Shown here in pieces: positions 1 through 64,000 of a stretch of DNA of 64,000 nucleotides; the first letter of the stretch is position 1; each line of letters begins with the position of its first letter. The notes below the pieces were generated by a model. That model was not told the DNA's origin and made no database searches. It worked only from the letters and a program-made list of their open reading frames with translations. This DNA comes from Blastocatellia bacterium. Lineage in GTDB: Bacteria; Acidobacteriota; Blastocatellia; HR10; J050. Both the position numbers and the translations under genes were made by a program. The DNA lies in assembly GCA_026985075.1 (NCBI GenBank), contig JALSQX010000105.1, positions 124,001 through 188,000 of the forward strand, written 5' to 3'.

Positions 1-867
1 CGGATCTCGGGGAAGGGGAGAGTGATTGTGTACGCGGGCTACGCCTGGCGGAGTAGCGTGAAGCTGGATGATGGGACGAGCATCAGAGAAGTCCTCCATC
101 TCTTCGATGACGGTCGAACGCTCACCGGTCGGTGGTTTCTCGCTCAACATGAAGAACTCGGAGGCGACGAGACGCTCGTTCGGCGTGGAGAGACGCCCCG
201 CATTCTGGCCGTGAACCCTCCGGCGGTGAGACGAGGGGCACCTCCCGCGACCATCCAGATATGGGGGATGAATTTTCCGCCTCACATCAGGCCGACCGAC
301 ATCAGTTTGGGGGAGGGCATCGCCATCCGAGAGATCGTTCGCTCCGATGAACGAAGCGTCGTGGTTCGGATTCGCGTCGATGAACGAACGGCCATCGGCC
401 CGAGAGAGGTGAGGGTCGGCGCTGCTGAAGCCAGGGCTCATCTCGTCGTCTACGATCACATCGACTATATCAAAATCCGTCCAGAACGAGCGCTAGCCCG
501 CATCGGCGGGACGACGGCTCCCAAGCAACTTCAGCAGTTCGAGGCCATCGCCTTCTCCAATGGTCCTGATGGTCAAAAAGAGACTGCCGATGATCTGCGT
601 ATCGGCTCGGTGAGCGTACGATGGGAAATGAAGGAATTTCCCACCGGGCTGGGAGATCGTGATGTGGAGTTTGTGGGCTCTATCGACCAGAATGGGTTGT
701 TCACTCCCGCCGATGAAGGGCCCAACCCCCGGCGCCGATATCAAACCAATAACGTCGGCGATGTCTGGATCGAAGCGTCGTTTCGGCGCTCGGATGGCCA
801 GGTGCTCAAGGCCAGGGCGTACTTGATCGTCACCGTGCCTCGATGGGTGAAACCGCCGCTCAGATGA
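1..867 (+). CDS. qhpA: Quinohemoprotein amine dehydrogenase alpha subunit, C-terminal part (5' end outside window)
   Basis: The reading frame is open back to base 1, so only about 288 C-terminal residues are visible. The dihaem cytochrome c part, with its CxxCH motifs and signal peptide, would lie upstream of the window. What is visible is beta-rich, with a WRSSVKL...GRWF stretch and an Ig-like segment (ILAVNPPAVRRG) typical of the C-terminal domains of this subunit. In the family, the alpha subunit carries the haems that accept electrons from the CTQ cofactor of the gamma subunit in the periplasm. Identification rests mainly on the neighbours: qhpD, qhpC and qhpB follow in the order known from Paracoccus (peaABCD in Pseudomonas). 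The stop codon is 26 bases before the qhpD start, which suggests one operon. The subunit assignment is firm by context and moderate by sequence alone. Confidence 0.85.
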   Translation, partial: RISGKGRVIVYAGYAWRSSVKLDDGTSIREVLHLFDDGRTLTGRWFLAQHEELGGDETLVRRGETPRILAVNPPAVRRGAPPATIQIWGMNFPPHIRPTDISLGEGIAIREIVRSDERSVVVRIRVDERTAIGPREVRVGAAEARAHLVVYDHIDYIKIRPERALARIGGTTAPKQLQQFEAIAFSNGPDGQKETADDLRIGSVSVRWEMKEFPTGLGDRDVEFVGSIDQNGLFTPADEGPNPRRRYQTNNVGDVWIEASFRRSDGQVLKARAYLIVTVPRWVKPPLR

Positions 868-893
868 GGGTCGTGACAGGGAGGACGGACGCC

Positions 894-2348
894 ATGAGCG
901 AAAACGTGATTCGATTGAGGTCCGAGAACATCCACCAGGTCACGGTGGGAGGGAAAACGTATCTGCTCGTCGTCCCGCACACAGCTCTTTTCCAACCGGA
1001 CGATGTCTCATCGGCGGTACTCGATTATTTGAAGCGGCATGGCGCGGTCCGGCGAGAAGCGCTCTTTCGCGATTTGACAAGCACTTACGGTCTGGAGGCA
1101 CTCCAGGATGTACTCGGCGAACTCGTATCGTTGGGAGTGATCGGCAATGGCCGGCAAAACGGCCACACTGCCGACGCGCTTCCCCTGGGGGATCGAGAGA
1201 CGTTAACGACGTTGGTATTGAACGTGAGCAATCGGTGTAACATGGGATGCCATTATTGCTATGGGGGTGGATTCCAGGATCTCCAATCGGGGCAGCAGAT
1301 GTCCTGGTCGGTGGCCAAAAGGAGCGTCGACGTCCTCCTCCAACGTGCAGGCTCTCACCGAAAAGTCACTCTGGTGTTTTTCGGTGGCGAGCCGCTGTTG
1401 AACTTTGAGCTCATCCAGCGCGTCGTTCTCTACGCTCGGAGACAAGCCACCGAGCGCGGGCTGTTCGTCGATTTCACCATCACGACCAACGGGACGGGAT
1501 TGACCGGAGAGGTGATCGACTTCCTCAAGCGCCATCGATTCGGCGTCACCGTGAGTCTGGATGGCCCCAAAGAGATTCACGATCGCCGTCGGGTTTTCAA
1601 GAATGGTCGCGGAACCTATGAAGTCATTCTGCCTCGCATTCGCGCCCTGTTGGACGCCTATCGTGATCGACCGATTGGGGCGAGAGTCACCCTCACCAGA
1701 GGAGTGACGGCGGTCGGTGAGATCTTCGCTCACCTCATCGATCTGGGATTCGCCGAAGTCGGTTTCTCGCCGGTGACCGCCGGGCCGAGTCAGGGCTATA
1801 CGCTCACCGAGGCCGAGCTGGAGCGTGTCTTCAACGAGTTTGAGAAACTGGCCGAGCAGTTCCTCAAGAAGGCGTTGAACGATGAGTATCTCGGTTTTTC
1901 GAATTTGAGCCAGATCATCACTGACTTCGCCCGGGGAACGAGTAAAACCCTCCCCTGTGGAGCGGGCCTGGGATTATTGGATGTTGATCACAACGGGGAC
2001 ATCTATCTTTGCCATCGATTCGCTGGGACGCCGGGCGCCGCTCCTCTGGGGAACGTCGGAAACGGAGGTCCTTCTTTCGTTCGCATCCGAACGTTTTTGA
2101 ACGCTGCTCGGACCGCGCGTCAAACGGCATGTCATCAATGTTGGATTCGGAGGATGTGCGCTGGTGGTTGCTATCACGAAGCATTGAGCAGATATGGGGA
2201 TCCCTTCCATCCGAATCTGCACTATTGTGATCTGTTGCGACAATGGATGGAGACGGGGTTGCGCATCTATCTGGAAATCATGCAGAAGAATCCCGGTTTC
2301 ATACGCAAATATCTGGAACCGAGGCGAGTCGATTATGAAACACTTTGA
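894..2348 (+). CDS. qhpD: Radical SAM/SPASM maturase of quinohemoprotein amine dehydrogenase gamma subunit
   Basis: This protein of 484 residues is expected to install the intrapeptidyl Cys-to-Glu/Asp thioether bridges in QhpC, using S-adenosylmethionine and iron-sulfur clusters in the cytoplasm. A CxxxCxxC radical-SAM motif is visible ([12 protein letters not shown], about residues 124-135). The region before it resembles a peptide-recognition domain. A SPASM-type cysteine-rich C terminus follows (CGAG..., [19 protein letters not shown], then HYC). I start at ATG 894 because AGGGAGGA at 878-885 lies about 8 bases upstream; an in-frame ATG at 843 would run into the end of qhpA. The gene overlaps the start of qhpC by 14 bases, which suggests translational coupling of the maturase and its substrate. 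Related maturases of sactipeptides and of other quinone cofactors share this layout, but the adjacent QhpC makes the specific role secure. Confidence 0.93.
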
Positions 2349-2667
2349 TCCTGTCAATGAGAAAGCCAAGAAGATGGCTGCTTCGCTCTCGGACGATGAG
2401 ACGCTCGACGTCGTTGGCATGCAACAGCCTCTGGGGTGTGCGGCGACGTTCGATCCCGGCTGGGAGGTTGATCCCTTCGGCGGCGTGAACAACCTGTGTC
2501 AGCCGATGGAATCCGATCTTTACGGCTGCTCAGATCCCTGTTGGTGGCCGGCTCAGTTGCCCGATACCTTGAACACATATCCGAGTTGGAGTGATCAGTG
2601 CGCTGCCGTCATCCAGGACTGGCGGAAACTGGATACCGTGTTCCCCGAAATCGACTCCGATCGCTGA
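2335..2667 (+). CDS. qhpC: Quinohemoprotein amine dehydrogenase gamma subunit (CTQ-bearing, thioether cross-linked)
   Basis: This small catalytic subunit has 110 residues. ATG 2335 gives [14 protein letters not shown], a leader of 28 residues ending at Gly28, the length removed by the protease QhpE in Paracoccus. With mature numbering offset by 28, all known modification sites are present: Cys35-Glu44, Cys55-Asp61 and Cys69-Asp77 thioethers, and Cys65-Trp71 for cysteine tryptophylquinone, inside [12 protein letters not shown]. Asp61 corresponds to the catalytic base. An additional Cys89 lies near the C terminus; I do not recall it in the characterised enzymes. In the family the subunit oxidises primary amines in the periplasm and passes electrons to the alpha-subunit haems. 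The leader has no classical signal peptide; export in the family uses a dedicated ABC transporter (QhpF), which is not in this window. Confidence 0.95.
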
Positions 2668-2738
2668 TCGGGGGAGCCATGGGGAGTGGAGATGCACCGA
2701 GGGTCTCTCGCGATGGAAGATGAGGAGGGATGAGAACG

Positions 2739-3815
2739 ATGAACCGTTCGTTAAGCCCGTTGGTTGTGGTCTCAATCTTTCTCGCCAGTACATTCTTCCC
2801 GTCTCTGCGAGTCGAAGCGGCGGGTGGCGATTGGATTATTGCCGCCAGCCATCCGAACCTCGTCTACGTCATCGATGGGACCACCGATGAGATCGTCCGA
2901 GAAATTCCCCTGTCAGGTCCCGGCTATCCCTATCAGATTGCCATCGATCCTCCGCGAAGGCGGGCCTATGTGATCACCAACAAGTGGGAGAGCATCGCCA
3001 TCGTGGATCTGGACGCCGGGCGAGAGATTGGCACGATCGAACTCTCGCACGGAGCGGAGAGAGTCAAAGCCATGGCCCTGGCGGTCCATCCGAGCGGCGA
3101 GCGGCTGTATGTCTACGAAGCTCCCACGCGGTTGGGCCTGGACCGCCTGGAGGTTCAACCAACCCGCCTGGAAGAGTTCGAGCTGTCCACCAAGAAGTCG
3201 TTGCGGACCATCATGATGCCCCGGCAAGTCACCATTCTCGCCTTCGCGCCGGATGGAGGGAAGCTCTACGCGTTCGCCCAGGACGCTTATGTTATCGATC
3301 TCCAGCGAGGACGCGTCACAGAGACGATCCCACTGAAGCACGTCGGCATCACCGGGTGGGGGGAACCCGATATTCTCAGCGTCTGGCCGAACGATGAGCA
3401 GACGCGGGTCATCTCGCTCGTCTATAGTGTGGAGAATCGGATCAAGCCGGACGCTCCTCTTCTGGGCATCGTCAACGTCGATCTGGCGACGGGGTCAACC
3501 GAATGGATTGAACTGGAGACGGTTCACCGTATCATGTTCAGTTCGGTCATCTCACCGTCAAGGAAAAAAGCCTATGTCGTCTACACGACATTGAGTCGCG
3601 TGGATCTGGAGAAGAAGAGGTTGGAGCGAACCGTCGATCTGGATCATACATACTACGTGGTCAACATCAGCAGCGATGGAAAGAAGCTCTACATCGGTGG
3701 GGCGCAACCGGATATTGCTGTCGTCGATGCCGAGAGTCTGAAAGTGATCAAAAAGATCAAGCTCCGAGGTGATCAATCGATTGCGTCTCTGCGGGTCATG
3801 ACGATCGGGCGTTAA
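2739..3815 (+). CDS. qhpB: Quinohemoprotein amine dehydrogenase beta subunit (seven-bladed beta-propeller)
   Basis: This protein of 358 residues begins with a signal peptide (hydrophobic stretch about residues 4-26, cleavage near VEAAGG). It continues with repeated beta-propeller blades of the YVTN type: YVIDGTTDEIVREI, AIVDLDAGREIGTI, YVIDLQRGRVTETI, VDLEKKRLERTVDL and AVVDAESLKVIKKI. In the family this subunit packs against the gamma subunit and shapes the amine-binding cavity in the periplasm. I prefer ATG 2739 over ATG 2730 because the ribosome site GAGGAGGG (2722-2729) directly abuts 2730 and is well spaced for 2739. It follows qhpC by 71 bases and is the last qhp gene seen. The maturation genes qhpE, qhpF and qhpG are not in the window. 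Confidence 0.92.
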   Translation: MNRSLSPLVVVSIFLASTFFPSLRVEAAGGDWIIAASHPNLVYVIDGTTDEIVREIPLSGPGYPYQIAIDPPRRRAYVITNKWESIAIVDLDAGREIGTIELSHGAERVKAMALAVHPSGERLYVYEAPTRLGLDRLEVQPTRLEEFELSTKKSLRTIMMPRQVTILAFAPDGGKLYAFAQDAYVIDLQRGRVTETIPLKHVGITGWGEPDILSVWPNDEQTRVISLVYSVENRIKPDAPLLGIVNVDLATGSTEWIELETVHRIMFSSVISPSRKKAYVVYTTLSRVDLEKKRLERTVDLDHTYYVVNISSDGKKLYIGGAQPDIAVVDAESLKVIKKIKLRGDQSIASLRVMTIGR

Positions 3816-3997
3816 GTGGTTGGATGAGGGCCAGGTGGGAGTTGGTGGGAATCTTGCTGAATCTCGTGTGACCGCGCTCATCGGGGATGACCTCATTGAA
3901 CGCGCCCCCACTGGCTCCCACAGGGTCTCTGTATCGCCCGGCATGAAGGTCTGGGCGCGAAGATGTGCACCACAATTCTGTTCAAAGGAGGGGAACT

Positions 3998-5503
3998 ATG
4001 GGAGTCGCGAAGCCCGAGCATCACATTCATCCACAGGTGAGCCAGTTCCTGGCGGAGCCACGAAAGCTGTTAATTGGAGGACAGTGGGTCGAAGCTGCTT
4101 CTGGAAAGACGTTTCCCGTCTTCGATCCGGCGACGGGAGAGGTCCTGACGCACGTCGCCGAAGGAGATAAAGAGGACATCGACCGCGCCGTGAGAGCGGC
4201 GCGCCGAGCCTTCGAGTCCGGGCCATGGCGTCGGATGATGCCATCCGAACGCGGACGCCTCATCTGGAAACTGGCCGATCTCATTGAGGAGCACCTGGAT
4301 GAATTCGCCGAACTCGAAACGCTGGATACGGGAAAACCCATCAGCGCGGCTCGCGCCGCTGACGTTCCCTTGGCCATTGATCTCTTCCGCTATATGGCCG
4401 GTTGGGCGACCAAGATCGAAGGGAACACCATTCCTCTCTCGGTGCCCTACACGCCGGGGGCGGAGTACTTCGCCTACACGGTGCGCGAACCCGTCGGGGT
4501 CGTTGGTCAGATCATCCCCTGGAACTTTCCTCTGTTATTGGCCGCCTGGAAGCTGGGACCGGCATTAGCCACCGGCTGCACGAGCGTGTTGAAGCCGGCC
4601 GAGCAGACGCCGCTCACCGCCCTCCGACTGGGCGAGTTGATCCTTGAGGCGGGATTCCCTGAGGGCGTCGTCAACATTGTCCCCGGTTATGGTGAGACGG
4701 CGGGCGCGGCGCTGGCGGCCCATCCGGGAGTCGATAAGGTCGCCTTCACCGGCTCGACCGAGGTCGGGAAGCTCATCGTACAAGCGGCGGCCGGCAATCT
4801 CAAGAAAGTCTCACTCGAGCTGGGCGGCAAGTCGCCGAACGTGGTATTCAAAGACGCCGATCTCGATGTCGCCATCCAGGGTGCGGCCAATGCCATTTTC
4901 TTCAACACCGGCCAGGTGTGTTGTGCCGGCTCGCGGCTCTACGTCGAGCGAGCCATCTTTGACCAGGTGGTGGAGGGCGTGGCCGAACAAGCCAAGAAGC
5001 TCAAAGTGGGACCGGGACTCGATCCGAGCACGGAGATGGGACCGCTGGTTTCCGAGGAGCAACTGAATCGGGTCTGTGGCTACTTGGCATCAGGGTTTGC
5101 TGAAGGAGCCAAGGCCGTCGTCGGTGGGAACCGGTTGGGCGATAAGGGATATTTCATCGAACCGACCATCCTGGTGGATACCCGGCCGAACATGAAGATC
5201 GTTCAAGAAGAAATCTTCGGTCCGGTCGTCACCGCCATGTCATTCGAGGAGATGGATGAGCTCATCCCAGCGGCCAACGACACCATCTACGGTCTGGCCG
5301 CCGCCGTCTGGACGCGGGATCTCAGCAAAGCTCATCGCGTCGCTGCGCAGCTTCGCGCGGGCACGGTCTGGATCAACTGCTACAACATCTTCGATGCTGC
5401 GCTTCCGTTTGGCGGCTATAAGCAATCGGGATGGGGACGTGAAATGGGACATGATGTGTTGGAGTTGTACACCGAGGTGAAGGCCGTCTGTGCCCGGTTG
5501 TGA
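3998..5503 (+). CDS. NAD(P)-dependent aldehyde dehydrogenase
   Basis: A full-length class 1/2-type aldehyde dehydrogenase of 501 residues. It shows IIPWNFPLL of the Rossmann/active-site region, FTGSTEVGK for cofactor binding, the general-base glutamate in SLELGGKSPNVVF (about residue 274), the catalytic cysteine in NTGQVCCAGSR (about residue 307) and the EEIFGPVV motif. It oxidises aldehydes to carboxylic acids. ATG 3998 has AAGGAGGGG at 3985-3993; the further upstream ATG at 3965 lacks such a site. Its place directly after the amine dehydrogenase genes, on the same strand, suggests it removes the aldehyde released by amine oxidation. The exact chain length of the substrate cannot be read from the sequence. 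The 182 bases before it contain complementary GTGGGAG and CTCCCAC stretches, but I see no clear promoter. Confidence 0.93.
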   Translation: MGVAKPEHHIHPQVSQFLAEPRKLLIGGQWVEAASGKTFPVFDPATGEVLTHVAEGDKEDIDRAVRAARRAFESGPWRRMMPSERGRLIWKLADLIEEHLDEFAELETLDTGKPISAARAADVPLAIDLFRYMAGWATKIEGNTIPLSVPYTPGAEYFAYTVREPVGVVGQIIPWNFPLLLAAWKLGPALATGCTSVLKPAEQTPLTALRLGELILEAGFPEGVVNIVPGYGETAGAALAAHPGVDKVAFTGSTEVGKLIVQAAAGNLKKVSLELGGKSPNVVFKDADLDVAIQGAANAIFFNTGQVCCAGSRLYVERAIFDQVVEGVAEQAKKLKVGPGLDPSTEMGPLVSEEQLNRVCGYLASGFAEGAKAVVGGNRLGDKGYFIEPTILVDTRPNMKIVQEEIFGPVVTAMSFEEMDELIPAANDTIYGLAAAVWTRDLSKAHRVAAQLRAGTVWINCYNIFDAALPFGGYKQSGWGREMGHDVLELYTEVKAVCARL

Positions 5504-5748
5504 GTGTTCCGGATGGGTCATTTCGGCGACCACACTTCGCGGAGATGTTCGTTGTCCACGCGCGTCTGCCCTCCGATTGAGCGGCAGGTCCAGAGATGGC
5601 GTCTTCGAGTGAATGGGCTGTGCCGGCTGCTGGCCGAGCGATCGACGCAGTGAGGGAATATCCTCGCCAGCGCGGAAGTACCCATTGCGGTTCCATGTTG
5701 AGAAAAGTGGGCGAACTCGGCAATAATGCATCTTCGGAGGTGTGGGGA

Positions 5749-7452
5749 ATGACGATGAAAAGCTATGCCTGCGAAGGTTCTCAGACGCCGCTATGGGGGA
5801 TGACCATTGGCGAGGTTCTCCAGAGGACGGCAGGACGTCATCCGGAGAATGAGGCTCTGGTGGTCAGGCACCAAGGTGTCCGCTATACGTATCGGGAGTT
5901 TCAAGAGATCGTCCGTCGAGTGGCTCGAGGGTTGATGGCGCTCGGCGTAGAGAAGGGCGATCGCGTCGCCATTTGGGCCACGAATTATGCCGAGTGGGTG
6001 ATCACGCAGTTTGCCACAGCTTACATTGGAGCCATTCTGGTGAACATCAATCCGGCATATCGCGTGTACGAACTCGAGTATGCGCTCAAACAATCGGAGA
6101 CGCAGACGCTCCTTCTCATCAAGGGATTTCGGGACGCCGATTATGTGTCCATGCTCTACGAAGTATGCCCGGAGGCGGGACGGGCTCAACCGGGCGAACT
6201 GAAGTCAGAGAAGCTGCCCCATCTCAGGAATCTCATTTTCATCGGGGAGGACGAAAAGCCGGTGGGCATGCTCGGTTGGGCGGACCTGCTGGCCATGGGC
6301 GATCGGGTTTCCGACGAAACGCTCGATGAACGGGCGACCTCTCTGGGATTCGATGATCCGATCAACATCCAGTATACATCGGGCACGACCGGTTTCCCCA
6401 AGGGAGCCTTGCTCACCCATCATAATATCGTCAACAATGCGCTGTTCATCGGGCAATCCATGAACGTGACGGATCGGGATCGCATCTGCATCCCGGTCCC
6501 GTTCTACCATTGTTTCGGGATGGTATTGGGCAACATGGTCTGTGTGGTCAATGGGGCGACCATGGTCATTCCGGCCGAGTATTTCGATCCTCTGGCTACT
6601 CTGGAGGCCGTCCATCAGGAGCGATGCACGGCGTTGTATGGTGTCCCCACGATGTTCATTGCCGAGCTGGAACATCCGGAATTCGAGCGCTTCGATCTCC
6701 GTTGCCTGCGAACCGGGATCATGGCGGGATCTCCTTGTCCGATCGAGTTGATGAAGAAAGTGGTCGAGCGCATGCACTGTCGTGAGATGACCATTGCCTA
6801 TGGACTGACCGAGGCCTCACCAGTGATCACACAGACCAGAGCCGAAGATCCCATCGAACTGCGCGTGACCACCGTTGGTCGCCCATTGCCCCATACAGAA
6901 GTGAAGATCATCGATCCTCAAACCGGTGGGATCGTCCCTCGTGGTGTTCAGGGCGAACTCTGCACGCGAGGCTACCTGGTGATGAAGGGGTATTACAACA
7001 ATCCGGAGGCCACTCGCGCCGCCATTGATGAGGATGGATGGCTCCATACGGGCGATTTGGCCACCATGGATGAACGGGGCTATGTCAAGATCACCGGTCG
7101 CGTCAAGGATATGATCATCCGCGGCGGAGAGAATATCTATCCTCGAGAAGTGGAAGAATTTCTCTACACGCATCCCAAGATCAGCCAGGTGCAGGTCATC
7201 GGCGTACCCGACGCCAAGTATGGAGAGGAAGTCATGGCCTGGATTCAACTCAAGCCGGGGGAGAAAGCGACCGCTGAAGAGATCCGGGAATTCTGTCGCG
7301 GCAAAATCGCCCGATACAAGATTCCCAAGTACATCAAGTTCGTGAACACCTTTCCCATGACGGTGACCGGTAAGATTCAAAAATTCAAAATGAAGGAGAT
7401 GGCCATCAAAGAACTTGGACTGGAAGATGCAGCGAGAACGGAGACGGCGTGA
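5749..7452 (+). CDS. Acyl-CoA synthetase (AMP-binding, FadD-like)
   Basis: A 567-residue member of the ANL superfamily that activates a carboxylic acid to its acyl-CoA through an acyl-adenylate. The phosphate-binding motif [14 protein letters not shown] is near residue 209, the adenylation motif appears as [10 protein letters not shown], the hinge as [19 protein letters not shown], and the C-terminal catalytic lysine as TGKIQKFKM near residue 540. ATG 5749 is chosen because GGAGG at 5736-5740 sits 8 bases upstream; the longer frame from 5596 gives an N terminus unlike the family. It resembles medium-chain or methylthiopropionate-type ligases rather than acetyl-CoA synthetase, but specificity is not decided. 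It probably takes the acid made by the upstream aldehyde dehydrogenase. Confidence 0.9.
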
Positions 7453-7518
7453 TCGCGATGAGCGATGCCGACGCAATGCCATCCGGAGGGGTTGAGGATG
7501 ACCGGTGAAGGACCGAAC

Positions 7519-9123
7519 ATGAAGAATTATGAAGAAACGGTTCGAACATTTCAATGGGACATTCCCGAGCGATTCAATTTCGCCTGGGACGTCGTCGATC
7601 GGTGGGCCACCGACGAGCACCGACTGGCTCTCCATTGGCTGAGCCGAGAGGGAGAGGAGAGGAAATTCACCTTTGCCGATTTCCGGAGGCTCTCCAATCG
7701 ATTCGCCAATGTGGCGCAACATCTGGGCCTGAAGAGAGGCGATGTCGTTCTGGTGATGTTACCGCGCCGTCCCGAATGGCAGGTCGTCATGCTGGGGTTG
7801 ATGAAGTTGGGGATCGTCCCCGCCCCTTGCACGACGATGCTCCGGCCGAAAGACATCGAATATCGCGCCAACCTCGCCGAGGCCAGGGCGATCATCACTG
7901 ACACGGCCAATGCCGATAAAGTGGAAGCCGTGAAAGACACCTGCCCAACCCTGGAGCATTTGATTCTGGTTGGTGGAGAACGATCCGGCTGGGTGAGCTA
8001 CGAGCAGGCGATGCGCGAGGCGGCGTCCGAGTTGGTCGGCGTGGAGAAGACCAGGAGCAGCGATCCGGCGCTCCTCTATTTCACTTCGGGCACTGTTGGC
8101 GGGCCGAAGATGGTGCTCCACAATCATGGGTATGCGCTGGCCCATCGGTTGACGGGAGAATACTGGCTCGACTTGAAGCCCTCCGACCTGCACTGGAATC
8201 TCTCGGACACGGGATGGGCCAAAGCCGCTTATAGTACGTTGTTCGGCCCATGGAATATGGGGGCGACGGTGTTCATGTTCGAGGGTGGGTTCGATCCCGA
8301 GCAGACATTACACCTCCTCCAGCAATATGGCATCACCGTCTTTTGTGCTCCACCCACCGCCTATCGCATGTTGGTGAGGGAAGACTTGCGAAAATACGCC
8401 TTTCGATTACGTCATGTGGTCAGCGCTGGCGAGCCGCTGAATCCTGAGGTCATCGCCGTGTGGCGAGAGACCACGGGCCTCTCCATTTATGATGGATATG
8501 GACAGACGGAGACGATCATTCTTGTGGCCAACTTTCCCTGTATGGAGACGAAACCGGGCTCGATGGGCAAACCGATGCCCGGACATGAAGTCGCCATCAT
8601 CGATGTGGACGGGAACGAGCTGCCCGCGGGCCAGGAAGGAGAGATCGCTGTGCGAGGGCACCCGCCGTCTCTGTTCCAAGGCTACTGGAAGAATCCCGAG
8701 CTCACCGCCCGGACGAGGCGGGGCGAGTGGTATGTGACTGGAGACCGGGCATACCGGGACGAGGAGGGGTATTTCTGGTTCGTGGGGCGGGCCGATGATG
8801 TCATCATCAGCGCCGGATATCGCATTGGTCCATTTGAGGTGGAGAGCGCGCTGGTCGAGCACCCGGCCGTCGTCGAAGCCGCGGTGGTGGCCAGTCCGGA
8901 TGAGGTTCGCGGACAGATCGTCAAAGCCTTCGTCGTGTTGAGTCCCGATGCTCAGCCGTCCGACGAGCTGGTCAAGGAACTTCAAGAACATGTGAAAAAT
9001 GTGACCGCTCCCTATAAATATCCCCGCGAGATCGAATTCGTCAAAGAGTTACCCAAAACGATCAGTGGCAAGATTCGTCGCGTGGAACTCCGGCGACGGG
9101 AATTAGAGCGAAAGAAAAAGTGA
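7519..9123 (+). CDS. Acyl-CoA synthetase, medium-chain (ACSM/MACS-like)
   Basis: A second ANL-family ligase of 534 residues, 66 bases after the first and on the same strand. It has the P-loop-like motif YFTSGTVGGPKMVLH near residue 187, the substrate motif SDTGWAKAAYSTLFGPW typical of acetyl/medium-chain acyl-CoA synthetases, YGQTET, and the catalytic lysine in TISGKIRRVELRRRE near residue 516. The likely reaction is ATP-dependent formation of a short or medium-chain acyl-CoA. ATG 7519 has GAAGGA 6 bases upstream; ATG 7498, with GGAGGGGTTGAGG before it, would add seven residues and is about equally possible. Two different ligases in one amine/aldehyde cluster suggest either a range of acid chain lengths or two separate steps. 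Confidence 0.9.
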   Translation: MKNYEETVRTFQWDIPERFNFAWDVVDRWATDEHRLALHWLSREGEERKFTFADFRRLSNRFANVAQHLGLKRGDVVLVMLPRRPEWQVVMLGLMKLGIVPAPCTTMLRPKDIEYRANLAEARAIITDTANADKVEAVKDTCPTLEHLILVGGERSGWVSYEQAMREAASELVGVEKTRSSDPALLYFTSGTVGGPKMVLHNHGYALAHRLTGEYWLDLKPSDLHWNLSDTGWAKAAYSTLFGPWNMGATVFMFEGGFDPEQTLHLLQQYGITVFCAPPTAYRMLVREDLRKYAFRLRHVVSAGEPLNPEVIAVWRETTGLSIYDGYGQTETIILVANFPCMETKPGSMGKPMPGHEVAIIDVDGNELPAGQEGEIAVRGHPPSLFQGYWKNPELTARTRRGEWYVTGDRAYRDEEGYFWFVGRADDVIISAGYRIGPFEVESALVEHPAVVEAAVVASPDEVRGQIVKAFVVLSPDAQPSDELVKELQEHVKNVTAPYKYPREIEFVKELPKTISGKIRRVELRRRELERKKK

Positions 9124-9381
9124 AGGCCGCGTCGCCTGTTCGTTTCATAAGGGCCGTTGTCTCTGTCAAAACCTGTCTTCCAGAGCGATACGCGCAAGGC
9201 TCGCTACGCTGAAGCAGAGCAGAATGGTGCGGGCGCGGCATCTTGTCGAGGGACTGTTTCATCCGCTCATTCTGCCTCGATGATCATCTCTGAATATCTA
9301 TGTCCGTCCCGCTTTTGGCTGCGAAGATTAGTGAACGATTCAGGAATGCCACGCGGATGAAGGCAGAATCGGTGGGGTCAA

Positions 9382-9451
9382 CACAGATCAACCCCGGGAG
9401 AAAATCTGTGGGCATCCCGCCGTTCGCTGTGCACATCTGTGGGCCATTCAC
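9382..9451. repeat. Palindromic intergenic repeat, copy A
   Basis: It begins CACAGATCAA and ends ATCTGTGGGCCATTCAC. It aligns with copy B (9488-9551) over its whole length, sharing CACAGATCAA, ATCCCGCC, GCTGTG and ATCTGTGGGC.ATTCAC, with a gap of 5-6 bases in the middle. Repeats of the acacagatcaacac kind are dispersed in intergenic DNA of several bacteria; whether this one is dispersed in this genome cannot be seen here. Confidence 0.7.
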
Positions 9452-9487
9452 ACAGCTCACCGATGAGCACGGAACCGGCGGGATCGC

Positions 9488-9551
9488 CACAGATCAATAA
9501 GGGATCTGCGCAAATCCCGCCTTTGGCTGTGTTGATCTGTGGGCGATTCAC
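9488..9551. repeat. Palindromic intergenic repeat, copy B
   Basis: A direct repeat of copy A. It also contains a perfect 10-base inverted repeat, CACAGATCAA at 9488-9497 and TTGATCTGTG at 9532-9541, enclosing a second short inverted pair (GGGAT and ATCCC). It could therefore fold as a REP-like hairpin. Confidence 0.7.
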
Positions 9552-9679
9552 CTTTGGCTGTGACCAGCGGCGGGCCATTCTCACCCCTCACGGACAGGAC
9601 CCGTGGTCATCCACGTCCTGATCCACAATTCCCCCAACCCGCGCCTTCCCGCCCGCTGCACCACAGGCGCCCGGGGAGA

Positions 9680-9708
9680 TTGCCTTGCTTCACACAGCCA
9701 GCTAGAAT
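9680..9708 (+). promoter_or_regulatory. Promoter of the sulfurtransferase gene, leaderless
   Basis: TTGCCT (9680-9685), a 17-base spacer, then TAGAAT (9703-9708). Only six bases separate the -10 box from ATG 9715, so transcription would start at or next to the start codon. No ribosome site is present. Confidence 0.65.
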
Positions 9709-9714
9709 CTGCCC

Positions 9715-10590
9715 ATGCCGTATATGACGCTGATTTCGACCGACGAGCTAGAGCGACATCTAGCCAACGTCAATTGGGCCGTCGTCGATTGCCGATTTTC
9801 GCTCGACGATCCGGAGCGCGGCCGGCGCGATTACCAACGCGCCCACATTCCCGGCGCGGTATACGCTCACCTGAACGAGGATCTCTCCGGTCCCGTCATC
9901 CCGGGGCGAACGGGGCGACATCCGTTGCCGGAAGTCGACCGGTTCGCTCGCGCGCTCGGTCGATGGGGTATTGACGAGCGAGTTCAAGTGGTGGCTTATG
10001 ACGACAGTGGTGGAGCTGTGGCCGCTCGGCTCTGGTGGATGCTTCGTTGGCTGGGGCACAATGCGGTGGCCGTGTTGGATGGAGGCTGGCTTGCGTGGCG
10101 GGATGAAGAGCGGCCGGCGCAGAGCGGGATCGAGACGCGCACCCCGAGGACGTTCGTGCCTCGTCCGAGGCCGGAGCTGATCATCACCAGTGCGGACATC
10201 GAGGCCATGCTCGGTCGAGCGACCTGTAAGCTCATCGATGCGCGCGCGCCCGAACGATATCGCGGCGAGCACGAGCCGATTGATCCCATAGCCGGTCATA
10301 TTCCTGGAGCCGTCTCGGCGCCTTTCGCCGAGAACCTCGATGAGCGCGGGCGCTTTCGTTCGCCTGAGGAGTTACGGGCGCGGTTTCAAGCGGTATTGGG
10401 AGATCTCCCGCCAGAGCGAGCCATCTTCTACTGTGGTTCGGGCGTGACGGCGGCACATAATCTGTTAGCCATGGCTCACGCCGGCTTGGGAGAAGGCCGC
10501 CTCTACGTGGGTTCCTGGAGCGAATGGATCACCGATCCGCGCCGTCCCATCGCCACCGCCGTGAGGGAGCAGAGGCGACCTGGGGAGTGA
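9715..10590 (+). CDS. sseA: 3-mercaptopyruvate/thiosulfate sulfurtransferase (tandem rhodanese)
   Basis: A two-domain rhodanese of 291 residues. The inactive N-terminal domain has VVDCRFSLDDPERGRRDYQRAHIPGA and ends with VLDGGWLAW; the C-terminal domain carries the active-site loop CGSGVTA with the persulfide cysteine near residue 240. A CGSGVTA loop is the signature of mercaptopyruvate sulfurtransferases rather than classical thiosulfate rhodaneses (CRKGVT). The enzyme moves sulfur from 3-mercaptopyruvate to thiols or cyanide. The gene has its own promoter placed so close that the mRNA should be leaderless. It stands alone, convergent with the pseudouridine synthase gene 37 bases downstream. 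Confidence 0.92.
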   Translation: MPYMTLISTDELERHLANVNWAVVDCRFSLDDPERGRRDYQRAHIPGAVYAHLNEDLSGPVIPGRTGRHPLPEVDRFARALGRWGIDERVQVVAYDDSGGAVAARLWWMLRWLGHNAVAVLDGGWLAWRDEERPAQSGIETRTPRTFVPRPRPELIITSADIEAMLGRATCKLIDARAPERYRGEHEPIDPIAGHIPGAVSAPFAENLDERGRFRSPEELRARFQAVLGDLPPERAIFYCGSGVTAAHNLLAMAHAGLGEGRLYVGSWSEWITDPRRPIATAVREQRRPGE

Positions 10591-10627
10591 CGGTTCCCCT
10601 GGGACGAGTGATCTTCCGGGATGGCTC

Positions 10628-11602
10628 TCATCGATGGAAGGGCTCGGTGGTCTGCGGGTTAGTTGCTCTCAATTCCTCCAACAGTCGTACTAGATCGTCC
10701 GGCAGTGGCGATGTACAGCGAAACCATTCGCCCGATCGCGGATGGCGAAATTCCAGGGAGGCGGCGTGAAGGAAATGACGATCGAAGCGAATGCCCCGTT
10801 CCTCGATCATGTTCAGAAACGCCTCGTGCTGTTGCTTCCCATAGAGCGCGTCGCCCACAACCGGATGACCTATGGCCACCAGATGAATGCGAATCTGGTG
10901 CGTGCGTCCCGTCCGTGGTTCGGCCTCGACGAAGGTGAATCCAGAGAGTTGCTCCAGAACGCGCACCCGGGTGATCGCCTCACGACCTTCTTCGACGATC
11001 TGCCAGTGCGGATAGGCCTCGGCCACCCATCCAATCGGTAGCGAGATGTCCATGGCGTCGGCGTCGAGCCTCCCGTGAACGAGAGCCAGGTACTTCTTGG
11101 TCACCATCCGCTGATGAAAATGTTTGGCCAACGTGCGATGAGCTCGTTCGTGCTTAGCCACGACGAGGAGTCCGGAGGTATGGCGGTCCAACCGGTGAAT
11201 GAGCCCCGGGCGCAGGCCCGGCGCCGTCCGGTGAAGATGGGCGCAGAGGGCGTTCATGAGCGTTCCCGATCTGGTCGTCCGATTGGGATACACCAGCATA
11301 CCCGCCGGTTTATCGACGACCAGGATGTCCTCATCCTCGAAGACGATAGTCAGAGGGATCGGTTCGGGCGTGAGGGCGGGATGGGGAGTCGTGTCGAGTT
11401 CAACTTCCACCACATCGCCGGGTCGGAGCTTATAATTGGATTTCGATTTCCGACGGTTGACGCGGACGTGGGCTTCAGCGGTGGCCCGCCGGAGGACTAC
11501 GCGACTGACCTGCGGGAATTGGCGAGCGAGAAAATGATCGAGCCTCATCCCCTTATGTTCATCATCGATACGAAACACTCGTCTGGTGATCTTCCCGGCC
11601 AT
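10628..11602 (-). CDS. RluA-family 23S rRNA/tRNA pseudouridine synthase
   Basis: A protein of 324 residues with an N-terminal S4 RNA-binding domain (about residues 18-75, MRLDHFLARQFPQVSR) and an RluA catalytic domain. The catalytic aspartate lies in HRLDRHTSGLL (Asp139). GRTHQIRIHLVAIGHPVVGD and the YGK segment complete the family signature. It isomerises uridine in structured RNA; the S4 domain and length fit RluD or RluC, but the exact target site cannot be assigned. The gene is convergent with the sulfurtransferase gene and divergent from the symporter gene. It shares no evident operon. Confidence 0.92.
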   Translation of the reverse strand: MAGKITRRVFRIDDEHKGMRLDHFLARQFPQVSRVVLRRATAEAHVRVNRRKSKSNYKLRPGDVVEVELDTTPHPALTPEPIPLTIVFEDEDILVVDKPAGMLVYPNRTTRSGTLMNALCAHLHRTAPGLRPGLIHRLDRHTSGLLVVAKHERAHRTLAKHFHQRMVTKKYLALVHGRLDADAMDISLPIGWVAEAYPHWQIVEEGREAITRVRVLEQLSGFTFVEAEPRTGRTHQIRIHLVAIGHPVVGDALYGKQQHEAFLNMIEERGIRFDRHFLHAASLEFRHPRSGEWFRCTSPLPDDLVRLLEELRATNPQTTEPFHR

Positions 11603-11756
11603 CCTCCATCAGCATACTCGATCATGAGGCCCTCGGCAAAGACGGGATCTCCTCTGAAGGGAGAGGACATCGCCTCTGGCGATGGGCCCTGGGCGCCTCC
11701 TCGTCATCGGGGAAGATCCGTCCGGTGATCTCCACTCCGGGAGGGCGACGCCGTTC

Positions 11757-11785
11757 TTTGCCCAGGACCCGTCATATGCTAATGT
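11757..11785 (+). promoter_or_regulatory. Candidate promoter of the SSS symporter, short leader
   Basis: TTTGCC (11757-11762), a 17-base spacer, TAATGT (11780-11785). ATG 11800 is 14 bases further on and has no ribosome site. The -10 match is modest. Confidence 0.4.
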
Positions 11786-11799
11786 TGTTCTCTCCATCG

Positions 11800-13536
11800 A
11801 TGCGACTCACGGCAGCCGACTGGTTCATCATCGCCGCCTATATGGCTATTTCGCTGATCATCGGCCTGTTGTATGCGCGGCGCGCCGGCCGGAGCGTGAA
11901 CGAATACTTCCTCGCCGGGCGGCGAGGATCGTGGTGGTTGGTCGGCACTTCCATGGTGGCGACAACGTTCGCCGCCGATACGCCTTTGGCGGTGACCGGT
12001 ATGGTCGCCGCGCACGGCGTTGCGGGCAATTGGCTGTGGTGGAATTTCGTCATGAGCGCCATGCTCACCGTTTTTTTCTATGCGCGATTGTGGCGGCGCG
12101 CCGGCGTCCTCACCGACGTGGAGTTTGTAGAGATCCGTTATGCCGGTTGGCCCGCCGCCCTCTTGAGGGGATTTCGCGCCGTCTATCTCGGAGTGTTGAT
12201 GAACTGTCTCATCCTGGGATGGGTCACGTTGGGGATGGCCAAGGTCTTGACGCTCTCTCTGGGCGTGAGCAAGTGGCAGGCGATCTTGCTCTGTGTGGCC
12301 GTGACCACGTTCTATTCGGTGCTCTCCGGTCTCTGGGGAGTGCTCATGACCGATGCCGTGCAGTTCGTCATCGCCATGATCGGGTCGGTGGCTCTCGCGG
12401 TATTCGGCCTCCAGGCGGTCGGTGGGCTGGATGGGATGAGAGCCGGGCTCGAGCGATACTATGGTCAGGCCGACCGAGTGCTCGCCGTGTGGCCGGCCGG
12501 GGATTCCTCCTGGATGCCGCTCATGACGTTGGGCGTCTATCTGGGCGTGCAGTGGTGGGCCTCCTGGTATCCGGGCGCAGAGCCGGGCGGTGGCGGGTAC
12601 ATCGCCCAACGCATGTTTTCGGCCCGGGATGAGACGCACAGTCTATTGGCCGTCTTATGGTTCACCATCGCCCATTATACGCTTCGACCCTGGCCCTGGA
12701 TTGTGGTCGCCCTCTGCTCGATGGTCCTTTATCCTCACCTCAGCGATAAGGAAGCCGGATATGTCCTCGTCATGGTCGATCATCTTCCCAGCGTGTGGCG
12801 TGGATTGCTGCTCGCCGCCTTCCTGGCCGCGTACATGTCGACGGTCTCAACGCATTTGAATTGGGGAGCGTCCTATCTGGTGAATGATCTCTATCGGCGA
12901 TTCATGCGACGAGAGGCCGGTGTCCGGCACTACGTGACCGCCTCTCGACTGGCTACGCTGCTCATCGCCCTTCTGGCCATGCTCGTCGCCTATCACCTGG
13001 AATCCGTGCAAACGGCTTGGAAGCTCCTTCTGGCCATGGGCGCGGGCACGGGATTGGTGTATATCCTGCGCTGGTATTGGTGGCGGATCAATGCCTGGTC
13101 GGAGATCAGCGCCATGGTTGCCGCCCTGGCGGTGACGCTCGGCCTCCGGGCATTTCCATCGCTGAGCATCGAAGATCCGCGTGGATTCGCTCTGTCCATG
13201 TTGATCACCGTTGTGGTCACCACGATGATCTGGCTCGGGGTCACGATGTGGACCTCTCCGGAGCCGGATGAGACATTGCGCCGGTTCTATCAACGCGTGC
13301 GCCCGCGCGGTCCCGGTTGGCGCCCCGTCGCTCAGCAGCTCGGTCAAGCTCCTCTGCGCGGGCTCCGCGTACAGTTCATGAACTGGATTCTGGGCTGTGC
13401 ACTGGTTTATCTCATCCTGTTTGGTGTGGGTCGGATGATCTTCCATCAGTGGGGAGTGGGAGTCGGGTACCTCGGGCTGGCTGTGCTGGTGGGAGCGGCG
13501 ATGATTCGGGCGGCGCGCCGACTTCCGTGCGACTGA
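11800..13536 (+). CDS. Sodium:solute symporter family transporter
   Basis: An integral membrane protein of 578 residues with about 13 hydrophobic segments. It begins with a helix (ADWFIIAAYMAISLIIGLLYA) and the SSS hallmark GRSVNEYFLAGRRGSWWLVGTSMVATTFAADTP, then the GLWGVLMTDAVQF motif. It should couple substrate uptake to a sodium gradient across the inner membrane. The substrate is unknown; homologues carry sugars, amino acids or organic acids. A roughly 80-residue soluble C-terminal loop (about 480-530) precedes the last two helices. I favour ATG 11800 because of the promoter just upstream; in-frame starts at 11725, 11776 and 11782 are also possible, and none has a strong ribosome site. 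Confidence 0.88.
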   Translation: MRLTAADWFIIAAYMAISLIIGLLYARRAGRSVNEYFLAGRRGSWWLVGTSMVATTFAADTPLAVTGMVAAHGVAGNWLWWNFVMSAMLTVFFYARLWRRAGVLTDVEFVEIRYAGWPAALLRGFRAVYLGVLMNCLILGWVTLGMAKVLTLSLGVSKWQAILLCVAVTTFYSVLSGLWGVLMTDAVQFVIAMIGSVALAVFGLQAVGGLDGMRAGLERYYGQADRVLAVWPAGDSSWMPLMTLGVYLGVQWWASWYPGAEPGGGGYIAQRMFSARDETHSLLAVLWFTIAHYTLRPWPWIVVALCSMVLYPHLSDKEAGYVLVMVDHLPSVWRGLLLAAFLAAYMSTVSTHLNWGASYLVNDLYRRFMRREAGVRHYVTASRLATLLIALLAMLVAYHLESVQTAWKLLLAMGAGTGLVYILRWYWWRINAWSEISAMVAALAVTLGLRAFPSLSIEDPRGFALSMLITVVVTTMIWLGVTMWTSPEPDETLRRFYQRVRPRGPGWRPVAQQLGQAPLRGLRVQFMNWILGCALVYLILFGVGRMIFHQWGVGVGYLGLAVLVGAAMIRAARRLPCD

Positions 13537-13662
13537 GAGCGCTACGGGAGGCATTCTACTGCTTCTCATTGAGGGATGGAGTACCAGATGCCATCTTGCC
13601 CCACCTTTTATTTTCGAAGGAGTTCATGATACACTTTCTTGCTCGTTCGGAGAGGGAGACGT

Positions 13663-14904
13663 ATGAAACGGAAACTCTTTGCCCTGTTCTGCATGTTCTT
13701 TGGCTTGATCGGCTACTCTATGGGGCGTTACACATGGGCTCAACAAACGCCCGCCGACTATGCCCAGGAGGTCACTCAACTGTTAGCCGATGCCAATCGC
13801 GCTGACATTTCCGATACGGAGGCCGAGGCGCGCCGTCGGCGAGCGCGAGAGCTGGCCGCCAAATATGCGGCGGCTGTCGAGGCCCAGCATCCCAGTGGCG
13901 AAAACCGCGTGTGGCTCGGATACCTCTACCATCTCGCCGGCAACACTGATAAAGCGATCGAGACGTTTCGTCAGGTGCTCGAGGATAAATCGCTCATCGA
14001 AGAGTCCAAGCAACAGGCGCGTCTCTACCTGATCCGGACGTTGAGCGAGGCTGGTCGCGTGGGGGAGGCAGAATCCATTCTCGCCGAGATCCCTTCGACC
14101 GCTTTCAATGCTGATGAGGCGCGCGCCGAGGGACACGAATTTCTGGCCATCGCCTATACCAAACGTGGCGAACTGGACAGGGCGGTAGAACATGAAGAGC
14201 AGGCGCTGGAAGCAGCGCGAAAGAGCGGCCTCATCCCGCGCATCTGGCTGACGGGACGCTCGCTGGCCCAGTTGTATGTGGCCGTGGGACGTCGAGAGGA
14301 AGCGGCCAAACTCCTCAATGAGCTGAAGACGTACTTCGACCGGCAAGCCCGGTTGGCGGGGCCTCGACCTCCCAAAGCCATACGAACGGCCATTGGTCAG
14401 ATAGAGACGGCGATGGCACAACTGGAGATGGTTGGTCGACCGGCTCCTCCGTTGAACGTCGTCAAGTGGATCAAGGAAACGCCGACCACGCTGGACGCGC
14501 TGCGCGGGAAAGTCGTGGCCTTGGAATTTTTTGCCGCCTGGTGCCCCGACTGTCGAGGGCTGATGCCTCATCTGCGGGATTGGTATGCCCGCTACACGCC
14601 CAAGGGACTGAAAATTCTGGCCGTCACCCGGTATTACGGATATAACGGGCGCGAGGTGGGCAAAGCATCGCCAGCCGAAGAGGAAGCGTTTCTGGCTCGA
14701 TTCAAGCAACTGCACTCTCTCCCCTATGGAACGGCCATCGATAATGGCCAGCAGAGCATGACCACGTATCATGTGCGGTCCATTCCCCATGTGGTCATCA
14801 TTGATCGAAGTGGTCGCGTGCGGTTTGTGTTCACCTGGCACACCAATCCCTACTTGTGCGAATACATGATCAAGCGCGTGCTCGCCGAATCGGCGGGGGA
14901 TTGA
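13663..14904 (+). CDS. Exported TPR protein with TlpA-like thioredoxin domain
   Basis: A 413-residue protein with an N-terminal signal or anchor (FALFCMFFGLIGYSMG), a helical region of TPR-like repeats (about residues 60-240), and a C-terminal TlpA/AhpC-TSA thioredoxin fold with the active site WCPDC near residue 293 and a cis-proline in RSIPHVVIIDRSGRV. It probably works in the periplasm as a thiol-disulfide reductase; the TPR half may bind a partner protein. ATG 13663 has AGAGGGAG immediately upstream; the frame open from 13639 has no such site. It lies just before the AtuA genes (15 bases), perhaps co-transcribed with them, without an obvious functional link. Confidence 0.85.
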   Translation: MKRKLFALFCMFFGLIGYSMGRYTWAQQTPADYAQEVTQLLADANRADISDTEAEARRRRARELAAKYAAAVEAQHPSGENRVWLGYLYHLAGNTDKAIETFRQVLEDKSLIEESKQQARLYLIRTLSEAGRVGEAESILAEIPSTAFNADEARAEGHEFLAIAYTKRGELDRAVEHEEQALEAARKSGLIPRIWLTGRSLAQLYVAVGRREEAAKLLNELKTYFDRQARLAGPRPPKAIRTAIGQIETAMAQLEMVGRPAPPLNVVKWIKETPTTLDALRGKVVALEFFAAWCPDCRGLMPHLRDWYARYTPKGLKILAVTRYYGYNGREVGKASPAEEEAFLARFKQLHSLPYGTAIDNGQQSMTTYHVRSIPHVVIIDRSGRVRFVFTWHTNPYLCEYMIKRVLAESAGD

Positions 14905-14919
14905 CTGCATTCCATCACC

Positions 14920-16275
14920 ATGATTCGCATTGCCAACGGACAGGGATTCTGGGGCGATTGGCGCGAGGCGCCCATCCGACAGGTCGAGGGCGGCCCGATC
15001 GACTATCTCACGCTCGATTATCTGGCCGAAGTGACCATGTCGATCATGCAGAAGCAGAAGCGCCGCGATCCCCGGCTGGGTTACGCGAAAGATTTCGTGC
15101 CGCTCATGGAGCGCCTGTTGCCCCAATGCGTGGATCGGCAGATCCGCGTCATCTCCAATGCCGGTGGCGTCAATCCATCGGCCTGCGCGGAGGCGGTGAT
15201 CGACGTCGCCCGGAAACTGGACCTCCGGGGCGTCAAGATCGGCATCGTCGCCGGCGACGATATTCTCGATCGACTCGATGCCCTGATCGATGCCGGACAC
15301 GAGTTGCGAGATCTGGATACCGGACGACCGCTCTCTGCAATTCGCGAGCATGTCCAGAGCGCCAACGTCTACTTTGGGGCCGCGCCCATCGTGGAAGCGC
15401 TCCGACAGGGCGCCCAGATCGTCATCACCGGGCGCTGCACCGATACCGGCTTGACGCTGGCGCCCATGATCTTCGAGTTTGGTTGGAAGGACGACGAGTG
15501 GGATAAGCTGGCGGCGGGGACGGTCGCCGGACATATCGTCGAGTGTGGCGCCCAATGCACCGGCGGCAACTGTCAGGCCGATTGGCAGAGTATTCCCGAT
15601 CTGGCCAACATCGGTTTTCCCATCGTGGAAGCTGAAGAAGACGGCTCGTTCATCATCACCAAGCATGAGGGGACCGGCGGGCGCGTTTCCCCGGCGACGA
15701 TCAAGGAACAACTGCTCTATGAGATCGGCGATCCTCGCCAATACATCACGCCCGAATGCATCGCCGATTTCACCACCATTCAACTGGAGGAGGTGGGGGA
15801 GAATCGCGTCCGCGTCTTCGGCGTCAAGGGGCGTCCGGCGACGCCGTTTTACAAAGTCTCCATCAGTTATTTCGCCGGCTACAAGGCCGTGGGGACGATG
15901 GTCTATAGCTGGCCCGATGCTTATGCTAAGGCTCGGGAGGCCGATCGCATCGTTCGCCAGCGACTGGCCGACCTCGGGCTCGAGTTCGATGAAATACTGA
16001 CGGAATTCCTCGCCGTCAATGCTTGCCACGGGCCTTTGGCCCCCGATCCGCCATCGGACATCGCCGAGGTTCAATTGCGCATTGGCGTGCGGAGCACCGA
16101 TTGGGCGGCCGTGGATCGCTTCACGCGGGAGATCGCACCGCTCATCCTGACGGGACCGCCGACGGCCACCGGTTTCGCCGGCGGACGCCCGCGCGTGGAA
16201 GAGATCATCGCCTATTGGCCGGCCCTCCTTCCCAAATCAGAGGCTGAGCCGTCGATTGAGATTGTGGAGTCGTAA
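14920..16275 (+). CDS. AtuA family protein (DUF1446), large component
   Basis: A 451-residue member of the AtuA/DUF1446 family. It shows the conserved N terminus [15 protein letters not shown], the [10 protein letters not shown] segment, SNAGGVNP, and [14 protein letters not shown]. Family members include AtuA of the Pseudomonas acyclic terpene utilisation cluster, whose exact reaction is still undefined. Here the usual C-terminal ferredoxin-like part is not fused but encoded by the next gene, so this is the split form. The following enoyl-CoA hydratase supports a role in breakdown of a branched or unusual acyl-CoA. No membrane segment or signal is present, so it acts in the cytoplasm. Confidence 0.85.
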
Positions 16276-16298
16276 GTCGAGCGCCGGAGAGTCTGATC

Positions 16299-16646
16299 AT
16301 GGTCAGAGTGCCGCTCTTCAAGTTAGCCCATGCTCGCTCCGGCGATAAAGGCGATACGGCCAATATTGGCCTCATCGCCTATAAGCCGGAGTATTATCCG
16401 CTACTCGTGGAGCACGTCACGGCCGAGCGCGTCAAAGAGCATTTTCGTGGGATCTGTCACGGAGATGTCGAACGCTATGAATTACCCAATCTCGGCGCTC
16501 TGAACTTCGTGCTCCATCACGCCCTGGGTGGCGGAGGTACCATCTCATTGCGAACTGACGCGCAAGGAAAGACGCTGAGTACAGCGTTGTTGCGCATGGT
16601 AATCGAAATCGATGAGGAGACGGCGCGGCGGTTGGGATTAGAGTGA
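16299..16646 (+). CDS. AtuA-like C-terminal (ferredoxin-fold) component
   Basis: A protein of 115 residues starting VPLFKLAHARSGDKGDTANIG, a segment that is the hallmark of the C-terminal domain of fused AtuA-like proteins. The end (LGALNFVLHHALGGGGTISLR) matches the family's conserved GALNF...ALGGG pattern. It starts 23 bases after the large component and on the same strand, so the two are expected to form one enzyme or complex. The catalytic function is unknown. The SGDKGD motif may bind a ligand, but this is a guess from conservation. Confidence 0.85.
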   Translation: MVRVPLFKLAHARSGDKGDTANIGLIAYKPEYYPLLVEHVTAERVKEHFRGICHGDVERYELPNLGALNFVLHHALGGGGTISLRTDAQGKTLSTALLRMVIEIDEETARRLGLE

Positions 16647-16724
16647 ACCGGATGAACTGAGCAGGTTCACCGGTGTGGGATCTCCCAGCCGGGCGGCGAG
16701 AGGACATCACAGCGCGAGGTGAGT

Positions 16725-17495
16725 ATGACGTACCAACGTCTTCTCTACGAGATCAAAGATACGCTCGCTCATATTACCCTCAATCGCCCGGAGAAGCGCA
16801 ATGCCCTGGATGATCTCACTCTGGAAGAGTTGACCGAGGCTTTCACCCGGGCCGGAGGAGACGAAGCGGTGAAGGTCGTCGTCCTCAGTGGGGCGGGGAA
16901 GGATTTTTGTTCCGGGATCGATCTCTCGGCGCTCTATCGGATTCGGGAAGCGCCCATCCTGGAGAATTTGAAAGACGCCACCCGGTTGGTCGATCTCTTC
17001 CTCACCATGCGTCGGCTTCCCAAACCCATTATTGCGCTGGTCCGAGGGAGAGCGCTGGCCGGGGGATGCGGTCTGGCGACGGCGTGCGATCTGGTCCTGG
17101 CCAGTGAGAGCGCGCAGTTCGGCTATGCTGAAGTGAAAATCGGCTTCGTCCCGGCCATCGTCACCGCGATCCTGCGCCGCCAGGTGTCGGAAAAGCGCGC
17201 CTTCGAACTCATCGTCGGGGGTCAGGTCATCGACGCCCGCCAGGCGGAGCGCATCGGCCTCATCAATCACGTGTATCCAGACGAGCAATTCGATGAGCGC
17301 GCCGCTGCGTTCATACAGACGCTGGTCCAGAATAGCGCTTCAGCGATGGCGCTCACCAAGCGATTACTCTATCGCATCGATGGCATGAGCTTCGAGATGG
17401 CCATGCAAACGGGAGCCGAGATCAATACCATCTCTCGCCTGACCGAGGATCTCCAGCGCGGCATCGAGCGATTCCTCGAGCGGAAAAAGAAATGA
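16725..17495 (+). CDS. Enoyl-CoA hydratase/isomerase family protein
   Basis: A crotonase-fold protein of 256 residues. The oxyanion-hole segments are visible as LSGAGKDFCSGIDLSAL (about residues 60-76) and ALVRGRALAGGCGLATACDLVLAS. A glutamate in FGYAEVKIGFVPA fits the catalytic position of hydratases. It probably hydrates a 2-enoyl-CoA or a methylglutaconyl-type CoA. I use ATG 16725, with GCGAGG 6 bases upstream; a GTG at 16719 would add two residues. Being 78 bases behind the AtuA pair suggests one catabolic operon. Substrate specificity cannot be read from the sequence. Confidence 0.9.
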   Translation: MTYQRLLYEIKDTLAHITLNRPEKRNALDDLTLEELTEAFTRAGGDEAVKVVVLSGAGKDFCSGIDLSALYRIREAPILENLKDATRLVDLFLTMRRLPKPIIALVRGRALAGGCGLATACDLVLASESAQFGYAEVKIGFVPAIVTAILRRQVSEKRAFELIVGGQVIDARQAERIGLINHVYPDEQFDERAAAFIQTLVQNSASAMALTKRLLYRIDGMSFEMAMQTGAEINTISRLTEDLQRGIERFLERKKK

Positions 17496-17522
17496 GCCGA
17501 TCGAGTGTTGAGAGCGCGCAGA

Positions 17523-17804
17523 TCACTCCGAGCGTCGGGCGTTCTCTCCCGATGAGGCGCGGCACTGCTTGTCAACGGCCCGCGCCGATAAGATCGTGAA
17601 TCCGAACAGCGCCAGCAGAAATAATCCCACGCCGATCCAGGTATACCGCCCCCCATCACCCCAGTACATCAGTCCGACAGAGAGAATGGCGAGTCCTCCG
17701 ATCACCGTAAGCCACAGCCGACTCACCGGCGTACGAAGTGGTCGTTTGCCCCACTCGTGGCGAGGGAGCAGCAATCCGGCGCGTTCCAGGTCTTCTCGTG
17801 ACAT
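17523..17804 (-). CDS. Small two-helix membrane protein
   Basis: A protein of 93 residues with two predicted membrane helices (about 28-47 and 54-74, WLTVIGGLAILSVGLMYW and WIGVGLFLLALFGFTIL) and charged ends. No family is recognised. Its start is 12 bases after the stop of the APC-USP permease gene, on the same strand, so it is probably co-transcribed and may be an accessory of that transporter. The N terminus LERAGLLLPRHEWGKRP and the absence of a ribosome site stronger than AGGGG leave some doubt about the exact start. Confidence 0.65.
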   Translation of the reverse strand: MSREDLERAGLLLPRHEWGKRPLRTPVSRLWLTVIGGLAILSVGLMYWGDGGRYTWIGVGLFLLALFGFTILSARAVDKQCRASSGENARRSE

Positions 17805-17816
17805 GATCGAACACCC

Positions 17817-20183
17817 CTAAGTTGTGGCCGCTCCGTTCGAAGCGGCCTCGTCCAGTTCGCGGAAGAACTGAAAGAACATCTGAATGCCGAATTTCACCGG
17901 ATGGGTCTCCCGATTCACCATGATCACCGGACAGGCCGAGCGCCGGGCGATCCGATAAGGCTTCTCGCCAAAGATGCGCCGCCGGAGCCAGCTCTCTTCG
18001 GATGATCCGACGACGAGGAGATCCGCGCCTTCGGTATAATGGGCGATGGTGGCAAGCAGTCGAGCGGACTCCACGACGGTGAACGTGATCGGTTTCCCGT
18101 CGAGAGGAATGATCGCGTCTTCGGGATCGAAGAAGGCCGGGCGCTCGAGTGCAATTCGAATCTTCTGGACCCGCTCCTCTTTATCCTCCGGGCGCAGACC
18201 CGGCGGAACGACGTGAAGAGCGGTGATTCGTCGCTCCGCATGGCGTTCATCGAGCAGGAGTCGCCCGACGGCGAGCAGCAGATTGGCCGTTTGAGGATTG
18301 GCCACCGGAATGACGATATGGCGAGCGGGCACCGGGACGCCCCGTTGAACGACGAGGACGTTGCAGGGGGCATATTTGAGCACGGCGTCGATGTTTCGCC
18401 CGATGAGCGTGTGGGGATCGCGGCGACGCCCTCTCCATCCCATGACGACGAATTTGACCTTTCGTTCTTCGACGGTGTGAAGAATGCCTTTGAAGGGCTG
18501 ATGCCCGAGCCGCACCAGCGTTTGCGTATCGACACCCAGCCGACGGGCTCGCGCTTTGGCCTGATCCACGATGGGACGGATACGCTCCAGAACCTGGTGC
18601 CCACCGGTGAGCGGCGTCTGAGGAGCGACTGTAGCGACGTGAAGAAGAATGAGCTCGCCATTGAGCGGCGCGGCGATTCGGGCTCCCACCTTCAGAATGG
18701 TCTCCGCCGTCTGTGGATTGGCGATGGGGACGAGGACGCGAAACCGCTCCGGCGGAGCCACCCACTTTTCCTCCAGGACGATGGGGGTCACTTCCTTCTC
18801 GCGTTCGCGGCGCGATGCATAAGTCTCATAAATGATGAATCCACTGGCCATCCAGCCGAGAACGAAGAACCAGGCCAGGGCCGAGAAGTGGAACATGAAC
18901 AGGGCCAGAAAGAGGATCAATCCGATGTTGACGGCGGGCAGGATCGGATGGAACGGGATGAGATACCCATAGTCGAGTTTATCGCCGTATTTCTTGCGAA
19001 TCGTCATCACGGCGATGTTGACCTGCAAGAACAGTAGGAGAAACATCACATCGGCGGCGGCGGCCACGTCTTGAATGGGAATGGCCACGGCCATGAATAT
19101 GATCAAAGCTCCGCTCAATAAGAGCGCTGAATAGGGCGTCCGCGTTCGCGGATGAATGCGGGCGAAGAAATCGGGGAGATTGCGATCGCGCCCCATGGCG
19201 AAGGAGACCCGCGTCGACGAGAAGGTCGTCGCGTTCAGCGCACTCATCGTGGAGAGGAGCCCCCCGATGAGCAGAAGAGTCGTTCCCAGGGGCATGAACT
19301 GACGGGCAGCTTCGGCCAACCCCAGTTCGGCGTGATCTCCCAGCCACTGCCAGGTCGGTTCTCCGGAATCGGGATTGACGGCTCCAATGGCCGTGAAGGC
19401 GACGAGGATGTAGATGGGAATGACCACGGCGAGCGAAAAGAAGATGGCTTTGGGAATGTTCCGTTTCGGTTCTTTCACTTCTTCTCCCGCTTGGACGATG
19501 ATCTCGTAACCTTCGAAGGCGATGAACGTGAGGCCCATGGCCATGAAGACACCGGTGAGACCACGAGGGGCGAAGGGCGTGAACTTGGTGAGATACCCCG
19601 GATGCTGATAGATCGTCACCAGGCCGCTGACGATGAAAATAGCGAGGATGACAATCTTCCCGATGGTGATCAGGTTGCCCACTTTGCCCGTTTCGGAAAC
19701 GCCTTTGAAATTAATGGCCACGAACGTGAGAGCTACAACCACGGCCAGCAATTTGTGCAGGAGACCGGCGGGGAAGCCATGTACGGTCAGGTGCACATCC
19801 TGGAGAACGAGTTCCACATAGGAGCCGAATCCCAGCGCGTAGAGGCTACCGGCGACGGCATGCGCGAACCAGCTCATCCAACCCGCCATGAACGCGTTCC
19901 AGGCGGGGAGCCCTTCCTTGACCCACAGATAGCCCCCGCCCGCTTCGGGGATCGCCGAGCCCAATTCGGCATACACCATGGCCGTCAGAGCGGTCACCAC
20001 GCTATTGAGCGCGAAAACCAGAATGAGTGCCGGTCCCGCCGTCCCGGCCGCGATGCCGGTGAGCACAAAGATCCCCGCGCCGATCATCGCGCCGACGCCG
20101 ACCATGGTGACGTCGAACAAACTCAACTCGCGAATCAGGCCAGCTCGCTCGGTCGTTTCGGCTTGTGAGGCGTTGATTTCCAT
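17817..20183 (-). CDS. APC-family amino acid permease fused to two universal stress protein domains
   Basis: A protein of 788 residues. Residues 1-455 form an APC permease with about 12 helices and the hallmark first helix VGVGAMIGAGIFVLTGIAAG, followed by YAELGSAIPEAGGGY. Residues about 470-620 and 625-760 are two UspA-like domains; the nucleotide-binding Gly patterns are recognisable as VMGWRGRRRDPHTLIG and VVGSSEESWLRRRIFGE. The permease likely moves an amino acid or polyamine at the inner membrane, and the cytoplasmic USP pair may sense ATP/AMP or stress to control it. Such fusions are known in several bacteria and archaea. It is followed by a small membrane-protein gene. Confidence 0.9.
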   Translation of the reverse strand: MEINASQAETTERAGLIRELSLFDVTMVGVGAMIGAGIFVLTGIAAGTAGPALILVFALNSVVTALTAMVYAELGSAIPEAGGGYLWVKEGLPAWNAFMAGWMSWFAHAVAGSLYALGFGSYVELVLQDVHLTVHGFPAGLLHKLLAVVVALTFVAINFKGVSETGKVGNLITIGKIVILAIFIVSGLVTIYQHPGYLTKFTPFAPRGLTGVFMAMGLTFIAFEGYEIIVQAGEEVKEPKRNIPKAIFFSLAVVIPIYILVAFTAIGAVNPDSGEPTWQWLGDHAELGLAEAARQFMPLGTTLLLIGGLLSTMSALNATTFSSTRVSFAMGRDRNLPDFFARIHPRTRTPYSALLLSGALIIFMAVAIPIQDVAAAADVMFLLLFLQVNIAVMTIRKKYGDKLDYGYLIPFHPILPAVNIGLILFLALFMFHFSALAWFFVLGWMASGFIIYETYASRREREKEVTPIVLEEKWVAPPERFRVLVPIANPQTAETILKVGARIAAPLNGELILLHVATVAPQTPLTGGHQVLERIRPIVDQAKARARRLGVDTQTLVRLGHQPFKGILHTVEERKVKFVVMGWRGRRRDPHTLIGRNIDAVLKYAPCNVLVVQRGVPVPARHIVIPVANPQTANLLLAVGRLLLDERHAERRITALHVVPPGLRPEDKEERVQKIRIALERPAFFDPEDAIIPLDGKPITFTVVESARLLATIAHYTEGADLLVVGSSEESWLRRRIFGEKPYRIARRSACPVIMVNRETHPVKFGIQMFFQFFRELDEAASNGAATT

Positions 20184-20299
20184 ACCGCTCCAGCCCGATG
20201 AGGCGTGACCCGTTTCATCGGGCCGATAAATTTAATGTACGGGGGAGAGAAAGTAAAACGGCGGTGGGGGATCGAGCGGGGAAGATACGAGTGGGTGCT

Positions 20300-20578
20300 T
20301 CATGAACGACCGCGATGCGTCAGGAAACTGAGAACCCCGACGAATAAAGCCGCCCCGATGATCGACCAGACGACGGGGAAGGGCCGACCACCAAAGTTCA
20401 GCGTGAATAGGTCAGGAAGAGCGAGGCGATCGGATAACCATCGCCCGAGCAGGGCTCCGATGAAGCCAAGGACGATGGACATGAGACAGCCTCCCCGGGA
20501 ATATCCCACCAACGCGCGGCCCAAGCTCCCGCACAGTCCGGCGACGATCAAGAACAGGAGAAACTCGACCATCGACAT
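20300..20578 (-). CDS. GlsB/YeaQ/YmgE family small membrane protein
   Basis: A protein of 92 residues with three hydrophobic segments and the family features FLIVAGLCGSLGRALVG and GGCLMSIVLGFIGALLGRWL. The family is known as transglycosylase-associated, stress-related membrane proteins; the biochemical role is unknown. AAAGGAG lies 8 bases before ATG 20578. A segment of about 20 residues (LPDLFTLNFGGRPFPVVWS), inserted before the last helix, is common in non-enterobacterial members. Confidence 0.85.
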   Translation of the reverse strand: MSMVEFLLFLIVAGLCGSLGRALVGYSRGGCLMSIVLGFIGALLGRWLSDRLALPDLFTLNFGGRPFPVVWSIIGAALFVGVLSFLTHRGRS

Positions 20579-20760
20579 CGCGACGGCTCCTTTCAGCGAT
20601 CATGGCGGCACCGAGAGATCATGTCGCCCCGATGGACAACCCGCCTTCTACCTCGGCAAATCGGTGAGTACTGCGGCATCGGGAGAGCATGTCGCCCGCC
20701 CCCGTTACCTTTCTTCGGCACCCAATGGAGTCGGCCGATGATGGCGAGACGCCGTGAGAG

Positions 20761-20787
20761 GCTCGCCTCCTCGCCGAGGAGGCGAGC
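20761..20787. repeat. Perfect 13-base inverted repeat (possible terminator)
   Basis: GCTCGCCTCCTCG at 20761-20773 and its exact complement at 20775-20787 are separated by one base. It is downstream of the DUF1573 gene and upstream of the glsB-like gene (both minus strand), so it could end the first transcript. There is no T-tract on either side, and a palindromic protein-binding site is an alternative. Confidence 0.6.
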
Positions 20788-20837
20788 GCTGGCTCTCCCT
20801 CTGCTGGCCGCTCGATGGAAGAGGCCCCCCTCCTGTC

Positions 20838-21977
20838 TCATTCCACGACACCGCTGACCGGTATCTTCAGTTCGGCGAACTCCTTGTCGTTGGTTCGCAC
20901 GAGAATGAATCCATCGAACGGGCCAGGCTTGAGTTCATCCTGGGCCAATGTCACCTTGATGCGATACGGGAACCGATCGCGCTGAGGCGCGATGAGCTCC
21001 GTCTTCACGAAGGGTAAGGTCGACTTCGCCTCGATGACCTTGAACCCCTCGGTTTGACTGCGGACGCTGATCGTCCGGTTGAGCAGAAAACGACTGTTGG
21101 GATTATTGGCCAGCGAAGCTCGATGAATGCGCCCGAACGTCAATCGCTCCGGCAGTGCCTGCACCCGCTCGGTGACCATGACCATCACCGGGATGCGCAG
21201 TTGAGGAGATTTCTGGTTATTGGTCGTCACGGTGACCGTGGTGTGATACCGGCCGCCGGTAGATTGAGGTTTGAGCTTCACATCGACCTCGTAGCGTTTT
21301 CCCGCCTCGATCGTCCGAACCCGGGCAGTGAAGTCGCGGTTGCTCGACTCCGCGTCGAGAATTTTCAGTGGAGTCCGATCATTATTGGTGATGGTGATCT
21401 TGGCCTCCGCGGGTTCGCCCTTGTTGATCCGCAGTGAGACGTATTGAGGATCGAAATCAACGAGCCGCGTGACGGTTCCTTTGATGAACAGTTGGACAAC
21501 CGGTCGCACGGGATCATTAGAAAAGACCCGCGCCGATTTCTGGATGTTCCCATGGAGTCGATCCGTCTTCACGGTGAGCGTGATCTTTCCCTCCTGACCA
21601 GGAGGCACGACTTTGGTGAAGTCGCTGACCGTGCATCCTCAGCCAGGCTTCACGCGTTCGATGACCAGATCGGCCTTCCCTGTATTGACCACGCGGAAGG
21701 TATGGGTGATCTCCGTGCCCGCCTGCACCGTCCCAGCATTATACGTCGTCTCGGAGAAAACGGCCTGAGGATGATTTTCTCCTTCGGCGGCGGAGGACGA
21801 AGTCGTTTGACCGTTCTGGTCGCTGGCAGCGGTCGTCGATGGTGATTGGGGGGACCGGGTGGTCGCGTGGGCGCGCGTGGCATTCTCCGAAGCCCCCGTT
21901 GAGCAAGCCGTCGCCGTCAACATCGTCAGAAGCACGCCGAAGATGGCGAAGGGTCGTACATGTTCTCTGCCGCTCAT
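20838..21977 (-). CDS. DUF1573 lipoprotein with in-frame TGA at the conserved cysteine: candidate selenoprotein
   Basis: Read as one gene, this gives 379 residues with TGA (21641-21639) as residue 113. The N terminus has a lipoprotein signal (FGVLLTMLTATAC, Cys25) and a low-complexity Ser/Thr linker. A DUF1573 domain then spans the TGA: FRVVNTGKADLVIERVKPG, then TGA, then GCTVSDFTKVVPPGQEG. In this family the same place normally reads CGCT, so TGA replaces the first cysteine of the CGC motif. The frame continues for 266 clean codons after it, with further Ig-like repeats (FSNDPVRPVVQLFIKGTV). A selenocysteine next to Cys115 would form a U-x-C redox pair outside the inner membrane. Alternatives are a nonsense mutation or a sequencing error. 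A hairpin with a GGTC tetraloop follows (21605-21590). ATG 21977 has GGGAGG 7 bases upstream. Confidence 0.75.
21590..21605 (-). promoter_or_regulatory. Hairpin downstream of the TGA, possible SECIS element
   Basis: On the minus strand, six base pairs (CCTCCT/AGGAGG) close a GGTC tetraloop, the same apical loop as the E. coli fdhF SECIS. The loop starts 39 bases after the TGA, farther than the roughly 18 in fdhF, and the bulged U of that element is missing. It is therefore only suggestive. Confidence 0.3.
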
Positions 21978-22015
21978 ATCAATTCCTCCCTTTGACGTCT
22001 CACATCCTGCCGTCC

Positions 22016-22044
22016 TTCATATCGCACTCATCAATTCTAGTCAA
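22016..22044 (-). promoter_or_regulatory. Promoter of the DUF1573 gene
   Basis: On the minus strand, TTGACT (22044-22039), a 17-base spacer and TATGAA (22021-22016) lie 39 bases before the start codon. This is a good sigma-70-like match and indicates that the gene is transcribed. Confidence 0.65.
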
Positions 22045-22093
22045 ATTGTGCCATTTTTGCAGCCTCTTTTTATCATTGATCACCGGTCGGGGG

Positions 22094-22122
22094 TTCACCT
22101 GACGGTCATTATGGCCCATAAT
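22094..22122 (+). promoter_or_regulatory. Promoter of the alpha/beta hydrolase gene
   Basis: TTCACC (22094-22099), a 17-base spacer, CATAAT (22117-22122), 48 bases before ATG 22171. It is divergent from the DUF1573 promoter. Confidence 0.5.
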
Positions 22123-22170
22123 CAACCGCCTGAATGGTAGAGCGTATGGCCGTTCGTTAGGGAGGGCAGG

Positions 22171-22923
22171 ATGCGATTGAGCGTAGGATCGAAGGGGGAA
22201 TGCATCGATGTCACTGTCACTTCTCCTACGACATCGGGCGCGACGGTAGTGATTTTCCTGCACGGGTTCATGTCCCATCAGGCGGGCGAAAAGGCTCGGT
22301 TCTTCAAGGAAGTGCTCGTTCAACGTGGGGTGACCTTCGTGACGTTCGATTTTCGCGGTCACGGTCAATCTGGCGGCACGATGCGAGAACTGACCGGCAC
22401 GCGCTTGCTCGAAGATTGCCATACCGTCGTCGAGCATGTCGCGTCGGCCGATCGTCGCATCGTTCTCATCGGTTCGAGCATGGGGGGATGGGTCGCCGCA
22501 TGGTACGCCGCGCTCCATCTGGGCCGCATTGTGGCCAATATGCTCATCGCGCCGTCCTTTACGTTCGGTCGGGGATTCCTCGATCACATTGGTCCGGAAG
22601 GAGCAGCAGCGTGGGCCAGGGATGGCGTCATCCGGTTCAGCAATGAATATGGAAGCGTCGAACTGAGTTATGAGCTCATTCGCGACATGGAGCGTTATCC
22701 GGTTGCTGAGCTCGTCAGGCGCTATCGCACGCCCACGCTCATCGGCCAGGGTATGCGAGATCCGATTGTGGATTATCGACAGACGCTGGCTTTCGTGGAG
22801 CAGTGCCGAGGGGAGGAGATGACTCTCGCACTGTTCAAAGATGGCGATCATCGACTCACCACCTATAAGGCAGAGTTGGCTGAACTCCTGCTCTCATTCC
22901 TGGCCCGACGGAATCTCATATGA
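22171..22923 (+). CDS. Alpha/beta hydrolase
   Basis: A 250-residue protein with a complete alpha/beta hydrolase triad pattern: oxyanion segment FLHGFMSHQAGEK, nucleophile Ser in IGSSMGGWVA (about residue 108), an acid in the GMRDPIVDY loop, and His in KDGDHRLTTY. There is no signal peptide, so it is cytoplasmic. The compact size without a large lid and the HGxMSH...FDFRGHGQSGG pattern resemble small-acyl esterases and the mammalian ABHD10 group. The substrate is unknown. The start has AGGGAGGGCAGG upstream. It is divergently oriented from the DUF1573 gene. Confidence 0.85.
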   Translation: MRLSVGSKGECIDVTVTSPTTSGATVVIFLHGFMSHQAGEKARFFKEVLVQRGVTFVTFDFRGHGQSGGTMRELTGTRLLEDCHTVVEHVASADRRIVLIGSSMGGWVAAWYAALHLGRIVANMLIAPSFTFGRGFLDHIGPEGAAAWARDGVIRFSNEYGSVELSYELIRDMERYPVAELVRRYRTPTLIGQGMRDPIVDYRQTLAFVEQCRGEEMTLALFKDGDHRLTTYKAELAELLLSFLARRNLI

Positions 22924-22987
22924 AGTCACTTTTTTCGCCGGAAGCTCACCAGAGCCTCGTCGGGAACAGTGGCCGCATGTCCATCGC

Positions 22988-25285
22988 CTATTGGGTTTGG
23001 CGTGACGAGCGTTTCTCTCCCTCCAGGAGCTTGGCCACCATCTGTGGATCAGTCGTGGGGAGTTGGCAGGCGTAATTCTGGCAGATGTAAGCGGTGGCTT
23101 TCCCGTCGATCATTTTCACCTGCTTGAGGAAGGGGATGCGCTGGCTGAGATATTCCTGGCCCGCGCCACCGTCGGCCAAGAGGAGAACTTTGTTCGGGAG
23201 ATACCGCTCATACATTACCCGAAGCAAGCGCCGGGTATCTGCTCCCTCAGGCTTCCCGGCGATGATGATCTGTTTCGGTTTGTCTAAATAGAAGTCGAGC
23301 GCCACGAGCATCTGAGGGAGAGATGGAGGGTGTTGCTCGAGTCGCTCGCTGAACAGCATCAGGGTGGTTTCGGCCATGCGGCGCCACTGTTGGTGATTGA
23401 GCATCTCGGAGAGGCGCAGGAGGTTCAGTGCGGCGATCGAATTTCCGGAGGGCTCGGCGCCGTCATAGTCTTCTTTTGTGCGGACGAGAAGCGTATCGCT
23501 GGGAACCGTATCGAAGAAACCGCCCTCTTTCCGATCGGAGAACAGGCGGATCTGCCGCTCGGTGAGCTGAACGGCCTGCTCGAGCCAGCGGATGTCGAGA
23601 TCCGCTTCGTAGAGATCCAGGAGCGCCATCACCAGAAAGGCATAATCTTCCAGATGAGCGTCAAAGCGCGCTTCCCCTGCTCGATACCGCCTGAGCAGGC
23701 GTCCCGTCTTGGAATCATAGAGTGTGGTCAGGATGAACGTCGTCGCTTTCTTGGCCGCCTGGAGATAGGCGGGCTCTCCGAGCACTTGATACGCGCGGGC
23801 GAGCGCCGAGATCATCAACCCATTCCAGGAGACGAGAATCTTATCGTCCAGATGAGGTCGCGGTCGTTGCTGGCGAGCGGCCAATAGCCGGGTCCGCGCC
23901 TCGGCGAGCAACTTCTCGATCTCCTGTTTCGACTTATGGAAGCGTTTGGCCACATCCTCGACGGTGTGCGCCACGTAGAGGATGTTCTTGCCGACGAAAG
24001 CGCCATGAGGGTCTTCGGGCACGTTCCCGTCGGGCTGAACGCCGTAATAATAATTGAAGATGGCCGCTCGTTCCTTTCCCAGAAGACGTTCGATCTCATC
24101 GTGCGTCCACACATAGAAGGCGCCCTCTCGTTTCTCTTCGGGATGGGACGGATCGAGGGCGCTCTCGGCATCTTCTGCGGAATAGAATCCGCCGTTCTCG
24201 CTGGTGAGGTGTTGCCGCACGTAACGGAGGATGTCGCGCGCCACCGAGGCATAAAACTCGTCGTGGGTGATCTGGTAGGCTTCCAGATAAGCGCACACGA
24301 GTTGGGCCTGATCATACAGCATTTTCTCGAAGTGCGGGACCCGCCACGCCCGGTCGACGGCATAGCGATGAAATCCGCCTCCGAGGTGATCGTAGATACC
24401 ACTTTGGGCCATGCGACGCAGTGTGGAGAGCGTCATGTGAAGCGCCCTCGGTTCGTTGAATCGGTGGGAGTATCGCAGGAGAAAATAGAATGTCGCCGGT
24501 CGAGGAAACTTCGGTTTCACGCCGAATCCACCGTACTGCTCGTCGTATTGTTCATGAAACGCCTCGAATCCCTTGGTGAGGATCGTCTCGTTCAGGGCGA
24601 CATGACGACCGCTCACCACCGCGCGTTGTTTGAGGAATTCGGTGAGTCGCTCGCTGGAAGTGAGAATCTTCTCCGGCTCCGTGATCCAGAGCTGGTGAAT
24701 GCGCTCGATGAGCGAGCGGAATCGTTCCGGGGGAATATAGGTGGCTCCGTAAAAAGGCTTCAGGTCAGGGGTGAGGAACATCGACATCGGCCAGCCTCCG
24801 CTACCGGTCAACGCCAGCAGGGCCGTCATGTATACGCGATCGACGTCCGGTCGTTCCTCCCGATCCACTTTGATATTCACAAAATATTCGTTCATCAGGG
24901 CGGCGATCTCTTCGTCTTCGAAGACCTCTCGCTCCATCACGTGGCACCAGTAGCAGGTCGAATACCCGATGGACAAGAAGATCGGTTTATTCTCTTTCCG
25001 CGCCCGTTGGAATGCTTCCTGGCCCCAGGGATACCAGTCGACGGGATTGAAGGCGTGTTGAAGGAGGTAAGGACTTTTTTCGCGAATGAGTCGATTCGGC
25101 TTTTTGCCTTGACGCCGTTGTCGAGCGATGAAGGCCATCATCGAATCACTCCGTTGCGCATCGTTGAAACGAGTCCCGCGAGATGAGGGGGCTCGTTTCG
25201 CCGACATGAACGCCATCATCACTCCTCCACCGAGGAGGAGAAAACCGAGGCTGATGATGAGCGCCGCTCTCTTTTTTTCGCTCAT
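22988..25285 (-). CDS. SSP411/YyaL-like protein (DUF255 thioredoxin fold plus (alpha/alpha)6 barrel), membrane-anchored
   Basis: A protein of 765 residues. An N-terminal helix ([20 protein letters not shown]) acts as a signal anchor, so most of the protein should lie outside the inner membrane. A DUF255 thioredoxin-like domain follows ([20 protein letters not shown], then the CYWC active site at Cys111 and Cys114, and [16 protein letters not shown]). The rest is a glycosidase-like helical barrel ([34 protein letters not shown]). The molecular activity of the family is not settled; it is usually described as thioredoxin domain-containing. The membrane anchor is not universal in the family. The gene ends the minus-strand run that begins with the efflux genes and may be transcribed with them. 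Confidence 0.9.
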
Positions 25286-25446
25286 GAATGATCTACTGTA
25301 ATCGCTCGGACGCGAATTGGCAATGGAGCCGATGCGCCAGAGTGCATCGACCGGGAGTGGGGAACTCCCGACCGCGAATCATCGATGGCGGTCTGCGACT
25401 GGCACGGCCGTGGCGCTCATGACCCATCCGGCGTACCTCGTCCCGA

Positions 25447-26763
25447 TCAGCGCCGAGGAGCCCTCCCAGCGGCATAACGAAGCAGGGCTTGAGCGATCTT
25501 ATAGGCGTAGCGGGATTCCGCATAAGCGGCTTCGGCTCGAGCGGCTTCGGCTTCGGCCGAGAGGAGTTCCACGAATGAGCTCAATTGCGCGCGATAGCGA
25601 AGTTGAGCGAGCCGGCGGGCCTCGCGCGCGCGCTCGACGAGTCGCTCGTTGACGCTGATCGATTTCCTCGCCGTCATCAGAGCGCGGTACGCGCGTTGCA
25701 CCTGCAGGCGCACATCCTGGGCGAGCTTCTCGTAGGCGGCGCGCGTCTGTTCCAGGCGAGCTTGGGCTTCCTTGATGCGGTTTTTCACCTGGCCACCGGT
25801 GAACATGGGTACATAGACGCCCAGCGCACCGAGCATCAATCGGCCGATGGAATACGTGCTGAATCGAACCCAGCCGCCGCTCCACAGGCCGACGAATCTG
25901 GGCCGGCGTTCGCTTCGAGCTCGAGCGACGATCTGTTCATCGACTCGAATCTGCGCTTTCAAGGCCAGCAGGTCAGGTCGCCGTCGCTCGGCCTCGTCGA
26001 GCAACGTGGCCAAGTCCGGGAGAGGTTCGATGACGATTTCCGGTTCCTCTAATTGATACGTCGGTTGGCCGATGATGCCCATGGCGTGATTCAACTCGGC
26101 GAACGCCGTGGCCAATTGCTCTTCGGCCCGCATGAGGTCGAGTTCGGCTTGGGCGACGTTGGCTTCGGCCAACGTCACATCGACTTTGGATGTCAACTCG
26201 GCTCGATGGAAAGCGGCCGCTTGCCGCGCCGTCAATCGTCGCTCCTGAAGCACCTTACGGCCCACTTCCACTAATCGTTGCGCTTGCAGGGCGCGATAGT
26301 AGGCCCGTTCCACGTTCAGCGTCACCCAGGCGCGTTGTGCTTCCAGGGCGTGTTCCAGCGATATGGCCGCCCAGCGACTGGCCTTAACCTGATGGGCCGT
26401 GCGACCGAAATCATAAATATTTTGGAAAAGAGCCGCCGAAGCGCCCAGGTCGCGGAATAATGGCGAAGTGACCAGGCCGCTGAGGCCGAGTGCCCCCGAT
26501 GCTCCCGAGAGTCCCTGCTTGCCGAAGCCCGAGACGTCGATGTGTGGGAAGTAGTCAGCCCGAGCCTGAGCGGTGCGGGCGCGGGCTGCCTCCAGAGCGG
26601 CCCGCGCCTGCCTCACGTCAGGATGCTCCCGGAGTGCCGTTCTGATGGCTTCATCGAGCGTCAACCTCGGAAGGGAATGCGATGAGGTTTGCGCTATGGT
26701 GGGCAGGCAGAGGACTAACAGGAGCAGCGCCGTCATCACCATGTCTCTTCTTCGTCTCGTCAT
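25447..26763 (-). CDS. TolC-family outer membrane efflux protein
   Basis: A 438-residue outer-membrane channel component with a signal peptide (VMTALLLLVLCLPTIAQ) and two OEP halves with long helical, alanine- and arginine-rich coiled stretches (residues about 30-230 and 240-435). The N-terminal pattern LTLDEAIRTALREHPDVRQARAALEAARA is typical of the family. It should form a trimeric outer-membrane exit duct for the pump encoded upstream. ATG 26763 has AGAGGAGG at a spacing of 9 bases. It is the third gene of the RND operon, 122 bases after the adaptor gene. Confidence 0.9.
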   Translation of the reverse strand: MTRRRRDMVMTALLLLVLCLPTIAQTSSHSLPRLTLDEAIRTALREHPDVRQARAALEAARARTAQARADYFPHIDVSGFGKQGLSGASGALGLSGLVTSPLFRDLGASAALFQNIYDFGRTAHQVKASRWAAISLEHALEAQRAWVTLNVERAYYRALQAQRLVEVGRKVLQERRLTARQAAAFHRAELTSKVDVTLAEANVAQAELDLMRAEEQLATAFAELNHAMGIIGQPTYQLEEPEIVIEPLPDLATLLDEAERRRPDLLALKAQIRVDEQIVARARSERRPRFVGLWSGGWVRFSTYSIGRLMLGALGVYVPMFTGGQVKNRIKEAQARLEQTRAAYEKLAQDVRLQVQRAYRALMTARKSISVNERLVERAREARRLAQLRYRAQLSSFVELLSAEAEAARAEAAYAESRYAYKIAQALLRYAAGRAPRR

Positions 26764-26885
26764 CGTCACCGTCCTCCTCTGGTACTGTCGCAACGCGAGT
26801 CGGCAGCTCGCGCATGGCTCTATTCATCGTCGTCTCGACGCATCCATCTTGGGACTGATCGGTGAAGCGGAAAGCCCGTCTCTCA

Positions 26886-28103
26886 TCATGAGTGCGTGAT
26901 GGTCACCGGCGTGCCATCGCGGACCGCTTGACGGCCGCTCATGATGACCGGATCGCGCTCGGTCAATCCATCGACGATCTCGACTCTGATGCCATCATCG
27001 AGTCCTCGTTCCACGGCGATGCGCCGGGCGCGACTATCGCGCACCGTATAGACATAGGCCCGTCCCCCTTCAATGATGAGAGCCTCGGCGGGCACGGTCA
27101 GAGCATCCTTGCGCCGCTCGAGAACCAGAGTGACGTGAGCATACATGCCTGGGTGGAGTAATCCCCGATGATTGGCCACGTCGATCTCGGCTCTCATCGT
27201 GCGCGTTTGGGGATCGAGTGCGCGCGCGACGCGGGTGAGCGTTCCCTTGAAAACCCGATCCGGGAGCGCATCCACGGTGAAGGTGACCGAGCGTCCCGGC
27301 CGCGCATAGGGAACGTCCGGCTCGGCCACGTCGATAGTGAGGCGTAATCGATCCGCGCGGGCGATGGTGACAATCGGGGACACATCCTTTTGCGAGAGCG
27401 CCCGTTGAATGAGAGCGCCGGGATCGACGTATCGTTTGGTCACCACGCCATTGAACGGAGCGCGGATACGGGCATACTCCATCAGCTTCATGAGCCGGGC
27501 GCGGTTCGCTTCGGCGCGGGCGACCTCACTCTCGGCGACGTCAATCTGACTCTCGGCCACAGCGACCATCGCTTGAGCCACATCGAGCGCCGCTCGCGCT
27601 TCGTCTACGCGTTGCTGGGAGAGGACGTCCGGTTCCTCTTGGCGAACGCTCCGGAGACGCTCATAAGTGATCTTCTTCAATCGGGCATCGGCCCGGGCGC
27701 GATCCAGCTCGGCGCGGGCGTGGGCGAGTTTGGCTCGGGCCCGTTGGAGATCGGCTTCGGCCTGCTTCACTTCTTCGGCCATCTCCGGCACGTCCAGAGC
27801 AGCGAGAACGTCCCCTTGGCGGACGCGATCTCCGATATCGACCTTGATCCATCTCAGGTATCCGGCCGTCTTGGCATAGAGGGTGACCTGTTCGAACGGT
27901 TCGAGGCTTCCCGGCAGGACCCGTCGCCGCACCAGATCATGGCGCTCCGGATAGATCACTTTCACCGGCACGCTTCCGGTATCATCGGCCGGTGCATGGA
28001 GTCCGGTGCGCGTCTCCACCGAACGACCTCCGCAGCCGAGCCAGAGACTCCCCCCCACGACCACGAATGCGAAAACGACCGCGAGCGGGAGGCGTCTTTT
28101 CAT
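26886..28103 (-). CDS. RND efflux periplasmic adaptor subunit (membrane fusion protein)
   Basis: A lipoprotein of 405 residues (lipobox near SLWLGC, Cys24). It has a barrel-sandwich half (GYLRWIKVDIGDRVRQGDVLAALD), a long alpha-hairpin (about residues 115-195, EEVKQAEADLQRARAKLAHA and following), the second sandwich half (IRAPFNGVVTKRYVDPGALI), a beta-barrel, and a C-terminal membrane-proximal domain. It bridges the inner-membrane pump and the outer-membrane channel. ATG 28103 has AAGGAGG 11 bases upstream; a longer open frame to 28343 overlaps the pump gene and has no family features. Confidence 0.92.
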   Translation of the reverse strand: MKRRLPLAVVFAFVVVGGSLWLGCGGRSVETRTGLHAPADDTGSVPVKVIYPERHDLVRRRVLPGSLEPFEQVTLYAKTAGYLRWIKVDIGDRVRQGDVLAALDVPEMAEEVKQAEADLQRARAKLAHARAELDRARADARLKKITYERLRSVRQEEPDVLSQQRVDEARAALDVAQAMVAVAESQIDVAESEVARAEANRARLMKLMEYARIRAPFNGVVTKRYVDPGALIQRALSQKDVSPIVTIARADRLRLTIDVAEPDVPYARPGRSVTFTVDALPDRVFKGTLTRVARALDPQTRTMRAEIDVANHRGLLHPGMYAHVTLVLERRKDALTVPAEALIIEGGRAYVYTVRDSRARRIAVERGLDDGIRVEIVDGLTERDPVIMSGRQAVRDGTPVTITHS

Positions 28104-28191
28104 CGTCACCGTCGACCTCCTTCTGAGACAATGAATGAGCCCAGGCAAGGCCAAAGGCATTTTCTGCATCATGACTTGTCCGCACGATGGA

Positions 28192-31100
28192 TCATTCTTG
28201 ATGGACATTGGTCGAGCTTCTCTCCCGTTGGAATACCGTATAGAGCACGGGAACGATGAGCAGCGAGAGCAGCATGGCTCCCACGACGCCACCGATGATC
28301 GTGCGCGCCAGCGGAACATTGGCATCGCCGCCACCGACACCAACGGCCATGGGCAGGAGGGCCAGTACAGTGGTCAATGACGTCATCAGGATCGGACGGA
28401 GTCGAACCCGGGCCGCTTCCAGGACGGCCTCGCGTACCGGTTGACCTCGCTTTCGCCCCCGGTTGGCAAAATCGATCAACAAGATACTGTACTCGACGAC
28501 GATGCCGACCATCATGATGATGCCCATGAACGATTGAATGCTCAAATGGGTGCCGCTCAGAAAGAGCATGAAGGCGACGCCGATGAACCCCAGCGGCACC
28601 GTCAACATGATCACCAATGGATCGATGAAACTGCGAAACTGGGCCACCATCACGAGGTAGACGAGAATGGCTGCAATGACCAGGCCGCCGCTGAACTGGC
28701 TGAACACCTGACGCATACTTCGAACTTCGCCGCGTGAGTCGATGCTATATCCTTTGCCCTTATATTGAGGCCCGGCGACTTCGTAATAAGACCCACGCTC
28801 GCTCTCCCGGGGAATGAGGCCGAGACGACTATTGTTCCGGAGTCGCCGTTCGATGGCGCGAGCCACCGAGCCCACATCGGCATCGCGGGCGACGTCGGCG
28901 TAGACGTCGATGATCCGGGTGATATTGCGATGGGTGATGACGGCAGGTCCCGTCTTCCGATCGAATCGGGCCAGATTGCGCAACAGAACCGGTTGATCGC
29001 TGCCCTGTCCGGTGATGGGAATATCTTTCAAGGTCTCCAGCGAGGCGATGTCCTCTTCCCAGTACTGAGCGCCCAGGAAATAATGATTGCCATTTCGAGG
29101 ATCGATCCAGAACGCCGGATCGAAATTGATGCTCGAATTGGTCGCCGTGACGATGTTCTTCATCACGTCTTCGATGGTCAGTCCCAGGGAAGCAGCCTTG
29201 AGGCGATCGACGTGCACGTCGATGAGTGGATAATCGAGTCGCTGCGCGATACGTACATCCCGCGTGCCGGCAACCTGTTCCGCCTCCTGCTTGATGATGC
29301 GCGCGATCTCGTAGGATGTATACACATTACTTCCGCTCACCTGATAATGCAGCGGCGCTGGCTCGCCGAAGTTCAAGGCGGTGGTGAGCATGCCGCCGGT
29401 GTCAAAAGCGAATTCTACGCCGGGGAATGCCCTATGGAGTCGCGCGCGCAGTTCTTCCACGTAATCGAATGTGCTCGGCATGCCGCGTTTGCCCTTCAAT
29501 TGCACGAGGATGAAGGCATCCATGGGACCCGTATTGGGGGTATAGGCCGCTGGCCAATCCATGAGCACGCCGATATTGGAGATCAGTATACGCAGGTTCG
29601 AACGAGGATGTCGTTCCTGACGGGGGTATTCGGGATCGGGCTGGCCGATAGTGTCCATGAGCACCCTCTCCACGCGAGCGATCGTCGCTTCGGTCTTTTC
29701 GATCCGCGTCCCCGAGGGCAGGCGCACAAAGAGAGTGAACTGCCCGGCATCGACGCGAGGAAACAATTCCGTCCCCGTCATCCTCAGCAGGAAGAGAGCG
29801 ACCACGAACAGTCCCGTCGCCCCCAGGATGACCAGATGGCGGGCTCGTAGCGCCCGTTCGAGCCCACGCGCGTAGGTTCTGGACAAAAATTCGATCACAC
29901 TCCTTCTCGGCGCCGTCGATCGCGTGTTGGATTTCAGCAGACGAGCGCAAAACGGTGGGATCAAGGTGATGGAGATGAGGTACGAGGCGACGATGGCGAA
30001 GGTCGCCGCCAGCGCCAATGGCGTGAACAGGTATTTCGCCAGGCCGGAGAGAAAGACGACCGGATAGAACACGATGACCAGCGTGATCGTCGAAACGAGA
30101 ACGGGCAGGGCGACCTCGCGAGCGCCATCCAGGGCCGCCTGCCAAGGCGTCTTCCCCTGCCGGAGATGACGCATGGTATTTTCCAGCACTACGATGGACT
30201 GATCGACGAGAATGCCGACGGCCAATGCCAAGCCCCCCAGAGTCATAGCGTTGATCGTGTGACCGGAATAAAACAATCCTATGAATGCGGCCAGGATGGA
30301 GAGGGGAATGGCCAGAGCAATAATGAAGGTCAATCGCAAACTGCGCAGGAAGAAGAAGACGACCAGCCCGGCCAGAATGGCGCCCAGACCGCCGGCCATC
30401 TGCAACCCGGTGATGGCTTGCCGCACGTAGACCGACTGGTCCATGACCACTTCCAGAGCGAGCGTCTGGGCTCGCGGGTCCATCTCGCGCAGTCGCTGAA
30501 GAATGCGTTGAAGCCGCGCCTTGATGGCATCGACGATGGCGATGGTGTTGGCGCCCGGTTGACGATAAATGGGAATGTACACTTGCCGACGACCGTTGAC
30601 GCGAACGATATTGGTCTGGATCTGATGACTGTCCAATACCTTGCCGATGTCTTGAATGAGCACCGGAGCTCCATGCTCGACTTTGATGGGGATGAGATTG
30701 AGCGCCGCGACCCTCGTGGGCATGGCGTTGGTGAAAATCTGATAGTCCGTGTCGCCGAATTTGGCGTCGCCGGCCGGGATCAACACGTTGTAGCGGCGAA
30801 GGGCTCTGACGACATCCATCGGCGACAATCCTCGCGCCTGTAACTTTTCTCGATCCACATAGGCCAGGATGCGTCGGAGCACGCCACCGTAAACGGCCGG
30901 AGCGATGACCCCTTGAATGGATTGGAGCCGGTTGCGCAACTCGAAGTAGGCGACATCGTAGAGTTCCTGCTCGCTCATGGTCGGACTGGAGATACTGACC
31001 AAGGCCAGCGGAATGGATGCCGTGGGGTCGAACGGCATGACCATGGGGGGGATGGTGCCCGGCGGCAAATAGAACATATCCGAGACGGCGTATGAGGTGA

Positions 31101-31416
31101 CCTGGGACATGGCCGTGTCCAGGCTGATCCCTTCGCGGAAGAAGTCCTTGACGATGCATACGCCGAGCATGGCCTTGGCTTCCTGATGCTCAATGCCCAC
31201 CGATTGTCCCGTCCACCGTTCGAGGCGGGACATGATATCCCGCTCCATCACTTCCGGTGGCATGCCCGGATAGAAGGTCACGATTTGCACCGCCGGCGTC
31301 TCGAAGATGGGGAGCAGATCGGCGGGGATTTTCTCGTAACTCACCGCGCCCAGAACCACGACGATGAGGGCGATGACGGCCACCAGGTGAGGATTTCTCA
31401 ACGCCATCTGGATCAT
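28192..31416 (-). CDS. RND family efflux permease (AcrB/HAE-like)
   Basis: A protein of 1074 residues with the typical 12-helix RND plan: TM1 (LVAVIALIVVVLGAVSY), two large periplasmic loops, TM2-6, and the TM8-12 block. The TM4 motif reads AVGILVDQSIVVLEN, keeping one acidic residue where AcrB has two (Asp407-Asp408). The TM10 motif reads MVGIVVEYSILLIDF and lacks the lysine at the AcrB Lys940 position. It is a proton-driven exporter of hydrophobic compounds; the altered relay residues place it in a distinct HAE subgroup. Export specificity is unknown. It is the first gene of the tripartite efflux operon, 184 bases after the anti-sigma gene. Confidence 0.92.
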   Translation of the reverse strand: MIQMALRNPHLVAVIALIVVVLGAVSYEKIPADLLPIFETPAVQIVTFYPGMPPEVMERDIMSRLERWTGQSVGIEHQEAKAMLGVCIVKDFFREGISLDTAMSQVTSYAVSDMFYLPPGTIPPMVMPFDPTASIPLALVSISSPTMSEQELYDVAYFELRNRLQSIQGVIAPAVYGGVLRRILAYVDREKLQARGLSPMDVVRALRRYNVLIPAGDAKFGDTDYQIFTNAMPTRVAALNLIPIKVEHGAPVLIQDIGKVLDSHQIQTNIVRVNGRRQVYIPIYRQPGANTIAIVDAIKARLQRILQRLREMDPRAQTLALEVVMDQSVYVRQAITGLQMAGGLGAILAGLVVFFFLRSLRLTFIIALAIPLSILAAFIGLFYSGHTINAMTLGGLALAVGILVDQSIVVLENTMRHLRQGKTPWQAALDGAREVALPVLVSTITLVIVFYPVVFLSGLAKYLFTPLALAATFAIVASYLISITLIPPFCARLLKSNTRSTAPRRSVIEFLSRTYARGLERALRARHLVILGATGLFVVALFLLRMTGTELFPRVDAGQFTLFVRLPSGTRIEKTEATIARVERVLMDTIGQPDPEYPRQERHPRSNLRILISNIGVLMDWPAAYTPNTGPMDAFILVQLKGKRGMPSTFDYVEELRARLHRAFPGVEFAFDTGGMLTTALNFGEPAPLHYQVSGSNVYTSYEIARIIKQEAEQVAGTRDVRIAQRLDYPLIDVHVDRLKAASLGLTIEDVMKNIVTATNSSINFDPAFWIDPRNGNHYFLGAQYWEEDIASLETLKDIPITGQGSDQPVLLRNLARFDRKTGPAVITHRNITRIIDVYADVARDADVGSVARAIERRLRNNSRLGLIPRESERGSYYEVAGPQYKGKGYSIDSRGEVRSMRQVFSQFSGGLVIAAILVYLVMVAQFRSFIDPLVIMLTVPLGFIGVAFMLFLSGTHLSIQSFMGIIMMVGIVVEYSILLIDFANRGRKRGQPVREAVLEAARVRLRPILMTSLTTVLALLPMAVGVGGGDANVPLARTIIGGVVGAMLLSLLIVPVLYTVFQRERSSTNVHQE

Positions 31417-31600
31417 GACCCTTTCCTCTCCCGAGTAGAGTGGCGAGTGGGATGGATTCCCTCGATATCCTTTTCCACCGTCATCGACAGGATTGAACCA
31501 CTCGCTCGCTCGCGAATGACAGGCTCCTCACTTGCGCCACCTTTGGCCGGGGGACCATCGGTTCGCTCATTGTGCAAGTTGGGTTGTGTCCGCCGGATCA

Positions 31601-32374
31601 TCAGAATTGCATCGCGAATTGAAGCAAATCCGAGCGAGGGACATCGCCGACCAGTCCGTAGAGAAGCCCACGATCCCTCCAGAGAATGAGGGTGTATCCT
31701 CTTTCGGCGCTCACCAGGAAGCGCCGGCCATCGATCGAGATGAGCCGTTTCTCGGGCCATTCCACATCACGGCCATCGAACACGTAAAGCGAGACGCGGC
31801 GGTGCGCCTGTCGATAGGCGATCAACGCCGCGCGACGGCCCTGGAGATGGCAGAGCCGCCCGCCGATCAATGAGGGCGCGCGCGTCACGGGGAGTCGAAA
31901 AGCGAAATCGACGCGCTCCCGGAACCAGGCCAGCAATGCGTCGTGATCCGGCGTCACAATCTGCATCTGATCGAGTGCGTTCTCTCGATGATCGGCGATC
32001 AAGAGGGGCATCAATCGTCCCGGGGTGATCCGGTTCGTTGGTCGCAGCCACAAGATGGTCAGGCTCGCGACGAGAAGCATCGCCGCAGCCAGCACTGGAA
32101 CCCACGTCGGCCACGAGCGGGCTTGGGAAGACCGGATCAATGATGGCGCTCGCTCGCTGGCGATTCGGGCCAGGATGCGTTCGCGCAGCGAGGCGGGAGC
32201 CTTCTGGCCGCTCGCCCCTTGTTTCACTATTCGCCGCAGCCGCGCCTCGGAAGCGAAAAACGCCTGACAGGCGGAGCATTGCGAGATGTGTCGTTCGGCG
32301 GCGATGCGCTCGGCCGGCGTCGAGCGTATGGCGCCGATGCCATAAATATGTTTTCTCGCCGTCCCACAGTTCAT
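31601..32374 (-). CDS. Anti-sigma factor, zinc-finger (zf-HC2) type
   Basis: A 257-residue membrane protein. The N-terminal region contains the zf-HC2 pattern HISQCSACQAFF (His29, Cys33, Cys36), with Cys3 further upstream. A single membrane helix follows (about 90-110, WVPVLAAAMLLVASLTILWL), then a periplasmic part of about 145 residues with no recognised domain. It should hold the ECF sigma factor inactive in the cytoplasm until a signal arrives. It starts 18 bases after the sigma gene stop, on the same strand. The RND genes next to it suggest envelope or toxic-compound stress as the signal, which is an inference from gene order. Confidence 0.88.
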   Translation of the reverse strand: MNCGTARKHIYGIGAIRSTPAERIAAERHISQCSACQAFFASEARLRRIVKQGASGQKAPASLRERILARIASERAPSLIRSSQARSWPTWVPVLAAAMLLVASLTILWLRPTNRITPGRLMPLLIADHRENALDQMQIVTPDHDALLAWFRERVDFAFRLPVTRAPSLIGGRLCHLQGRRAALIAYRQAHRRVSLYVFDGRDVEWPEKRLISIDGRRFLVSAERGYTLILWRDRGLLYGLVGDVPRSDLLQFAMQF

Positions 32375-32392
32375 CGTCTGTGCTCCGCTCGC

Positions 32393-33031
32393 TCACCTCC
32401 ACTCTTGATGGGTAGTTTCCGGTTCGACGAAGCCCCGCTGCCGCCCGTACTCCCAGAGCTGCTCTCGCAACAGGCTGTGGCCCCGATACAGCCGGGAGGC
32501 TACCGTTCCCAGAGGGCAGCCGACGATGTCGGCGATCTCTTTGTAACTCAACTCCTCCACGTCGGCCAACCAGACCACGGTACGAAACTCGATGGGCAGG
32601 GCATCGAGCGCCCGCTGGACCTCGCCGTCCAGCAGGTGGGCGAACAGTTCTTCCTCGGGAGTGGGAACCGACTCGAGGTTGGCCGATTCCAGTAAGGCAT
32701 CGCTCAGTTCGATATCCACAATGGATGGTTGGCGGCTTTGTCGGTGAAATTCATTGATGAACGTTCGCAACAGGATCTGGAAGAGCCAGGGCTTGATCTT
32801 CTCCGGCGCGCGCACCGTATGGAAGTTCTTGAAAGCGCGCAGGCAGACTTCCTGGACGAGATCCTCGGCGCGTTCTCGCCTTCCTCGAACCAGTCGCAGG
32901 GCCAGGGCGAACAGGCTATCCAGATGAGAGACCACCACTTCTTCGAAGTTCGGCATGTCCGAGGTGGCATATTCCCGTGACTCTCGTCGAGCCGCCGACC
33001 CACCCCGAATGACTCGATACCGTCTGTTCAC
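32393..33031 (-). CDS. ECF RNA polymerase sigma factor
   Basis: About 212 residues. Region 2 is visible as LFALALRLVRGRRERAEDLVQEVCLRAFKNFH and region 4 as LDALPIEFRTVVWLADVEELSYKEIADIVGCPLGTVASRLYRGHSLL. It directs RNA polymerase to a specific promoter set, probably including this locus. The start is uncertain. GTG 33031 has GGGGGAGAGG a few bases upstream; ATG 32956 gives a typical 187-residue ECF factor but no ribosome site; and an ATG at 33097 is open too. The cognate zinc-finger anti-sigma gene follows immediately. I cannot identify its -35/-10 targets by eye. Confidence 0.9.
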   Translation of the reverse strand: MNRRYRVIRGGSAARRESREYATSDMPNFEEVVVSHLDSLFALALRLVRGRRERAEDLVQEVCLRAFKNFHTVRAPEKIKPWLFQILLRTFINEFHRQSRQPSIVDIELSDALLESANLESVPTPEEELFAHLLDGEVQRALDALPIEFRTVVWLADVEELSYKEIADIVGCPLGTVASRLYRGHSLLREQLWEYGRQRGFVEPETTHQEWR

Positions 33032-33139
33032 GCGACCCTCTCCCCCAAGTATGACAAAAAAGACGTGGAATTTCTTCCCCGAGAAAAAATTTTTCATGTA
33101 GCCTCACCATCGCGGATGCCCGAGCAGCGTTCTCCCTCT

Positions 33140-35011
33140 TCAACGAGCCAGCGGGGAAGCGGTAACGTCACGAGAAGGGTGAATGTTGAGAAGCTGAGTG
33201 ACCGTGGGGACGAGTTGCGTCTGTCGAATGCTCCCCTCAATGTGATACTGTACCGATGGCGAAGCAATCAGGAACGCTCCCCACATCGTGCGCCGAAACG
33301 GCCAGTAGCCATGAACGCCACTGGCGGTGACTTCGCGCGCCGTGATGATCTTCCCATCCTGGAGTCGCCAGGTTGGATAATAGCCGGGTTGGAGTTCCAG
33401 ATAGAGCTCGCCGCCGCGCGGTCCTCCACTGCCCACTTCCTGCCACAGACGGGCGGGCCAGACGTTGCGGACAATGAGCCGGCCAGCAGTCGGGTCTCGC
33501 AGTGTCAACAGCGCGCGCGTGACCTGAAGCAGCAATCGATCCTTCTCTTTCTCGGCCACCCTCCCCCGGACATAGGATTCATCGTTCACCTTCAGGAAGA
33601 AGCCCTCCACCGGAGGATAAAGGATGGCCGTTCGGTCCAGGTCGATGAACCGTCCCCGCTTGGTCAGGAATCCTTTCCGGGCGAGGGCTTCGTTGACGTG
33701 AAAGTCTTTGATGGCATAATCCATGCCATGATCGGTGACCAGGAAGAAGACCTCGGGAACGCTTTGACCATCGTGAAAGATCACCCGATCGATGAATTGG
33801 GCGATACGATCCATGAGCGTTTCCATGAACCGCCAGTACGTTTCAGCAGTCGCCGGATCATACAGAGGGCTCTCGGGGAGGAGAAATCCCGCCCAGTTGT
33901 GCAACGGTTCGTCGGGAATGGGCAGGTAATAGATTTCCAGTTCTCCCCGTCCAACCTTCTTCTGGAGCCAGAGAGAGAAAGCTTCGGCGTTCTCCACAAC
34001 AGCCAGAAGCGTCTGTAGATAGAGCTCTTCGGCGCGACCGTCTCCACCAAGAGGCAACGGTCGTCCCAGATCACCGCGTTCGTAGGCGCGACTGGCTCCA
34101 TTGGGCACGAATGGCGGAGGGGAGGGTCCTTCGACGAAGAGCGAGGCCCGATTGCTTTTTCGGCGGCTCGGTCGACTATGGTAGAGTTTGAGATCCTCTC
34201 CATTCAGCGAGCCGTCGAGCCAGGCCAGATAACAGGCCATCGGTCCGCGTGGCGTTTTGATGGTCAGGGGGATTCGGTGCGCCATCCCACGATCGAGCGG
34301 ATGTGAGGAGCGGAAGGCCTCTGTCTGAGCAATGAGCAGCCTCTCTCCTCGCCCCTGTCGCAAGAAAAACCGGGATTGGCCAATGGTCAGGATATAGCGA
34401 CCCTCGCCTATCGGTTCGAGTTCATCAAAGGTGATCACCGCATCCCGCCCGAAATGCTGACCGTACCCATCCACCAACGTCAGGAATCGAGAGATCAAAC
34501 GCCTCTCCTTATCGCCTTTGACCGGCAGGGGAAAAGCGTGCGTCGCTTGATGGACGACCGTTTTGATGCCCTGTCTGGCCGCCGTCATCCAGATGGGCTC
34601 GACCAGGAGTGCCGTTCCATCGAATCCGCTGATCGTCCTCAACAGGTCATGCTCTTTCAACGGGAGGGCGAATACGCGATTCCCGGTCACCCCATGAATG
34701 TGAGCATACGTTCCGGTGAATAAAGTGGCATGGCCGGGCGCCGTCTTACTCGGGAAGTTGGGAATACAAGGATAAATCGAGGAGAAGTGATGTGCGGCGA
34801 GCAGGTGTTGGAGCGTCGGCGCGCGACCTCGGCCGCGCAGGGCCTTCATGAACCAGTACGCGTTTCCGTCCAGAGATAAGATGACCGCACGGGGTCTGAT
34901 TTCAGATCCCGTCAGAAGGGCACTGGGCCAAAGGAAGGTGATGAGAAGAAGCGCAACAAGCCCGGCTAACCGGGACGGATGTGAGCGAAAGGAGAAAGGG
35001 CATCGTCTCAT
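33140..35011 (-). CDS. Secreted alkaline phosphatase-superfamily hydrolase (nucleotide pyrophosphatase/phosphodiesterase-like)
   Basis: A 623-residue protein with a signal peptide (LAGLVALLLITFLWPSALL). The metal-binding core begins RAVILSLDGNAYWF, with the nucleophile in NFPSKTAPGHATLFTG, and later metal ligands in FLVTDHGMDY and KDFHVN. This fits type I phosphodiesterase/nucleotide pyrophosphatase or phosphoglycerate-mutase-like alkaline phosphatases acting in the periplasm or outside. The natural substrate is unknown. ATG 35011 is preferred over 35050 because a strong promoter (TTGACG-17-TAACAT) ends only 10 bases before it, so the mRNA would begin a few bases upstream; there is no ribosome site. 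Confidence 0.87.
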   Translation of the reverse strand: MRRCPFSFRSHPSRLAGLVALLLITFLWPSALLTGSEIRPRAVILSLDGNAYWFMKALRGRGRAPTLQHLLAAHHFSSIYPCIPNFPSKTAPGHATLFTGTYAHIHGVTGNRVFALPLKEHDLLRTISGFDGTALLVEPIWMTAARQGIKTVVHQATHAFPLPVKGDKERRLISRFLTLVDGYGQHFGRDAVITFDELEPIGEGRYILTIGQSRFFLRQGRGERLLIAQTEAFRSSHPLDRGMAHRIPLTIKTPRGPMACYLAWLDGSLNGEDLKLYHSRPSRRKSNRASLFVEGPSPPPFVPNGASRAYERGDLGRPLPLGGDGRAEELYLQTLLAVVENAEAFSLWLQKKVGRGELEIYYLPIPDEPLHNWAGFLLPESPLYDPATAETYWRFMETLMDRIAQFIDRVIFHDGQSVPEVFFLVTDHGMDYAIKDFHVNEALARKGFLTKRGRFIDLDRTAILYPPVEGFFLKVNDESYVRGRVAEKEKDRLLLQVTRALLTLRDPTAGRLIVRNVWPARLWQEVGSGGPRGGELYLELQPGYYPTWRLQDGKIITAREVTASGVHGYWPFRRTMWGAFLIASPSVQYHIEGSIRQTQLVPTVTQLLNIHPSRDVTASPLAR

Positions 35012-35021
35012 AGAGCGAAGA

Positions 35022-35050
35022 ATGTTACGGTTGGTCAGTGAGAGCGTCAA
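35022..35050 (-). promoter_or_regulatory. Promoter of the alkaline phosphatase-like gene, near-leaderless
   Basis: On the minus strand, TTGACG (35050-35045), a 17-base spacer, TAACAT (35027-35022), and ATG 35011 ten bases later. It decides the start codon. Confidence 0.65.
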
Positions 35051-35188
35051 CCGGAGGTGATGCGAGGGAGTATAATGCGATCCTCAACCCCAAAGCGAAC
35101 GGTTCGTTGAAGGTGATGTCCGGGCGATGCTCCTCCTCGAATGAGAGCGGTGACTCGAATGGACGCACGCCCCACCGGAGTTGCTCCA

Positions 35189-36346
35189 TCATGAAGGCGA
35201 CGAGTCGGCGACCAGATCTCTCAACTTGGCCTCTACCGCTCGGCCCACTTCGCTGCATTTCGCCGCGCGCTCTGGACCGACCAGGTCATAGGTCAGCGTC
35301 TCGCCTTCTTCCAGGACGGCGGCCACCGCCGCTTCCACCATTTGAGCCGCTCGCTGGAGTCGCCCATCCTCGTGTTTGGCGCCCAGCCAATCGAGCATCA
35401 TCTGCATGGCCAGGATGGCGGCCAAGGGGTTGGCTTCGTCTTTTCCGGCGTGCTTGGGCGCACTCCCGTGGATGGGCTCGAACATGGCATGCTCATCGCC
35501 GATATTGCCGCCAGCCGCCAGACCTAATCCGCCTTGCGTGGTGGCACCGTTATCGCTGATGATGTCTCCCACCAGGTTAGGGGCCACCACCACGTCATAC
35601 CATTCCGGATTGCGAATCTGCCACTGGCAGAAAGCGTCCACGTAAGCGTAGTCCAATTGGATGTCGGGGAATTCACTCTCACCGATTCGGCGAAAGATCT
35701 CACGGAAATAGCGATGTGCGCCAATGATGTTCGATTTATCGACGCAGGTCACTTTTTTTTGCTTCCCGCGCCGCCGCGCCAGATGAAACGCGAATCGGAC
35801 GACGCGCTCGGTCGCTCTCCGGGTGATCCGAATGGGCGTGATGCGACCGTCGGCGATGGCGCGGCTCTCACCGGTATAGGCATCTTCGGTATTCTCCCGG
35901 ACGACGACGTAGTCAACTTTGCCCGGTTGCCAAACCTGCATGAACTCGCCGTGAATCTTGTGCCGCACGCCGGGATACAACTTGATGGGACGCACGTTGG
36001 CGTAGAGATCGAGCTTCTGGCGATTGCCAATGACTTGAGCGAAACCGGCCAACTGCGGCTCGGGATATGGCTTGCCCGGCTTGGTGAATACCGGCCGACC
36101 ATCGACTTCATGCCCGACGGCGCCCAGCAGAATGGCATCGGCCGCCTGACACTTCTCGAACGAGCCATCGGGCCATTCCTTTTCGTACTGAAGATAATAG
36201 TGTCCGCCACAGGGAATGCTCTCGATATTGAAGGTGACGTTGAACAGGCGTCCGGTCGCCTTCAGGACGTTCACGGCGCACTCGATGACTTCGGGACCAA
36301 TTCCGTCGCCGGGAAGGACGACGATATCGTATGCTGATTTGACCAT
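35189..36346 (-). CDS. Isocitrate/isopropylmalate dehydrogenase family protein
   Basis: A beta-decarboxylating dehydrogenase of 385 residues. N terminus DIVVLPGDGIGPEVIECAVNVLK, substrate-binding arginines in LYANVRPIKLYPG and VRENTEDAYTGE, the catalytic Tyr/Lys region and the metal-binding aspartates in VGDIISDNGA, plus the NAD-binding loop EPIHGSAPKHAGK. It oxidises a 2-hydroxy-3-carboxy acid using NAD(P). 3-isopropylmalate, homoisocitrate, tartrate/malate and isocitrate are all possible substrates; the VRENTED(A/I)Y form with the GKPYPEPQLAG insertion does not let me choose. ATG 36346 has GAGGGAG upstream. No leucine-pathway genes are adjacent, so leuB is not assigned. Confidence 0.88.
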   Translation of the reverse strand: MVKSAYDIVVLPGDGIGPEVIECAVNVLKATGRLFNVTFNIESIPCGGHYYLQYEKEWPDGSFEKCQAADAILLGAVGHEVDGRPVFTKPGKPYPEPQLAGFAQVIGNRQKLDLYANVRPIKLYPGVRHKIHGEFMQVWQPGKVDYVVVRENTEDAYTGESRAIADGRITPIRITRRATERVVRFAFHLARRRGKQKKVTCVDKSNIIGAHRYFREIFRRIGESEFPDIQLDYAYVDAFCQWQIRNPEWYDVVVAPNLVGDIISDNGATTQGGLGLAAGGNIGDEHAMFEPIHGSAPKHAGKDEANPLAAILAMQMMLDWLGAKHEDGRLQRAAQMVEAAVAAVLEEGETLTYDLVGPERAAKCSEVGRAVEAKLRDLVADSSPS

Positions 36347-36614
36347 GATTCGTGCTCCCTCGGACACATCAGGTTAACCATGCCAAGACATCTGGCCGGG
36401 TGGCTTTGCCTTGCTTCCAAGTGAGAGCAAATCTAACACGGGGCAAGGCGCGCTTTCAAGAGAGAGTGGCAGCGTTTGGTGCGGGAACGGCAGTGAATCG
36501 GCCCAGCGACTCCGATTCTGCCGGAGCCGCTCATCTCGTCGGCGGAGACTGGTTCCAAGGAGCAGGCGTCACAGCGATCTCCCAACGCGACCCCTGTCGA
36601 GGAATGCTGCCTCC

Positions 36615-37379
36615 TCAGCGCGCACAGGTCAGTGCGCGCCCACCGTCGATACTGATCGTCGCTCCGGTGATCCAACCGGCGCGATCGGAGGCCAGGAAAT
36701 AAATCAACTCGGCCACTTCCCAAGGCTCTCCCACCCGACCCAGCGGATGCGTGGTCTTGCTGCGCTCGAGAAACGCCGCGTACTCCCGTTCGCTCATGCC
36801 ACCCGCGCGATGGAGATTGGTCACCACGACGCCGGGATTGACGGCATTGACCCGAATGCCTTTGGGCGCCAGCTCCAAGGCGGCGCATCGCGTCAATTGG
36901 TCCAGCGCCGCCTTACTCACGCAATAGGCCAGAACGCCGGGGAAGGCGCGCAAGCCGGTGACGCTCGATACGTTGACAATATTGCCGCCCGAGCGCTCCA
37001 GATGAGGAACGGCGAGTTTCATCAGGTGGAAGATCGAGCGGAGGTTGATGTTCATGGTCTCATCCCACAGCTCCAGAGAGGTGGTTTCGAGATCTCCACT
37101 TTTGAGAATGCCGGCCGCATTGACGAGCACGTCGAGTCCACCCATGTGGTTGACCGCCTGTTCGATGCATTGCTGGCACTGCCGTTCATCGGCAAGGTCG
37201 GCCACGATGGTATATGCCCGATCCGACGCCAGAGCAGCGACTTCGGCCAGCGCTCGTGCGCGGCGGCCAACCAGCGTGACCATGGCATCGGCTTTCAGGA
37301 ATCGTTCTGCCGTCGCGCGCCCGATGCCGCTGGACGCGCCGGTGACGATGACCCTTTTGTGGTGCATCTCTCCCATCAT
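36615..37379 (-). CDS. Short-chain dehydrogenase/reductase
   Basis: A classical SDR of 254 residues: cofactor motif VTGASSGIGRA (residues 12-22), NAAG, catalytic Ser in VNVSSVTG, and catalytic Tyr/Lys in AYCVSKAALDQL, with a C-terminal GWITGATISIDGG. An arginine following the first beta strand region (VGRRARAL) favours NADP over NAD. It reduces a carbonyl or oxidises an alcohol; the substrate cannot be assigned. GAGGAGCGAG precedes ATG 37379. It lies between the isopropylmalate-type dehydrogenase gene and the secreted amidohydrolase gene, without a clear operon link. Confidence 0.9.
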   Translation of the reverse strand: MMGEMHHKRVIVTGASSGIGRATAERFLKADAMVTLVGRRARALAEVAALASDRAYTIVADLADERQCQQCIEQAVNHMGGLDVLVNAAGILKSGDLETTSLELWDETMNINLRSIFHLMKLAVPHLERSGGNIVNVSSVTGLRAFPGVLAYCVSKAALDQLTRCAALELAPKGIRVNAVNPGVVVTNLHRAGGMSEREYAAFLERSKTTHPLGRVGEPWEVAELIYFLASDRAGWITGATISIDGGRALTCAR

Positions 37380-37415
37380 GTCTCGCTCCTCGGCTTGTCA
37401 GATCTCATCGCCCCC

Positions 37416-38747
37416 TCACTTGGAGGGAGTGAACGGGATTTCGTTCCCATCGCGCTTGTAGACGACGCCCGCTTTCATGACGAAATCGATGTTTTTGAGC
37501 AGGGTGACGTCGCTCAACGGATCACCGCGCACGGCGATGATATCGGCCCATTTGCCTGGCTCGATGCTGCCCAGATTCTTCTCTTGACCGAGCAACCGCG
37601 CTGCCTGAATGGTCGCGCTCTGGATGGCCTGCAGAGGCGTCATCCCCGCGTCCACCAGGAGGCGGAATTCGTCGGCATTCTGTCCATGAGGAAAAACGCC
37701 GGCATCGGTGCCGAATGCGATATTGACGCCGCTTCGGATGGCCATGCGGATAGAGCGGCGAGCATAGGGTTCGATCTCCAGCGCTTTCTTGGCCGACCAG
37801 GGAGCGAGTTTGCCCTCCTTCGCCGCCTTGACCACCGCTTCGAAGGCCATGAGTGTGGGAACCAGATAGGTTCCGTGCTCTTTCATCAATTGGATCGCCT
37901 CTTCATCCAAGATGGAGCCATGTTCGATAGAGGCTACGCCCGCCCGCACGGCGGTTTTGATGCCTTCATTGCCATGAGCGTGAGCGGCCACTTTACGACC
38001 GGCCATGGCGGCCGTGCGAACAATGGCGCGAATCTCCTCGAATGTGTACTGGGGTGCACCGACGGCATCGCCGGCGGAGAGGACGCCACCGGTGGCGCAA
38101 ATCTTGATGACATCGGCACCGTATTTGATCTGGTAGCGGACGGCCTTGATGACCTCATCGACGCCATTGGCGATGCCTCGTTCGACGCCCGGCTCGCTGA
38201 GAGCGTCTGGCCGATATCCATTGCGATCACAGTGCCCTCCGGTGATCCCCAGGGCATAGGCGGAGACGAACATGCGCGGTCCAGGCACGATCCCGTTTCG
38301 GATGGCATCGCGCAAGGCGACGTCGGCCCATTCGCCAGCGCCCACGTTGCGGACGGTGGTGAAACCCGCCAAGAGCGTTTTGCGCGCGTTCTTGGCTCCG
38401 ACGATGGCCGAATAGCCCGGCCATTGGTGGAGCGCCTGATCGGAGTATCCGTAGCTCGGATCACCGGTCAGGTGGGTGTGCATGTCGATGAATCCGGGCA
38501 TGACCGTGTGTTGGGCGAGATCGATGATCTCGGCTCCCTCGGGGACGGCCACGTCGCGGCCCACCGCTTCAATGCGCTCGCCGCGCACCACGATGGTGGC
38601 GTTTTCGATGACTCGCCCCTCCTCGACGTCGAGGAGGCGTCCGGCTCGAATAGCGATGACGCGATCGGTAGCTTGCCGCGACTGCCCGGCCGCCGTCCAG
38701 GAGACGGCCAGGATCACGATGAGCGTCGTGAGCATTCTCTTGAGCAT
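37416..38747 (-). CDS. Secreted amidohydrolase (imidazolonepropionase/Xaa-Pro dipeptidase-like)
   Basis: A 443-residue metal-dependent hydrolase with a signal peptide (MLTTLIVILAVSWTAAGQ). Metal ligands: the HxH in GFIDMHTHLTGDP, a likely carboxylated lysine in GADVIKICATGG, His in AAHAHGNEGIKTAVRAG and HGSILD, and Asp in FGTDAGVFPHG. The combination and the export signal fit the Sgx9260/prolidase-like clade, whose members hydrolyse Xaa-Pro or N-acyl dipeptides. GGGAGG lies before ATG 38747; a longer open frame to 38882 has no signal peptide at its start. It starts 36 bases before the SDR stop in the same direction, with probable independent expression. Confidence 0.88.
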   Translation of the reverse strand: MLKRMLTTLIVILAVSWTAAGQSRQATDRVIAIRAGRLLDVEEGRVIENATIVVRGERIEAVGRDVAVPEGAEIIDLAQHTVMPGFIDMHTHLTGDPSYGYSDQALHQWPGYSAIVGAKNARKTLLAGFTTVRNVGAGEWADVALRDAIRNGIVPGPRMFVSAYALGITGGHCDRNGYRPDALSEPGVERGIANGVDEVIKAVRYQIKYGADVIKICATGGVLSAGDAVGAPQYTFEEIRAIVRTAAMAGRKVAAHAHGNEGIKTAVRAGVASIEHGSILDEEAIQLMKEHGTYLVPTLMAFEAVVKAAKEGKLAPWSAKKALEIEPYARRSIRMAIRSGVNIAFGTDAGVFPHGQNADEFRLLVDAGMTPLQAIQSATIQAARLLGQEKNLGSIEPGKWADIIAVRGDPLSDVTLLKNIDFVMKAGVVYKRDGNEIPFTPSK

Positions 38748-39016
38748 AAGATGTCCTCCCAATAGGAATTGTGAAGCTGTTTCGCGCAGGGCAGGCAATT
38801 CTACGACTGGGTGAAGACGAAGGCAAGACGGATCGGGACCGGTCTGTCCACATTTGGCGCCGGTGTGATGGCCAGACACCATTCATTGGACGAGTCTCGA
38901 CCAACCATCTTCACGGGCCATCTCCGGACCAGAAGGTCAAACGCCAAACACCAAACACGAGTGGTCGGCAAGCGTCGGACCTTGCGTGCAGAGGACGTCA
39001 GTCGCGGAACGCGATC

Positions 39017-40240
39017 TCAACGATCGACCCCGGAGGGCGAGGCTACGATCCTGAGCAGCGTGATCTCGGCCGGTGCTCGGAATCGCACTGGCGCAAATGT
39101 GAGTCCTAACCCATTGGATACACTGAGCACCATGCCGTCAATCCGATAGAACCCCGATAAGTAGGAGGAATCCCGCAACGCCGGGCTGATCTGGAAGCCG
39201 AAGTAATTCAGCACGACTTGTCCTCCGTGCATATGTCCGGCGAGGAATAGATCGTATCCGCGCTCCGCAACGAACTTGACCAGCGAGTCGGACGGCTGAT
39301 GGGCGATGAAGATGGCGAATGACCGCTCGCGATCGCCATGGATGAGCTGGCGAAGGCGATTCCCTTGAGGTCGGCGACGATATACATTGGTGATGCCGGT
39401 GAGTTCAATCCGTCCATGCTCCGTCTCCACCCATCGATGCTCATCCTCCAGCACCTGGATGCCATTCGCTTCCAGACTGCGAGTAATCCACTCCGGATCG
39501 GCCCAGACGTCGTGATCGCCAAGACAGGCGAAGATCCCATACCGTGCCTGGATGCGCCCGAGCAATGTGGCGGCACGGTCGATGTGAGCTGTTCCCGAGG
39601 TGATGAGATCACCGGTGAAGATGACCAGATCGGGGTTCAGTTGATTGACCTTCTCCACGAAGGCGCTCACCATCTCGGGACTGGTTCGCGGGTCCATCTG
39701 CACGTCGGTGATGTGGACCAGTCGAAGTTCAGGAGTCCCGGGGGAGAATTTATTCGATGCGATGATCCGCTCCCTCACGCGAATATGCCAGGTATCATGA
39801 GAGATGCGCGCCACGGCATAAACGGTCACCAGGCCGGTGATCAGCACGACCAACCGAGCCTGCCAGACCATCCATGTGGGGGAGTTCTTCGCAAATAGCG
39901 AGAGGACGAACCACCCGAGGTCAATGGCCAGAAAAAAAGGGAAGAGTTGGGCCACGATGATCAGGCCGATCCAGAAAGGATAAGTGAGCGTCATATCTAC
40001 GAGTTTGTTCCCTCCACGAAGCGCGACGAGCCACCACTCGGATCCCCAAAGATATGTCATGAGAATGGCCAAGGGGTACACATTGATCAAGCCGGTGACG
40101 AGAATGATCGCCCCGAGTCGGCGCGGTTCCGACCAGGAGGTGAGTTGCCCGAGCGCCTGATAGAGCCTCGATCCCGCATAGCCATACAGGAGGAGGACCA
40201 CAGAGGTCAGGATGAACAGCATTCGCAGCAACCAGGGCAT
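39017..40240 (-). CDS. Membrane-bound metallophosphoesterase (YkuE/YaeI-like), variant metal site
   Basis: About 407 residues. An N-terminal region with four to five hydrophobic helices (residues 1-150) is followed by a calcineurin-like phosphoesterase domain. The motifs read HITDVQMDP, VIFTGDLI, GDHDVW, FIAHQPSD and AGHMHGGQ. Compared with the usual DxH and GNHD signatures, the first His is Gln and the GNHD Asn is Asp, while GDLI and GHxH are intact. Homologues act on phospholipid or UDP-diacylglucosamine headgroups at the membrane. The start is ATG 40240 or GTG 40249; the promoter (TTGTCG-17-TAAAAT) ends only 9 bases before the GTG, and there is no ribosome site. Confidence 0.85.
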   Translation of the reverse strand: MPWLLRMLFILTSVVLLLYGYAGSRLYQALGQLTSWSEPRRLGAIILVTGLINVYPLAILMTYLWGSEWWLVALRGGNKLVDMTLTYPFWIGLIIVAQLFPFFLAIDLGWFVLSLFAKNSPTWMVWQARLVVLITGLVTVYAVARISHDTWHIRVRERIIASNKFSPGTPELRLVHITDVQMDPRTSPEMVSAFVEKVNQLNPDLVIFTGDLITSGTAHIDRAATLLGRIQARYGIFACLGDHDVWADPEWITRSLEANGIQVLEDEHRWVETEHGRIELTGITNVYRRRPQGNRLRQLIHGDRERSFAIFIAHQPSDSLVKFVAERGYDLFLAGHMHGGQVVLNYFGFQISPALRDSSYLSGFYRIDGMVLSVSNGLGLTFAPVRFRAPAEITLLRIVASPSGVDR

Positions 40241-40258
40241 GGCTCTCACCGAGCACCA

Positions 40259-40287
40259 ATTTTAGGGGCCGTCGGGAAGAACGACAA
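40259..40287 (-). promoter_or_regulatory. Promoter of the metallophosphoesterase gene, short leader
   Basis: On the minus strand, TTGTCG (40287-40282), a 17-base spacer, TAAAAT (40264-40259). The start codon is 9 (GTG 40249) or 18 (ATG 40240) bases further on. Confidence 0.55.
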
Positions 40288-40430
40288 CTGACCAGGAAGG
40301 GAAAACCCGGTTTCACTCCATCGTCGATCCGTCCCGCTCGTGCTCCTCGTCACTGTGTGGCGGTGAGAGATGGAGCACCTCCGGGCGAGGGCCAGGGCGG
40401 GACCGCACAGGTGGGACGTGTTCGGTAGAC

Positions 40431-40517
40431 TCCAGCCCGGTGCGGATGGAACTCGATTGCGGACCGATGGTCGATCACTGATCACCAACACTGAATTCCA
40501 GCCGGGTGCGGATGAGA
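40431..40517. repeat. Pair of short direct repeats, 66 bases apart
   Basis: TCCAGCCCGGTGCGGATGGA (40431-40450) and TCCAGCCGGGTGCGGATGAGA (40497-40517) differ at one base over the first 18. They lie in non-coding DNA between the metallophosphoesterase and lon. Confidence 0.5.
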
Positions 40518-40622
40518 TGCAAATAGGTGGGGGGAGGAGGAGAGGAAACGAGAGTGGGGAATGAAGAATGAAGTGGGAAATGTCTCATAAAGTGCCCGAG
40601 CAGAGAGCCGTCATCCGACGAT

Positions 40623-40635
40623 GAGGCCGGGCCTC
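40623..40635 (-). terminator. Possible lon terminator hairpin
   Basis: GAGGCC and GGCCTC are separated by one base, 28 bases after the lon stop codon. There is no clear U-tract, so this is weak. Confidence 0.25.
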
Positions 40636-40662
40636 GATGAGGAGGCACGATCTTTCTTCTCC

Positions 40663-43227
40663 TTACTTCTTAGTGGGGCGCGCCGGCGTCCGCTGTCGCT
40701 TCCTTTTCGCCGTGCCCGTCGATTGATGATCGAAGACCGATTGGAGCAATTCATCGACGGTGTCCACTGACACGAACGTCAAATCCTGGCGAACTTCCGG
40801 CGGCAATTCGTCCAGATCTTGCAGGTTGTGCTTGGGCAGGATGACGCGCTTGATGCCGCTCCGGCGCGCGGCCAGCACTTTCTCCTTCACTCCGCCCACG
40901 GGCAGTACCTGTCCCGAGAGCGTGATCTCGCCGGTCATCGCCGTATCCGAGCGAACCGGTCTTTGAGTGTACAGCGATGCCAGCGCGGCCACCATGGCCA
41001 CGCCCGCCGAGGGACCATCCTTGGGGACGGCGCCGGAGGGAACGTGGAGATGAACGCCCGCCTTCTCAAACCGCTCGGGATCGATATTCAACTGTTCGGC
41101 GTGTGACCAGACATAACTCTGCGCCGCCCGCGCCGATTCCTGCATCACATCGCCAAGTTGACCGGTCAGCGTCAGTCCCTTTCCGCCAGGAAGCAGGGTG
41201 GCTTCGACGAACAGGAGTTCGCCGCCCGCTTCCGTCCAGGCCAGGGCCGTGGCGACGCCGGGCGGAAGCGAGGCCCGCGCCGTCTCTTGGAAGAATTTCT
41301 CGACGCCCAAGAAATCCTTCAGATCCTCCGGTCGCGCCGTCACCGTGGTGGCCTTCCCCTGAGCAATCTGGCGCGCCACCTTACGGGCGATCTTTCCAAT
41401 AGCTCGTTCGAGCTGACGCACGCCCGCCTCGCGGGTGTAGCGGCTGATGATCGCCTTGAGGACCTCATCGGAGAGGACCAACTGATCCGGCTTCAATCCG
41501 TTCTGTTCAATCTGGCGAGGGAGGAGATACCGTCGGGCGATCTCCAGTTTCTCCTCCTCGCTGTAGCCGGGAAGATGGATGACTTCCATGCGATCGCGCA
41601 GAGCCGGCGGCACCGTGGCCAGGGTATTGACCGTGCAGATGAAGAAGACGCGGGAGAGATCGAACGGCAAGTCGAGATAGTGATCCCGGAAGCTGAAATT
41701 CTGCTCGGGATCGAGAACCTCCAGGAGCGCCGAAGCCGGATCACCCCGGAAATCCATTCCCAGCTTGTCGACTTCGTCGAGCATGATCACCGGGTTGTTG
41801 GTTCCCGCTCGGCGTAGCGCCTGAATGATCCGTCCAGGTAATGCGCCGACGTAGGTTCGCCGATGTCCGCGCAGCTCGGCCTCATCGCGCACGCCGCCGA
41901 GGCTCATGCGCTCGAACTTGCGCCCCAGCGCTCGGGCGATGGATCGTCCCAGGCTCGTCTTGCCCACGCCTGGCGGGCCAGCAAAGCAGAGAATGGGGCT
42001 TTTGGCGTCAGGCTTCAATTTCAGCACGGCCAGGAATTCCAGAATGCGATCTTTGACTTCCTCCAGGTCGTAGTGATCTTCATTGAGCACCTGCTCGGCG
42101 TGGTTCAGATCGAGATTGTCCTCCGTGCTCACGCACCAGGGCAGTTCCAAGATCCATTCCAGGTAGGTGCGAATGACGTGATAATCGGGCGCCGCCGAGG
42201 GGAGCCGCTCCATGCGCCGCAATTCCCGTTCGGCTTCCCGGCGTACTTCATCCGGCAGTTGGACGGCCTCCAGGCGCTCCCGCAACATGTTCACTTCGGC
42301 CAGCTCCGGTTCTTCTTCGCCCAACTCCTTCTGGATGGCCTTCAGCTGCTGTCGCAGGATGTATTCCCGTTGGGCTTTATCCATCTCAGCCTGGGCTTCC
42401 CCGGCGATCTTTCGACGGACCTCCAGAATCTCTACCTCGCGCGTCAGGTATGAGTTCATCACGCGCAGAATATCCCGACGCGTGTTCGCTTCCAACAGCG
42501 CCTGTTGCTTCTCCACATCCAGACTGAGCAATGTGGCCAGACGATAGGAGAGGACGACGGGATCTTCCTCGCTGGTGAACAGTGTACTCACGCCCTCGGG
42601 TACATTGGGGAGCAGGCTCAAGCTCTTTTGAATCAGGCCGAGGATGTTGCGGTGGAGGGCTTCGACTTCGATGCCTTCGTCTTGGGGGTGCTCGAGCACC
42701 TCGACGCGCGCCTTCAAATACTCCTCATGCGGCAAGAAAGTCACTACCTTCACCCGGCGCATGCCTTGAACGGCGATCTGAATCGTGTCCTCCGAGGTCC
42801 GCAACATCTTGGTGATGACCACCAGCGTGCCCACGTGGTAAAGGTCATCTCCGGTGACCTCATCCTTGGTATGTTCGAACTGGGTCAAAGTCACCAGAAA
42901 CTTCTCTTCGGTGGTCACGGCCGCTTCCACGGCGGCCACCGACTTCGGTCGGCCCACCACCAGGGGGGCGATGACGCTCGGAAAGACGACCGTGTTCCGC
43001 AGGGGGAGCACCGGCAATTCCATCACCGAGGGCTGATCCTCGATATCCTTGACGAGCACGTCCGCCTCCGGGAGCGATGTTTCCTCGACGGCCGCCGCCG
43101 AACGGATGGGAATGTTGTGAACCCTCTTCTCTTTTCCGGTCACTTTTTCTTCGACTGGCGCGGATTCGGGGTCCGGTCGTCCTGGTGTTTCTTCGACGGA
43201 TACATCCTTCTTTCTCTGTTTGCTCAT
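40663..43227 (-). CDS. lon: ATP-dependent Lon protease
   Basis: A protein of 854 residues with all Lon parts: an acidic N-terminal tail (about 65 residues, lysine and glutamate rich), the substrate-binding LAN domain (ELPVLPLRNTVVFPSVIAPL), a coiled-coil, the AAA+ module (Walker A GPPGVGKTSLGRSIA; VRDEAELRGHRRTYVGALPG), and the protease domain with the Ser-Lys dyad in DGPSAGVAMV and the lysine in GGVKEKVLAARRSGIKRVILP. It degrades misfolded and regulatory proteins in the cytoplasm. The promoter TTCACC-17-TACAAT ends 14 bases before the ATG, giving a very short leader. I see no CIRCE or HAIR box. Confidence 0.95.
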   Translation of the reverse strand: MSKQRKKDVSVEETPGRPDPESAPVEEKVTGKEKRVHNIPIRSAAAVEETSLPEADVLVKDIEDQPSVMELPVLPLRNTVVFPSVIAPLVVGRPKSVAAVEAAVTTEEKFLVTLTQFEHTKDEVTGDDLYHVGTLVVITKMLRTSEDTIQIAVQGMRRVKVVTFLPHEEYLKARVEVLEHPQDEGIEVEALHRNILGLIQKSLSLLPNVPEGVSTLFTSEEDPVVLSYRLATLLSLDVEKQQALLEANTRRDILRVMNSYLTREVEILEVRRKIAGEAQAEMDKAQREYILRQQLKAIQKELGEEEPELAEVNMLRERLEAVQLPDEVRREAERELRRMERLPSAAPDYHVIRTYLEWILELPWCVSTEDNLDLNHAEQVLNEDHYDLEEVKDRILEFLAVLKLKPDAKSPILCFAGPPGVGKTSLGRSIARALGRKFERMSLGGVRDEAELRGHRRTYVGALPGRIIQALRRAGTNNPVIMLDEVDKLGMDFRGDPASALLEVLDPEQNFSFRDHYLDLPFDLSRVFFICTVNTLATVPPALRDRMEVIHLPGYSEEEKLEIARRYLLPRQIEQNGLKPDQLVLSDEVLKAIISRYTREAGVRQLERAIGKIARKVARQIAQGKATTVTARPEDLKDFLGVEKFFQETARASLPPGVATALAWTEAGGELLFVEATLLPGGKGLTLTGQLGDVMQESARAAQSYVWSHAEQLNIDPERFEKAGVHLHVPSGAVPKDGPSAGVAMVAALASLYTQRPVRSDTAMTGEITLSGQVLPVGGVKEKVLAARRSGIKRVILPKHNLQDLDELPPEVRQDLTFVSVDTVDELLQSVFDHQSTGTAKRKRQRTPARPTKK

Positions 43228-43241
43228 ATGCCTATCGGTAA

Positions 43242-43270
43242 ATTGTATCGTGTAATCAACGTGGGGTGAA
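43242..43270 (-). promoter_or_regulatory. Promoter of lon, short leader
   Basis: On the minus strand, TTCACC (43270-43265), a 17-base spacer, TACAAT (43247-43242), 14 bases before ATG 43227. There is only a weak AGG as ribosome site. Confidence 0.6.
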
Positions 43271-43302
43271 GAGGATCGGGCGGTTCATCATCTGGGCGAA
43301 GC

Positions 43303-44568
43303 TCAAAGGGCGCGCACCACGACGATGGTGAAATCATCGGAGCGTCTTTCCGGATCGGCGAACGCCTTAACTTCGTCGACGATGAGGTGACAGAGCTCCT
43401 GGGCAGAAGTGCCTTTGTGCTGACGGGCGAGGTTCTCCAACCGCTTCAATCCGAACAATTCTCCGCGATCGTTGGTCGCTTCGGTCACTCCGTCCGTGTA
43501 TAAGATGAGCGTGTCACCGGGCCGGAAGTAGACGATGTCTTCCGAGTACGTCGTCGATTCAAAGATACCCAGAGGGATGCCTCCCCGAGAGAGAAGCTGT
43601 GCCGGTTCATCGGGACGGATGAACAGGGGAGGATTATGTCCCGCATTGACGTAGAAGACGCGTCGTTCCACCGAATCGAGTTCGGCGAAGAAGGCGGTGA
43701 CGAAGTGGCGTCCCTCCTCTCCTTTCAAGAGCAATCGGTTCAATCGGGCGAAGACGCCCCGGAGGGAAAAGTCGTTGCCCAACAACGCGTGCAGGTAGGC
43801 GCGGAAACTCGCCATGATGAGGGCGGCGGGGATGCCTTTCCCGGCCACATCGGCGATGACGATCCCCCATCGGCCATCGCCGACGTCGATGAAGTCGAAG
43901 TAATCACCACCCACTGCCTCTGAGGCCACCGATCGACCGCAAATGCTGAAATTATCGACCTGGGGGGGATGATCGGGCATGAGTTTCTCCATCACCTGAC
44001 TGGCCACTTGAAGCTCATATTCGAGTCGTCGCGTCTCCACCAACTGCTTGTGCAGGTGGGCCTTCTCGATGGCCACGGCCACCATGCTGGCGAACATCTT
44101 GAGCAACTGCAAGTCGGTCTCTGTATAGGCGCGAGGCAGGTCGGACTCCAGGTTGATGACGCCGATGATACGGTCACCGCTCCCCACGATGGGCGCGGCC
44201 AGCTCGGACTGGGTCTCTTCTCGAGCGCGAATGTAATATGGATCGGTGGTCACGTCCTCGACGACGACCCCTTTGCCCGTCTCCAGGACGCGACCGATGA
44301 TCCCTTTGCCCGCATAGAATGGTTCCGTTTGGGTGATGTCCGTCTCGTAGCCGATGACCTCATAGCCGCGCAATGATTTGGTCAGGGGATCGAAGACGTA
44401 GATTCCCGCCGCATCATACCGGATGAGCTTTTTCACCGCCCTGAGGATGCCCCGGAGCGTCTCTCTCAGGTCGAGCGAGACACTGACCAGCCGGAAGGCC
44501 TTGATCAGCGTGCGGAGTTGCTCCGCATTGACCGTTGCTTCTGAAGTCGGCGTCGTATGTGATGTCAT
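43303..44568 (-). CDS. GAF domain SpoIIE-type (PP2C) serine phosphatase
   Basis: About 421 residues: an N-terminal GAF domain (residues about 30-175, IRYDAAGIYVFD, LAAPIVGSGDRIIGVINLES), a linking coiled-coil helix, and a PP2C-like SpoIIE domain (about 205-420) with the metal-binding aspartates in VGGDYFDFI, VIADVAGKGIPAALIMA and DGVTEATNDRGELFG, ending with RSDDFTIVVVRAL. It probably dephosphorylates an anti-sigma antagonist (partner switching) or a similar target in response to a ligand bound by the GAF domain. The start is ATG 44568, or TTG 44586, which would sit exactly at the predicted transcription start. No partner anti-sigma kinase is nearby. Confidence 0.88.
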   Translation of the reverse strand: MTSHTTPTSEATVNAEQLRTLIKAFRLVSVSLDLRETLRGILRAVKKLIRYDAAGIYVFDPLTKSLRGYEVIGYETDITQTEPFYAGKGIIGRVLETGKGVVVEDVTTDPYYIRAREETQSELAAPIVGSGDRIIGVINLESDLPRAYTETDLQLLKMFASMVAVAIEKAHLHKQLVETRRLEYELQVASQVMEKLMPDHPPQVDNFSICGRSVASEAVGGDYFDFIDVGDGRWGIVIADVAGKGIPAALIMASFRAYLHALLGNDFSLRGVFARLNRLLLKGEEGRHFVTAFFAELDSVERRVFYVNAGHNPPLFIRPDEPAQLLSRGGIPLGIFESTTYSEDIVYFRPGDTLILYTDGVTEATNDRGELFGLKRLENLARQHKGTSAQELCHLIVDEVKAFADPERRSDDFTIVVVRAL

Positions 44569-44592
44569 CCCCGTCTTGCCATTCAAGAGCTA

Positions 44593-44621
44593 AGTGTAGC
44601 TCAGCCGAGACGGGTTGCCAA
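44593..44621 (-). promoter_or_regulatory. Promoter of the SpoIIE-phosphatase gene
   Basis: On the minus strand, TTGGCA (44621-44616), a 17-base spacer, TACACT (44598-44593). The in-frame TTG 44586 is 6 bases away and ATG 44568 is 24 bases away. Confidence 0.6.
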
Positions 44622-44780
44622 GGTGCTTCCCGATTCCGGCGCGCCAGGTGACGAGGAATCCTGAAGAGGCTCGACTCCTTGCCGGGTCAGCGAGCCATAG
44701 TGGAGAAGGGGTGCACAAAATCAACAAGTTTGTGGGTGCGTTGTGAGAGGGGCGGCGAGTCATGGTGGAGGAGGAGTCCC

Positions 44781-44810
44781 TTGACGCCTTTTTCTTCAGC
44801 CCACTAGAAT
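44781..44810 (+). promoter_or_regulatory. Promoter of the Kdo hydroxylase-like gene, short leader
   Basis: TTGACG (44781-44786), an 18-base spacer, TAGAAT (44805-44810), 13 bases before ATG 44824. No ribosome site is seen. Confidence 0.65.
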
Positions 44811-44823
44811 CTCTCCGCTGACT

Positions 44824-45762
44824 ATGGCGCTCATCACCATTCAAGATTTTGACATGACGAGAGCCGCCTCTCAGCCCGATTCCGGTCTCGGGCGATGGTA
44901 CTGTCAGCAGTTGGAGCGAGGGCATATCCTCTTCTTCCCTCGGATTCCCTTCGAGCTTTCGGAGGAAGATCGTGCCTTTCTCCTGACTCAGCAACAGGCC
45001 GGCGCCGGATATCACAAGAATATCGCCTATCGTCCGCATCAGGATCGCATCACGGGCCTGGTGAAGCGGAGTCGCCAAGAAGAGGAGCGATTGCGATCGT
45101 TGATGAGAGCCTACTCGCGGCGCGTGATCCGGTTCATGGCCGCGTTGCTCCCTCCCTATGCTTCTCGATGGCGGTTGGATTATGCCAGCTTTCGACCTCA
45201 GGAGGAACGAGGGCGACCACTGCGTCTTCGATCCCGCAACGACTTATTGCATGTGGACGCTTTCCCCACGCGACCGACCGGAGGCGGGCGGATTCTCCGG
45301 GTATTCACCAATATCCACCCTACGCGCCCCCGGCACTGGGTGACCTCGGAGACCTGCGATGTGCTGATCGAGCGGCTCGCCGGCACGCCCGGGCTCCCTC
45401 TCCCCTCGCCACGGCATCACTCAATCTGGGGGAGACTCGGTCGCGCCCTCGCGACAGCGGGACGGCGAGTGGGTCTCCCGCTCATTCACCGATCGCCTTA
45501 TGACGCGTTCATGTTACGGTTGCATCACTACTTGAAAGAGCACAGGGAGTTTCAGGCCTCCTCTCCCAAGCACGTGTGGGCGTTCCCAGCCCACTCGACC
45601 TGGATCGTGTTCACCGACATGGTCACCCATGCCGTTCTTTCCGGTCAGTTTGCGCTGGAGCAGACGTTCATCGTCCCTCACGAGGCGCTGGTTCTGCCGG
45701 AGAGATCCCCCCTCAGGGTGTTAGAGCGCCTGGTCGGAGCACCGTTGACGGCGGCGGAGTGA
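44824..45762 (+). CDS. kdoO: Kdo hydroxylase family protein (Fe(II)/2-oxoglutarate oxygenase)
   Basis: A 312-residue protein of the Kdo_hydroxy family, which hydroxylates the 3-deoxy-D-manno-octulosonic acid of LPS inner core at C3. The iron-binding HxD is seen in LLHVDAFPTRPTGGGRILRVF, with the distal His in the C-terminal part (AHSTWIVFTDMVTHAVLSGQFALEQTFIV). The full N-terminal domain is present (ILFFPRIPFELSEED, then AGYHKNIAYRPHQDRI). It implies that this organism makes LPS with a modified Kdo. The gene is preceded by a near-leaderless promoter and is convergent with the patatin gene 49 bases downstream. Confidence 0.88.
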   Translation: MALITIQDFDMTRAASQPDSGLGRWYCQQLERGHILFFPRIPFELSEEDRAFLLTQQQAGAGYHKNIAYRPHQDRITGLVKRSRQEEERLRSLMRAYSRRVIRFMAALLPPYASRWRLDYASFRPQEERGRPLRLRSRNDLLHVDAFPTRPTGGGRILRVFTNIHPTRPRHWVTSETCDVLIERLAGTPGLPLPSPRHHSIWGRLGRALATAGRRVGLPLIHRSPYDAFMLRLHHYLKEHREFQASSPKHVWAFPAHSTWIVFTDMVTHAVLSGQFALEQTFIVPHEALVLPERSPLRVLERLVGAPLTAAE

Positions 45763-45811
45763 AGCTGAAGCGAACCTCTGATTCCAGGTGCCTGAGCGGC
45801 CCTGACGGAGA

Positions 45812-46696
45812 TCATCGCTCCGTCCCTTGCCGATATCCGGCGGCGGATCCCACGCGTCTGGTCCATGCCGACCGCCACCGCGCCAATAGCCCGGGTCGCT
45901 TTCTCTTCAATAATTGGAGGCATTTCTTCATGGCGCGGCGCATGGCCTCCTCGCCCGCCGCCATGATCTCATCGGCGCGATCCAGGTCATCCCATGCAAT
46001 ATGATTCAGCGGGGGGACGATCAACAGATCGGCGATGTTACGCGAATGGTTGGCCGAGACGTATCCCATGATCGACATGGCTTGCATGTGAATTTGGTAC
46101 AGATTGGTCGGTGGATGCTCCAGCGGCGAGAAGGGATAGACGTCCACGGCGATCGTGCACTCAGCTCCCATGGAGATGAGTTCCGATACGGGCAGGCTCT
46201 CTACGACTCCTCCATCGACGAGCATTCGGTTGGGCTTTTCAATGACGGGGGTGAAGTATCCCGGGATGGCGCAACTGGCGCGTATGGCTCGCGCCAGATC
46301 CCCCTGCCTGATGATTCGTTTCTTTCCCGTACAGATGTCGGTCGCCACCACGGCCAGAGGGATTCGCAACTCCTCGAAAGTGGTGACGGGGAAATGTTGG
46401 CGAATGAAGCTCTCCATCCGCGAACCGTCGCGGAGCCCCAGTCGGGACAGAGTGATTCTCCCCAGGTCGCTCCACCGCAGTTTCCGGGCCAGGCGAATCA
46501 TCTCGGTGAGCGACATGCCGCTGGCATAGGCGCCGCCGATGAGCGCACCCACGCTCGTTCCTGCAATGCAGTGGATGGGGATGTGATACTCCTCCAGCAC
46601 CTTGAGAACGCCGATGTGAGCGATTCCTTTGGCTCCACCACCGCCCAGGGCCAGGCCAATTTTGAGATCGTGGCGCCGTTGGGGATCTCTGTTCAT
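45812..46696 (-). CDS. Patatin-like phospholipase (RssA-type)
   Basis: A 294-residue patatin: oxyanion loop LALGGGGAKGIAHIGVL (residues 14-30), nucleophile serine in GTSVGALIGGAYA, and catalytic aspartate in DGGVVESLPVSEL. It hydrolyses acyl chains of phospholipids or lysophospholipids in the cytoplasm; no signal peptide. The C terminus is rich in basic residues, which may help membrane contact. A TATAAA box (46708-46703) lies only 6 bases before the ATG, suggesting a leaderless mRNA, though its -35 box is poor. The natural substrate is unknown. Confidence 0.9.
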   Translation of the reverse strand: MNRDPQRRHDLKIGLALGGGGAKGIAHIGVLKVLEEYHIPIHCIAGTSVGALIGGAYASGMSLTEMIRLARKLRWSDLGRITLSRLGLRDGSRMESFIRQHFPVTTFEELRIPLAVVATDICTGKKRIIRQGDLARAIRASCAIPGYFTPVIEKPNRMLVDGGVVESLPVSELISMGAECTIAVDVYPFSPLEHPPTNLYQIHMQAMSIMGYVSANHSRNIADLLIVPPLNHIAWDDLDRADEIMAAGEEAMRRAMKKCLQLLKRKRPGLLARWRSAWTRRVGSAAGYRQGTER

Positions 46697-46780
46697 GCTC
46701 TCTTTATACTATTTCGATGCACAAAAAGAAAGTCCGGCTGGCTTCCGGAACCCTCTCGCCTCGAGCGCTAAGTTCTGCCC

Positions 46781-46809
46781 TTGCAATACCTGGCCATTGG
46801 TCGTACTAT
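46781..46809 (+). promoter_or_regulatory. Promoter of the 99-residue orphan gene
   Basis: TTGCAA (46781-46786), a 17-base spacer, TACTAT (46804-46809). Unlike most genes here it is followed by a strong ribosome site, GGGGGAGG, before ATG 46825. Confidence 0.6.
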
Positions 46810-46824
46810 ATATCGGGGGAGGAA

Positions 46825-47124
46825 ATGGCAAACAACAAACTGAACTGGTTGAATGCGACTTCGGCAGTCAGGAAGGGCGACTACGTGGTATTCAGAGACA
46901 CCTACCTCGGCATTTGCCGGGATGATCATGTGGATCATGACATGCGGCTCTGCGAGGTGTACTCGGAAGTCCATACCACAGAGTATGTTCCGGCCGATTT
47001 CTTCGAAAAGCTCGAAGTCACATCTGAGAGGTTTCGGTCCATGCTGAGAGCTCTCCGCGAGCAATTGCGCAGCTGGTGGGGCGAATATCCGGACTGGTCC
47101 GAAGACTATTTCCAGATCCACTAG
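46825..47124 (+). CDS. Hypothetical protein, 99 residues
   Basis: No family is recognised. ATG 46825 has a strong ribosome site (GGGGGAGGAA) and an upstream promoter. The sequence is acidic and soluble, with no membrane segment: an SH3-like beta start (VRKGDYVVFRDTYLGICR), a His/Asp cluster DDHVDHDM that could bind a metal, and a C-terminal amphipathic helix rich in Arg and Trp (FRSMLRALREQLRSWWGEY). Both neighbours on the plus strand are separated by long spacers, so it stands alone. It is probably a real gene because of its start signals, but its function is unknown. Confidence 0.65.
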   Translation: MANNKLNWLNATSAVRKGDYVVFRDTYLGICRDDHVDHDMRLCEVYSEVHTTEYVPADFFEKLEVTSERFRSMLRALREQLRSWWGEYPDWSEDYFQIH

Positions 47125-47205
47125 GGGTGGCGTCTCATCCTCCTCTGAATACCGTCCGACCCGCCTGAGGCCGCTAACTGATTTATTCCGTTTTGGTTAT
47201 ATAGT

Positions 47206-47415
47206 AGTCCGAGGGATATTTCGTGCCGGGCATCTTCTCACCCGCTGAGGTGAGACGGCACATATGCTTCTCCATCCCTTCGGAGAAGCCTTGATTCGAA
47301 CTTGGACGGATGAGGCTGAGAGAAGGGGGCACTGTCCGAGAACTCGGACGGGGGGCTCTGGGCGAAGGTCATGACGGGGGAGCGATCGGGGTGGCCTCGT
47401 GGCCAGCGGTTTTTG
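47206..47415 (+). ncRNA. Candidate structured non-coding RNA, about 200 nt
   Basis: The stretch follows a possible -10 box TATAGT (47200-47205). It contains a long composite hairpin: GTGCCG/CGGCAC (47223-47228, 47256-47261) around TCTCACC/GGTGAGA (47236-47255). Next come an 8-bp hairpin, GCTTCTCC/GGAGAAGC (47266-47289), a 6-bp GAAC-tetraloop hairpin (47334-47349), and a 5-bp hairpin TGGCC/GGCCA (47392-47405) with five T at 47410-47414, which would end the transcript. It does not resemble 6S, RNase P, SRP or tRNA as I know them. The direction is taken from the promoter and T-run; a regulatory leader for the methyltransferase is the alternative. Confidence 0.4.
47392..47414 (+). terminator. Short intrinsic terminator-like hairpin
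   Basis: TGGCC, loop TCGT, GGCCA, then GCGG and five T. The stem is short (5 bp). It lies at the 3' end of the structured region before the methyltransferase promoter. Confidence 0.4.
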
Positions 47416-47472
47416 TTGAACGCGCAAGGGCCCGAGCCCTTGATGAGCTTCCTCGTGGGTTCGGGGTGATTC

Positions 47473-47481
47473 TGATATAAA
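47473..47481 (+). promoter_or_regulatory. Extended -10 promoter of the methyltransferase gene
   Basis: TGATATAAA is an extended -10 element (TG-n-TATAAA) with no -35 match. The predicted start is about 9 bases before ATG 47497, inside the G-rich ribosome site GGGAGTGGGGG. A separate hairpin, CAAGGGC/GCCCTTG (47425-47442), lies just upstream. Confidence 0.5.
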
Positions 47482-47496
47482 AAAGGGAGTGGGGGA

Positions 47497-48318
47497 ATGA
47501 TGACCAAGAACATCCATTATCACTTCTCCAGAATCGCGCGTCGATATCGAAGTTTGAGACGAACAGATAGCGAACCGATCATCTACATCCGAAAGCGGTT
47601 GCGGAAATTCACCCACATTCAGGCGGCTGACGTCGGTTGCGGAGACGGCCGCTACGACGTGAAGCTCTTTGAATATCTCGGCTCACGGCTCTTCCTCTAC
47701 TGCATCGACTGTAATCAAGAGATGCTCGACGAGTTGGTCAGTTATCTCAATCATCACCGGATCAGCCAATTCCAGGTCCAGCGAGCGTTCGCCGATGACC
47801 TTCCTCTAGAGAACCGGTCGCTGGATTGCCTGTTCACTTTCAACGCCATTCATCACTTCCCTCTCCGGGAATTTCTCAGCGAGGCCGCTCGGGTCCTCAA
47901 AGAGAACGGATATCTGTTCATCTATACGCGGTTGCGAAGCCAGAATGAGAGGAATATCTGGGGTCAGTATTTTCCCCTGTTCACCGAAAAGGAGACGCGG
48001 CTATATGAGTTAGAGCAGTTGGAAGACGCCGTGGAAGCCACGCCCGGGTTGGGCCTGCAGTCGGTCGAGTTTTTCAGCTACGCGCGGGTGTCCAGCTTGG
48101 ACTGGTTGGTCGAACAGGCGCAGCACTGTCATTATTCGACATTCTACTTCTATTCGAAGGAAGAGTTCGAGCGGTCGTTGAGCCAATTCACACAGAATCT
48201 CCGACGCCACTTCTCTGATCCCAATAATATCACCTGGGTTGACGAAAACGTCCTTCTCGTGATCAGGAAGCGGGCGTCTGACTCACGGAGTTCTCTCTCA
48301 TCGACGGTATCTGATTGA
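47497..48318 (+). CDS. Class I SAM-dependent methyltransferase
   Basis: A protein of 273 residues. The SAM-binding motif I is AADVGCGDGRYDV (about residues 42-54), motif II region CIDCNQEMLDEL, and motif IV LDCLFTFNAIHHFPLREFL, as in UbiE/Menaquinone-type (Methyltransf_11) enzymes. The N-terminal start HYHFSRIARRYRSLR is also typical. The acceptor is unknown. A C-terminal region of about 90 residues (SSLDWLVEQAQHCHYSTFYFYS) is unlike the short standard fold and may bind the substrate. Its last 56 bases overlap the end of the opposite-strand nucleotidyltransferase gene. Confidence 0.85.
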   Translation: MMTKNIHYHFSRIARRYRSLRRTDSEPIIYIRKRLRKFTHIQAADVGCGDGRYDVKLFEYLGSRLFLYCIDCNQEMLDELVSYLNHHRISQFQVQRAFADDLPLENRSLDCLFTFNAIHHFPLREFLSEAARVLKENGYLFIYTRLRSQNERNIWGQYFPLFTEKETRLYELEQLEDAVEATPGLGLQSVEFFSYARVSSLDWLVEQAQHCHYSTFYFYSKEEFERSLSQFTQNLRRHFSDPNNITWVDENVLLVIRKRASDSRSSLSSTVSD

Positions 48319-49738
48319 GACCATGATGCAGAATGGGTCCGGGCAAGAGGGCTTCCTCTGACGTCGGTGGCGCCAGGGTAATATGGTGTTTCTGCTCATG
48401 CCAGTAGATGGAGAGAAAACTCCCTATCACCCAGAGATGACTGAACAGACCGAGGGCCACCATCGTCCAGTAGGGGACGCCCGCTAGGGCTCCGGCGAAT
48501 ATGGCCAGCAATCGGACATCGCGCCGGGTCAACATCTGCAACAACGTCCTGGGGAGCTTCGCGCCATATCTGAGCAGGTACTCTTTCCGCGCGTAGCTCG
48601 TGATGAGAAATCCCAGAGCCCCCACTATCCCCCCCAACCAGCAGAATGCCGAGGGGTGGTTCAACCAGTATCCATAGGTGATGCCAGCGACGAGAGCGGC
48701 GTCGACATACCGATCCAGAATCGTATCCAACCAACCGCCGAAGGGCGTCGCCTGGAACTTCAATCGGGCCAGTTCGCCATCGCATCCGTCGATGAGCGAG
48801 GAGAATTGAACCAGAAGGCCGGCGAGAACCGTCCACCCGGTCGTCCCCCGAGCGAACAGAGTGGCGGCCAGTAAGCCTAGCGAGAGGCTCACCAGCGTGA
48901 TCATATTCGGCGTGAGCGGAGTGGAGGCGAGCACAGCGGTGAGGCGCGTAGAGAGCGATCGATTCAGGAACCGGGAGATCATCCCATCCTCGCCCGTTTT
49001 AGGCAACTCGTCTAATAGCCGCCGCTTGGCGTGTTCTAAACTCTCCGGGGTGTCGATATCCATCCAGAAGCGATCGCCGATTTCGTGTATTCTCATCCGT
49101 CCAGCCTCGGCCAGCCGACGAATGCCGTCCGAGAGGGCATACTCTCCGTCGCGAAAGGATCGTTCCAGCGCTTCGAAGATGACCGGCGTACAATAGAAGA
49201 TGCCGGTGTCAATGGCGTTGAACGAGGTGAGTGTTTTACCGATCGCCACCAACCGTCCTCGGACATGGCGAACCTTAGTGGCGTCCTCCAGATCGAATAT
49301 CTGGTCAATGCGGTGATCTACGGCGAGCACGGGATCGTGCCCGTCTTGACATTCATCGGCCAGGTCCCTGAGGATGGCGGGGTCGAACAGGTGATCGCAC
49401 ATGAGGAGGTAGAATCCGCCGTCGACGTGATGGCGACAGGCGAAGACCGACGTGCCATTGCCTTTCTCCCAATCGGGGTTCTCCACCGTCTCAATCGTCA
49501 CGCCATGTTTCATCGCCAGCTGAGAGAGATGAGAGAGGAGAACCTCCTTCTTGAAGCCAACCACAACGACGAAGTGTTGGAATCCGGCTTCCTTGGCCGC
49601 CAAAATGACCCGCTCGATGAGAGTCAGTCCATAGAGTGTGACCATCGGTTTGATGAGATCCTGACGCCCATTCCTCAGCCGCGTTCCATCACCGGCAGCC
49701 AAGATCACGACCTTGACCGAGTGTTTGCCTCTGTTCAT
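48263..49738 (-). CDS. Bifunctional nucleotidyltransferase/CDP-alcohol phosphatidyltransferase, probable IPCT/DIPPS
   Basis: A protein of 491 residues. The N-terminal half is a nucleotidyltransferase with ILAAGDGTRL and the following lysine (about residues 12-25). The C-terminal half is a membrane CDP-alcohol phosphotransferase with the full DGx2AR signature (DGCDGELAR, then GGWLDTILD), spaced exactly as the consensus, and about six helices. This fusion is the layout of inositol-1-phosphate cytidylyltransferase/di-myo-inositol-phosphate-phosphate synthase, which makes the phosphorylated precursor of the thermophile solute di-myo-inositol phosphate. AGGAGGT precedes ATG 49738. It follows an overlapping inositol-phosphatase-family gene, the expected last enzyme of that pathway. 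The myo-inositol phosphate synthase is not in the window. Other CDP-alcohol products remain possible. Confidence 0.75.
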   Translation of the reverse strand: MNRGKHSVKVVILAAGDGTRLRNGRQDLIKPMVTLYGLTLIERVILAAKEAGFQHFVVVVGFKKEVLLSHLSQLAMKHGVTIETVENPDWEKGNGTSVFACRHHVDGGFYLLMCDHLFDPAILRDLADECQDGHDPVLAVDHRIDQIFDLEDATKVRHVRGRLVAIGKTLTSFNAIDTGIFYCTPVIFEALERSFRDGEYALSDGIRRLAEAGRMRIHEIGDRFWMDIDTPESLEHAKRRLLDELPKTGEDGMISRFLNRSLSTRLTAVLASTPLTPNMITLVSLSLGLLAATLFARGTTGWTVLAGLLVQFSSLIDGCDGELARLKFQATPFGGWLDTILDRYVDAALVAGITYGYWLNHPSAFCWLGGIVGALGFLITSYARKEYLLRYGAKLPRTLLQMLTRRDVRLLAIFAGALAGVPYWTMVALGLFSHLWVIGSFLSIYWHEQKHHITLAPPTSEEALLPGPILHHGLNQIPSMRENSVSQTPAS

Positions 49739-50576
49739 CGTCGACCTCCTGATGAACGTGATCGGTGAGCGAAAGAATCTCAATGAGCGTGTCGTGAAGT
49801 TTCCGATTGGCCGAGGCCACCAGGGTGTATCCCGTCTGCAGATCGGGGATCTCGGGCAATGCGCGTCCCTTCTCATCGGTGACGACGCCCCCGGCTTCCA
49901 GGATCAACCGAGCGGGAGCGAGAAAGTTTTCGGCGGTGAGCCTCCCCCTGAGATCGAGGTGCGCTTCCATGACGCCGGTGGCGACCATGCGCAGTGCCGC
50001 CGTGGCACACCCAAAACAGCGGACGCCGGCCGCTCTCTGGAACACCAGGGAGAGCGACGGTGGCACGAGGGAGTGGTTCAGTTCGCAACTGATCAGCGCG
50101 CGCTCGATGGCCGTCACCCAGCTGGTGCGGAGCGTGGTCCCCCGATAAGTGGCTCCCTGTCCCTTTCTGGCCAAGATGGCTTCCCCGCGCCAGATATCAC
50201 CAATCAGAGCGTATTCCACGCTGTCGATGGACAGGGGACGATCGGCGGGCACCACGGCCACCGCCATGCCCGCCAGGGGAATATCGCGCGCAACGTTCTC
50301 CGACCCATCGATGGGATCGAGGATGACCCGATAGCGCGGTCGCCCGCGACCGATGAGGCGTTCGCCACTCTCTTCGGAGAGGAGAATCACGGGAATGTCA
50401 ACCGTTTTTTCCCAGTAGGAGATGATCGCTTTCTCCACAGCGAGATCGAAGCGTCGCGACAGATGCCCTTTGGGATTGCACGATACCACGGCCTTGAACT
50501 CCGGACCTCCCCGGCGGAGCGTCTCCATGACGAGCTGGAATAGCCTGGTCAAATGATCAGCCAACGCGTCATTCAT
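49689..50576 (-). CDS. Inositol monophosphatase-family phosphatase
   Basis: A 295-residue protein of the FIG/IMPase fold. The metal-binding motif is LDPIDGSENVARDIPLAG (about residues 84-101), and an upstream glutamate pair lies in LLSEESGERLIG. The WDxAA region typical of SuhB is replaced by AENFLAPARLILEAGGVV. The unusual DGSEN (usually DGTxN) and the C-terminal extension set it apart from the second IMPase at 56984. Because its 3' end overlaps the IPCT/DIPPS-like gene by 50 bases, it is a good candidate for the phosphatase that converts di-myo-inositol-phosphate-phosphate to the final solute. That assignment is an inference. Confidence 0.82.
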   Translation of the reverse strand: MNDALADHLTRLFQLVMETLRRGGPEFKAVVSCNPKGHLSRRFDLAVEKAIISYWEKTVDIPVILLSEESGERLIGRGRPRYRVILDPIDGSENVARDIPLAGMAVAVVPADRPLSIDSVEYALIGDIWRGEAILARKGQGATYRGTTLRTSWVTAIERALISCELNHSLVPPSLSLVFQRAAGVRCFGCATAALRMVATGVMEAHLDLRGRLTAENFLAPARLILEAGGVVTDEKGRALPEIPDLQTGYTLVASANRKLHDTLIEILSLTDHVHQEVDDEQRQTLGQGRDLGCR

Positions 50577-51066
50577 CGTTCTTTCAGACTTTCAGATCGT
50601 TGCCCCTCGTGTTTCTGACGCATGATCTGAACATGTCATCACCGGGATGGTGATCCTCTGACCGGCATGCGCTGGAGAATGGGTACGATGTTGAAACCAT
50701 GGGCGCAATATCAAGATCGCCCGGCCATCCGAGGATGCCTTGCCATGTGAACACAAACCACTCATTCCCATGGCCTACCTCCCACGGCGCCAGTAATACT
50801 TCACCAGAGCGTGGGTTCGATCTCCGACGCTCTTCAACGGATTCGACTGGAGGCTTAGGAATAACTTTTATCATTAAATTGACAGCTTGGCAAGATGGGG
50901 GGAGGGAAAGAGGCGATGATTCGAGCGCGCCAGACTCCGGCAATGGAGGCGTGGCGTCGCTACTCCCTTGACTTCTGTGCGCGAGTAGGTTAAGAGATAG
51001 GGGCAGGCGTCACCCACAGCCTCGATGGAGAGGGAGGGACGTCCACGTTGGGGGATGGGCATGGGG
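50577..51066. other. Intergenic region upstream of radC
   Basis: I see no supported gene; a minus-strand frame of 119 codons (50584-50943) has no ribosome site or family features. The only structure noted is the radC promoter at 50968-50996 and an A/T-rich patch (TTTTATCATTAAATTGACA near 50867) that might hold a distant promoter for the phosphatase gene. Confidence 0.5.
50968..50996 (+). promoter_or_regulatory. Promoter of radC
   Basis: TTGACT (50968-50973), a 17-base spacer, TAAGAG (50991-50996). It is about 70 bases upstream of ATG 51067. Confidence 0.5.
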
Positions 51067-51771
51067 ATGACGAAACCGCCTGACAAGCCGCATTATCTCG
51101 GCCATCGAGAGCGGTTGCGCCAACGCTTCCAGAGAGCCGGCGCCGAAGCCCTTCACGATTATGAGTTGCTCGAACTCCTGCTCAGCTACGCGCTGCCGCG
51201 CAAGGACGTCAAGCCGTTGGCCAAAGGCCTGATGGCTCGCTTCGGAAGTCTCTCTGGTGTTCTCGATGCCAGCCAAAAGGAGATCGAGGGCATCTCTGGC
51301 CTCGGCCCCGTCTCGGCGACGCTCATTCGACTGGTCAGGGAGCTTTGTGCCGAGTACATGGCCGAACGGATGAAGCAAGGTGATGTACTCTCATCACCTC
51401 GAGCGGTGATCGATTTCGCTCGCGCCAAGTTGTCGGGTCTGTCCCACGAGGCGTTCATGATCATTTATGTGAACGTCAAGAACGAGGTCATCGACCACGA
51501 GATCGTGCACGAGGGGACTGTCGATCACGCCGTCGTCTATCCCCGGCGCATCATCGAGGCGGCTCTGGCTCATCACGCCGCCGGCCTCATCCTGGTTCAC
51601 AACCATCCCAGCGGTCATCCCGAGCCCTCTGAAGATGACCGGCGATTAACTCGGACGCTAGTTGAGGCGGCGCGCACCATGGACATTCGCGTGGTCGATC
51701 ATATCATCGTGGGCAGGGATCGTCATTTCAGTTTCGTGGAGCATCACCTGTTGCCGGTGGCGGGCGCGTGA
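51067..51771 (+). CDS. radC: RadC/JAMM domain protein
   Basis: A protein of 234 residues (or 248 from ATG 51025). The N-terminal part contains a helix-hairpin-helix-like region (GISGLGPVSATLIRLV), and the C-terminal JAMM metalloprotease-like fold has the zinc site HNHPSGHPEPSEDD, with an upstream glutamate in VHEGTVDHAVVYPRRI. Despite the name, a role in recombinational repair is not established for the family. The true start is uncertain, since ATG codons at 51025, 51055, 51061 and 51067 are in frame; the GGHRERLRQRF start of homologues favours 51067. It is not in an operon. Confidence 0.9.
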   Translation: MTKPPDKPHYLGHRERLRQRFQRAGAEALHDYELLELLLSYALPRKDVKPLAKGLMARFGSLSGVLDASQKEIEGISGLGPVSATLIRLVRELCAEYMAERMKQGDVLSSPRAVIDFARAKLSGLSHEAFMIIYVNVKNEVIDHEIVHEGTVDHAVVYPRRIIEAALAHHAAGLILVHNHPSGHPEPSEDDRRLTRTLVEAARTMDIRVVDHIIVGRDRHFSFVEHHLLPVAGA

Positions 51772-52012
51772 GCCGCCTGGGTGAGATCGCCTGGTTCGAG
51801 ATCAGCCGGAGCATCACCCTTCTTGGTGGAGGAGTGTCGGCGAGAATGCCGGTCGCGGAGTCCTCAATATGGCTCGGCTTCTGGATCACTTCGGATGGGG
51901 ATTTTGCTCTATCGAAACTCCAGATCCCATCTCCCGTCATCGGGTCCTTTGGTGTTCCTCTCGCTTTGAAGGCGCTCGGTGGCGGGAGGATGGAGTAAGA
52001 GTGGTCACTTCC

Positions 52013-52041
52013 TTGATTCTCTCCGGAGGGACTGGTAAGCT
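52013..52041 (+). promoter_or_regulatory. Promoter of the sigma-54 activator gene
   Basis: TTGATT (52013-52018), a 17-base spacer, TAAGCT (52036-52041). TTGAGG (52062 region) serves as ribosome site for the ATG at 52075. Confidence 0.45.
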
Positions 52042-52074
52042 ACATAGGGAGTAGCCTGAGTTTGAGGAATGGGC

Positions 52075-53868
52075 ATGAGGAAGGGAAAAAAGACGGCTCT
52101 GGAGCTCATCCAGAAGGGTCTCCAGCAGATCGAAACGAGTCTCGAAGCACTTCAGCAAAGAATGGCCGGAATGCCGACGGCGGCATCTGAGGATGAGGTG
52201 AGCGAGTGGACGCTCGCCGCCGAGCAGAACATCTCTCTCATTCGCCACCGTGGGCTGGAGGAGATTCGGCGGGCCGTTGAAGCGTTGGTTCCGGCCCTCC
52301 AGGATGCCCGGGTGGGTCGCTTGGCCAAGCGGCTGGCCGAACTCTATTTTCGCGCTGCCACCGCCGAGGAATTCTTGAATTCCCTGGTTGATGATCTCAT
52401 CGAGGAGACGGCGTCCGAACGAGCGGCCATCGTCCTTTTGGGCGAGCAGCCTGGGGAAGTGGAGGTGGTGACCATCCGCAATTTCAAGACGCGCGCGCTC
52501 GATGCCGCCGAGCATACGTTGAGCCGGACGTTGTTGAAAAAAGTGTTCGCGTCGGGCCAGGCGCTCCTTCTGGCCGATGCCTCGGCCGATCCCCAACTGT
52601 GGAAGGAGAAGAGCATTCACATGCGTTTGGGGTGTGCGCTGGTGGCTCCGATCAAAGTCGATGAGACCATGCTCGGGGCCATCTATCTGGAGAACAACTC
52701 GGCGACGGCCGTCTATACGGAAGCCGATCGGCATTTTCTGGAGGAGATCGGCAAGATCATCGCCGTCTATTTGGAGGCGACGCATCGACTCGATCGGGCC
52801 ATTCGGGCTCGCGATGAGGCGCTCCAGGAGGCCGACAGTGCGCGTCGCTTCCCCGAGATCATCGGTCGGAGCCCGAAGCTGAGACGGGTGCTCCAGATCG
52901 TCGAGCAGGTGGCCGATTCGTCGGCGACGGTGCTGATCGAAGGCGAGTCGGGAACGGGCAAGGAGCTCATCGCCCGCGCCTTGCATCGCCGCAGCGCGCG
53001 GGCCTCCAAGCCGCTCGTCGTCCTCAATTGCGCCGCCGTGCCCGAGACACTCGTGGAGTCCGAGCTGTTCGGTCACGAGAAGGGGGCCTTTACCGGCGCG
53101 CACGAACGCAAGATCGGGCGATTCGAGCTGGCCCATGGCGGAACGATTTTCCTCGACGAAGTCGGCGAGCTGGCGTTGCCCGTCCAGGCCAAACTCCTCC
53201 GCGTGTTGCAGACGCAAGAGTTCGAGCGATTGGGTGGGACGAAAACGATCAAAGTGGACGTCCGCGTCATTGCGGCCACCAGTCGAAACTTGAAACAGAT
53301 GGTGGAAGAGGGAACGTTCCTGGAGGCGCTCTACTATCGGCTCAATGTCATTCCCATTCAATTGCCCCCGTTGCGCGAGCGGAAAGAGGATATCGTGCTG
53401 TTGGCGCACTTCTTCTTGAACAAATTCCTCGGCGATTCAGCAGCCGGCGTGCGCTTCGATCGGGAAGCGTTGCTGGCCCTGGAGCGATATGACTTCCCCG
53501 GCAACATTCGCGAGTTGGAGAATTTGATCCAGCGAGTGGCGCTCCTTCGATCCGGCGATGTGATCACCGTTGATGATCTCCCCGACTATATTGTCGGAGA
53601 GCCGCGACGGATCATCGACCTGGAGAAGAATCCCTTCCGCCATTATCTGCAGTCGGTGCCTGAAAGTCATCAGGACTTACAACGTCGCCGCGCGGCCATT
53701 CTGCGCATCGCCCAGGATCACATTGACGAGCTGGAAAATCAAATGATCGAAAAATACCTCCAGATGACTGGTGGCAACATTGCCGAAGCCGCCCGTCTTT
53801 CCGGTCTGCATCGCTCGATGTTCTATCGCAAGCGGCGCGCGCCGCGAAATCCGGAGACGTCATCGTGA
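52075..53868 (+). CDS. GAF domain sigma-54-dependent transcriptional activator
   Basis: A protein of 597 residues: an N-terminal coiled region (about 1-95), a GAF domain (about 100-240), an AAA+ sigma-54 interaction domain (about 265-490) with Walker A GESGTGKELIARAL, the GAFTGA loop that contacts sigma-54, Walker B GGTIFLDEVGEL and R-finger sequence RNLKQMVEEG, and a Fis-type HTH at the end (NIAEAARLSGLHRSMFYRKRR). It activates RpoN-dependent promoters, probably when a ligand binds the GAF domain. The target genes are not recognisable here; I see no clear -24/-12 elements next to it. ATG 52069 and 52075 are both possible. Confidence 0.92.
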   Translation: MRKGKKTALELIQKGLQQIETSLEALQQRMAGMPTAASEDEVSEWTLAAEQNISLIRHRGLEEIRRAVEALVPALQDARVGRLAKRLAELYFRAATAEEFLNSLVDDLIEETASERAAIVLLGEQPGEVEVVTIRNFKTRALDAAEHTLSRTLLKKVFASGQALLLADASADPQLWKEKSIHMRLGCALVAPIKVDETMLGAIYLENNSATAVYTEADRHFLEEIGKIIAVYLEATHRLDRAIRARDEALQEADSARRFPEIIGRSPKLRRVLQIVEQVADSSATVLIEGESGTGKELIARALHRRSARASKPLVVLNCAAVPETLVESELFGHEKGAFTGAHERKIGRFELAHGGTIFLDEVGELALPVQAKLLRVLQTQEFERLGGTKTIKVDVRVIAATSRNLKQMVEEGTFLEALYYRLNVIPIQLPPLRERKEDIVLLAHFFLNKFLGDSAAGVRFDREALLALERYDFPGNIRELENLIQRVALLRSGDVITVDDLPDYIVGEPRRIIDLEKNPFRHYLQSVPESHQDLQRRRAAILRIAQDHIDELENQMIEKYLQMTGGNIAEAARLSGLHRSMFYRKRRAPRNPETSS

Positions 53869-53939
53869 GGTCCAGGCCATTGCCGCGGCGGCGCCTTCGT
53901 CCTCGGTGTGGCCGGGAGCCGGGCTGACGAATTCGTCAC

Positions 53940-53967
53940 TTGCCAAATGAAACGGAGGCAATATAAT
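53940..53967 (+). promoter_or_regulatory. Promoter of the TPR protein gene
   Basis: TTGCCA (53940-53945), a 16-base spacer and a perfect TATAAT (53962-53967), 47 bases before ATG 54015. It is the best -10 match in the window. Confidence 0.65.
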
Positions 53968-54014
53968 CTGAGGCTTTTGAATTTACAGTTCATTCCATCG
54001 ATTGGGAGATGATC

Positions 54015-55532
54015 ATGAAACGGGGTACATCGACGGCGATGACGCGTGTTATCGCCCTGTTTTTTTTCTTCACCGTCCCCTCCTTGGCTCTCGCCCAGAA
54101 AGGGGTTTTAGAGGTGACCTGCGTCGATCAAGCCAACCAGCCGATTGCCGGGATGCGCGTGTTCGTGCAGAAGTTGGGCACGAATGAGGTCAAGAGCCGA
54201 AAATCCAACCGCGATGGCATCGCGGCATTCAAGGGATTGAGCGAAGGCTATTATCGCGTATTAGGTCGCAAGAAGGGCTTCGAGCCCGCCCTCTATGAAT
54301 ACGTCGAACTCAAAGGGGGGGCCGAAACGGCGGTCACGTTGACCTGCAAACCGGGTGATAGCGAGAAGAAGCTCTATTTCGAGGATCAAGAACTCATTCA
54401 GCGAGCGTTCAATAAGTTGCGAGAGGGCGTCGACCTCCTTCGGGCGAAGAAGTTTGCCGAGGCGGAGAAAATCTTGAAGGAATCTCTGGCCATTAACCCG
54501 TCTAATCCGGATACACAGCGCAATCTGGCTATTGCTTATATTCAGCAGCGTAAGTGGGCGGAAGCGGAACAGGCGTTGGCCAAGGCCGTCAAGCTCTATG
54601 GTATCGAGTTGGCGCTGTTGCCCAAGGATTCGCCCAATCTCAATCTCTACCAGCAAAGCTATGATCAGGCCAAACAGCTCCTGGAGATGATGCCCATCTT
54701 CCGGTTGGGGACGGAAGCCGATCAGGCATTGAGGGAGAGACGATTCGATGAGGCCATCGCCAAATATCGAGAGGTCATCAAGCTCCAGCCCAACAATGCC
54801 GACAATTACTACAATCTGGCCGTCGCCCTGGCCAACTCCAAGCGGTACGACGAGGCCGTCGAAGCGGTCGATAAGGGTCTCACTCTCAAACCCGGGGATA
54901 AGGGCTTTCTGGAGTTGAAACGCCGTATCCTGAACAACAAAGAGGCGGAGATCTTGAATCGGGCCAAGGCGATGCTGGCCGCGGGCGACAAGCTCTATAA
55001 CGCAGGCCAGTACGAGGCGGCGCTGGAAAAATATGAAGCGGCTCGCCCCCTGGTTCCTCAGAAGGTCCTCGATCAGCTCTACGTTCAGGAGGCTCGGGCT
55101 CACGCCAAACTCAATCACATCGATGAAGCCATCAAAGCCTATCGACAAGCGATTGAGTTGGCTCCGGACAAGAGCAACTATTGGCAGGAACTGGCGCAAC
55201 TCTACCTGACGCACGGCCAGTATGGTGAGGGAATGCGGGTGTACGTGGAGATGTATGAGCATCAATCGGCGCCGGTCGATCAGGAGCTGTTCGCTCTGGG
55301 GAAGAAGTTCCTGGCCGATGAGAAGCCGGATCTGGCGGCGGCGGCTTTCCAGAAGGTGTTGGAAGTGAACCCGCAGTTCGCCGAGGCCTACTATCAACTG
55401 GGCATGCACTACTTCTACGATAAGAAGGATAAAGCGCGCGCCAAGCAGATGCTGCAAAAATATCTCCAATTGGGCAAGAATCCCAAGAATCTGGAAGATG
55501 CCAAGGCCGTCCTGGCCGTCATCGGTCAGTGA
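54015..55532 (+). CDS. Exported TPR-repeat protein with carboxypeptidase-regulatory-like domain
   Basis: A 505-residue protein with a signal peptide (IALFFFFTVPSLALAQ). A beta-sandwich of the carboxypeptidase regulatory type follows (about residues 25-105, VLEVTCVDQANQPIAGMRVFV), then nine or so TPR units (for example KFAEAEKILKESLAINPSNPD, RFDEAIAKYREVIKLQPNN, AAAAFQKVLEVNPQFAEAYY). It should serve as a periplasmic scaffold for protein interactions; no enzymatic motif is present. ATG 54015 has GGGAG 7 bases upstream. A strong promoter indicates good expression. The gene is convergent with the cystathionine-type PLP enzyme gene. Confidence 0.87.
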   Translation: MKRGTSTAMTRVIALFFFFTVPSLALAQKGVLEVTCVDQANQPIAGMRVFVQKLGTNEVKSRKSNRDGIAAFKGLSEGYYRVLGRKKGFEPALYEYVELKGGAETAVTLTCKPGDSEKKLYFEDQELIQRAFNKLREGVDLLRAKKFAEAEKILKESLAINPSNPDTQRNLAIAYIQQRKWAEAEQALAKAVKLYGIELALLPKDSPNLNLYQQSYDQAKQLLEMMPIFRLGTEADQALRERRFDEAIAKYREVIKLQPNNADNYYNLAVALANSKRYDEAVEAVDKGLTLKPGDKGFLELKRRILNNKEAEILNRAKAMLAAGDKLYNAGQYEAALEKYEAARPLVPQKVLDQLYVQEARAHAKLNHIDEAIKAYRQAIELAPDKSNYWQELAQLYLTHGQYGEGMRVYVEMYEHQSAPVDQELFALGKKFLADEKPDLAAAAFQKVLEVNPQFAEAYYQLGMHYFYDKKDKARAKQMLQKYLQLGKNPKNLEDAKAVLAVIGQ

Positions 55533-55567
55533 GAGGAGGCTGAGCGGCGGGGAACGCTCCCGTCCTG

Positions 55568-55601
55568 GAGAGTGAAGCGACTCTCTCGACGATGCGAGAG
55601 T
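55568..55601. terminator. Possible bidirectional terminator, overlapping hairpins
   Basis: GAGAGT (55568), ACTCTC (55580) and GAGAGT (55596) allow two mutually exclusive 6-bp hairpins between two convergent genes. There are no strong U-tracts on either side. Confidence 0.35.
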
Positions 55602-55608
55602 GGAGACC

Positions 55609-56787
55609 TCAGAGGGCCTCGAAGGCGCGCTCGATGTCGGCCACGAGATCTGTCCCTTGTTCGATGCCGACCGAGAGGCGCACGAGTTGATCGGTGATGC
55701 CCGCCTGGGCGCGTTCCTCGGCCGACAGCATAGCGTGTGACGTGATAGCGGGAAGAGTGACCAGCGTCTCCACACCTCCCAGACTGGGAGCGAGCGATAT
55801 GAGCTCGAGGGCGTCCACGAACCGCCGCGCCTCGTCGGCCGTTCCTGCGAGTTCGAAGCTCAGCACGCCGCCACCACCGCGCATCAGTCTCTTGGCCAGC
55901 GGATACTGCGGATCAGTCTCCAAGAACGGATAATAAACGCGCTTCACCCGCGGATGCCGCTCCAGGAATCGAGCGAGCTGGAGCGCATTGTCGTTCTGTC
56001 GTTCGACGCGCACGGCGAGCGTCTTGAGGCCGCGAAGGAGCAGCCAGGCGGCGTGAGGATCGATCACCCCACCCAGGGCGATGCGCGCCTCCCGGAGTCG
56101 GGCGATGAACGAATCGGATCCGCAAACGACGCCGCCGAGGACATCAGAGTGTCCGGCCAGATACTTGGTAGCCGAGTGGATGACCACATCGACGCCCCAG
56201 TCCAGCGGTCGCTGGTTGATGGGCGTGGCGAACGTGCTGTCGATGACGGTGAGCAAATGGCGTTCCCGGGCGATGGCCACAATCGACTCCAGATCGACCA
56301 GCCGGATCAGGGGATTGGTCGGCGATTCCATGTAGATGAGTCGGGTGTTGGGCCTCAAGGCCCGTGCAAAGGCGTCGGGCTCTGTGGCGCTCACCAACGT
56401 CGTTTCCACGCCGAATCGGGGCAGCCATCGGCTCAATAAGTCGAACGTGCCCCCGTAAAGCTCTCGCTGCGCGACGATGTGATCGCCGCTTCGAACCGTC
56501 GCCATGAGCGTCGTCGCAATGGCCGCCATGCCCGAGGCGAACAGGAGAGCGGCTTCGGCGCCCTCCAGAGCGGCCAGCAGCGACTCCGCGGCGCTGTGGG
56601 TGGGATTCCCGTAGCGGGTATAAAACGTATCGGCCCGATCGGCGCCGAGCCGAATCTGCTCGTCCATGGTAGCCGTTCGAAAGGTCGCCGATTGGACGAT
56701 GGGGACGGCGATGGGTTCGTTCCTTTTGGCCGGCGCCGAAGCGCCATGGACGGCCTGGGTCGTGAGGTGAAACTCTTTTCTCTTCAT
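55609..56787 (-). CDS. PLP-dependent Cys/Met metabolism enzyme (cystathionine gamma-synthase/lyase or methionine gamma-lyase family)
   Basis: A protein of 392 residues of the Cys_Met_Meta_PP family. The N-terminal TQAVHGA, the FYTRYGNPT motif, the catalytic lysine in HSATKYLAGHSDVLGG (about residue 205) and SLGGVETLVTLPA near the C terminus are all present. These enzymes either join cysteine and an activated homoserine or split cystathionine or methionine; sequence alone does not decide which. The HSD rather than HTD at the lysine site and SLGGVE are common to both. GGGAGG precedes ATG 56787; an earlier frame to 56907 has no such site. A homocysteine methyltransferase is encoded 3.7 kb away. 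Confidence 0.9.
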   Translation of the reverse strand: MKRKEFHLTTQAVHGASAPAKRNEPIAVPIVQSATFRTATMDEQIRLGADRADTFYTRYGNPTHSAAESLLAALEGAEAALLFASGMAAIATTLMATVRSGDHIVAQRELYGGTFDLLSRWLPRFGVETTLVSATEPDAFARALRPNTRLIYMESPTNPLIRLVDLESIVAIARERHLLTVIDSTFATPINQRPLDWGVDVVIHSATKYLAGHSDVLGGVVCGSDSFIARLREARIALGGVIDPHAAWLLLRGLKTLAVRVERQNDNALQLARFLERHPRVKRVYYPFLETDPQYPLAKRLMRGGGGVLSFELAGTADEARRFVDALELISLAPSLGGVETLVTLPAITSHAMLSAEERAQAGITDQLVRLSVGIEQGTDLVADIERAFEAL

Positions 56788-56835
56788 TGACGCTCGCCTC
56801 CCTTCAGGTGATGGCCACGCGTTCGTGGCTTCACT

Positions 56836-56865
56836 ATTATGCGATAGATGATCGCGTTTGACCAA
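56836..56865 (-). promoter_or_regulatory. Promoter of the PLP enzyme gene
   Basis: On the minus strand, TTGGTC (56865-56860), an 18-base spacer, CATAAT (56841-56836), 48 bases before ATG 56787. It is divergent from the next promoter. Confidence 0.55.
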
Positions 56866-56923
56866 CCTCATCGGCCACAGATGAAGCCGAAACGTCGGTT
56901 TCGTCACTGGAACTCGGGACCGG

Positions 56924-56952
56924 TTGGCTGGCCCGATCAGCTATGCTATGCT
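56924..56952 (+). promoter_or_regulatory. Promoter of the inositol monophosphatase gene
   Basis: TTGGCT (56924-56929), a 17-base spacer, TATGCT (56947-56952). The predicted start leaves a leader of about 25 bases with GGAG and GAGG sites before ATG 56984. Confidence 0.55.
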
Positions 56953-56983
56953 TGAACTTTATGGGAGTCGAGGTGATGAGTCT

Positions 56984-57775
56984 ATGAGCATGATGGAGTT
57001 CGCCGTGCAGTTGGCCCGGGAGGCGGGCGGCATTCTTCGTCAACATCTCGGGCGAGTGAGCGAGATCTCTCACAAAAGTTCACAATTGGATTTAGTGACC
57101 GAAGTCGACGTTCTCTCGGAGCAGTATATCAAGGAGAAGATCGCCGCCCATTATCCCAGACATGATATCTTGGCCGAGGAGAGCGGACATCAGCGAGCGG
57201 AGTCCACCTACCGGTGGCTCGTTGATCCCCTCGATGGGACGACGAACTACGCCCATGGTTATCCTTTCTTCGCCGTCTGCCTGGCAGTGGAGCGCGAGGG
57301 AGAGGTCATTCTCGGCGTCGTCTATGATCCCATACGCGATGAGCTCTTCGCTGCCGAGAAGGGAAGCGGAGCGACGCTCAACGGTCGCCCCATTCGCGTC
57401 TCCCGCGTCCCTCGGTTGATCGATAGCCTCTTGGTGACCGGGTTCCCTTATAATGTGCGGAACGATCCGACCAGCATCGAGTATTTCTTCCGTTTCATGA
57501 ATCGAGCTCAGGCCATTCGCCGCGATGGGTCGGCGGCGCTGGATATGTGTTATGTTGCCTGCGGTCGGTTCGATGGATTCTGGGAGATGGGGCTCAATCC
57601 CTGGGATATGGCCGCGGGGCAGCTCATCATCGAGGAAGCTGGTGGGCGAGTGACGAAGTTCGATGGCCGCCCATTCACTATTTATGAACCGGAAGTGCTG
57701 GCCAGTAATGGTCTCATTCATGAGGAGATGAGCGCTGTCCTCATGGGCGAGCGCTCGTCGGCCGAGACCAAGTAG
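56984..57775 (+). CDS. suhB: Inositol monophosphatase (SuhB-like)
   Basis: A standard IMPase of 263 residues. The first metal site glutamate is in ILAEESGH (about residues 60-67), the DPLDGTTNYAHGYPFF motif follows, and the second signature WDMAAGQLIIEEAGG is near residue 206. It dephosphorylates myo-inositol-1-phosphate and related sugar phosphates in the cytoplasm. Given the probable inositol-phosphate solute pathway at 48263-50576, myo-inositol recycling is a plausible use, though SuhB-type proteins also affect rRNA transcription. The start is ATG 56984, with GGGAGTCGAGG upstream; the in-frame ATG at 56990 would be only two residues shorter. It is followed by a PHP gene 37 bases later. Confidence 0.92.
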   Translation: MSMMEFAVQLAREAGGILRQHLGRVSEISHKSSQLDLVTEVDVLSEQYIKEKIAAHYPRHDILAEESGHQRAESTYRWLVDPLDGTTNYAHGYPFFAVCLAVEREGEVILGVVYDPIRDELFAAEKGSGATLNGRPIRVSRVPRLIDSLLVTGFPYNVRNDPTSIEYFFRFMNRAQAIRRDGSAALDMCYVACGRFDGFWEMGLNPWDMAAGQLIIEEAGGRVTKFDGRPFTIYEPEVLASNGLIHEEMSAVLMGERSSAETK

Positions 57776-57812
57776 ACGCCGGTTCCCCGAATGTGGCCCG
57801 AGGAGCATCGTC

Positions 57813-58445
57813 ATGTTGGTTGATCTCCACGTTCACACTGTCTTTTCCGGAGATGCCGTGATGGCGCCGGAAGAGTTGATCGCCCGAGCGGAAGCGCTGG
57901 AGCTTGGAGGCATCGCCGTCACGGAACACGATTCCTACGCTGCTTCGGAAGCTACAGCGGCTCTGGCCGAGGGGACGGAGCTCATCGTCTTCCGCGGCAT
58001 CGAAGTCGCCACCGATATGGGGCATCTCCTCGTGTTCGGCCTGGAGGACGATGGCTGGCAGGTGCTCCGAGAGCCGATCACGGGCGTGGTCTCGGCTCCC
58101 GCTCTCGTTCAATACGTGCTGGATCGGGAGGGCGTGGTCATCGCCGCTCATCCATTCAAGAGCACGTCTCCCAGTCTGGGCGAGCGCGTGTTGTCGCTCT
58201 CCGGCGTGAGGATCGTGGAAGGATTCAATGGACGGTGTTTCTCGGACGAGAATGTTCGCGCCTGCCAATTGGCCGAAGCGCATGGATTGAGCCTCGTCGG
58301 AGGGAGCGGGGCTCATCTGGTGAACGAAGTCGGCCGGTGCGTCACCGCGTTCGAAGAGCGGATGGAGACGCTTCCCGAACTGGTGGCGGCGCTGAAGGCC
58401 GGTCGATTTCGGGCTCGTTACTACGCACGATTCGCCGAGTGGTAG
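57813..58445 (+). CDS. PHP domain protein
   Basis: A 210-residue polymerase-and-histidinol-phosphatase (PHP) fold protein. Metal ligands: VDLHVHTVFSGDA (His and His), AVTEHDSY, FRGIEVATDMGHLLVFG, AAHPFKS and the late GSGAHLVNEVG. These make up a likely three-metal phosphoesterase site. It probably acts as a phosphatase or phosphodiesterase on a small substrate; some related proteins cleave RNA or nucleotides. The last part is AFEERMETLPELVAALKAGRF. GAGGAG is upstream. It lies in a small plus-strand run with the inositol monophosphatase gene, which suggests shared transcription. Confidence 0.85.
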   Translation: MLVDLHVHTVFSGDAVMAPEELIARAEALELGGIAVTEHDSYAASEATAALAEGTELIVFRGIEVATDMGHLLVFGLEDDGWQVLREPITGVVSAPALVQYVLDREGVVIAAHPFKSTSPSLGERVLSLSGVRIVEGFNGRCFSDENVRACQLAEAHGLSLVGGSGAHLVNEVGRCVTAFEERMETLPELVAALKAGRFRARYYARFAEW

Positions 58446-58492
58446 CGGCATGGGATCGCCATCTGGGCCGGGATTCCGGAAAAATCGGCCTC

Positions 58493-58522
58493 TTGACATC
58501 CTTTGAACATGACACCAATACT
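58493..58522 (+). promoter_or_regulatory. Promoter of the potassium channel gene, short leader
   Basis: TTGACA (58493-58498), an 18-base spacer, AATACT (58517-58522), 14 bases before ATG 58537. There is no ribosome site. Confidence 0.5.
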
Positions 58523-58536
58523 GTGTCGCTGGTTCG

Positions 58537-59571
58537 ATGATATCGCCGTGGCAGAAGTTTCGATGGGCACTCATTGCGGTCGTGGGACTGAACGGTGTGG
58601 GAGCCGTCGGTTACCACCTGATCGAAGGATGGGACTGGCTCGATTGCTTTTATATGACGTTCCTGACGTTGACCACCATCGGATTCGCCGAGGTGCATCC
58701 GCTCTCGGCGGGCGGTCGCGTCTTCACCATCATCCTGTTCTGGACGACGGCTGGCGTGTTGGCCGTTGCGGTGAGCATGGCGGGGCAGGCGTTGCTCCAA
58801 TCAGAGCTCCTTTCCACGTGGGGGAGGAAGCGTCGCGTGTTCAGAGACATTGCCAAACTGCGTGATCACTATATCGTTTGTGGAGCGGGACGCGTCGGTC
58901 GGCATGTGATCGAAGAGATGCAGCGTCGAGGCGCTCCCTTCGTCATCATCGAGCGGGAGGAGGCTCGTGCCGAGAAGCTCCTGGAGCGGGGGCATCTGGT
59001 GTTGATCGGCGATGCCTCCGATGAACAGGTGCTCCGGAGCGCTGGCGTAGAATCGGCACGCAGTCTGGTCTGTTGCCTGCCGACGGATGCCGATAATCTC
59101 TACACTGTTCTCACGGCGCGCGGCCTCAATCCTCGTATCTACATTGTGGCCCGGGCCAATGAAGAAGCGGCCATCCCCAAGATGCGCAAGGCTGGCGCGG
59201 ACAAAGTGATATCGCCGGTCATCATCGGCAGTCATCGTATCGCTCAGGCGGCACTCAGTCCCGCCGTCTCCGATTTCATCGAGTTGGCCACCATGGCCGA
59301 GGGATTGGATCTCACCATCGAGCAAGTCGAGGTCGGACCGGATTCTCCTCTGGGCGGGCGAAAGTTGAAGGATTCCGGCATTCGCCAGCAATGCGATGTC
59401 ATCATCATCGCCATCAAGCGTGGAGGAGAGGAGATGATCTTCAATCCCACGGGGGAGACGGAAATTCAACCTGGTGATGTCCTGGTGGCTGTGGGAGCGT
59501 TGGCGGAACTGGAGCGGTTAGCCGCCATCGCCAGTCCCAGTGCCGTACCGGCCCGCTGGCGCGGCGAATAG
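58537..59571 (+). CDS. Ion channel with TrkA-N and TrkA-C (RCK) domains, variant selectivity filter
   Basis: A 344-residue inner-membrane potassium channel-like protein. Two helices (ALIAVVGLNGVGAVGYHL and FTIILFWTTAGVLAVAVSMAG) flank the pore loop, whose filter reads LTTIGFAEVHPLS. A TrkA-N Rossmann domain follows (YIVCGAGRVGRHVIEEM, about residues 108-225), then a TrkA-C domain (about 250-335, EVGPDSPLGGRKLKDSGIRQ). The filter has GFA where the canonical filter has GYG or GFG. The RCK part binds NAD(H), ATP/ADP or Ca2+ to gate the pore. The gene uses a nearly leaderless promoter. It starts 12 bases before Fpg in the same direction. Confidence 0.87.
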   Translation: MISPWQKFRWALIAVVGLNGVGAVGYHLIEGWDWLDCFYMTFLTLTTIGFAEVHPLSAGGRVFTIILFWTTAGVLAVAVSMAGQALLQSELLSTWGRKRRVFRDIAKLRDHYIVCGAGRVGRHVIEEMQRRGAPFVIIEREEARAEKLLERGHLVLIGDASDEQVLRSAGVESARSLVCCLPTDADNLYTVLTARGLNPRIYIVARANEEAAIPKMRKAGADKVISPVIIGSHRIAQAALSPAVSDFIELATMAEGLDLTIEQVEVGPDSPLGGRKLKDSGIRQQCDVIIIAIKRGGEEMIFNPTGETEIQPGDVLVAVGALAELERLAAIASPSAVPARWRGE

Positions 59572-59582
59572 GAGGCGATGAC

Positions 59583-60425
59583 ATGCCGGAGTTGCCCGAA
59601 GTGGAAGCCGTGGTCCGGGCGCTCGACCGGACCGTAGGGGGAAAACGAATCGCCCGCGTTCGCGTCCTCCGCCCCCAAACGATCCAATGCATATCGGTGG
59701 CCCGCTTTTGTCGTCTCCTTCGCGGGCGCGTCATCGGGCGAGTTCGGCGGCGGGCCAAGTTCATCCTCATGGATCTCTCGGGGGGATGGACGGTGGTTGT
59801 GCATCTGCGTATGACCGGAGGATTCGTATATACCGAGTCGCCACAACCCCTTCCACCAACTGCGCGCGTGCTCTTCCTTCTCGATGATGGAACCCGACTG
59901 GCATACACGGACATTCGGAATCTGGGCCTCATCCGTCTCATTCCAACAGAGCAACTCGACCAATCAGAGGAATGGCGGCGGTTGGGCGTTGAACCACTCA
60001 GCCGGGCGTTCACGGTTCGCCGATTGGAGGAGATGCTCCGGGGCAGCCGACGCGCCATCAAGGCGGTTTTGCTCGATCAAACCAAGGTAGTGGGATTGGG
60101 GAACATCTATGCCGTCGAAGCGCTTCATCGGGCGAAGGTGAGCCCCATGCGACGTGCCGAGAGCGTGGCCAGATCTCAGGCTCGCCTGGTGGCACTATAT
60201 GAGGGCATCCGGGAGACGTTGCGAGAGGCGATCGCCGCTCAATCGGCCGAACCTCTCCACCTGGAATTCATCGGAGCGAAGCGAACCAAGCATCGTTCGA
60301 CGGCGTCCTACTCGTTCCGCGTCTATGGCCGACAGGGAGAGCCGTGTCCGGTTTGTGGAGCGCCAATCCGCAGAGTCAAGCAACACGGTCGCTCGACATA
60401 TTACTGTGCTCGGTGCCAAACATAG
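59583..60425 (+). CDS. mutM: Formamidopyrimidine-DNA glycosylase (Fpg/MutM)
   Basis: A full-length protein of 280 residues. The N-terminal catalytic proline is in MPELPEVEAVVRAL, the conserved lysine in RRAKFILMDL (about residue 57), the H2TH region in LLDQTKVVGLGNIYAVEALH, and the C-terminal zinc finger has CPVCGAPIRRVKQHGRSTYYCARC. It removes 8-oxoguanine and formamidopyrimidines from DNA and cuts the abasic site. ATG 59583 lies 11 bases after the channel gene and has AGGAGGC overlapping its stop, so the two are probably one transcript. Alternative nei-type identity is excluded by the CxxC...CxxC finger and the PELPEVE start. Confidence 0.95.
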   Translation: MPELPEVEAVVRALDRTVGGKRIARVRVLRPQTIQCISVARFCRLLRGRVIGRVRRRAKFILMDLSGGWTVVVHLRMTGGFVYTESPQPLPPTARVLFLLDDGTRLAYTDIRNLGLIRLIPTEQLDQSEEWRRLGVEPLSRAFTVRRLEEMLRGSRRAIKAVLLDQTKVVGLGNIYAVEALHRAKVSPMRRAESVARSQARLVALYEGIRETLREAIAAQSAEPLHLEFIGAKRTKHRSTASYSFRVYGRQGEPCPVCGAPIRRVKQHGRSTYYCARCQT

Positions 60426-60435
60426 CGGCTGGAGG

Positions 60436-60465
60436 TTGATCGGCAGCGCCGAGCAATGCTATGTT
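60436..60465 (+). promoter_or_regulatory. Promoter of the homocysteine methyltransferase gene
   Basis: TTGATC (60436-60441), an 18-base spacer, TATGTT (60460-60465). It begins 10 bases after the mutM stop and gives a leader of about 18 bases before ATG 60490. Confidence 0.55.
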
Positions 60466-60489
60466 CATGAGTGGCCAGAGGGGACGGCG

Positions 60490-62352
60490 ATGAGACGAAA
60501 ATTCATCGAATTGCTCGATCAGGAAATCATCTTGGCCGATGGAGCCATGGGGACGGTGTTGGTCGGGCGCGGAGTAGATCCCAATGCGCTGGCTGAGCAG
60601 AATCTGGTGAATCCTGATTTGGTGCGCTCGGTCCATCTGGAGTATATCCGCGCTGGCGCGCGATTGATCGAGACCAATACCTTCCTGGCCAATCGCATGA
60701 AGTTGCGAGAGTACGGCGTGGAAGACCGACTCGAAGAGATCAATCGGGCGGGCGTGCGGTTGGCACGCGAGGCCGTCCAGGCGAGCGGTCAGGAGGTATT
60801 CATCGCCGGCTCGGTGGGCCCATTGGGGGCGCTGGTGAAACCTTATGGCAATTTGACGCTCGCCGATCTGGCCAACGCCTACATCGAGCAGATGAGCCTC
60901 CTCGTCGAGGAAGGCGTGGATCTCATCATCATTGAGACGCATCCCAGTCTCTTGGAAGCGCTGGAGGCGATTCGGGCGGCGCGCACCGTGTCCACGGCGA
61001 CGCCCATCATCGCGCAGATGACCTTTCTCGAGGATGGTCGCTCGAAATTCGGCGATGAACTCCGCCGCTCGTTGGAAGCGCTGGCTGCTGCTGATGCTGA
61101 TGTCGTGGGCGTCAACTGCAGTGGACCGCAGATGACCTATGACATCATGGAGCGCTTCTTGCGCGAGACGGACCTTCGTGTCTCGGTGATGACCAACGCC
61201 GGCCTGCCTCAACTCGTCGCCGGGCGGCAAATTTATCTCTCCTCGCCCGATTACCTTCGAGAGTACGCCCGCCGATTCGTCGAGGCGGGAGCCAATATCA
61301 TCGGTGGATGCTGTGGAACAACTCCGGAGCATATCCGCACCATGGCCGAAGTGGTCCGTGGGCAGATCCCCCGACGCATTCGCGAAAAACGCGCGACCGT
61401 AGTGACGGTGCCCGCCGCGGTCACCCCGGAACCGGGAGCGCGAGTACCATTACGGACGCGCTTCCAGGAGAAACTGGGCCGGGAATTCGTCGTCACCGTG
61501 GAAGTGACGCCACCTCGAGGCGTCGATTGTACCGACATCATTGATCGCTGTCGCCAATGGGTCGAGCTGGGCATCGATGCGGTCAGCGTGAGCGATAATC
61601 CCGGACCCCGCGTGCGCCTCTCCTCTGTCGCCTTGGCGCATTTGATTCAATCCCACACAGGCATGGAGGTGGTCCTCCATTTCGCCTGTCGGGATCGGAC
61701 GTTGAATGTGATCCAATCGGAATTGCTGGGCGCCGCTGCTCTGGGCATCAAAAACATCCTCGCCCTCACCGGCGAGCCATCGGTCGCCGGAGAAGTTCCC
61801 CAGGTGACCTCCGTCTTCGATGTGAACGCCACCGGGCTGGTTCGGATTCTGCACGGATTCAATCATGGATATACGGTGGCCGGACAGGACATTGGACAGC
61901 CCACGACGTTTCGCATCGGCGTGACCGTGAATCTGGCCACCGATGATCTGGACGCCGAGGTGAGCCAGCTCGAAGAGCGCGTCGAAGCGGGCGCGCACTT
62001 CGCGCTCTCTCAGCCGCTTTACGATATTGACATCTTCGACCGCTTTCTCGACCGAATCGGAGAGTTTCCCATCCCATTGCTCGTCACCATCATGCCGCTG
62101 ACCAGCGGTCGGCATGCAGAGTTCCTCCACCATGAGGTACCTGGTATTCTCATTCCCGAGGCGCTGCGGCGGCGCATGCACGAAGCTCGGGAACCAAAAC
62201 AAGAAGGGATGCGCATCGCCGAGGAACTCATCGGGCAGCTTCAATCCCGTGTGGCCGGCGTTCACTTCATGGTTCAAGGCGAAGCCGTGGCTACCGTACG
62301 GGAATTGCTGTCACGACCCTTCGCTCAAGCGCGTCCATCACCCCGCACCTGA
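60490..62352 (+). CDS. Bifunctional homocysteine S-methyltransferase/methylenetetrahydrofolate reductase
   Basis: A protein of 620 residues. Residues about 1-290 are a homocysteine S-methyltransferase with zinc cysteines in VNCSGPQ and GGCCGTTPEHI; residues about 320-610 are an MTHFR domain (VTVEVTPPRGVD, NVIQSELLGAAALGIKNILAL, HFALSQPLYD). Such fusions resemble Bacillus YitJ. It could make methyl-tetrahydrofolate and use it or S-methylmethionine to form methionine, without cobalamin. ATG 60490 has AGAGGGGA upstream; the longer open frame from 60154 overlaps mutM and has no family features. Its function fits the Cys/Met PLP enzyme at 55609. Confidence 0.92.
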   Translation: MRRKFIELLDQEIILADGAMGTVLVGRGVDPNALAEQNLVNPDLVRSVHLEYIRAGARLIETNTFLANRMKLREYGVEDRLEEINRAGVRLAREAVQASGQEVFIAGSVGPLGALVKPYGNLTLADLANAYIEQMSLLVEEGVDLIIIETHPSLLEALEAIRAARTVSTATPIIAQMTFLEDGRSKFGDELRRSLEALAAADADVVGVNCSGPQMTYDIMERFLRETDLRVSVMTNAGLPQLVAGRQIYLSSPDYLREYARRFVEAGANIIGGCCGTTPEHIRTMAEVVRGQIPRRIREKRATVVTVPAAVTPEPGARVPLRTRFQEKLGREFVVTVEVTPPRGVDCTDIIDRCRQWVELGIDAVSVSDNPGPRVRLSSVALAHLIQSHTGMEVVLHFACRDRTLNVIQSELLGAAALGIKNILALTGEPSVAGEVPQVTSVFDVNATGLVRILHGFNHGYTVAGQDIGQPTTFRIGVTVNLATDDLDAEVSQLEERVEAGAHFALSQPLYDIDIFDRFLDRIGEFPIPLLVTIMPLTSGRHAEFLHHEVPGILIPEALRRRMHEAREPKQEGMRIAEELIGQLQSRVAGVHFMVQGEAVATVRELLSRPFAQARPSPRT

Positions 62353-62410
62353 GCTGGTCTCGGCGCTATCGGCGCTCAAGATGAGAAGCGTCCGGAACTG
62401 GTGACCTCAT

Positions 62411-63595
62411 TCACCGCCCGGAGAGGAGGAGCTTGGCGATGGTTTGAAGCTGCATGTTCGACGTGCCTTCGTAAATCTTACCGATCTTGGCGTCACGATA
62501 ATATTTTTCCACCGGGTAGTCTTTGGTGTAGCCGTATCCGCCATAGATCTCGATCGCCTGTGAGGTCACCCGTTCGGCCACTTGGGAGGCGAAGTATTTG
62601 GCCATCGCTGCCTCTTTGACGAAGTGCTGGCCAGCATCCTTGAGTCGAGCCGCATTGTAGGTCATCAATCGGGCCGCCTCAATGTCGGTGGCCATCTCGG
62701 CCAGTTGGAATTGAACGGCCTGAAATTCGGCGATTGGTCGTCCGAACTGTTGACGCTCTTGTGAATAGGCGAGGGCGTGCTCGAAGGCGCCCTGAGCAAC
62801 GCCGACCATCTGAGCCGCGATGCCGATCCGGCCTTCGTTGAGCGTCTCGATGGCCACTCGGTATCCTTTCCCCACCTCGCCCAAGACATTCTCCTTGGGA
62901 ACTCGACAGTCCTCAAGAATGAGCTCGCAGGTACTGGAGGCGCGAATCCCCAGCTTGTCTTCTTTTTTCCCCACGGCGAATCCGGGAAACGCCCGCTCGA
63001 CGAGAAAGGCCGTGATCCCTTTATATCCTCGAGCGGGATCGATCGTCGCGAAGACGATGAAGATACCCGCCTCGGCGCCATTGGTCGTCCAGAGCTTGCG
63101 GCCATTGAGCACATAATAATCACCCTCGTCGCGAGCTCGGGTTTTCAGGGCGAACGCATCACTGCCCGACTCCGGTTCGGAGAGGGCATAGGCTCCTACC
63201 GTATCGGTAGCCAATCGGGAGAGATATTTTTGCTTCTGTTGTTCATTGGCCCAGCGCTCGATGGCGTTACTGACCAGTGTATTTTGCACATCAACGACCA
63301 CGCCCGCCGAGGCATCCACGCGGGAGAGTTCTTCGACGGCGAGGCAGGCCATGAAAAAACTACTGCCCGCCCCTCCATATTCCGCCGGAATATTAATGCC
63401 CATGAGTCCGAGTTGGAAGAACTGGGCGATGAGACCCTTGTCGAACACACCTTCCCGATCCATCTTCTCAACGAGGGGGCGAACCTGACCCTCGGCGAAC
63501 TGTCGCACGGTCTGGCGGAACAACAGCTCATCTTCGGAGAGTCTGGTCAGAGGAGATCCAGAAGCGAAATCCGAACCGGCACTGTGTTGCGTCAT
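62411..63595 (-). CDS. Acyl-CoA dehydrogenase
   Basis: A protein of 394 residues with all acyl-CoA dehydrogenase parts: N-terminal helical domain, FAD-binding beta domain (YALSEPESGSDAFALKTRA, WTTNGAEAGIFIVFAT) and C-terminal helical domain with EIYGGYGYTKDYPVEKYYRDAK. The catalytic glutamate is in IYEGTSNMQLQTIAK (about residue 379). It oxidises an acyl-CoA to the 2-enoyl-CoA and passes electrons to ETF. It most resembles short or branched-chain members. ATG 63595 has AGGAGG upstream. Because the window also encodes acyl-CoA synthetases and an enoyl-CoA hydratase, it fits a beta-oxidation route, but it is not in an operon with them. Confidence 0.93.
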   Translation of the reverse strand: MTQHSAGSDFASGSPLTRLSEDELLFRQTVRQFAEGQVRPLVEKMDREGVFDKGLIAQFFQLGLMGINIPAEYGGAGSSFFMACLAVEELSRVDASAGVVVDVQNTLVSNAIERWANEQQKQKYLSRLATDTVGAYALSEPESGSDAFALKTRARDEGDYYVLNGRKLWTTNGAEAGIFIVFATIDPARGYKGITAFLVERAFPGFAVGKKEDKLGIRASSTCELILEDCRVPKENVLGEVGKGYRVAIETLNEGRIGIAAQMVGVAQGAFEHALAYSQERQQFGRPIAEFQAVQFQLAEMATDIEAARLMTYNAARLKDAGQHFVKEAAMAKYFASQVAERVTSQAIEIYGGYGYTKDYPVEKYYRDAKIGKIYEGTSNMQLQTIAKLLLSGR

Positions 63596-63788
63596 AGCGT
63601 TCCTCCTGGCAATGATGATTGGGTGAACATAGTAGCACAAAACCGAGGAGACCGCCTAGCAAAGGCCGTCAGCGCGTGGCTGGAAGGCCCCGCCTCTCCG
63701 GGTGGATGGGTGAGGAGGCCTCTGAAATGAGATTCAGGGATTCCGCCTCTGAGGTGGGCCGATGCGTCGGCGGCGCGCGATAGAGAGG

Positions 63789-63818
63789 TTGTCGCTGAGC
63801 GTCAGAGTGTGCTATAGT
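63789..63818 (+). promoter_or_regulatory. Promoter of sucD
   Basis: TTGTCG (63789-63794), an 18-base spacer, TATAGT (63813-63818), 42 bases before the TTG start. Confidence 0.5.
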
Positions 63819-63860
63819 CCCTGCCCTTAGAGCGCATCATGTTGAGGAGAGGATGGGACA

Positions 63861-64000
63861 TTGAGCATCTTGGTTGACCAGAACACGCGGCTTCTCGTGC
63901 AGGGTATCACCGGTCGGGAAGGAACATTTCATACCCAACAGATGAAGGCTTACGGGACGAACGTGGTGGCCGGCGTCACGCCGGGTCGCGGCGGTCTCAC
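63861..64000 (+). CDS. sucD: Succinyl-CoA ligase (ADP/GDP-forming) alpha subunit, N-terminal fragment
   Basis: Only the first 46 codons are inside the window. They read [20 protein letters not shown], then [25 protein letters not shown], which is the unmistakable CoA-binding start of SucD. The start codon is TTG 63861, with AGGAGAGG about 8-15 bases upstream. It catalyses the substrate-level phosphorylation step of the citric acid cycle together with SucC. The sucC gene is not upstream of it, which differs from the common sucCD order, so the partner may be elsewhere or downstream. The right edge cuts the gene. Confidence 0.9.

Follow-up and report, generated by a model that had tools for sequence, protein, structure and literature searches.

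The window, that is, the whole 64,000-nucleotide stretch of Blastocatellia DNA analysed here, carries on its minus strand a DUF1573 gene whose frame starts with ATG at 21977-21975 and ends with TGA at 20840-20838. The sole in-frame interruption is a second TGA at 21641-21639 (codon 113 of 379), in the protein context VERVKPG-U-GCTVSDF; 266 sense codons separate it from the final stop, and no other lesion was seen in the frame. All this agrees with the first-pass annotation, which had also claimed a ribosome binding site; we find GGGAGG, separated from the ATG by 7 nt. The features of the locus are the following.

20838 to 21977, minus strand: three-domain DUF1573 gene, 379 amino acids with one predicted selenocysteine codon, candidate lipoprotein (sequence, Pfam, AlphaFold2 model)
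21985 to 21990, minus strand: ribosome binding site (sequence)
21471 to 21758, minus strand: DUF1573/OS_HP2 Ig-like domain with the U-G-C motif (Pfam PF07610, NCBIfam NF041425)
21639 to 21641, minus strand: UGA, predicted to be read as selenocysteine 113, the first residue of UGC (TGA kept across genera, opposite Cys in homologues)
21607 to 21625, minus strand: hairpin H1, GCGACUU-CACCA-AAGUCGU, putative spacer helix (fold energy, compensatory changes)
21590 to 21605, minus strand: hairpin H2, CCUCCU-GGUC-AGGAGG, putative SelB-binding SECIS hairpin (fold energy, compensatory changes)
21171 to 21458, minus strand: second Ig-like domain, HYDIN/ASH-type (profile matches and AlphaFold2 model)
20841 to 21170, minus strand: third Ig-like domain (AlphaFold2 model)

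Pfam PF07610 (DUF1573) matches residues 74-169, with 115 bits for the whole protein. The AlphaFold2 model contains three Ig-like domains, with pLDDT mostly between 80 and 95 beyond residue 70, and places U113-C115 between two strands. Fold searches returned ciliary HYDIN-type and other Ig-like repeats at low TM-scores; the top bacterial match among the matches listed was 2qsv of Porphyromonas gingivalis, a protein of unknown function that has similar Ig-like repeats but only 18% identity over 221 alignment columns. A sequence search of the PDB gave no usable match. At the amino terminus, a lipobox-like LLTMLTATAC-S (ATAC with Cys25) was read from the sequence by eye. This lipobox is imperfect; a Cys relative of the same family has LSGC, and most relatives resemble ordinary proteins with a signal peptide. 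The protein may be anchored in the membrane as a lipoprotein.

The in-frame TGA had been proposed to stand in place of the first cysteine of a CGC motif, and a search of 58 relatives bears this out. A genome of the same genus has the gene at 91% identity; there too it is interrupted by this TGA alone, and its downstream half is intact. About 18 other genomes of the class have TGA at this codon, TGA-bearing genes occur in many further genera, and the remaining homologues have TGC or TGT at the same column. In the phylum as a whole, many families have genes of the TGA form. The first-pass annotation had left open a nonsense mutation or a sequencing error, in which case the true codon would be Cys or the gene dead: TGA is one base away from TGC and TGT, and Cys is the usual residue at this place in DUF1573 proteins. 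Since independent genomes share the same TGA, a sequencing error is very unlikely. The conservation of this codon in the same-genus genome and in many genera and families, ahead of intact downstream halves, also argues against a dead gene, as do hairpins specific to UGA genes and bearing compensatory changes (see below). We therefore regard this explanation as extremely improbable, and as excluded in practice.

The machinery for selenocysteine insertion, which remained to be looked for, is complete. In this genome (98.7% complete), profile searches detect selB (371 bits), selA (577 bits) and selD (369 bits), and there is a tRNA-Sec (selC) with anticodon tca (UCA); selD is itself of the Sec type, its own frame having a TGA in the GUACK motif. 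The UGC form was found in 19 of the 162 genomes of the class; selB is present in 17 of them, the other two being fragmented assemblies. Because almost all genomes of the class have selB (132 of 162), its presence alone is not specific. In another scenario, a near-cognate tRNA, for Trp or Cys, reads through the UGA with the aid of mRNA structure, and no selenium is involved; it is general textbook knowledge that downstream structure can aid stop-codon readthrough. Against it stand the complete selABCD set, the Cys present in homologues and the earlier prediction of the family as Sec-containing, and we consider it very improbable. Given the conserved TGA, the sel genes, the match to a selenoprotein family model and the UGA-specific hairpins, UGA 113 is almost certainly decoded as selenocysteine, an insertion predicted here from sequence.

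The selenoprotein status of DUF1573 is not new in kind. The first-pass annotation knew of no characterised selenoprotein in this family; the family had nevertheless already been predicted as one. The protein scores 127.2 bits against NCBIfam NF041425, 'OS_HP2 family (seleno)protein', for a curated cut-off of 100. A DUF1573 selenoprotein with the motif UGC appears in two reviews (PMC9312934, PMC13188914), the first of which credits the 'UGC' prediction to the 2007 study of the Olavius algarvensis symbiont by Zhang and Gladyshev. A 2008 ocean metagenome survey includes OS_HP2 (pfam07610, UxC; PMC2398784). Our protein has the domain and the U-G-C motif in common with OS_HP2 and NF041425, but differs from OS_HP2 in being three-domain and acidobacterial. 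No description of an Acidobacteriota radiation of UGC DUF1573 proteins, or of their SECIS, was found in the literature searched.

The mRNA downstream of the UGA was analysed in 57 UGA genes gathered across Acidobacteriota, with 36 CGC homologues from the same phylum as the comparison set. For the window gene alone, fold energy relative to synonymous codon shuffles is a weak test. Taken as a whole, its 54-nt region does not stand out in stability for its composition (z -0.98). Within it, H1 has -6.5 kcal/mol, a value that none of 200 shuffles reaches; H2, with 6 bp and a GGUC loop, has -7.9 kcal/mol. What proved informative instead was to score H1 and H2 separately in UGA and CGC genes. With stability of H1 defined as -4 kcal/mol or below, all 57 UGA genes (100%) have a stable H1, versus 22% of the 36 CGC genes, and H1 and H2 are found together in 91% of UGA genes versus 19% of CGC homologues. 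The corresponding Mann-Whitney tests give p = 9e-15 for H1 and p = 1.6e-10 for H2, values that overstate independence, the sequences being related.

Compensatory changes were counted in each subgroup apart, because H1 pairs in another register in each subgroup and therefore appears poorly paired when all UGA genes are put into a single alignment. Subgroup A (25 sequences, including the window gene) contains 18 cells with a two-sided change that preserves pairing, versus 3.1 in shuffled alignments, and a covariation score of 0.214 versus 0.056. Subgroup B (22 sequences) has 27 two-sided pair changes versus 10, and a score of 0.312 versus 0.141. Sliding the pairs abolishes the covariation in both. 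In subgroup B the register of H1 is shifted by 4, and 3 extra nucleotides are present in subgroup C, so that the helix is conserved where both the sequence and the encoded residues (SDFTKV, AEFDSV, ALLSAK) vary.

For H2, the GG of the loop is weak evidence alone, because the glycine codon also demands it. The codon chosen is more telling: GGU is used in 39 of 57 UGA genes versus 4 of 36 CGC genes (p = 4e-8), which points to selection acting on the loop itself. The weight given to H2 rests on this bias and on stem covariation, not on the GG.

The geometry of the two hairpins is constrained. H1 starts 9-14 nt past the UGA (about 13 nt in the window gene), the gap between H1 and H2 is 0-1 nt in 43 of the 53 genes in which both were parsed, and the H2 loop starts 38-43 nt past the UGA in all 53, at 39 nt in the window gene. 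The first-pass annotation had noticed a single hairpin with a GGTC loop, starting 39 bases after the TGA. That hairpin is H2 and it is real, although it is its loop that begins at 39 nt, the stem beginning at 33 nt; H1, lying between the TGA and H2 (21625-21607), had been missed. The distance had been held against a SECIS, but it turns out to belong to a two-hairpin design conserved in UGA genes.

According to a review (PMC13188914), the bacterial SECIS model of bSECISearch places the loop 16-37 nt after the UGA, with a G in the first two loop positions, a loop of 3-9 nt, a stem of 4-16 bp and an energy of -7.5 kcal/mol or below. H2 resembles this canonical element in its loop G, loop size, stem and energy, but falls outside the 16-37 nt spacing, and an additional conserved hairpin separates it from the UGA. 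The SelD genes of five relatives offer another comparison: their signal, which is less clear in the window genome's own SelD, is a single hairpin with a GGUC loop 26 nt past the UGA. The apical GGUC is common to these hairpins and H2, presumably for the same SelB, whereas the DUF1573 signal differs by its second hairpin and its more distant loop. The Rfam SECIS_1 covariance model (RF00031) has no match here and none in the control genomes either, so that this result carries little weight. Set against the published model and the SelD of relatives, the mRNA signal looks new.

How could such a signal direct recoding? SelB, with Sec-tRNA(Sec), would decode UGA 113 under the direction of a bipartite SECIS, in which H1 would lie near the mRNA entry of the ribosome and H2 directly after it. 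H2 would offer its GGUC loop to SelB, to which we infer that it binds, and H1 would act as a rigid spacer, probably stacked on H2, compensating for a loop at 39 nt from the UGA. The position of the loop itself would be fixed by Pro-Gly codons (CCN GGN) that are conserved in the protein. These codons, onto which the GG of the loop falls, are also present in the Cys homologues, and the protein may therefore have fixed the place of the loop; as a hypothesis, H1 may have made this protein-fixed position workable.

Alternatively, selenocysteine may be inserted with only one of the hairpins acting as the SECIS, either H2 at long range or H1 without a loop G, the other being regulatory or kept for other reasons. 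Taken singly, H1 falls inside the published 16-37 nt spacing and H2 has a loop of the expected kind, and the register of H1 varies between subgroups. Conversely, conservation and covariation are seen in both hairpins, the loops of H1 have no conserved G, and H2 by itself is out of range. We consider such a single-hairpin SECIS rather unlikely, and the two hairpins probably act as one unit. Somewhat less firmly, we favour the view that they define a distinct SECIS class used by Acidobacteriota, in which a spacer H1 abuts a SelB-binding H2 about 39 nt from the UGA, shaped by the fixed Pro-Gly codons of DUF1573 and maintained despite changes of register and a shift from UGC to U-C (see below). 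Our overall reading, which concerns chiefly selenocysteine decoding and the existence of a conserved two-hairpin signal, and sets protein function aside, is held with high confidence.

The two-hairpin signal broadens the range of geometries published for bacterial SECIS elements. In one test, the standard search program misses 13% of known selenoprotein genes (PMC12013277). A wider geometry could help explain why genes are missed in this way and why annotation may treat them as truncated. It also raises a testable physical question, namely whether a helix placed between the recoded codon and the loop that binds SelB can take the place of linear distance.

A covariance model of both hairpins was run over the 162 genomes, and its matches are DUF1573 genes with one exception (L264), which lies in a ParA-like gene and which we rejected as due to chance. 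In the window, only the DUF1573 site stands above noise (78.8 bits, the next being 10.8). The model led to a subfamily derived from DUF1573, with six genes found by the model and one by the motif (L160-L166; G017:C5, G040:C239, G036:C97, G010:C1, G025:C238, G029:C80, G021:C73). Its members have a vicinal U-C, mostly as APSUC, with an insert before the motif, and keep the two-hairpin signal, in which CCTGGTCAGG is invariant; two members were scanned and score 36 and 41 bits, under the NF041425 cut-off of 100. Small single-domain UGC proteins (L155-L159), with the motif PSUGCTxVDFPKV, are encoded alongside the three-domain form, and several genomes therefore have two or three DUF1573 selenoproteins. 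Four homologues were found on plasmids, in Bacteroidota, and none in the viral contigs searched.

When the motif and SECIS columns are left out of the tree, the Sec and Cys forms need 6 changes, or 4 if only well-supported branches are trusted, this being a quick tree with some long branches. The closest relative of the window gene outside its genus is a Cys form from the same family, without the hairpins. One genome has tandem Cys and Sec copies (L039, G003:C153 8934-11172), and the Cys copy retains a decayed H2 and signal (E = 7e-7), which suggests a reversion from Sec to Cys after duplication.

U113 is a clear candidate for an active or ligand residue in DUF1573, a family of unknown function. 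In the same class, a CGC-type DUF1573 is fused to glutathione peroxidase (L040, G022:C131; 301 aa; DUF1573 78 bits, GSHPx 151 bits), and this fusion is the best pointer to a redox role. A thiol/selenol redox function outside the inner membrane, in which a selenenylsulfide would form between U113 and C115, has in our estimate an even chance of being correct. The main rival to this role is a selenoprotein in which the UGC site serves to bind a metal (Cu, Hg) and takes no part in redox catalysis. CxC motifs are, as textbooks have it, frequent metal ligands, and the neighbourhood contains no conserved redox partner; yet Sec is found mostly in redox sites, and the glutathione peroxidase fusion also speaks against metal binding, which we retain as possible but doubtful.

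Among the relatives compared, no conserved operon or redox neighbour was found, the neighbours being mostly housekeeping genes that differ between families. In the window, a DUF255/thioredoxin-like protein with a CYWCH motif is encoded two genes upstream (22988-25285), with no sign of a shared operon. In several genomes of one family (f8; L030, L054, L055), a radical SAM protein (MPRIGIELNNVCNLDCTHC) adjoins the UGC gene; the pair is convergent where strands were mapped (L054, L055), and probably reflects plain synteny.
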